This document shows, in pieces, positions 1-22,954 of a DNA stretch of 22,954 bases. The position numbers and the translations under genes are program-made. The stretch is from a virus, in IMG/VR virus record IMGVR_UViG_3300006790_000120, positions 1-22,954 of that record. The stretch is one strand, 5' to 3'. The notes under the pieces are model-generated. The model was not told the DNA's origin and did no database searches. It was given only the letters and a program-made list of their open reading frames with translations. Position 1 is the stretch's first letter, and each line of letters opens with the position of its first letter.

Positions 1-19
1 CTTCGGTTAAGTTAGTCAT
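1..19 (-). CDS. Start of a leftward gene, truncated by window edge
   Basis: Only the first six codons (M T N L T E) lie in the window, read leftward from an ATG at 19-17. A strong SD (GGAGGAG) sits about 10 nt upstream and overlaps the last codons of the neighbouring 108-aa gene, so the two are probably translationally coupled. Function cannot be judged. The call rests on the SD and on the gene order. Confidence 0.5.
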
Positions 20-24
20 AGGAA

Positions 25-351
25 TTACTCTCCTCCAAATTCAAAAGGTACTTCTTGGGTGTAGTAGCGCACTCCGTTGTAGTCAACGGAGGCTCTCGGG
101 TCTAATAGCTGTAGGTCCAGTAATAGATTCTTGTCATCTTCGAACTCGTCGAAGTCATCCATGTCAGGGCCGAGGTGGTACTTGACTATGCTTTCTAGTC
201 TGAATACCAGCAGACTAGCTTGGTACGAATCGGCGTAAGCCTTGACGACCCACTCTCGCCGGTCGCTGTACTCGCCGGTCGTCCCTATTACTAGAGTAAC
301 AGTCGGCTTTGAGCCAGTAGGCCAGATGACCTCCGGCAGAACTTTAGGCAT
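25..351 (-). CDS. Hypothetical acidic protein, 108 aa
   Basis: I do not recognise this protein. It is soluble and acidic, with a central Asp/Glu-rich stretch (about residues 64-74, DDFDEFEDD) and no signal peptide or membrane segment. The start is fixed by an SD (CTGGAGA) six to seven bases before the ATG, in a leader almost identical to the one before the 109-aa gene at 1930, so the two may share control. Its stop overlaps the SD of the next leftward gene, suggesting an operon that continues beyond the window. I see no clear promoter just upstream; the repeat-rich region 352-1211 probably holds it. Small acidic phage early proteins often interact with host factors, but that is only a general possibility here. 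Confidence 0.75.
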   Translation of the reverse strand: MPKVLPEVIWPTGSKPTVTLVIGTTGEYSDRREWVVKAYADSYQASLLVFRLESIVKYHLGPDMDDFDEFEDDKNLLLDLQLLDPRASVDYNGVRYYTQEVPFEFGGE

Positions 352-436
352 AAGTATCTCCAGTTAATTAATAATTAGTAGTTCTTGTTGCTTCGAGGCC
401 GGTAGTCGCTGGGAACCAAGCGCCGAAGCGGGCCGT

Positions 437-451
437 AATGTGCCACACATT
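437..451. promoter_or_regulatory. Operator/iteron-like element, copy 1 (AATGT-N5-ACATT)
   Basis: AATGT GCCAC ACATT, a 15-bp interrupted palindrome. It is the copy nearest the 108-aa leftward gene and has the most divergent spacer. Confidence 0.45.
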
Positions 452-581
452 TCCGCCGCCTGTCAAATCGGCTCGTAAGTCGTTGATTTTCCTCGGGTTT
501 TTCCGGCGAGCCAGGGATGTGTGGTCACAGTTTGCGCTGGGGTTATATACAGTGGGTGCGCGGTAAGTTATTGATAATCCA

Positions 582-627
582 CAGTAATCAGAAAAGTAAT
601 CCGGGGTTTCGTATATTCTGATTACTG
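582..627. repeat. Perfect 10-bp inverted repeat
   Basis: CAGTAATCAG at 582-591 and its exact reverse complement CTGATTACTG at 618-627, separated by 26 bp. The core TGATTACTG recurs at 947-955. The DnaA-box-like TAATCCACA (575-583) abuts the left arm. A protein binding site is likelier than an RNA hairpin, because the arms are short and the loop is long. Confidence 0.6.
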
Positions 628-797
628 AATATACCAATAGAATCAGGGGGTTACGGGAAAATAATCCAATAATCAACTTTGGAGGTAGTAATGTCGGGGC
701 TGGGCTCGGGGTTCGCTGGAATTTAATGTGTAGTTATTTATATTGTTTAGTACTTTATTTCAGGGGGGTCGCGCGGGAAAAGGTAAACGAAAACCCC

Positions 798-820
798 TGA
801 TTATTTGATTATTTGATTAC
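798..820. repeat. Tandem TGATTATT repeats
   Basis: Two exact 8-bp units TGATTATT followed by a partial third (TGATTAC). Related to the TGATTACTG motif found elsewhere in this control region. Confidence 0.55.
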
Positions 821-900
821 AAAAAGAGTAGTACTTTGGATTCCAATGGACCCCCATGGCGCTAAGTCCTTGATTTCCTTAGAGTTCTTGGCTAACAAGT

Positions 901-915
901 AATGTACTAAACATT
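901..915. promoter_or_regulatory. Operator/iteron-like element, copy 2
   Basis: AATGT ACTAA ACATT. The right half, ACTAAACATT, also occurs inside the promoter spacer at 2018-2027. Confidence 0.5.
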
Positions 916-977
916 AGTTCCTAATAATCAGGACACCCCGCGGTTTTGATTACTGCTGGATTATCAATGACTTACGT

Positions 978-992
978 AATGTACTATACATT
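978..992. promoter_or_regulatory. Operator/iteron-like element, copy 3
   Basis: AATGT ACTAT ACATT. It shares 14 of 15 bases with the copies at 901 and 1187, differing only in the last spacer base. Confidence 0.5.
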
Positions 993-1080
993 ACTACTGT
1001 ATAGGCATCCAGTGTTTTTGCCCCCTAATATATCATTAACTAGCCTAGCGCCTCCTAACTACACATTAACTATTGATATA

Positions 1081-1120
1081 TACATTAAAATAATATACTA
1101 TACATTAAAATAATATACTA
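1081..1120. repeat. Two exact 20-bp tandem copies, AT-only but for two C per unit
   Basis: The unit TACATTAAAATAATATACTA occurs twice without a mismatch, and a degenerate third start follows (CAAATTAACG). Each junction rebuilds the ACTATACATTA half site seen in the 15-bp elements. No coding frame is supported here. It may be an easily melted DNA segment or clustered binding sites. Confidence 0.75.
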
Positions 1121-1186
1121 CAAATTAACGACCTTGCCGCCCCCGCAGTATGGTGCGAGCGAAGCGAGCAAACAAACATTTTTCGG

Positions 1187-1201
1187 AATGTACTACACAT
1201 T
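1187..1201. promoter_or_regulatory. Operator/iteron-like element, copy 4
   Basis: AATGT ACTAC ACATT, 11 bases from the terminator hairpin of the leftward 109/76/30-aa unit. Confidence 0.5.
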
Positions 1202-1211
1202 TCGCAGGCAT

Positions 1212-1236
1212 AAAAAAGCCCCGCCGAAGCGGGGCT
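1212..1236 (-). terminator. Rho-independent terminator of leftward unit
   Basis: Read leftward: AGCCCCGC, loop TTCG, GCGGGGCT, followed at once by a run of T (complement of A1212-A1217). An 8-bp perfect stem with a stable UUCG-type loop and U tail is a textbook intrinsic terminator. There is no T run on the other side, so it acts only on leftward transcripts, closing the unit that begins near 2006. Confidence 0.93.
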
Positions 1237-1243
1237 GTGTGGT

Positions 1244-1336
1244 TTAGATTGCCAGCAGGCTAAGCAGCCCGCTGATGCCGAGAACAAAGAGGAGCAGGCA
1301 AGCCAGCTCCTCAAGCCAATACTTAGCGTTTCTCAC
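1244..1336 (-). CDS. Possible 30-aa single-span membrane peptide
   Basis: A leftward GTG-start frame that overlaps the end of the 76-aa gene by 14 bases and stops 7 bases before the terminator stem. The peptide begins with a short charged part (RNAKYWLEE) followed by a continuous hydrophobic stretch (about residues 11-30, LACLLLFVLGISGLLSLLAI) that ends at the stop codon. That is a tail-anchored single-span layout. A weak purine-rich SD (GGAAAG) lies about 6 bases before the GTG, and overlap with the upstream gene could give coupled translation. Function is unknown; small membrane peptides in phages include lysis regulators and exclusion factors, but nothing here picks one. An overlapping 69-codon frame in another phase reads through the terminator and is not believed. 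Confidence 0.45.
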   Translation of the reverse strand: MRNAKYWLEELACLLLFVLGISGLLSLLAI

Positions 1337-1553
1337 GGTCGGCTTTCCGTAAGTACCATACCTCTCGGTATCGTTCTTTCATTGCCGCTGTAGTGCGGCG
1401 GATTTGATCATCCAGCTCGGGCTGCGGCTCTTCGGCCGCTGCCAGCTCCTCGCGCAGCTCCTCGCGGATGGCCCGCAGTGCTGCGATTTCTCTGTGCAGA
1501 TGGTCTATCAGCACCGCTTTGCTGCTGGGCTTGGTTCGCACTAAATGCATCAT
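1323..1553 (-). CDS. Hypothetical coiled-coil protein, 76 aa
   Basis: I do not recognise the family. Residues about 15-65 are a highly charged Glu/Arg/Ala/Leu-rich helix, interrupted near the middle by EEPQPELDD, so a two-helix coiled coil or helical hairpin is likely. Three ATGs compete (1559, 1553, 1550). The SD GGAG at 1561-1564 would be almost on top of the first ATG but is 7 bases from the second, matching the spacing before the 109-aa gene, so 1553 is preferred. It lies in the leftward unit downstream of the 109-aa gene and overlaps a possible 30-aa membrane peptide. Long charged helices suggest protein-protein contact; nothing more specific can be said. Confidence 0.7.
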   Translation of the reverse strand: MMHLVRTKPSSKAVLIDHLHREIAALRAIREELREELAAAEEPQPELDDQIRRTTAAMKERYREVWYLRKADREKR

Positions 1554-1600
1554 AATCATTCTCCAGGTTGTGGGCTCATCCTTGAGCCCGGTTGCTGTCC

Positions 1601-1930
1601 TTACTTGGTTAGTAGCGCCATCAGCGCAGCTTTCATCTCGTCCTTAGTCGCCTTGCCAGAGGCGATTCGGTCGATAGCCTCCGCCGATATCGGCGGTTCT
1701 TCCTTGAGCGTAGCCCGGATGTTGAATCCGGTGCCGGTATCCTTACCGGCCTGCATAACCTCGAACTCGATGATTCCCTCATCGGTTTCGGCGAAGCCGA
1801 TGGTTTCGGCGGCGAAGACCACCATCCGACTGCCATCGAAGTACTGCTTCGCAGTAAGTTTCAGGGTAACCTCAAGCTCCACGGAAGCTGCGAGGTCAGT
1901 ACGAGGCTTAGGCGCATATGCCTTAGACAT
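1601..1930 (-). CDS. Hypothetical protein, 109 aa, first gene of leftward unit
   Basis: I do not recognise the family. Residues about 15-75 look like a small beta-rich fold (alternating hydrophobic residues, VELEVTLKL, SRMVVFAAE, EGIIEFEVM, FNIRATL). A linker (EEPPIS) then leads to a short C-terminal helical tail ending ALMALLTK. No membrane segment or signal peptide. The ATG at 1930 has an SD (CTGGAGA) about 6 bases upstream. The gene is the first of a leftward transcription unit with a near-consensus promoter and a boxA-bearing leader, which makes strong early expression plausible. Single-strand binding or another nucleic-acid role can be imagined from the beta-rich body and separate tail, but no diagnostic motif is visible. 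Confidence 0.8.
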   Translation of the reverse strand: MSKAYAPKPRTDLAASVELEVTLKLTAKQYFDGSRMVVFAAETIGFAETDEGIIEFEVMQAGKDTGTGFNIRATLKEEPPISAEAIDRIASGKATKDEMKAALMALLTK

Positions 1931-1948
1931 AAGTCTCTCCAGTTCAGA

Positions 1949-1978
1949 TTGTTAAAGAGCGGGGCGGATTCCCCGCCC
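1949..1978 (-). promoter_or_regulatory. Leader with boxA-like antitermination signal and hairpin
   Basis: Read leftward, the leader has a GC-rich inverted repeat (GGCGG, loop GGAATC, CCGCC, about 1962-1977) and then CGCTCTTTAACAA (1961-1949). The latter matches the boxA of enterobacterial rRNA operons (TGCTCTTTAACAA) at 12 of 13 positions. Hairpin before boxA is the rrn order. It precedes the SD of the 109-aa gene by about 10 bases. boxA recruits NusB/NusE and makes polymerase resistant to Rho; that use here is inferred. Confidence 0.5.
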
Positions 1979-2012
1979 GTCGAACCGGCTGGGCCGTGCT
2001 TCGACGGTTTCT

Positions 2013-2041
2013 ATTAAACTAAACATTTAGCCGATTGTCAA
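2013..2041 (-). promoter_or_regulatory. Near-consensus sigma-70 promoter, leftward
   Basis: Read leftward: -35 TTGACA (2041-2036, 6/6), a 17-bp spacer, -10 TTTAAT (2018-2013, 5/6). Start of transcription is expected near 2006, giving a leader of about 75 bases. The spacer contains the palindrome CTAAA-TG-TTTAG, whose other strand reads ACTAAACATT, the half site of the elements at 901 and elsewhere, so a repressor that binds that motif would block this promoter. Confidence 0.85.
2018..2030. promoter_or_regulatory. Putative operator inside promoter spacer
   Basis: ACTAAACATTTAG on the + strand, containing the 12-bp palindrome CTAAACATTTAG with one mismatched centre. It shares ACTAAACATT with the element at 901-915 and overlaps the promoter between its -35 and -10 boxes. 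Confidence 0.5.
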
Positions 2042-2132
2042 GTTTTGACTAAAATTAAATCGAGTAACCAGGCTGAATGCTCGGTACTTTTCTAGCAGCA
2101 ATCGGGTGTGTGAGTGAGTAGGAGGGGGGTAC

Positions 2133-2201
2133 ATGGACTGGACTTTTTTGCGCCCCCCTATGTATTATCAACCCCTCATAACAAAGTCCAAAATTCCGTA
2201 G
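2133..2201 (+). CDS. Possible 22-aa leader peptide upstream of packaging genes
   Basis: A 22-codon frame beginning MDWTFLRPPMYYQPL with a very strong SD (GGAGG at 2121-2125, about 7 bases from the ATG). The G run 2124-2129 can pair with the C run 2153-2158 inside the frame, which would hide the ribosome site. It stops 31 bases before the small-terminase start. No family is recognised. Either a leader peptide or a chance ORF in a regulatory region. Confidence 0.3.
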   Translation: MDWTFLRPPMYYQPLITKSKIP

Positions 2202-2202
2202 A

Positions 2203-2218
2203 TGTAAAATTTTTTACA
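2203..2218. promoter_or_regulatory. Inverted repeat upstream of small terminase
   Basis: TGTAAA-ATTT-TTTACA, perfect 6-bp arms around a 4-base centre, ending 2 bases before the SD (GAGG, 2221-2224) of the small-terminase gene. Possible operator for the packaging genes. A weak + strand promoter match (TGGACT 2139-2144, 18-bp spacer, TATTAT 2163-2168) lies just upstream. Confidence 0.35.
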
Positions 2219-2232
2219 CCGAGGTTCCGCAA

Positions 2233-2691
2233 ATGTTAGTAGCCCCCGTACGACCCCCCTGGAACGACCGGCTGGCGTTCGACGTAGCCCTGATGCTTGA
2301 GGGCAGTAGCGAGACACTGGCGGACATTGCATCCCGCCATAAGGTAACCGCGACGGACTTGCAGCGATTCCAGCAGGACAAGACCTTCACACGTCAGGTG
2401 GATTCCTACCGTGAAGAGATACGTGACAAGGGACTCACGTTCCGGGTCAAGGCTCGGGCCCAGGCCGAGGAGCTGCTGACCACCTCCTGGCTGCTTATCC
2501 ATAACGACGAAGTGTCCCCGGCGGTCAAGGCGGACCTCATCAAGTCCACGGTCAAGTGGGCGGGACTGGAGGTGAAGGGCACCGAAGACAACGGGTCCGC
2601 CGGTGCTGGTGTCAGCATCACGATCAACCTCGGAGACAAGAACGATCCCAATGACGCACGAGTGATTAACGCCGAGGTAACAGACGCATGA
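2233..2691 (+). CDS. Probable terminase small subunit, 152 aa
   Basis: The role is inferred mainly from its place just before the large terminase and its size, which is typical of phage small terminases (about 130-190 aa). The N-terminal part (about residues 24-60, ETLADIASRHKVTATDLQRF) looks like a helix-turn-helix for recognising the packaging site. A long charged helical region follows (about 55-110), suited to ring oligomerisation, and then a Gly/Ser-rich, beta-like C-terminal tail that would contact the large subunit. The ATG at 2233 has an SD (GAGG) 8 bases upstream. Its stop overlaps the next start as ATGA, so the two are coupled. No key residue allows direct proof, and other DNA-binding phage proteins can look similar. 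Confidence 0.7.
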   Translation: MLVAPVRPPWNDRLAFDVALMLEGSSETLADIASRHKVTATDLQRFQQDKTFTRQVDSYREEIRDKGLTFRVKARAQAEELLTTSWLLIHNDEVSPAVKADLIKSTVKWAGLEVKGTEDNGSAGAGVSITINLGDKNDPNDARVINAEVTDA

Positions 2692-2978
2692 CCTGCCGGA
2701 GCGGACGTAACAGCGCCAACGTTTGGCGACGGAAGCTAACCAGCGATGATGTATATCTGATTCGGGCGTTATATAAGGAGCGCATCAAACTTGAGCAGAC
2801 TCTGCTTGAGCACAAGGCCCAGATAAAGTTACTCCGTGAGGAGCTGCGGCAAGTGTCAGTGGCGGCTATCGGTAGGAAGTTCGGCGTGTCCGGGCAGCAC
2901 GTCCACCGTATAGTTACGGGTCAGACTCGGGTCGACTACGAGGATGAGGAGGATACAGACTATGGCCCATGTGATTGA
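2688..2978 (+). CDS. Helix-turn-helix DNA-binding protein, 96 aa
   Basis: A small basic protein with a C-terminal helix-turn-helix (about residues 55-82: VSVAAIGRKFGVSGQHVHRIVTGQ), in the style of phage homing-endonuclease DNA-binding repeats and small regulators. The N-terminal half has a charged helix (about 17-50) that could dimerise. It starts inside the stop of the small-terminase gene (ATGA) and ends 17 bases inside the large-terminase gene, so it is translated as part of the packaging operon. It might help recognise the packaging site, regulate late transcription, or be the remnant of an HNH-type element; no nuclease motif is present. The acidic tail (DYEDEEDTDYG) is created partly by the bases that serve as SD for the next gene. 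Confidence 0.75.
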   Translation: MTCRSGRNSANVWRRKLTSDDVYLIRALYKERIKLEQTLLEHKAQIKLLREELRQVSVAAIGRKFGVSGQHVHRIVTGQTRVDYEDEEDTDYGPCD

Positions 2979-4350
2979 CTATACCCCGCCGCCCACCGGC
3001 AAGAAGTTCATGCATGACGACTCCAAGATGCGCGTGCTGATGGGGCCTGTGGGGAGTGGCAAGTCGGTAACGTGTAGCTTCGAGGTCATCCGGCGGGCGA
3101 CCATGCAGGAACCTGACTCACAGGGTATACGGCGGACCCGCGCGGCGGTGGTGCGTGAAACCGCTAGACAGTTACAGGATACGACGATCAAGACGTTCCT
3201 GGATTGGTTCCCGCCCGGTCTCTGCGGGCATTACATGAAAACCACCAAGACTTATTTTTTCAAGCTCGGCGATGTCGAGTGCGAGGTGATGTTTCGTGCG
3301 CTGGACGATGCTGATGATGTGGCTAACCTCAACTCCCTGGAACTTACGTTTGCTTGGTTTAACGAGTGCCGAGATATCCACCCGGATATTATTGATGCAA
3401 TGTCCAAGCGCGTCGGCCGCTTTCCTTCTAAGCGTGACGTAGGCCCTACGTGGCATGGCATGTGGGGGGATACCAACCCGCCCACAATGGATACGTGGTG
3501 GTACTACCAGATGGAGCATCTCAACTCCGAGGATGGGGTGTCGCCCAACGACAACGGCTGGTCTGTGTTCAAGCAGCCCAGTGGGCGGGGGCCGCATGGG
3601 GAGAATGTGGAGAACCTGCCGGAGGGTTACTACGACACGCAGGGGCGCAGTGAGGAGTACATCCGGGTCTATATAGATGGTGAGTATGGGCTGAGTTCGG
3701 CGGGCAAGCCGGTGTATCAGTACTTCAACCCGGACTATCACATCGCCAAGAAGCCGCTCAGTCCTGTAGTTAATGGCATCCGGCCCATCGTGGTTGGTAT
3801 GGACCTGGGGTTGACGCCTGCTGCAGTCATTGGTCAGCAGGACCCACGGGGGCGGGCGATTATTCTCGATGAGGCGGTGAGCTTCGACATGGGGGTGCAG
3901 CGGTTCGTGCGTACGGTGCTCAAGCCCCTGCTGTTCCACAGGTTTCCGGGGTCGCCGGTCCTGGTGGTGACTGACCCTGCGGGGCGGCAACGGGCGCAGA
4001 CGGACGAGCGCAGTGCCGTGGACATTATCAAAGCAGAGGGGTTGCGGGTCATACCGGCCAAGACCAACAGCATATCTGCGCGGGTCAACGCAGTAGACGA
4101 GTACCTCATGCGGCAGGTCGACGGCGATGCGGGGTTGCTCATGGACCCCAGGTGTACGCGGTTGAAGGCTGCGCTGATGGGTGGGTATAGGTACAAGCCG
4201 AAGGGTGTCGCCACTATAGATAAGAATAGCCACTCCCATGTGGCAGAGGCGCTGCAGTACCTCATGCTTCATATAGGTGGGGCCGGGGAGCACGCCCAGA
4301 TTACGCGGCTGCGGGAGGTCAAGACGATGAACGCCGCCGGGTGGACTTGA
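2962..4350 (+). CDS. terL: Terminase large subunit, 462 aa
   Basis: The packaging motor: ATPase that pumps DNA through the portal and nuclease that cuts the concatemer. Walker A is GPVGSGKS (residues 28-35). A Walker B-like strand with its glutamate follows (LTFAWFNE, about 128-135). The RNase H-like nuclease half shows the spaced acidic residues VGMDLGL (Asp about 281) and VVTDPAGRQ (Asp about 338), with a late DKNSHSHVAEALQY (about 421-434) matching the third metal site. The chosen ATG at 2962 has AGGAGG nine bases upstream; an ATG at 2944 would add six residues but lacks an SD. It overlaps the helix-turn-helix gene by 17 bases. A long reverse frame opposite it is an artefact of its high GC. 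Confidence 0.96.
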   Translation: MAHVIDYTPPPTGKKFMHDDSKMRVLMGPVGSGKSVTCSFEVIRRATMQEPDSQGIRRTRAAVVRETARQLQDTTIKTFLDWFPPGLCGHYMKTTKTYFFKLGDVECEVMFRALDDADDVANLNSLELTFAWFNECRDIHPDIIDAMSKRVGRFPSKRDVGPTWHGMWGDTNPPTMDTWWYYQMEHLNSEDGVSPNDNGWSVFKQPSGRGPHGENVENLPEGYYDTQGRSEEYIRVYIDGEYGLSSAGKPVYQYFNPDYHIAKKPLSPVVNGIRPIVVGMDLGLTPAAVIGQQDPRGRAIILDEAVSFDMGVQRFVRTVLKPLLFHRFPGSPVLVVTDPAGRQRAQTDERSAVDIIKAEGLRVIPAKTNSISARVNAVDEYLMRQVDGDAGLLMDPRCTRLKAALMGGYRYKPKGVATIDKNSHSHVAEALQYLMLHIGGAGEHAQITRLREVKTMNAAGWT

Positions 4351-4380
4351 TTCGATTTGTTTCGATTTGTTTCGATTCGC
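4351..4380. repeat. Three 10-bp tandem repeats after terL stop
   Basis: TTCGATTTGT, TTCGATTTGT and TTCGATTCGC follow directly on the terL stop codon. The third copy differs at the last three positions. They lie just upstream of the promoter-like site of the candidate small RNA. Confidence 0.75.
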
Positions 4381-4385
4381 TTTAT

Positions 4386-4396
4386 TTTGGTACACT
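4386..4396 (+). promoter_or_regulatory. Possible extended -10 promoter
   Basis: TTTTGGTACACT contains TG-n-TACACT, an extended -10 element with 4/6 hexamer matches (TACACT at 4391-4396). A -35 match is poor (TTGTTT, 3/6, 18-bp spacer, within the tandem repeats). Transcription would begin near 4402, at the 9-bp hairpin. Confidence 0.35.
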
Positions 4397-4400
4397 ATGG

Positions 4401-4486
4401 GCAATCACTCCGTAGTGGTTGCTGGCTCCTTCTAGCTTTTGCTTTTCTCCAGGATTTTCCCCGGCTACTCCAGCCGGGGTTTTTTT
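4401..4486 (+). ncRNA. Candidate small RNA between terL and portal
   Basis: About 85 bases with the layout of a bacterial small RNA. It begins with a 9-bp hairpin with two G-U pairs or fewer (GCAATCACT, loop CCGT, AGTGGTTGC; 4401-4422), then has a pyrimidine-rich single-stranded stretch (4423-4458), and ends in a strong intrinsic terminator with seven T. An extended -10 element sits just upstream. No open frame of any length with an SD is present. It may instead be a 3' untranslated region of terL. No known RNA family is recognised. Confidence 0.4.
4459..4486 (+). terminator. Rho-independent terminator downstream of terL
   Basis: CCCCGGC, loop TACTCCA, GCCGGGG, then seven T (4480-4486). A 7-bp GC stem with a clean U tail. 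It separates the packaging genes, or the candidate small RNA, from the portal gene. No convincing promoter is seen in the 65 bases between it and the portal start, so read-through or a phage-specific promoter must feed the head genes. Confidence 0.92.
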
Positions 4487-4551
4487 GCCTGTCTAGTCTC
4501 TAAGATCTTTTTGTGCTAGCTTAGGTTTGAGATTTATCTAGAGCTAACTGT

Positions 4552-6627
4552 ATGGCCGGTCTGTCATTTCTCCGGGTCGTTAGTAACTCGGAACTAGACG
4601 AGCAAGAATCCCTCCGGGATGAAGAGCAGCGTAGAGCTGATAATGCTGTGCAGCAGAGTCCGCTATTGTTGGGGCTCTCGGCCTATGTTCGCACCTGTTG
4701 GGATGCTGCTCGGATTGCCAAAAAGCCCCTTGAGGACGAGATGCTGCGGGCCATGCGTCAGCGCAATGGCGAGTACGAGGCGAGCAAGTTAGCCGAGATC
4801 CGCAAGCAGGGCGGGTCTGAAGTCTTCATGATGTTGACCGAGGTCAAGTGCCGCGCCGCCGAGAGCTGGCTGCGGGATATCCTCCTCGATACGGGCGCTC
4901 CCCCTTGGGACTTGCAGCCCACTCCAGTGCCTGAGTTGTCTCCTGACCAGATGAAGGAGATCGATGACGCGGTCGCGCAGGAGGTAATGTCTACCATCCA
5001 GACTGCTGGGCAGGCACCTACTGCTGCCGACATGATGGCGCTACGTGAGTCCGTGGCGCAGAAATACCGCTTCGCGCTCCTCCAGGCAGCTCAGAATCGT
5101 GCGGACAAGATGAAGATCCGCATCGAGGACCAGTTTGCGGAAGGCGGCTGGATGACTGCGTTCAACGACTTTATCACCGATATCGTCACCTACCCGTGTG
5201 CTTTTGTTAAGGGACCAGTCGTCCGGCGGCAGAGGAAACTTGGCTGGGAGACTGATGAGGATGGATCGACAAAAGTCGTCACTACCGAGGAGTTGGCCCC
5301 CGAGTACGAGCGGGTTGACCCGTTCCGGATCTATCCTGAGCCGGGTGTCACCGACATTAATGACGGCTACCTCATTGAGCTACACAAGCTCACCCGCACC
5401 GATCTGGCGGATTTGATCGGCGTCCCCGGCTACGACTCCAGAGCCATCCGGGAGATTCTGGCTAACGGTGGGCACTCTGCTACTGGCTTTGTCTACGATG
5501 GTGTAGAGGAGGCCAAGGAAGAAGAGGAGCGCAAGTTCTATACAGAGATGCGGCCCACTCGTGAGTTTGATGCTATCGAGTTCTGGGGGAAGGTTAGCGG
5601 CGAGATGCTCCGCGAGTGGGGTATGAGCGAAACCCAGGTCCCTGATGTGGCGCAGGAGTACGACGCTAACGTGTGGTTAGTCGGCCATTATGTGATCAAA
5701 GCGGTTCTGAACTTCGACCCCCTCGGTGAGAAGCCGTACACGAAGACGTCGTTTATCAAGTGTCCGGGCGCTTTCTGGGGTAAGGGCATCCCCAAAATTA
5801 TCGAGGATCTGCAGGGTATTTGTAACGCAGCTGCTCGCGCCCTGGTCAATAACATGGGCATTGCTTCAGGGCCGCAGGTCGAGATTAACGTCGAGCGCCT
5901 GCCGCCGAATGAAGACATTACCAACATCTACCCGTGGAAAATATGGCAAGTAGTCTCTGATCCTACCGGGTCTAGTAATCCGGCGGTGCGTTATAACCAG
6001 CCGGACTCGCGTTCTAATGAGCTAATGTCTGTTTATGAGAAGTTCAGCCGCCTAGCCGATGACCACTCTGGTATTCCGGCGTATGTCTATGGCGACTTGA
6101 ATGTTCAAGGGGCAGGCCGCACTTCGTCCGGACTATCAATGTTGATGGGTGCGGCAGGGAAAGGTATTCGACAAGTTGTTATGCACATTGATTCCGATAT
6201 CGTGAAACCTATTGTGCAGCGTCAATTTGTGTACAATATGAGATACGAACCTGACGAATCGATTAAAGGTGACGCACAAATCGTAGCGAAAGGCGCTATT
6301 AACTTAGCGGTTAAAGAGACGGTGAACGTACGCCGTATCGAGTTCCTGAATGCTACAGCGAATCCGATTGATATCGAGATCATTGGGAAAGAGGGCCGCT
6401 CCGCGATTCTTCGTGAGGTGGCGAAAGGGCTCCAAATGCCCGTGGACGAAGTCATTCCATCTAGGGAGACAGCCGAAGTTGATACGAAGTTACAGGCCAT
6501 CGCTCAGGCGCAACAAGCGCAGCAGGCCGCTCCAACTCCGACTCAACCAGACGGTACTCCTAAAGGTGGACAGGACGCGAACACGGTGCAGAGTAGAGGC
6601 AGTGGCGTAAATGCTGCCGCCCAGTGA
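4552..6627 (+). CDS. Portal protein, P22-type, 691 aa
   Basis: Forms the ring at the head vertex through which DNA is packaged and ejected. Assigned from its place after the large terminase and before scaffold and coat, its length (P22 portal is 725 aa), and its sequence character: a helical N-terminal region with tryptophan/charged motifs (residues about 40-125), an alpha/beta body with FRIYPEPG (about 262-269), and a conserved-looking FIKCPGAFWGKGIPKIIEDLQ region (about 400-420). The C-terminal 45 residues are Gln/Ala/Pro-rich and likely flexible or a short barrel. The ATG at 4552 has only a weak purine-rich SD (AGAG). The 3' third (about 6000-6500) has visibly more A/T and different codon preference than the first part, suggesting mosaic exchange. 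Confidence 0.9.
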   Translation: MAGLSFLRVVSNSELDEQESLRDEEQRRADNAVQQSPLLLGLSAYVRTCWDAARIAKKPLEDEMLRAMRQRNGEYEASKLAEIRKQGGSEVFMMLTEVKCRAAESWLRDILLDTGAPPWDLQPTPVPELSPDQMKEIDDAVAQEVMSTIQTAGQAPTAADMMALRESVAQKYRFALLQAAQNRADKMKIRIEDQFAEGGWMTAFNDFITDIVTYPCAFVKGPVVRRQRKLGWETDEDGSTKVVTTEELAPEYERVDPFRIYPEPGVTDINDGYLIELHKLTRTDLADLIGVPGYDSRAIREILANGGHSATGFVYDGVEEAKEEEERKFYTEMRPTREFDAIEFWGKVSGEMLREWGMSETQVPDVAQEYDANVWLVGHYVIKAVLNFDPLGEKPYTKTSFIKCPGAFWGKGIPKIIEDLQGICNAAARALVNNMGIASGPQVEINVERLPPNEDITNIYPWKIWQVVSDPTGSSNPAVRYNQPDSRSNELMSVYEKFSRLADDHSGIPAYVYGDLNVQGAGRTSSGLSMLMGAAGKGIRQVVMHIDSDIVKPIVQRQFVYNMRYEPDESIKGDAQIVAKGAINLAVKETVNVRRIEFLNATANPIDIEIIGKEGRSAILREVAKGLQMPVDEVIPSRETAEVDTKLQAIAQAQQAQQAAPTPTQPDGTPKGGQDANTVQSRGSGVNAAAQ

Positions 6628-6808
6628 TGACGTGAAGAAGCAGGTAGAGCAGCTGATAAGGTCCGGTAGTCCGCTAGTGGAATACTTCCAGGCCAACCGT
6701 CAGCACGAGCTTGAACAGCTTCCTTACGCCGTCGACGCAACGGCACTGAAACAGGGTAGGTGCCAATTGTGGGCCGACTTAAGTCGGCTATTTTCATTAC
6801 CCGAGTAA
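6611..6808 (+). CDS. Small hypothetical protein between portal and scaffold, 65 aa
   Basis: Starts inside the portal gene (17-base overlap) and fills most of the gap before the scaffold gene. The protein is helical and amphipathic with no membrane segment (KKQVEQLIRSGSPLVEYF, about 9-26; further helix at 30-62). I do not recognise it. The overlap and lack of other coding possibilities support a real, coupled gene; a weak GAGG lies about 12 bases before the ATG. Its 3' end contains the 16-bp palindrome GCCGACTTAAGTCGGC. A small head-assembly helper would fit the position. Confidence 0.6.
   Translation: MLPPSDDVKKQVEQLIRSGSPLVEYFQANRQHELEQLPYAVDATALKQGRCQLWADLSRLFSLPE
6773..6788. repeat. Perfect 16-bp palindrome
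   Basis: GCCGACTTAAGTCGGC lies in the last codons of the 65-aa gene, followed by TATTTTC. In RNA it would form a 6-bp stem with a UUAA loop and a weak U-rich tail, so it could be a leaky terminator or an RNA-processing hairpin. Confidence 0.55.
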
Positions 6809-6809
6809 C

Positions 6810-6823
6810 ACGACATGTGTCGT
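6810..6823. repeat. 14-bp palindrome upstream of scaffold gene
   Basis: ACGACA-TG-TGTCGT, perfect 6-bp arms, in the 44-base gap between the 65-aa and scaffold genes. Too little loop for a good RNA hairpin; a protein-binding site is possible. Confidence 0.45.
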
Positions 6824-6852
6824 AATCACGCATACCGGAAGGAGCGTAAATA

Positions 6853-7830
6853 GTGGCCGTACCAGAGCAGATCAGGAAGCAATCCGAAGCGGTAGAGCAG
6901 TTCTATGCAACCGTTGAAGGGGGTCAAGAGTCGCCCAACCCCGACTCTCCCCAGGGAGCACAGCCTGATGAAGCGCAACTCACACCACAACCTGCGGATG
7001 TGGGGGGACGGAAGGAGGATGAAGAGACCTATGAGCAGAGGTTTAGGACTCTTCAGGGGATGTACAACGCCGAGGTCCCGCAGCTGCATCGTCAGCTGAA
7101 GGAGGCCAATACGCGAATGCAGCAGATGGAAACCTTACTGGCTACCTTACCAGCGGAATCTACTGTAAAGCAGGAGCAGGGCTACGAGCCAAAGTCTTAC
7201 GTATCCAATACGGATGTGGAGGAATACGGCAACTCTATCGACGTGATGCGCAAAGTGTCGAAAGAGGAACTTGATCCTATGGCCTACGAGATCGAAAGAC
7301 TTCGTAGTCAGGTCGAGTCTCTCCAGGCAAATGTTGTGCCTCAAGTCGAGAACGTAGTTCGGCAGCAGACTGCTAGTGCGGATCAGATTTTCTGGAGTCA
7401 GCTGCAATCGACAGTGCCCAACTGGCAGGAGATCAATAACCACCCAGACTTCCATACGTGGTTGCTGGAGGTAGATCCCCTGATCGGGGGCACACGGCAG
7501 GCTCTCCTAGAGCAAGCGCACCGGAACTATGACTGGCAGCGCGTTGCTAGTTTCTTCACCACTTGGCTGCAGTCGCGGAATACCTCGCCGCAGCAGCCGC
7601 GTAACGAGGCGCAGCCCTCAGAACTGGAGCAGCAGGTTGCTCCGGGCCGTACTAAGTCTGCCGCACCGACTAATTCGGACAGCGACAAACCACAGTATTC
7701 CCGTACTGATATCGCCAAATTTTTTGATGATGTACGGGCTGGACGATTCCAGGGCCGCGAGAGCGAGCGCAATCGTATTGAACGCGATATCTTCGCCGCA
7801 CAGCGCGAAGGTCGCATTTCTGATGCATGA
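6853..7830 (+). CDS. Probable scaffolding protein, 325 aa
   Basis: Would guide coat assembly into a procapsid and leave before DNA fills the head. Evidence: it sits directly between portal and coat, is about the size of P22 scaffold (303 aa), is very hydrophilic and almost entirely helical, and has no globular enzyme motifs. Coiled-coil-like stretches lie at about residues 65-98 (QLHRQLKEANTRMQQMETLL) and 138-180 (EIERLRSQVESLQ). An Asn/Pro-rich linker (about 232-275) is followed by a charged C-terminal helix pair (about 280-325), which is where P22-like scaffolds bind coat. It begins with GTG, supported by AAGGAG about ten bases upstream; no nearer ATG has such a site. The stop lies 14 bases before the coat start. 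Confidence 0.8.
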   Translation: MAVPEQIRKQSEAVEQFYATVEGGQESPNPDSPQGAQPDEAQLTPQPADVGGRKEDEETYEQRFRTLQGMYNAEVPQLHRQLKEANTRMQQMETLLATLPAESTVKQEQGYEPKSYVSNTDVEEYGNSIDVMRKVSKEELDPMAYEIERLRSQVESLQANVVPQVENVVRQQTASADQIFWSQLQSTVPNWQEINNHPDFHTWLLEVDPLIGGTRQALLEQAHRNYDWQRVASFFTTWLQSRNTSPQQPRNEAQPSELEQQVAPGRTKSAAPTNSDSDKPQYSRTDIAKFFDDVRAGRFQGRESERNRIERDIFAAQREGRISDA

Positions 7831-7844
7831 TTGAGGACATGTAA

Positions 7845-8765
7845 ATGGTTTACCCTGTCTCCCCAGGGCGAGCGAATTACAGTGGCAACTTCATTCCAGA
7901 GATCTGGAGTGGGAAGCTCATCGAGAACTTCTACGATGCCACTGTATTGGCCGCCATCTCCAACACCGATTACGAAGGTGAGATTAAGAACATGGGTGAT
8001 ACGGTTAATATCCGTACTACCCCTGAGATCACCATTCGTGATTACGTCAAAGGCCAAACGCTGACGGTCGAAACGCCGGACAAGCCGAAGCTGCAACTGC
8101 TTATCGACAAGGGCGAATACTTCGCGTGCGTCGAAGATGACGTCGACCAAGTCCAGACGGATATCTCCATGATGGACAACTGGACTAAAGACGCATCCGA
8201 GCGGATGAAGATCAAGATCGACCAGCGTGTCTTGACTGATCTGTTGCCTGATATCTCTGCCGATAATAAAGGCGGTAGCGCTGGCGCTATCTCTGCCAGC
8301 TTTAACTTGGGCACTACCGGCTCGGCAATTGACCTCACCGCAGCTAGTGATACGGCGCTTGATTACATCGTGGATATGGGCACGGTTCTGGACGAGGCCA
8401 ATTGTCCGGAAGGTGACCGGTTCATGATTATCCCGGCCAAGATGGCTGGTCTGATCAAGAAGTCGGATCTGCGTGATGCGTCTCTCGCTGGCGATACCAC
8501 TTCGATCCTGCGTAATGGCCGTCTCGGTATGATTGACCGGTTCACTCTGTATGTGAGCCATAACTTGTTCAAGCCAGCAGCTGGCGAGACGCAGGTTATC
8601 GCCGGTCATAAGATGGGCTTTACGTTCGCATCCCAGATGACGAACATGGAGACCATCCGCTCCGAAACCACCTTTGGCGATATCATTCGCGGTCTTCAGG
8701 TCTACGGCTACAAAGTCGTTAAGCCCGAAGCTCTTGCGACTGGCGTCATTAAGTTTGCACCGTAG
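7845..8765 (+). CDS. Major capsid protein, P22 coat-like, 306 aa
   Basis: The shell subunit, expected to have the HK97 fold. The assignment rests on its position directly after the scaffold and on sequence style: an N-terminal part with FIPEIWSGKLIENFYDATVL (about 16-35), typical of coat families without a cleaved propeptide; a beta-rich region (DTVNIRTTPEITIRDYVKGQ, about 51-70); and a C-terminal FGDIIRGLQVYGYKVVKPEAL (about 277-297) resembling the closing strand of P22-type and other HK97-fold coats. The ATG has an SD (GAGG) 8 bases upstream. Its length is shorter than P22 coat (430 aa), so it probably lacks the extra telokin-like insertion; that is inference. Confidence 0.92.
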   Translation: MVYPVSPGRANYSGNFIPEIWSGKLIENFYDATVLAAISNTDYEGEIKNMGDTVNIRTTPEITIRDYVKGQTLTVETPDKPKLQLLIDKGEYFACVEDDVDQVQTDISMMDNWTKDASERMKIKIDQRVLTDLLPDISADNKGGSAGAISASFNLGTTGSAIDLTAASDTALDYIVDMGTVLDEANCPEGDRFMIIPAKMAGLIKKSDLRDASLAGDTTSILRNGRLGMIDRFTLYVSHNLFKPAAGETQVIAGHKMGFTFASQMTNMETIRSETTFGDIIRGLQVYGYKVVKPEALATGVIKFAP

Positions 8766-8779
8766 GGAGGGCTGTATAG

Positions 8780-9256
8780 ATGGCTACTTATACTGACTCT
8801 CTGGGCTTCAACAAAGGCTCAGCGGCCCATCCGGCTATTGGTGTCACCAAGGTGGCTTTGATGGAGGTCGAACTGGATTTTGCAGCTATCGCTGCGGCAC
8901 GTCTTGCTGCGGGGGCTACTGCTCTCGGAGCTGCGGATGTGCTGGAGGTTCTGCAGATTCCAGCGAAGACCTACGTCTTGCACGTTGGCCTTGACGTTAC
9001 GACCGTCGAAGGCGGCACGCTCACTATTGACGTGGGCGATGGTGCTGATCCTGACGGTTATCTCGATGGCGTAGACGCTAACTCTGAAGCGTCCTATGCT
9101 TCAGCTCTGGCGCTTACTGAAGGTGCTCCGAATACGATTACGGGGTTGTCTGCCGGTAAGTATTATAGCGCTGCTGACACCATCGACGTGACTACGGTTA
9201 ATGCTGCTGATACCGCAGTGATGCGGGTCTGGGCCTTGGTCGTAGACTGCTCGTAA
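8780..9256 (+). CDS. Probable head decoration or capsid-associated protein, 158 aa
   Basis: Starts 14 bases after the coat gene with an excellent SD (GGAGG, about 8-9 bases upstream). The protein is low in Lys/Arg and rich in Ala, Thr, Asp and Val, mostly beta-like with small-residue loops (TVEGGTLTIDVGDGADPDGYLDG, about 75-95 shown in part). This is common in coat-adjacent structural proteins. There is no signal peptide or enzyme motif. The context suggests a decoration or stabilising protein on the capsid surface; a short head fibre base is the main alternative. The gene is followed by a GC hairpin with a UUCG-type loop that could limit read-through or protect the transcript of coat and this gene, both needed in many copies. 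Confidence 0.65.
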   Translation: MATYTDSLGFNKGSAAHPAIGVTKVALMEVELDFAAIAAARLAAGATALGAADVLEVLQIPAKTYVLHVGLDVTTVEGGTLTIDVGDGADPDGYLDGVDANSEASYASALALTEGAPNTITGLSAGKYYSAADTIDVTTVNAADTAVMRVWALVVDCS

Positions 9257-9261
9257 CCCAC

Positions 9262-9281
9262 AGGGGGGCTTCGGCCCCCCT
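9262..9281 (+). terminator. Strong GC hairpin, possible attenuator
   Basis: AGGGGGGC, loop TTCG, GCCCCCCT. Eight base pairs with a UUCG-type loop, but the tail is TTCTCCC, not a proper T run. It would be a partial terminator or an RNA-stabilising hairpin after the coat and coat-adjacent genes. The next SD (GAGG) begins 10 bases further on. Confidence 0.5.
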
Positions 9282-9299
9282 TCTCCCATGAGGTAGTAC

Positions 9300-10094
9300 A
9301 TGGCTACTAACCTTACTGGACAGCAGGTCAACACCACGTACGACCAGCTGCTTCATATCAATGAAGGCCCTACCGCTTCTGAGAAGGATGTGGTTAGTGG
9401 GATCGGTGTCGTAACAGCGCTCAAGCTAGGCACCGGTAGCGCCTCTGTGGATAACATCCGCATCGATGGCAACACTATCTCGTCAACCAATACCAACGGT
9501 GATATCACTATGTCGCCGGATGGGACGGGCGCGATTAACATCGCGAATGCGAATATCACAGGCGGCTCCGTAGCGGGTATAGCTGATCTGGCTGTAGCCG
9601 ATGGCGGCACCGGTGCGTCGGATGCGACGTCTGCTAGGACCAACCTGGGCCTAGGGACAATGTCCACGCAGAACGCTACGAACGTAGCGATTACGGGTGG
9701 ATCTGTATCTGATCTGACCGGCCTCACCTCCACGGGGGCTATAGGCTATGCGACCGGGGGCGGAGGCACTGTTACTCAGCTCACTAGCCGCACGACCGGC
9801 GTGACGTTGAATGCCCCTAGCGGGCAGATTACCCTGGTGTCGGCTCAGGTAGCTGCACACGATGCTGACGAGTTCGTTCTTACGAACAGCGCCATCGCGG
9901 CCACTGATGTGGTTATTGTGAACATCTCCGCGTCTACAGCCGTGGATAAGGCACTCTATACCGTGACCGTCACTGATGTTTCAGCAGGGGCCTGCACCAT
10001 TGCAGTAGGCAATAACGACACTGTCGCGATCCCGGCTGCTGGGGCAGAGGTGCTAACACTCACATTTGCAGTAATTAAGGCCGCAAATGCCTAG
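9300..10094 (+). CDS. Fibre-like virion protein, 264 aa
   Basis: Carries the motif VADGGTGASDATSARTNLGLG (about residues 98-118, the start shown in part), which recurs in the shafts of many phage tail and head fibres. Before it are short beta repeats (ITMSPDGTGAINIANANITGG) and after it a Thr/Ser/Val-rich domain that probably trimerises. Its neighbours are head proteins, not the main fibre cluster 2 kb downstream, so it may be a head fibre or an adaptor on the capsid; a tail fibre element cannot be excluded. The SD (GAGG) lies 7 bases before the ATG. The last 8 bases overlap the next gene. Confidence 0.7.
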   Translation: MATNLTGQQVNTTYDQLLHINEGPTASEKDVVSGIGVVTALKLGTGSASVDNIRIDGNTISSTNTNGDITMSPDGTGAINIANANITGGSVAGIADLAVADGGTGASDATSARTNLGLGTMSTQNATNVAITGGSVSDLTGLTSTGAIGYATGGGGTVTQLTSRTTGVTLNAPSGQITLVSAQVAAHDADEFVLTNSAIAATDVVIVNISASTAVDKALYTVTVTDVSAGACTIAVGNNDTVAIPAAGAEVLTLTFAVIKAANA

Positions 10095-10338
10095 TAAAAT
10101 TGATAAAGCTGGAATGCCGTGCAACAAACCACGGCGTACTTCGGGTCACCCCAAGAAGTCCCACGTAGTTAAGGCTTGCTCTGGCGGGACGGAGAAGATT
10201 ATTCGCTTCGGTCAGCAGGGTGTGAAGGGCTCCCCTAGCGGGACTAAGCGGAACAAAGCATTCAAGGCGCGACATGCCAAGAACATTGCCAAAGGTAAAA
10301 TGAGTGCGGCTTACTGGGCTAACAAGGTGAAGTGGTAG
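10087..10338 (+). CDS. Conserved small basic phage protein, DUF6321-like, 83 aa
   Basis: Strongly basic (many Lys/Arg). It has two linked blocks: PCNKPRRTSGHPKKSHVVKA and then FGQQGVKGSPSGTK followed by FKARHAKNIAKGKMSAAYW. I recall the second, KARHAKNIAKGKMSAAYWANK, as the signature of a conserved family of unknown function in phages (DUF6321, from memory). The charge suggests binding to nucleic acid, perhaps packaged DNA. It overlaps the fibre-like gene by 8 bases and touches the next gene, so it is translationally coupled. There is no sign of zinc ligands beyond two separated cysteines. Confidence 0.75.
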   Translation: MPSKIDKAGMPCNKPRRTSGHPKKSHVVKACSGGTEKIIRFGQQGVKGSPSGTKRNKAFKARHAKNIAKGKMSAAYWANKVKW

Positions 10339-10340
10339 AG

Positions 10341-10619
10341 ATGGCTGACGACAAAGGCAGATGGCTTAGAAACATCGTGGATGGGAGTATCTACGGGTGG
10401 AACGAGATCCTCGCGGCTAACCCCAAATGCGAAGAGGTTACGTACGAAGAGGCGTTCCCCGAGAAGTACATTAAGCCCAAAGCGAAGGAGAAGATCACCA
10501 AGGCCCGCAAGGGTAACAAGCCACCTCTTGTGGACGAGGCGATCGTTCCGCCGGATAATGAACTCGATAATATCTTAGAGGAATTGTCGGCTGACGCGAG
10601 CCGCAATCTGCCGCAATGA
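10341..10619 (+). CDS. Small hypothetical head-cluster protein, 92 aa
   Basis: The N-terminal block GRWLRNIVDGSIYGWNEILAANPKCEEV (about residues 6-33, in part) looks like a compact beta/helix unit seen in small phage head-associated proteins. A Lys-rich stretch (about 44-58) follows, then an acidic C-terminal tail. Two starts are possible: GTG at 10332, inside the previous gene, and ATG at 10341. AGGTGA at 10324-10329 is too near the GTG and about 11 bases from the ATG, so the ATG is chosen. The stop overlaps the next start as ATGA. No specific function; co-translation with the adaptor-like genes suggests a structural or assembly role. Confidence 0.65.
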   Translation: MADDKGRWLRNIVDGSIYGWNEILAANPKCEEVTYEEAFPEKYIKPKAKEKITKARKGNKPPLVDEAIVPPDNELDNILEELSADASRNLPQ

Positions 10620-11284
10620 CGCCCACTGATGTCATCACCGAAGCTCGAAAGCTAATCCAGGATACAGCTACCCCGTATCGGTATAGCGACGACGCCCTAT
10701 TGGGGTATGTGAATCAAACGCTAAAGCGGATCGCGATGGTGCGTCCGGATCTGTTTGCGTTTATCGGTGAGATACCTACTACGGCTGATGTCACGTTCCA
10801 GACCTGCCCAGCTGACTCTGTTCGCTTGGTCGAGATATTCCAGATCAAAGACGGCAACGCTGTAACTGAAGTGTCCAGGGAGACCCTGGATCAGTCTAAT
10901 CCAGGCTGGCCTGCCGTAGCTTCCGGCACACCGGTTAATTATATGCGGCACCCGCGTAATCCGAATCGGTATTTTCTATACCCCCGTCCTGCGTCTGGCG
11001 TGACACTTATTGCGGAGTACGTTCAGTCGCCTCCAGATTATACAGCGCTACAAGATGTAGACCTCTTGCCCGATTCTTACCTACCCCTAGTGGTCGACGG
11101 TACTGTGTTCTTAGCCGAGTCCGAGGACAACGAGCATGTAAATTCGGGTCGCGCTGATAAGTTCCTGGAGCTGTTTACGGGGCAGATGGCTACTAGCCAG
11201 CGACAGCGCACGCTTACCGACCGGGAGGACGCTGCGGTTGATGGGCGTGCGTACGCTTCAGACCCGCGTGGAGTGGTTGACTAA
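10616..11284 (+). CDS. Probable head-tail adaptor protein, DUF6682-like, 222 aa
   Basis: Expected to bind below the portal and start the connector. The opening (VITEARKLIQDTATPYRYSD, about residues 5-24, then DALLGYVNQTLKRIAMVRPDLF) is characteristic of a phage adaptor family I know as DUF6682; it resembles head-completion proteins with an N-terminal helical bundle. A beta part follows (RYFLYPRPASGVTLIAEYVQSPP, about 120-142). The C-terminal region is helical and charged. The gene has no SD of its own and starts in the stop of the preceding gene (ATGA), so it depends on coupling. The stop shares one base with the next ATG (TAATG). Family recall is from memory; the adaptor role also fits the gene order. 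Confidence 0.75.
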   Translation: MTPTDVITEARKLIQDTATPYRYSDDALLGYVNQTLKRIAMVRPDLFAFIGEIPTTADVTFQTCPADSVRLVEIFQIKDGNAVTEVSRETLDQSNPGWPAVASGTPVNYMRHPRNPNRYFLYPRPASGVTLIAEYVQSPPDYTALQDVDLLPDSYLPLVVDGTVFLAESEDNEHVNSGRADKFLELFTGQMATSQRQRTLTDREDAAVDGRAYASDPRGVVD

Positions 11285-12054
11285 TGGCTACGACTACCCT
11301 TGATGAGTTGGTGTATCGGGTATCGCCCTATGTGAACGGGTGTCCCCAGCCTACTATTCTACGGGAGTTGGTAAACGCCGCACGGCATACCTTCGAGCGT
11401 ACGCTATCGTGGCGATATCAGATACCGTTGTACACCCTTGATCCTGGCATCTTCGAGTACTTCTTCAATGTGCCAGATCAGACCGAAGTTCACGCGATTC
11501 TGCGCACACGTATCAACGGCCAGCCTGTGAGCGTGTGTACCTTCGAGCAGGCTGCTGACCAATACCCGAAGTGGGCAGACCAATACAGCGGTCTGCCAAT
11601 GTCTGAGGTCTGGGCTAATACGCCTAGTGGCGGGGCGAATACCGAGGAGTTCAACGAGACCGAGTTCAACGACTCGCCCACTATTGATATTCCAGATGAG
11701 GCATTTGACGAGGCTGGGCAGCCACGACTTATTACGCAGCTCACCCCACAGAAATACGTGATCCTACCGCTACCTGACAACGATCAGAGTTATCAGGTCC
11801 GTATGTTTGTTGCGCTGAAACCGAAGCGCACGATGACGGACTATCCGCTAGAGATTGTTGACGAGCTAGAGGATGTACTCGTACACGGCGCGCTCCGTAA
11901 CCTGTATACGATGAAGGATGCCGTCTGGTTCGATTTATCGCTGGCGCAATATCACGCTAGCCAGTATTCGTATATGACGGCGGAGCGTAGGGCGCGGGCG
12001 AATTTAACTGCTGCCCGTGGCCCGGTACGCGCACAGGCGCAGCCGTTTAGTTAG
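11284..12054 (+). CDS. Probable second adaptor or head-closure protein, 256 aa
   Basis: A helical start (LDELVYRVSPYVNGCPQPT, then RELVNAARHTFERTLSWRYQIP, about residues 6-47) followed by a beta core and a helical C-terminal part (EIVDELEDVLVHGALRNLYT, about 194-213). This matches proteins that stack below the portal-adaptor ring in short-tailed phages, and its start resembles the neighbouring 222-aa protein in layout, as if the two were distant duplicates. An acidic insert (TEEFNETEFNDSP, about 119-131) interrupts the middle. The start overlaps the previous stop (TAATG). No enzyme motif. The role is inferred from order and layout. Confidence 0.65.
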   Translation: MATTTLDELVYRVSPYVNGCPQPTILRELVNAARHTFERTLSWRYQIPLYTLDPGIFEYFFNVPDQTEVHAILRTRINGQPVSVCTFEQAADQYPKWADQYSGLPMSEVWANTPSGGANTEEFNETEFNDSPTIDIPDEAFDEAGQPRLITQLTPQKYVILPLPDNDQSYQVRMFVALKPKRTMTDYPLEIVDELEDVLVHGALRNLYTMKDAVWFDLSLAQYHASQYSYMTAERRARANLTAARGPVRAQAQPFS

Positions 12055-12066
12055 AGCTTATATACT

Positions 12067-12732
12067 ATGGCAGTTTTACTTGCTAATAATGTATCGACTA
12101 CGCTAGCTACTGCTATAGATACTACGGACACCACAGTCATAGTATCAGCGGGGACTGGCGACGATTTCCCTGTCGTGTCTCCAGGGGATCATTTCTATGC
12201 CACGCTCGTAACTACTACCGGATTGGTTGAGATTGTGCGGTGTACCGCACGGACTGGGGATTCCCTCACGGTAGCGCGGGCCGAGGATAACACCGTGGCT
12301 ACGGCTTTCCCTGTCGGGTCCCTGGTAGAGATGCGGGTGAATGTCGCCGCCCTGACTGATTACCTGTCGCAGTTTTCTGCCGAGGATAGATATCAGGGAC
12401 TGCAGGCGTCTGATCCGTCCGTACGGTTAAGCGGGTCTCCCCTAGAATCAGGGGACTTCTACTTCAATAGTACGACGAACACTATCCGGGTTTACAACGG
12501 AGTCTCGTGGGAAGGTACGTCTAGTACCAAGACGGTCGAGGAGCAGACTGCCAGCGCTGCGCAGACGATATTCTCCTTGGCTAATCCGTATACACCGGGT
12601 GGCGATGACCTGAGTGTGTATATCAACGGCGTGCGTCAGGACTCGACGGCGTACACCGAAACTAACACTACCACTGTGACCTTCGTCAGCGGTCTGACTA
12701 GCGGCGATGGTGTGGTCTTCGTTGTTCAGTAG
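12067..12732 (+). CDS. Fibre N-terminal/anchor-like protein, 221 aa
   Basis: The first 100 residues (LANNVSTTLATAIDTTDTTV, then EIVRCTARTGDSLTVARAED) match a module I know from the virion-proximal ends of many phage tail fibres, where it serves as a joining segment. A second part (about 120-155, GDFYFNSTTNTIRVYNGVSW) is another common fibre module, and the end (DLSVYINGVRQDSTAYTETN, about 178-197) is a third. Here the protein stops at 221 aa without a long shaft or receptor domain, and two further fibre-like genes follow. It may be the anchor of a fibre built from separate proteins. No obvious SD is seen before the ATG (GAGC 10 bases upstream at best). Confidence 0.75.
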   Translation: MAVLLANNVSTTLATAIDTTDTTVIVSAGTGDDFPVVSPGDHFYATLVTTTGLVEIVRCTARTGDSLTVARAEDNTVATAFPVGSLVEMRVNVAALTDYLSQFSAEDRYQGLQASDPSVRLSGSPLESGDFYFNSTTNTIRVYNGVSWEGTSSTKTVEEQTASAAQTIFSLANPYTPGGDDLSVYINGVRQDSTAYTETNTTTVTFVSGLTSGDGVVFVVQ

Positions 12733-12740
12733 GGGGCCAT

Positions 12741-13700
12741 ATGCCGATCACAGTAGTAAAGGGCTCAGTCTGGGATTCCGCTAATGCTTTAGAGGATACG
12801 ACGCCCGCAGCATTCCGCGCGGATATATCCGTAGACCGTCCCGTACAATCGGGCTCGGGTACTGTCATTCAGACTGCCGACGACCGCAATAACCTTATGC
12901 GGTTTACAGCCACGACTACGTACGACCTGCTCCCTGCTGCGACTGCTACTAATGATTTCCACCTAACTGTCATTGCCGATGGTGGGGACGTCACTCTAGA
13001 TCCCAGCGGGGCGGAGACCATTAATGGCTCTCCTACCTTAGTCATATCTAACGGGTCATTTGCGACTTTATTCTGTAACGGCACTACTTGGTTTGCCGGG
13101 GTAGCCCCTACAGCCACGGCCTTTGGTCAGAGCCTGATAGAGTCAGCTAATGCTGCAGATGCACGGACTACCCTGGAGATAGAGAACAGCGCTACCGTCC
13201 TAAATAACCTAACGGCTACGGCTGATCCCCTAGCTACGGATGACTCCAATGACGGATATTCCATTACGTCTATCTGGGTCAATACGACTACGGATTCGGC
13301 GTTTATCTGTGCAGACGCTACTGTTAGCGGAGCTGTGTGGATCCCCGTTATTGAGTTAGGTGAGGAGAATCTATACACCGCGCAGCAGCGCATGACGCTG
13401 CAGACGGACACTAGCTCCGGTGGGGTCGTGACGTTTAGTTTCGTTGGAGGTGATTGCTTCGTCGATCTGACGGAGAACATCACTAACATTACCATTAGTG
13501 ACCTGCCCGAGAACGCATGGGCGACACTCATCATCCAGCAGGGTGCCGGGGGGTTCACTGTCACAGGCTGGCCTGCTGCAGTGCTTTGGCCGGGTGATAG
13601 CGAGCCGGTTGTCAGCACGACGGACAACGCTTACGACGTGTTTTCGTTCTACAAGAAAGGTACTGACATTATCGCCAGTGTCAGCCAGGACCATCGCTAA
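12741..13700 (+). CDS. Fibre shaft-like virion protein, 319 aa
   Basis: Ser/Thr/Asp/Ala-rich and beta-like throughout, with several fibre-style pieces: ATTTYDLLPAATATNDFHLT (about 57-76), a DGGDVTLDPSGAETINGSPT strand-loop repeat (about 80-99), SANAADARTTLEI (about 134-146), and a second copy of a similar sandwich at about 225-319 (WATLIIQQGAGGFTVTGWP). The two sandwich-like parts (50-120 and 225-319) look related in layout and may be an internal duplication. It lies 8 bases after the anchor-like gene with an SD (AGGGGG), and its stop overlaps the start of the 965-aa protein (TAATG). Most likely a middle part of a multi-protein fibre. Confidence 0.7.
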   Translation: MPITVVKGSVWDSANALEDTTPAAFRADISVDRPVQSGSGTVIQTADDRNNLMRFTATTTYDLLPAATATNDFHLTVIADGGDVTLDPSGAETINGSPTLVISNGSFATLFCNGTTWFAGVAPTATAFGQSLIESANAADARTTLEIENSATVLNNLTATADPLATDDSNDGYSITSIWVNTTTDSAFICADATVSGAVWIPVIELGEENLYTAQQRMTLQTDTSSGGVVTFSFVGGDCFVDLTENITNITISDLPENAWATLIIQQGAGGFTVTGWPAAVLWPGDSEPVVSTTDNAYDVFSFYKKGTDIIASVSQDHR

Positions 13701-16597
13701 TGGGTACTCCGTTACAGAAGCGGTCGCAGGTCGCTGCGGGTGCGGGCGGCTGGGGCGGCGAGTCGAACATCACGCGCTCGGCGTGGTTTGATGGGAGTGC
13801 GGACCATTTAGACCGCACGCCTAGTTCCGCAAGTTCTGACAGAACGCGCCAAATTTGGGGTTGCTGGATACGCCGGATCGACTTTAGCGCCGCAGCAAGG
13901 GGAATTTTTGGGGCGGGTACGGGCGCGACCGCGCGTGTGTTGACGTTTCTATCAACGCACGAGTTTTACTGGGCATTGGATGGTTCAAGTACTGCGACAT
14001 CTGTCGCGGTGTTTCGCGATACTGAATGGATGCATTTGGTAGCATCGTATGACGGGAACGAAACGGGCAACGCTGAGCGGTTAAAAGTCTACGTGAACGG
14101 CGTAGAAATAGAGCTGACGTTCTCAGGGACAATACCGACAACCCCGCAACATTTTGGCGACGCGGTACTGCACACGATTGGCTCTAACACTAGCGTTGGC
14201 AATGTAATGCATGGGTCGCTGACGCAAGCGTTTCACATTGCCAACAAAAGCATCCAGAACGCCGACCATGCAATCACGGACTTCGGTGAAAGTGTCACGG
14301 CTGGCACTAACGGTAGCATTTGGGCTCCGCGCAGCGATGCCGCTATTAAGACGCTAGTAGATGCTGGGGGTAGCAATTCGTTTCTGATCTCAAGCGCATT
14401 TGGCGACGGCACCGACGACAGCGGCGGCTTTACGCAAGTAGCAACCGGCACTGCGGGCGGCGATATGACATCTGGCGGCGGCGTTGCTTCGGCGTTTGAC
14501 GGACAGCGTTTCGTCAGTGTTAGCAGCGGGCCAAACAATGCCAGCGGCACGACCGGATACGTCGAGACTGACAGTATGGACGGGCTTGCGCTTACACTTG
14601 CCCGCGTGTACAGACCAAACGATACAGGGCATGACGGGGCCGCTGGTAGCGCCACTATTACGTTCGACATTGAAACAAGCGCAACGGGCGCTTGGGGCGG
14701 CGAGGAAACCAGTTTAGGGACAACCAACGTCACCGACTACGATGGGGGCTACGGGGCCTACGCATATACCGACATCACGCTGACCGGCACAGTTCTCGAA
14801 TATGTACGCTGCAAGATTACGACAACCGGGTCCGGCGGGGTGCGTATGGGCGAGTTTGAACTATTCACAGGTAGCGGCAAAGTTCCTAATCATTTTGTGC
14901 CGACGTCAATGTCCGACGCAACGAACGGTAGCCGTGACACACCATCTGACCCGCTGATAGTGTGGTCAACGCTGTCGCGAGCCATTACACCAAACAACTC
15001 TTGGCAACTGGCCGAAGGTGGGCGGTTTGCGGATAACACCGCTGGCGGTGGGCTCGGGGTCATGGGCGGTAGTATGTCTGCTACCGCTGGCGACGGTGTC
15101 CTATACATTGAGTACGAGTTCAGCGGCTCATTCGCTGCGGGTAACGGTGCTTGCATTGGCATCTCTTACCAAATTCGCACCGACGGTGCGCGAAACCACG
15201 GTAGTGATAATCTTAATCAGTTACTGTTGGATAGTGGGGACTTTTCGGCCATCAGGGATGCCACCGATGGGACGCTGACTATCGAGAACGGTGGGTGGAC
15301 TGGTACGTTTGCGCCCGGTGACACAATGGGCATGGAGATTGACTTCGACAATGACACCATCGAGTTCTACAAGAACGGCACCAGTATAGGTTCGCCGTAC
15401 ACACCTAAAGCCACGTTGGCTGGTAGACGATGGACCATCATGTGCGGAGACCGCACGAGCATATCGGTCAACCAGGACATACGGCTGAATGTTCATGAAG
15501 ACGACTGGACAGGTACACCAAGTGCCGGAGCGAAGGCGTGGAAGTACAGTAGCCTACAGACACCGGCAGCGCAGGGCGCTGACTTGTTTAATGCCTTGCT
15601 GTACACCGGTGATGGAACGTCGAGCGGCTCGGGCGGACAGTCGCAGACTGGCGTCGGATTTCGGCCGGATTTTGTGTGGGTCAAAGGTCGAAATACGGCA
15701 TCAAGTCATAGATTGGTTGATTCGGTTCGCGGAGTGCAAAAGTCGCTGCAATCGGATGTTACCAACGCCCAAATAACCGAGGCCGAAGGGCTGACGTCGT
15801 TTGACGCCGATGGATTTACGCATGGCAACGTGGGCGGATTTGGGCTGGCGTTTAACTACGTTGCGTGGTGCTCAAAACTGGCCGGCGGCACCACAACGAC
15901 AAACAGCGACGGCGACATAACGGTTAACATCCAATCAAATGAATTTATGTCTGTCGTCGAGTGGGCAAACACTAATGCCGACGTCAATATCGGTCATGGG
16001 TTAGGCAGTGCAGATCTGACCATAATCGGTAGACGGTACGATGTTGGCAACAGTTTTGTCGTGACGTTTCCCAGCATGACAGATAATCAATTCTTGCAGC
16101 TTGAGAGCAATATACAGGTTCAAAACGTCACAAGTGGGACGATTCGATACCATCGCGACGATTTTACGAGCACGACGTTCCGGGTCGGTACTTATATCAA
16201 CGCTAGCGCAGGAAACTCGGTTTGTTGGATTTTCAAAAACTTGCCGGGGGTTTGCCAGACGGGCGCATATGTCGGTAACGGCAACGCTGACGGTCCTTTT
16301 ATCGCGACGGGAATGCGCTGTCGCTGGATTTTAATTAAGGGCAATGTGAGTTCGCAGGAGTGGTTGATGTTCGACACGGCGCGTGACCCGTTTAACAATG
16401 ATGCGACGCTCTACCTGGAGGCGGACACCAACCTCGTCGAAGGCACGTCCGGCGTGAAGTCGGTCGACTTTCTAGCCAACGGTTTCAAAATTCGCGACAC
16501 GTCCGCGACATTTAATTCCAGCGGCGTTGATTACTATTACCTTGCCATTGCCGACGTAGGCAGCGGCTCCGGACTGCCACCAATTCCTGGGAGATAA
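13700..16597 (+). CDS. Large modular receptor-binding fibre protein, 965 aa
   Basis: Probable host-recognition protein built from carbohydrate-binding-like domains. About residues 25-195 look like a LamG/concanavalin sandwich (AWFDGSADHLDR, TEWMHLVASYDGN, LKVYVNGVEIELTF). About 230-392 resemble a discoidin-type domain (ending VRMGEFELFTG). About 410-605 resemble a SPRY domain (GDTMGMEIDFDNDTIEFYKN). The C-terminal third (about 625-960; LYTGDGTSSGSGGQSQTGVG, FRPDFVWVKGRN, GLGSADLTIIGRR, YVGNGNADGPFIATGMRCRW) is a marine-phage fibre module I recall as DUF7483, apparently in two tandem halves. Codon use (more GCG, ACG, CAA; less CTA/TAG context) differs by eye from its neighbours, suggesting transfer as a cassette. 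Translation is coupled to the shaft-like gene (TAATG). Confidence 0.8.
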   Translation: MGTPLQKRSQVAAGAGGWGGESNITRSAWFDGSADHLDRTPSSASSDRTRQIWGCWIRRIDFSAAARGIFGAGTGATARVLTFLSTHEFYWALDGSSTATSVAVFRDTEWMHLVASYDGNETGNAERLKVYVNGVEIELTFSGTIPTTPQHFGDAVLHTIGSNTSVGNVMHGSLTQAFHIANKSIQNADHAITDFGESVTAGTNGSIWAPRSDAAIKTLVDAGGSNSFLISSAFGDGTDDSGGFTQVATGTAGGDMTSGGGVASAFDGQRFVSVSSGPNNASGTTGYVETDSMDGLALTLARVYRPNDTGHDGAAGSATITFDIETSATGAWGGEETSLGTTNVTDYDGGYGAYAYTDITLTGTVLEYVRCKITTTGSGGVRMGEFELFTGSGKVPNHFVPTSMSDATNGSRDTPSDPLIVWSTLSRAITPNNSWQLAEGGRFADNTAGGGLGVMGGSMSATAGDGVLYIEYEFSGSFAAGNGACIGISYQIRTDGARNHGSDNLNQLLLDSGDFSAIRDATDGTLTIENGGWTGTFAPGDTMGMEIDFDNDTIEFYKNGTSIGSPYTPKATLAGRRWTIMCGDRTSISVNQDIRLNVHEDDWTGTPSAGAKAWKYSSLQTPAAQGADLFNALLYTGDGTSSGSGGQSQTGVGFRPDFVWVKGRNTASSHRLVDSVRGVQKSLQSDVTNAQITEAEGLTSFDADGFTHGNVGGFGLAFNYVAWCSKLAGGTTTTNSDGDITVNIQSNEFMSVVEWANTNADVNIGHGLGSADLTIIGRRYDVGNSFVVTFPSMTDNQFLQLESNIQVQNVTSGTIRYHRDDFTSTTFRVGTYINASAGNSVCWIFKNLPGVCQTGAYVGNGNADGPFIATGMRCRWILIKGNVSSQEWLMFDTARDPFNNDATLYLEADTNLVEGTSGVKSVDFLANGFKIRDTSATFNSSGVDYYYLAIADVGSGSGLPPIPGR

Positions 16598-16598
16598 C

Positions 16599-17243
16599 AT
16601 GCAATACGCAATCGAAAGTGGAGCCACCTGGGTGCAGGCGTCACCTAACGCAGCCGCTGAGCGCGCGACTTCCAACAATTGGGGCAACGTGATTAGCCCC
16701 GGCAATTTAGCCCAGCTGCCTGACGCTACGCTGGCAGGTCTTGGTGTGCGCAGACTGGACCGTCCGACGTTGTCGCCGCCTAACACGTACATGAACGCCT
16801 CGCCTGGGACCATTACCCCAACAGGAGACCGTGCCACTCAGGCGTGGACGTACACTGACATGCTGTTAGAGCAGGCGCAGCAGCGATGCTCGCGTGATAT
16901 CGAAGCCAGGGCCGCGCAGTCGCGCGTTCAGGGCGTGGTGCTGCAGGGCCATAGGTTCGATACCGACCGCGAGTCTGTGGACCGATACGGCCTGATTGGG
17001 AGCGCTATGGGTGCAGGTGTCACGTACCCTGCAGGGGGCATTCCGTTCCATTGCACTCAGGTCAGTAACGAGACGGCCAAGCGGGTGCGTCTGGACGCCA
17101 CGCAGTTCCAGGCGCTCATCCAAGCAGTGGCTACGCTGATGGTGCAAACTGCCGACAACGAGGACACGTTGCTGACGCTCGCGGAGACGGCGGTCGACAT
17201 TGATGCCGTGCGTGCGATTGATATTGATGCGGCATGGCCGTAG
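16599..17243 (+). CDS. Fibre-cluster protein with DUF4376-like C-terminus, 214 aa
   Basis: The C-terminal half has the features of the DUF4376 family found near phage tail fibres: a basic helix before GVVLQGHRFDTDRESVDRYG (about residues 107-126), a helical stretch, a beta pair with FHCTQVSNETAKRVRLDATQ (about 147-166), and a final helix with acidic repeats (VDIDAVRAIDIDAA). The N-terminal half (about 1-80) is Asn/Pro-rich, with WVQASPNAAAERATSNNWGN. In other phages such proteins are fibre assembly factors or fibre tips. It starts 2 bases after the large fibre gene with an SD (GGGAG) about 6 bases upstream, so it belongs to the same module and may have been acquired with it. Confidence 0.7.
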   Translation: MQYAIESGATWVQASPNAAAERATSNNWGNVISPGNLAQLPDATLAGLGVRRLDRPTLSPPNTYMNASPGTITPTGDRATQAWTYTDMLLEQAQQRCSRDIEARAAQSRVQGVVLQGHRFDTDRESVDRYGLIGSAMGAGVTYPAGGIPFHCTQVSNETAKRVRLDATQFQALIQAVATLMVQTADNEDTLLTLAETAVDIDAVRAIDIDAAWP

Positions 17244-17255
17244 TGGAGGGGGTAA

Positions 17256-17444
17256 ATGAGACTAGCGAAATTAGTGATTGTCGTGTGCGCGGCGTTTGCT
17301 GTGTCTGGATGTCTGGCGACGGTAGCCACTGTGGGTGCCAGCCTTGCTACGGGCATTGTTGCCGGGTGTGATAACGCTGCCACCACTGCCAGTGCTAATC
17401 GCTCAAAAGTCAGCGACGTCTGCGGCAGTCTGTTCGGTAAATAA
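17256..17444 (+). CDS. Small lipoprotein, 62 aa
   Basis: A lipoprotein signal peptide: MRLAK, a hydrophobic stretch (LVIVVCAAFAVSG), and a lipobox AVSG-C with the lipid-bearing Cys at residue 19. The mature part is only 44 residues, Ala/Thr/Gly-rich with a further Cys pair (about residues 38 and 56), which could form a disulfide in the periplasm. The SD is strong (GGAGGGGG, about 5 bases upstream). Phage lipoproteins include outer-membrane spanins and superinfection-exclusion proteins. No inner-membrane spanin partner overlaps it and it lacks the Pro-rich spanin style, so exclusion or another surface role is at least as likely. Unknown function. Confidence 0.75.
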   Translation: MRLAKLVIVVCAAFAVSGCLATVATVGASLATGIVAGCDNAATTASANRSKVSDVCGSLFGK

Positions 17445-17446
17445 TC

Positions 17447-17854
17447 ATGGGCTCGATGCGCGAAGACTTACTGGTAACGTACGGGCGAATGCCTGTCATC
17501 CGACCAATACCGACCAAGCCGGGGGATGAGCCTCGCTATCAGCTTCTGAACGTGTACCGATTCGAGGATGAGGCAGGCCGAGAGTGGACGATTCGCCCTG
17601 GCTATGTCTATGACGGCGCGTCCATCCCGACACTGACCGGCCTGACCTGGGTGGCGACCTACAGCAAATTCGACCCGCGCGTCATGCGCGCCGCGCTAGT
17701 CCATGATTATTTCTGTGACACGCGCCCGCCGGACCTGAACTATATGCAGGCTGCGGACTTGTTCCATAAGATGCTACTGGAAGACGGGGCGGGAGAATGG
17801 AAAGCCCGGACGATGGTCCGAGCTGTGAAGATGTTCGGACCTAAGTGGGAGTGA
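17447..17854 (+). CDS. DUF1353-family protein, 135 aa
   Basis: The hallmark segments of DUF1353 are present: YDGASIP (residues 55-61), then the LVHDYF motif (about 84-89), then a helix with ADLFHKMLLEDG (about 103-114). The conserved His-Asp and the following Asp/His could bind a metal. The family is widespread in phages and often lies near lysis or tail genes; its activity is unknown. It begins 3 bases after the lipoprotein stop. Two ATGs (17447, 17456) are both weakly supported by upstream sequence; the first is used. Pairing with a lipoprotein suggests a cell-envelope or lysis-related job, but that is inference. Confidence 0.85.
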   Translation: MGSMREDLLVTYGRMPVIRPIPTKPGDEPRYQLLNVYRFEDEAGREWTIRPGYVYDGASIPTLTGLTWVATYSKFDPRVMRAALVHDYFCDTRPPDLNYMQAADLFHKMLLEDGAGEWKARTMVRAVKMFGPKWE

Positions 17855-17857
17855 CTG

Positions 17858-18049
17858 ATGGCGAAGAAAGCAACCAAGAAGGACCTCAAGTCCGCCAAAC
17901 TGTATGTAAATACGTTTACTAAGGAGATTAGATCCGGTTCTGACGCTAAGACCGCTTCGAAAAAAGCGGATCGAGAGATGTGGAGGCCCGAAAATTGGTC
18001 AAATTTTAAGAGTACTGTTACTGACGTTTATCGTAAGAAAAAGAGGTGA
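17858..18049 (+). CDS. Small Lys-rich protein, 63 aa
   Basis: Very basic, with Lys-rich ends (MAKKATKKDLKSAK and VYRKKKR) around a helical centre with WRPENWSNFKSTV (about residues 42-54). No Cys, signal or membrane segment. The ATG has GGAG about 7 bases upstream, within the end of the DUF1353 gene. The stop overlaps a further ATG (TGATG) of the next mini-gene. The charge suggests binding DNA or RNA, or a minor virion protein. I do not recognise a named family. Confidence 0.7.
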   Translation: MAKKATKKDLKSAKLYVNTFTKEIRSGSDAKTASKKADREMWRPENWSNFKSTVTDVYRKKKR

Positions 18050-18057
18050 TGCCTAAG

Positions 18058-18177
18058 ATGACGAAGAAAAAGAAGCCGATGGCTTACAAGAAGGGCGGCA
18101 AGGTGTTTAAGCCTTGTGCGGCTTGTCCATCACCAGCTAAGTGCCGCAAAGCTGGTAAGTGCGCCAAGAAGAAATAG
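18058..18177 (+). CDS. Cysteine- and lysine-rich mini-protein, 39 aa
   Basis: A tiny frame between the 63-aa gene and the 812-aa gene. The N-terminal half is Lys-rich with KKGGKVFKPC, and the C-terminal half carries four Cys spaced C-x2-C-x6-C-x4-C (CAACPSPAKCRKAGKC), ending KKK. Such spacing could bind zinc. The ATG at 18058 is 9 bases from GAGGTG; an in-frame ATG at 18049 overlaps the previous stop (TGATG) but is too close to that site, and would give 42 aa. Similar Lys/Cys mini-proteins occur, from memory, in marine podoviruses next to virion genes. Function unknown: possibly a DNA-associated or minor virion protein. Confidence 0.65.
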   Translation: MTKKKKPMAYKKGGKVFKPCAACPSPAKCRKAGKCAKKK

Positions 18178-18180
18178 ATC

Positions 18181-20619
18181 ATGGCTCGCCTGAAGTTACA
18201 GAAATTTCTAGGTAAGTCTCCGAAGATATCTGAGGAGCTGCTTCCTTCTGTCGGTGCGCAGGAGGCTACTAATTGTAAGCTGTATTCAGGCGACTTGATC
18301 CCGTACCCGTTCCCGGTCATCGTAGGCAATACGTCCTTGGCCGGGACCACTCAGACTCTGTATGGCCTGCGGGATCCTAGTGACAATAGCCTCGTGTTCC
18401 TAGCTTGGAACACTGTCGTTGACGTGGCTATTGCTTCGATTACGGACGCCGACGAGCAGCGTTTCTACTACACTGGCGACGGCTTACCGAAGGTTAGTAC
18501 GTATGAACTAGCCACTAGCGGCACGCCGCCGTATCCGTCTCAGTTCTATGAGTTGGGGTTTGAGGTCCCTGATGTTGATCAGGTCCCTACGGCTACGGCA
18601 GTTACGCCAGTAACTTCCGAAACTGTTAGCTTTGCTCGTGATAACTCCGGGGTTACGACGCTTGTCACTGCTACAGCGCACGGTTTCCGTTCGGGTAACT
18701 CCATCTCCGTCCAGGGCTTTACGGTACGGTCAGGCACGTACACGAATGCTAACCCGACGACCATCACGATTACGGATCACGGTCTGGAGACCGGGGCTAC
18801 GATCACGCTGGACTTTACGAGTGGCAACGCCGCCAGCGGCGTCTACGATATTACTAAGGTAACAGCCGATACCTTCACCGTAACGCTGCCGTCAGCACCG
18901 GGGTCTAGCGGCAACGTAGATTGGGACATTTCCGGATTCAATTTATCTAATACCGTCGTCACGGTTTTGGACGACACGACGCTGACTTACTTCAACCCTG
19001 GGTTTGAGGTAACCACTACGACTGCCGACCCACCAGCTCAGGATGGGCGACTGGATTTAGCCGGAGATACCGAGGCACGCACTTATGTGTTCACATGGTT
19101 TACACCGTGGGACGAAGAGTCTGGACCGTCCAAAGCTTCGGAAATTCTTTACATCAAGGGCGGCACGCGAGTCGATATTACGGACCTACCTACCGCGCCT
19201 CCGACAGGAGATAACTATATTCGCGGTATACGGCTCTACCGTACTATTGGCGGCTCTGGTGGATCTGACTTCATTCGGCTGAATACTCTCTGGTATCCGA
19301 CTAGCATCACTACGGTCGAGCGAGATACCGACATTGCAAAGATCACCACGGAGTTCCCCCATAATTTGGCGGTGAACGATATCGTGAAAATTTCGGGCTG
19401 TACGGATACGTCGTTTAATGGTGCGGACTTACTAGTTATCGCCACTGCAAGCGACTTCTCGTTCTTAGTCGATCAAGTAGGAGCGGACACTCCATCTACG
19501 CCGGACTCCACGGGTACGCTGTTTCATGACGTGTCCGAGAATCCCGGCACTACCACTGCCCGGTACTGGGGTGACGGTGGGGACTATTCGTTCATTGATG
19601 ATTTCGACTCGCTAGCTCTGACCGGGATCCTCGACAGCGAGGACAACTTCCCACCTCCGGTAGGGCTCAAGGGACTTACTCTGATCCAGCGTAATATCCT
19701 CGCTGGCTTTGTAGATAACGAATTGTATCTGAGTAAGATCGGCCGACCTTATGCATGGCCGGAGGCTTCTACCTACGCCCTCGAATATAACGTCGTTGGG
19801 ATCGCCGCTATTGCTGGTAGCGCCCTGATTCTTACAGAGGGGTATCCCTATATCCTGGCAGGTAGTGACCCCGAGCAGATGTCGTTATCTAGGATCGATG
19901 CGTTCTATCCATGTCTGAGTGCCCGCAGTATTGTGGCTATGGACTACGGCATCGTCTACGCCACCCACGACGGCCTAGCTGTTTACTCCCCATCTACCGG
20001 CGCGCGGATCGTTACCGGCGCGCTTTATAACAACGATACGTGGCAGACTGAGTTCGACCCCACGACTATCGTTGCGGCGTATTACGGATCGAACTACTTC
20101 GCCTCCCATTCAGGAGGGGCCTTTGTATTCGAGCAAGACGCCCAGGCAGGCGGGTTCTTCGTAGACTGTACGTATACGTTCGACGCCAGCTGGTACGACC
20201 CTGTATCGGGTAGCTTGTTCTATGCGTCCGGGACCGGCGGCGATGTTAGCCAGTGGGATAATTTGGAGCAGCCAGCGTCTACGCAGGTATGGAAGTCCAA
20301 GATCTTGACCACCCAAGACATGGTTAACTTTGGCGCTGCCAGGGTTATAGCCGACTATGTTGATACGGAAACCCAAGACTGGGATACGTTTACCGACACT
20401 TGGGAGGCTACGACTTTTTCTTGGACGGTATCTACTGACGTGTCTTTCAAATTTTATGCGGATCAAGGATTAGTGTATTCTAATACGATCTCTAATAAAG
20501 ACATATTCCGTCTACCCACTGGGTTTCGGACTGATACGTACGAGGTTGAATTAGAGAGTAATATCCGCATTCGGTCTGTTCATTTAGCCGAAACACCTAT
20601 AGCGCTCAAGGCGGTCTAA
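18181..20619 (+). CDS. Probable tail hub/nozzle protein, 812 aa
   Basis: Most likely the large ring protein below the adaptors, analogous to P22 gp10 or T7 nozzle protein. The assignment uses gene order and a long beta-rich C-terminal half (about 450-812) with propeller-like blades (AIAGSALILTEGYPYILAGS, IVAMDYGIVYATHDGLAVYS, about 541-604). The N-terminal 130 residues are another conserved-looking part (KFLGKSPKISEELLPSVGAQ). Inserted between are small repeat modules of the type T-I-x-T-x-x-HG-L-x-x-G (about 157-272 and 372-448), and a fibronectin-like strand region (about 298-355, YVFTWFTPWDEESGPS). P22 gp10 is 472 aa, so the added modules account for the greater length. The SD is poor; the start lies 3 bases after the mini-gene stop, so coupling is likely. 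Confidence 0.75.
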   Translation: MARLKLQKFLGKSPKISEELLPSVGAQEATNCKLYSGDLIPYPFPVIVGNTSLAGTTQTLYGLRDPSDNSLVFLAWNTVVDVAIASITDADEQRFYYTGDGLPKVSTYELATSGTPPYPSQFYELGFEVPDVDQVPTATAVTPVTSETVSFARDNSGVTTLVTATAHGFRSGNSISVQGFTVRSGTYTNANPTTITITDHGLETGATITLDFTSGNAASGVYDITKVTADTFTVTLPSAPGSSGNVDWDISGFNLSNTVVTVLDDTTLTYFNPGFEVTTTTADPPAQDGRLDLAGDTEARTYVFTWFTPWDEESGPSKASEILYIKGGTRVDITDLPTAPPTGDNYIRGIRLYRTIGGSGGSDFIRLNTLWYPTSITTVERDTDIAKITTEFPHNLAVNDIVKISGCTDTSFNGADLLVIATASDFSFLVDQVGADTPSTPDSTGTLFHDVSENPGTTTARYWGDGGDYSFIDDFDSLALTGILDSEDNFPPPVGLKGLTLIQRNILAGFVDNELYLSKIGRPYAWPEASTYALEYNVVGIAAIAGSALILTEGYPYILAGSDPEQMSLSRIDAFYPCLSARSIVAMDYGIVYATHDGLAVYSPSTGARIVTGALYNNDTWQTEFDPTTIVAAYYGSNYFASHSGGAFVFEQDAQAGGFFVDCTYTFDASWYDPVSGSLFYASGTGGDVSQWDNLEQPASTQVWKSKILTTQDMVNFGAARVIADYVDTETQDWDTFTDTWEATTFSWTVSTDVSFKFYADQGLVYSNTISNKDIFRLPTGFRTDTYEVELESNIRIRSVHLAETPIALKAV

Positions 20620-20972
20620 TGCCTGAACCAATTTACACACCAGTTCCCGGCGTACCTACAGAAGGGTTACCGTCTTCTGTGTTCCAGTTACTGAATGCGA
20701 TTAAGGACAACGTCGAGCTACTAACTGGGCTCCGTGGCGGCACTTCCAATAGTTCGCAAGCTGTAGCAAAGGGAGGTATCACAATCTCCAGCACGCCCGC
20801 GCAGCGGCTTACGCGGGTAACAGCTCAGGGTTCCGGCTTCTCTATATCCGGTGAGCGCGTGGCTAGTCTCGATGACTACAATCGTTTGCGGCAAGACGTG
20901 CAAACCTTGGCGGAAGATGTGGGAGCACTAAACAGTGCGGTACAATCGCTTATTGATCAATTGAGGGCCTAA
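20619..20972 (+). CDS. Small virion-cluster protein with C-terminal coiled coil, 117 aa
   Basis: Starts in the stop of the hub/nozzle gene (TAATG). The N-terminal part is Pro-rich (PIYTPVPGVPTEGLPSS), followed by a short helix (VFQLLNAIKDNVELLTGLRG, about 21-40), a Ser/Thr-rich linker, and a heptad-like helix (about 85-117, DDYNRLRQDVQTLAEDVGAL). This is the layout of small trimeric or hexameric connector and needle-like proteins that plug the tail in short-tailed phages, but it could be any small structural component. I do not recognise a named family. Confidence 0.6.
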   Translation: MPEPIYTPVPGVPTEGLPSSVFQLLNAIKDNVELLTGLRGGTSNSSQAVAKGGITISSTPAQRLTRVTAQGSGFSISGERVASLDDYNRLRQDVQTLAEDVGALNSAVQSLIDQLRA

Positions 20973-20976
20973 ATTA

Positions 20977-21672
20977 ATGGCTGGCTTCAACTCTAATCGC
21001 CCTGATCTACCTGAGTCTATTAGGGCTGCAATGAACGGCGGCGTCGGCGTCGGGGTGTACCAAGACGGGGGGATGGTAGGTCCGGGCGGTATGCCCGTAC
21101 GTCCTACGGCTGTACCCGGATCTTCCCCTGCTGGTTTGGGCTCGGGCCCAGGGGTTATGTCAGCGGCACCAATGGCGTCCAGTCAGGACCTGGAGGAATC
21201 TCTCCAGCGTGTCCAGCAGCAGGCCCCTGAGAAGCTAGCGGAAATTCGCGCCATGATGGTCCAGGCCATGCAGAGCGGCGAGCTAACCCCGCAAGAGCTG
21301 AACATGATGGTCCAGCTAGCTACTGTAGCGGCGCAGGATCCGAGTATGTATCCGCAGGTCCGCGCATTCGCTATCCGGCAAGGGCTCGCTACTGAGGCCG
21401 ATTTACCTGTCCAGTATGACCAGGGGCTTGTGTTCGCGATACTGGTTGTAGCCCGCGCTATGCAGGGTGAGCAAGGTGCAGCCCCGGCGCAGCCTATCAC
21501 TATGGCCTCCGGTGGCATGGTCCCCGGTATTGGCTCTGACGACGGCGCTGTGCCGATCATCGCGCATGAAGGGGAGTACGTTATCCCCAGTAATGTCGTA
21601 GCACGTAAAGGCACCGAGTTCTTCGATAAGTTGATAGCGTCGAAAGAGGGCGGCAAGTCTGGAGATGGCTGA
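20977..21672 (+). CDS. Virion-associated protein, 231 aa
   Basis: The C-terminal segment (about 175-222: MASGGMVPGIGSDDGAVPII and then GEYVIPSNVVARKGTEFFDK) is a module that recurs at the ends of phage tape-measure and internal virion proteins. The first 70 residues are Gly/Pro-rich and apparently disordered (GGVGVGVYQDGGMVGPGGMP); a helical section with Met/Gln-rich heptads lies in the middle (about 67-160). A role among internal or tail-associated proteins fits both this and the position. The start lies 4 bases after the previous stop. Its end overlaps the next gene by 8 bases. Confidence 0.65.
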   Translation: MAGFNSNRPDLPESIRAAMNGGVGVGVYQDGGMVGPGGMPVRPTAVPGSSPAGLGSGPGVMSAAPMASSQDLEESLQRVQQQAPEKLAEIRAMMVQAMQSGELTPQELNMMVQLATVAAQDPSMYPQVRAFAIRQGLATEADLPVQYDQGLVFAILVVARAMQGEQGAAPAQPITMASGGMVPGIGSDDGAVPIIAHEGEYVIPSNVVARKGTEFFDKLIASKEGGKSGDG

Positions 21673-22096
21673 GTCCAGCGTACAGATGCTAGCTCCGGAA
21701 CAGGTCACGGATATGTGGTCTGATCTAATGCCTATGTTTGATGCGTCGGTTAAAGCTAACCCAATGGCCGAGACAGAATATGTCGCTGATGACGTACATA
21801 TGTTAGTGCTTGGAGGTATGGCATCTATAGTTGCTGTATTGAAAGCAGGTAAACCTGCGTTTGCCCTGGCCTTTCAGTTCTGCGACACCAACGGCATCAA
21901 AGGCGTAAACATAATTGGGATGGGTGGGGCTAACCTGCTCAAATATAAAGCCGCTTACTGGGATGCGTTCCTCGACTGGCTACGAGCAAACGGCGTGCAG
22001 TTTATCGACGCCTACGTACCGACTGAGAGACTCGCTCTCTATGAGAAGCGGATGGGATTTAATAAGTCATGCGCCTTTGTGCGCAAACTACTGTAG
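21665..22096 (+). CDS. GNAT-like protein in virion cluster, 143 aa
   Basis: The sequence follows the order of an acetyltransferase-like (GNAT) fold: helix, beta strands with FALAFQFCD (about 60-68) and GVNIIGMGGANLL (about 78-90), then WDAFLDWLRANGVQFIDAYV and the closing LALYEKRMGFNKSCAFVRKL. The final block (about 123-142), 'YEKRMGF', is typical of GNAT C-termini. The usual acetyl-CoA loop (Q/R-x-x-G-x-G/A) is not clear, so activity is doubtful. T7-like phages have a related protein among internal virion proteins (T7 gp13), so a structural role in ejection or assembly is likely. It overlaps the previous gene by 8 bases. Confidence 0.65.
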   Translation: MAESSVQMLAPEQVTDMWSDLMPMFDASVKANPMAETEYVADDVHMLVLGGMASIVAVLKAGKPAFALAFQFCDTNGIKGVNIIGMGGANLLKYKAAYWDAFLDWLRANGVQFIDAYVPTERLALYEKRMGFNKSCAFVRKLL

Positions 22097-22105
22097 GTCT
22101 CCGAG

Positions 22106-22954
22106 ATGGGTAAAATTGTAAAGACCGTCCTCCCTATCGCCGTTGGTATCGCGGCTCCTTTCGTACTACCCGCTGTGGCACCGGCCTTAGCGGCCAGCCC
22201 GATCCTCTCCGGAGCGCTCACCGGAGCCGTTGGCGCTGCGATCGGAGGCGGCAACATACTTACAGGCGCGCTCACCGGTGGGCTAGGTGGGGGCCTTAGT
22301 CAAGCGTTCAACACTTTCGGCCAGTTCGGTTCTGGCGTGTTCAATCCCGCTAGCCCCGGAGCCGCGTCCGCCCTTGGAGGCGTAGGAGGTAGCCCGAGCT
22401 TCATAACCGGGCCCGAGTTCTTCTCTACCGGTACGGGCACCTTCGGCGGGCCAGGGTTTAGTGCAGCTGCTAGTCTTAGCGGACCATCGCTTGGGCAGAC
22501 GCTGGGAACATCCGTGGATCTTTCAGGCGTGGGGAGTGACGGCTTTATTGGCGGCTTCGCAGATGACTTCGGCAGCTTCCCCGGTGTAGCACCTACTAGC
22601 TCGACAGCTGGCTTATCGGTCCCTACATCGACAGCTGGCTTATCGGCGTCTCCCACTATATCGCCCGCGAATTTCGCCGGTGATACTGGGCTAGGCGCTA
22701 CTGCCACAGGCGCTACTGCCGCAGGCGCTTCCGGAGACGGTGGGCTACTCAGTGGGAACTTTGGGAAGAACCTTGGGAACATGGGGCTTAAGTTGCTCTC
22801 GTCGGCACTCGCCGAAGAGCCTGATCTAAGCGCTGCCGAGGACGCCCTTGCTCGCCAAAGGGCCTTGGCCGAGTCCGAGTTTGGTACTAACCAAGATCTG
22901 GCGGACCGGAAGGTTCGGGCGTCGGACGAGGTTATGGGGGGAGCCCGAGCGATC
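22106..22954 (+). CDS. Gly/Ala-rich virion protein, 5' part only (283 codons)
   Basis: An uninterrupted frame from the ATG at 22106 to the window end; the C-terminus is missing. It starts MGKIVKTVLPIAVGIAAPFV, a hydrophobic stretch followed by ASPILSGALTGAVGAAIGGG, then GALTGGLGGGLSQAF, a Gly/Ala-rich membrane-active style found in phage internal virion (ejection) proteins. The middle (about 80-225) is low complexity, with repeats STAGLS and GATA. The last visible part becomes charged and helical (AEEPDLSAAEDALARQRALA, about 232-251). Position after the GNAT-like gene fits an ejection protein that forms a channel across the cell envelope. Weak SD (GAG immediately upstream, AGGT further on); the start is plausible rather than proven. 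Confidence 0.7.
   Translation, partial: MGKIVKTVLPIAVGIAAPFVLPAVAPALAASPILSGALTGAVGAAIGGGNILTGALTGGLGGGLSQAFNTFGQFGSGVFNPASPGAASALGGVGGSPSFITGPEFFSTGTGTFGGPGFSAAASLSGPSLGQTLGTSVDLSGVGSDGFIGGFADDFGSFPGVAPTSSTAGLSVPTSTAGLSASPTISPANFAGDTGLGATATGATAAGASGDGGLLSGNFGKNLGNMGLKLLSSALAEEPDLSAAEDALARQRALAESEFGTNQDLADRKVRASDEVMGGARAI
22601..22646. repeat. 19-bp direct repeat inside last gene
   Basis: TCGACAGCTGGCTTATCGG at 22601-22619 and again at 22628-22646, exact, 27 bases (nine codons) apart, encoding STAGLS twice. Short GGCGCTACTGCC repeats follow about 40 bases later. Confidence 0.85.

Follow-up and report, generated by a model that had tools for sequence, protein, structure and literature searches.

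The window analysed here is the whole 22,954-base IMG/VR virus record IMGVR_UViG_3300006790_000120 (positions 1 to 22,954), in which a predicted small RNA unit lies between the terL and portal genes (Table 1). No tRNA or tmRNA was found in the window, no annotated phage gave a DNA match to it, and no Rfam family reached its gathering threshold anywhere within it. The first-pass annotation had described a unit built from an extended -10 site, a hairpin at the predicted RNA start, a pyrimidine-rich linker and a strong terminator, with no coding frame. The linker is indeed CU-rich, and the statement on coding also holds, since the sole ATG frame in the unit comprises 12 codons (4397-4435) and opens upstream of the predicted RNA start. 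Two sets of repeats were observed elsewhere in the window. The stretch from the terL stop to the sRNA promoter (4350-4379) contains three near copies of TTTCGATTTG that were not seen in relatives, and ATACATTAAAATAATATACT is directly repeated in an AT-rich non-coding stretch at 1060-1125, not far from a hairpin at 1217-1236 that resembles a bidirectional terminator.

Table 1. Coordinates of the predicted small RNA unit and its neighbouring genes in the window
Feature	Position	Strand	Relation or basis
terL (terminase large subunit)	2944..4350	+	Upstream neighbour of sRNA
Extended -10 element TGGTACACT, predicted sRNA promoter	4388..4396	+	Sequence; -10 conservation in relatives
Hairpin 1, 5' end of predicted RNA (start about 4402-4404)	4400..4423	+	Fold; phage model R1 aligns to family 5' hairpin
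Possible hairpin 2, GCUGG[CUCCUU]CUAGC	4421..4436	+	Stem scan; loop motif kept in relatives with changing stems
CU-rich linker, seed position	4424..4458	+	Sequence; R1 alignment
Intrinsic terminator, 8-bp stem and seven T	4459..4486	+	Stem scan; terminator in 56/60 relatives
Portal gene	4552..6627	+	Downstream neighbour of sRNA

Promoter and terminator between terL and portal

A single IMG/VR scan contained 523 terL relatives. TerL searches yielded about 250 loci, and these were cut to 60 non-redundant terL-downstream regions, whose shared descent means that the ratios given below overstate the independent evidence. Among these representatives the sequence TGATAnnnT, in which the stop codon supplies the TG of an extended -10 element, was present at 44 of 50 terL TGA stops, compared with a single one of the 221 TGA stops found elsewhere in these loci. 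The columns 3' of the terL TGA (T46 A45 [T/C] [A/G] [C/A] T47 of 50) correspond to a -10 box profile. This conservation supports the extended -10 site that had been reported for the window. The window element lies 40 nt after the terL stop whereas relatives mostly have theirs at the stop itself, and the -10 of L002, the closest relative (TerL 92%), is likewise displaced downstream. A perfect TTGACA-17-TATACT takes the place of the stop-overlapping -10 in L003. In nearly all copies having hairpin 1, this hairpin starts 16 nt from the end of the terL match, a constant spacing suggesting that the RNA would begin with hairpin 1.

The strong terminator stem-loop of the window (4459-4479) consists of 8 bp, 7 of them G-C, followed by seven T, and a terminator was located no more than 200 nt after terL in 56 of the 60 non-redundant relatives. 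Both terminator and element are lacking in four representatives (L157, L245, L082 and L083), and the contig with L082 belongs to a Paraglaciecola MAG. Downstream of the terminator, many relatives (L041 and L179 among them) carry a promoter-like TTGACA-17-TATAAC, with TGTATACTTG within the spacer, before the head genes; the corresponding sequence in the window (4514-4522) and in L002 is no more than a weak TGnTAGCnT.

It had been suggested from the window that the unit might instead be a structured 3' end of the terL mRNA, in which case hairpin and terminator would merely stabilise and end that transcript. The regular presence of a terminator after terL (56/60) fits such a role, and mRNA 3' ends can yield sRNAs. 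However, the -10 element at the terL stop is specifically conserved, as is the seed described below, and the terL 3' end is therefore a very unlikely explanation. The presence of a promoter, a short RNA and a terminator directly before the portal and head genes also recalls lambda 6S RNA (pR'-tR'), where the same three elements precede the late genes. In a short terminated late-promoter leader in the style of pR'-6S RNA-tR', the promoter would drive the head genes only if an antiterminator carried polymerase past the terminator, and the RNA would be targetless; the weakness of the window's own portal promoter is consistent with this arrangement. The phage relatives nevertheless differ from lambda in that the Q antiterminator (PF06530) was absent from 18 long relatives and that many carry promoter-like sequence of their own 3' of the terminator (32 of 56 scoring at least 9 of 12). 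A leader would also leave the conserved seed, hairpin 2 and the kinship to RF02278 unexplained, and is regarded as improbable.

Hairpins, seed and distribution of the element

Hairpin 1 is formed by arms GGCAAUCACU and AGUGGUUGCU, which pair 4400-4409 with 4414-4423 over 10 bp ending in a terminal G-U, or over 8 bp with an RNA start at 4402. Folding of the 88-nt unit gave z = -4.1, and folding of nucleotides 4404-4458, with the terminator excluded, gave z = -0.29, so that hairpin 1 does not stand out when the window is considered on its own. By itself the window proves only the terminator, and the case for the remainder depends on comparison with relatives. Hairpin 1 was detected in 21 of 44 representatives compared with 3.7 expected from shuffles, but is absent from L002, in which promoter and terminator are kept. 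The hairpin noted at the predicted start is thus real as a set of pairs and recurs in relatives, although it is unremarkable in the window and not universal where the terminator persists; by the measure proposed in the first-pass annotation, conservation in relatives that keep the terminator, it is the less conserved part. Covariation of hairpin 1 assessed with RNAalifold was weak because its 3' arm belongs to conserved sequence.

A second hairpin was not aligned in register by MAFFT, and a hairpin search compared with shuffles was used. Of the 44 representatives, 31 have hairpin 2, whereas shuffling predicts 3.5 and gave at most 8. CUCCUUC is a frequent loop sequence, and the stem changes with pairing kept, the variants including GGCGU/ACGCC, CCCAC/GUGGG, CGGCUG/CAGCCG, GGCAUG/CAUGCC and CGCCC/GGGCG. 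The window offers no more than a candidate 5-bp stem for hairpin 2, with an anti-Shine-Dalgarno-like CUCCUUC at 4426-4432, and the minimum-energy fold places CUCCUU unpaired in a larger loop rather than in this hairpin.

The order found in the family is hairpin 1, seed, hairpin 2 with its variable stem and CU-rich loop, and terminator. The seed is the anti-Shine-Dalgarno 11-mer UUGUCACCUCC, each position of which is conserved in 35-43 of 44 representatives with a steep drop on both sides. Its last eight bases form part of the 16S rRNA 3' end, as judged by comparison with records annotated as 16S. A search that tolerated at most two mismatches gave 35 occurrences of UUGUCACCUCC within 3.2 kb of element sequence, whereas 321 kb of other sequence on that strand yielded 33. 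In the window copy the seed is degraded and the canonical 11-mer is absent. The sharp boundaries of the seed and the changed stems provide a stronger argument than the ratios.

When the hairpin 1 and seed pattern was searched for in IMG/VR, 74 stretches matched, 63 of them directly after this terL. One of the others follows an apparent terL 3' end (L280), and ten lie elsewhere and are apparently chance matches. A model built from 14 phage copies only (R1) found no second significant sRNA copy per phage in the 18 long relatives, and no integrase was found in these. The element is thus a predicted small RNA that is family-wide, single-copy and strictly positioned after terL. This position and copy number, together with the conserved promoter geometry, seed and terminator, lend strong support to the proposal of a stand-alone small RNA. 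A packaging RNA of the phi29 type had also been considered conceivable, and a position beside terL would suit one. There was, however, no multi-helix structure and no Rfam match at gathering level in the window, and distant cultured relatives with related TerL and portal proteins (Rollin, Y3 and HMO-2011) have no room for the element between terL and portal; the likelihood of a packaging RNA is negligible.

Relationship to RF02278

Rfam matches within the element were all sub-threshold and mostly to CU-rich sRNAs. For several phage copies the best family was RF02278, 'Betaproteobacteria toxic sRNA' (NcS27/bdhR1, Burkholderia), at 27-35 bits, where gathering requires 50 bits; the window scored 26.4 and the best of the copies tested 34.6. 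Reciprocal searches were made with R1 and with R2, a model derived from bacterial RF02278 copies only. On 200 Pseudomonadota genomes the two best R1 matches were bona fide RF02278 RNAs (65-67 bits with the Rfam model), and R1 detected 29 of 29 bacterial loci tested. In 359 kb the 30 best R2 matches, down to E about 0.03, were phage elements. An RF02278 match was present in 52 of 61 genomes of the bacterial family holding R1's top matches. The window copy is among the weaker ones, with 15.6 bits for R1 and a match to R2 in its 3' half only.

The bacterial RF02278 alignment has an invariant seed, UUGUCUCCUCC, which starts at the same base as the phage 11-mer and agrees with it at 10 of 11 positions (by chance about 1e-4, for a fixed register and given base composition). 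Some phage copies (L223 and L237) are identical to UUGUCUCCUCC, which is not retained in the window copy. At the level of the family consensus, phage and bacterial RNAs share a seed, UUGUCnCCUCC, in the same register, and also have in common hairpin 2 with a CU-rich loop, a GC-rich terminator with a U tract, an upstream -10 and a variable 5' hairpin. The double hairpin, hairpin 2 with its CU-rich loop followed by the terminator, was recognised at the level of the phage family. The phage copies differ in sitting after terL, in the stem of hairpin 2 and in that most of their seeds have A rather than U at position 6, and the element is known here from a virus record rather than from a betaproteobacterial genome. 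Clear RF02278-type sRNAs, scoring 45-60 bits with the bacterial model, were also observed in other IMG/VR contigs without this terL (L365, 198-329; L366, 19-83; L367, 3024-4852), with two copies each in L365 and L367.

A CU-rich seed and terminator could have converged on RF02278 without common descent. CU-rich anti-Shine-Dalgarno sRNAs have arisen repeatedly, as with alpha-r14 (PMC10746234), and the Rfam matches, besides being sub-threshold, are spread over several CU-rich families. Convergence would nevertheless have to account for a seed with matching boundaries and 10 of 11 positions identical, and for reciprocal model matches covering the whole layout, and is considered unlikely. Other CU-rich RNAs are less similar. 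In alpha-r14/NfeR1 and other alphaproteobacterial sRNAs an anti-Shine-Dalgarno motif is likewise found in unpaired hairpin regions whose stems vary (PMC10746234), but the motif is CCUCCUCCC, present three times, the RNAs are alphaproteobacterial, and there was one sub-threshold Rfam match to the phage element. Anti-hemB (RF02837), a CU-rich Burkholderia sRNA with a similar terminator, gave sub-threshold matches that lie mainly in the terminator and reach about half of the gathering score. The reciprocal matches, contrary to the first-pass view that no known family corresponds to the unit, indicate from sequence comparison that the element is a diverged, phage-borne relative of RF02278, below gathering level. 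What is new is a phage-borne variant of the RF02278 kind with a putative regulatory function.

Proposed function

With predicted promoter, seed, hairpins, terminator and RF02278 kinship established by comparison of relatives, the element is probably a phage-encoded sRNA gene, related to RF02278, whose product would pair with Shine-Dalgarno regions and block ribosome binding. Transcription would be directed from the terL 3' end by an extended -10 promoter of the host sigma-70 type, giving a 60-90 nt RNA with its end at the intrinsic terminator. From its 5' end this RNA would comprise hairpin 1, the UUGUC(A/U)CCUCC seed in single-stranded form and hairpin 2 with its CU-rich loop. Base-pairing of seed and loop with mRNA Shine-Dalgarno regions would prevent ribosome binding. 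The targets are most likely host mRNAs, and the RNA would be the phage's counterpart of a host regulator, presumably to the benefit of the phage.

RF02278 RNAs are expressed in Burkholderia, and cloned copies inhibit E. coli growth (PMC4603805; PMC7011215), the inhibition having been reported for bacterial members (PMC4603805). Bordetella S17, which is closely similar to RF02278 sRNAs, depends on Hfq and undergoes processing close to where a C/U-rich loop begins; its predicted annealing sites lie near translation starts, and at least one target is directly repressed (PMC11722255). By analogy with S17, blocking of ribosomes is the most likely mechanism, and the phage RNA may also use Hfq and may be processed at the boundary between hairpin 1 and seed. 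Phage-encoded antisense regulators include AsxR and c4, the loops of which block a ribosome binding site in the case of c4 (PMC12197685); compared by description, both come from other phages and have specific single targets.

Across 13 genomes from a family rich in RF02278, the complement of the bacterial seed stood before start codons (GGAGACAA-N1-4-ATG) 424 times, compared with 5 in reversed controls. That of the A-variant phage seed was much rarer before ATG in the same bacterial genomes (57 versus 11 controls), and the phage seed may therefore favour other sites or another host. In phage genes no perfect seed target was found beyond the apparent element itself on the opposite strand, a result that points towards host mRNAs or a generic pairing with Shine-Dalgarno sites. 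A bolder and distinctly tentative possibility is that a host sRNA of the RF02278/S17 type, itself near-universal, was captured or is imitated by these phages. The seed change from U to A would allow pairing with the full Shine-Dalgarno sequence GGAGGUGA and would mimic the 16S rRNA 3' end (a hairpin, then UCACCUCC), resulting in global silencing or retuning of host translation during infection.

If the proposed sRNA function is correct, this large group of uncultured phages encodes, at the boundary between packaging and head genes, its own form of an anti-Shine-Dalgarno sRNA that is conserved in bacteria. A core host sRNA would then clearly have been captured or mimicked by phages. Betaproteobacterial hosts would be indicated for these phages, and the role of RF02278 RNAs would become testable from the phage side.
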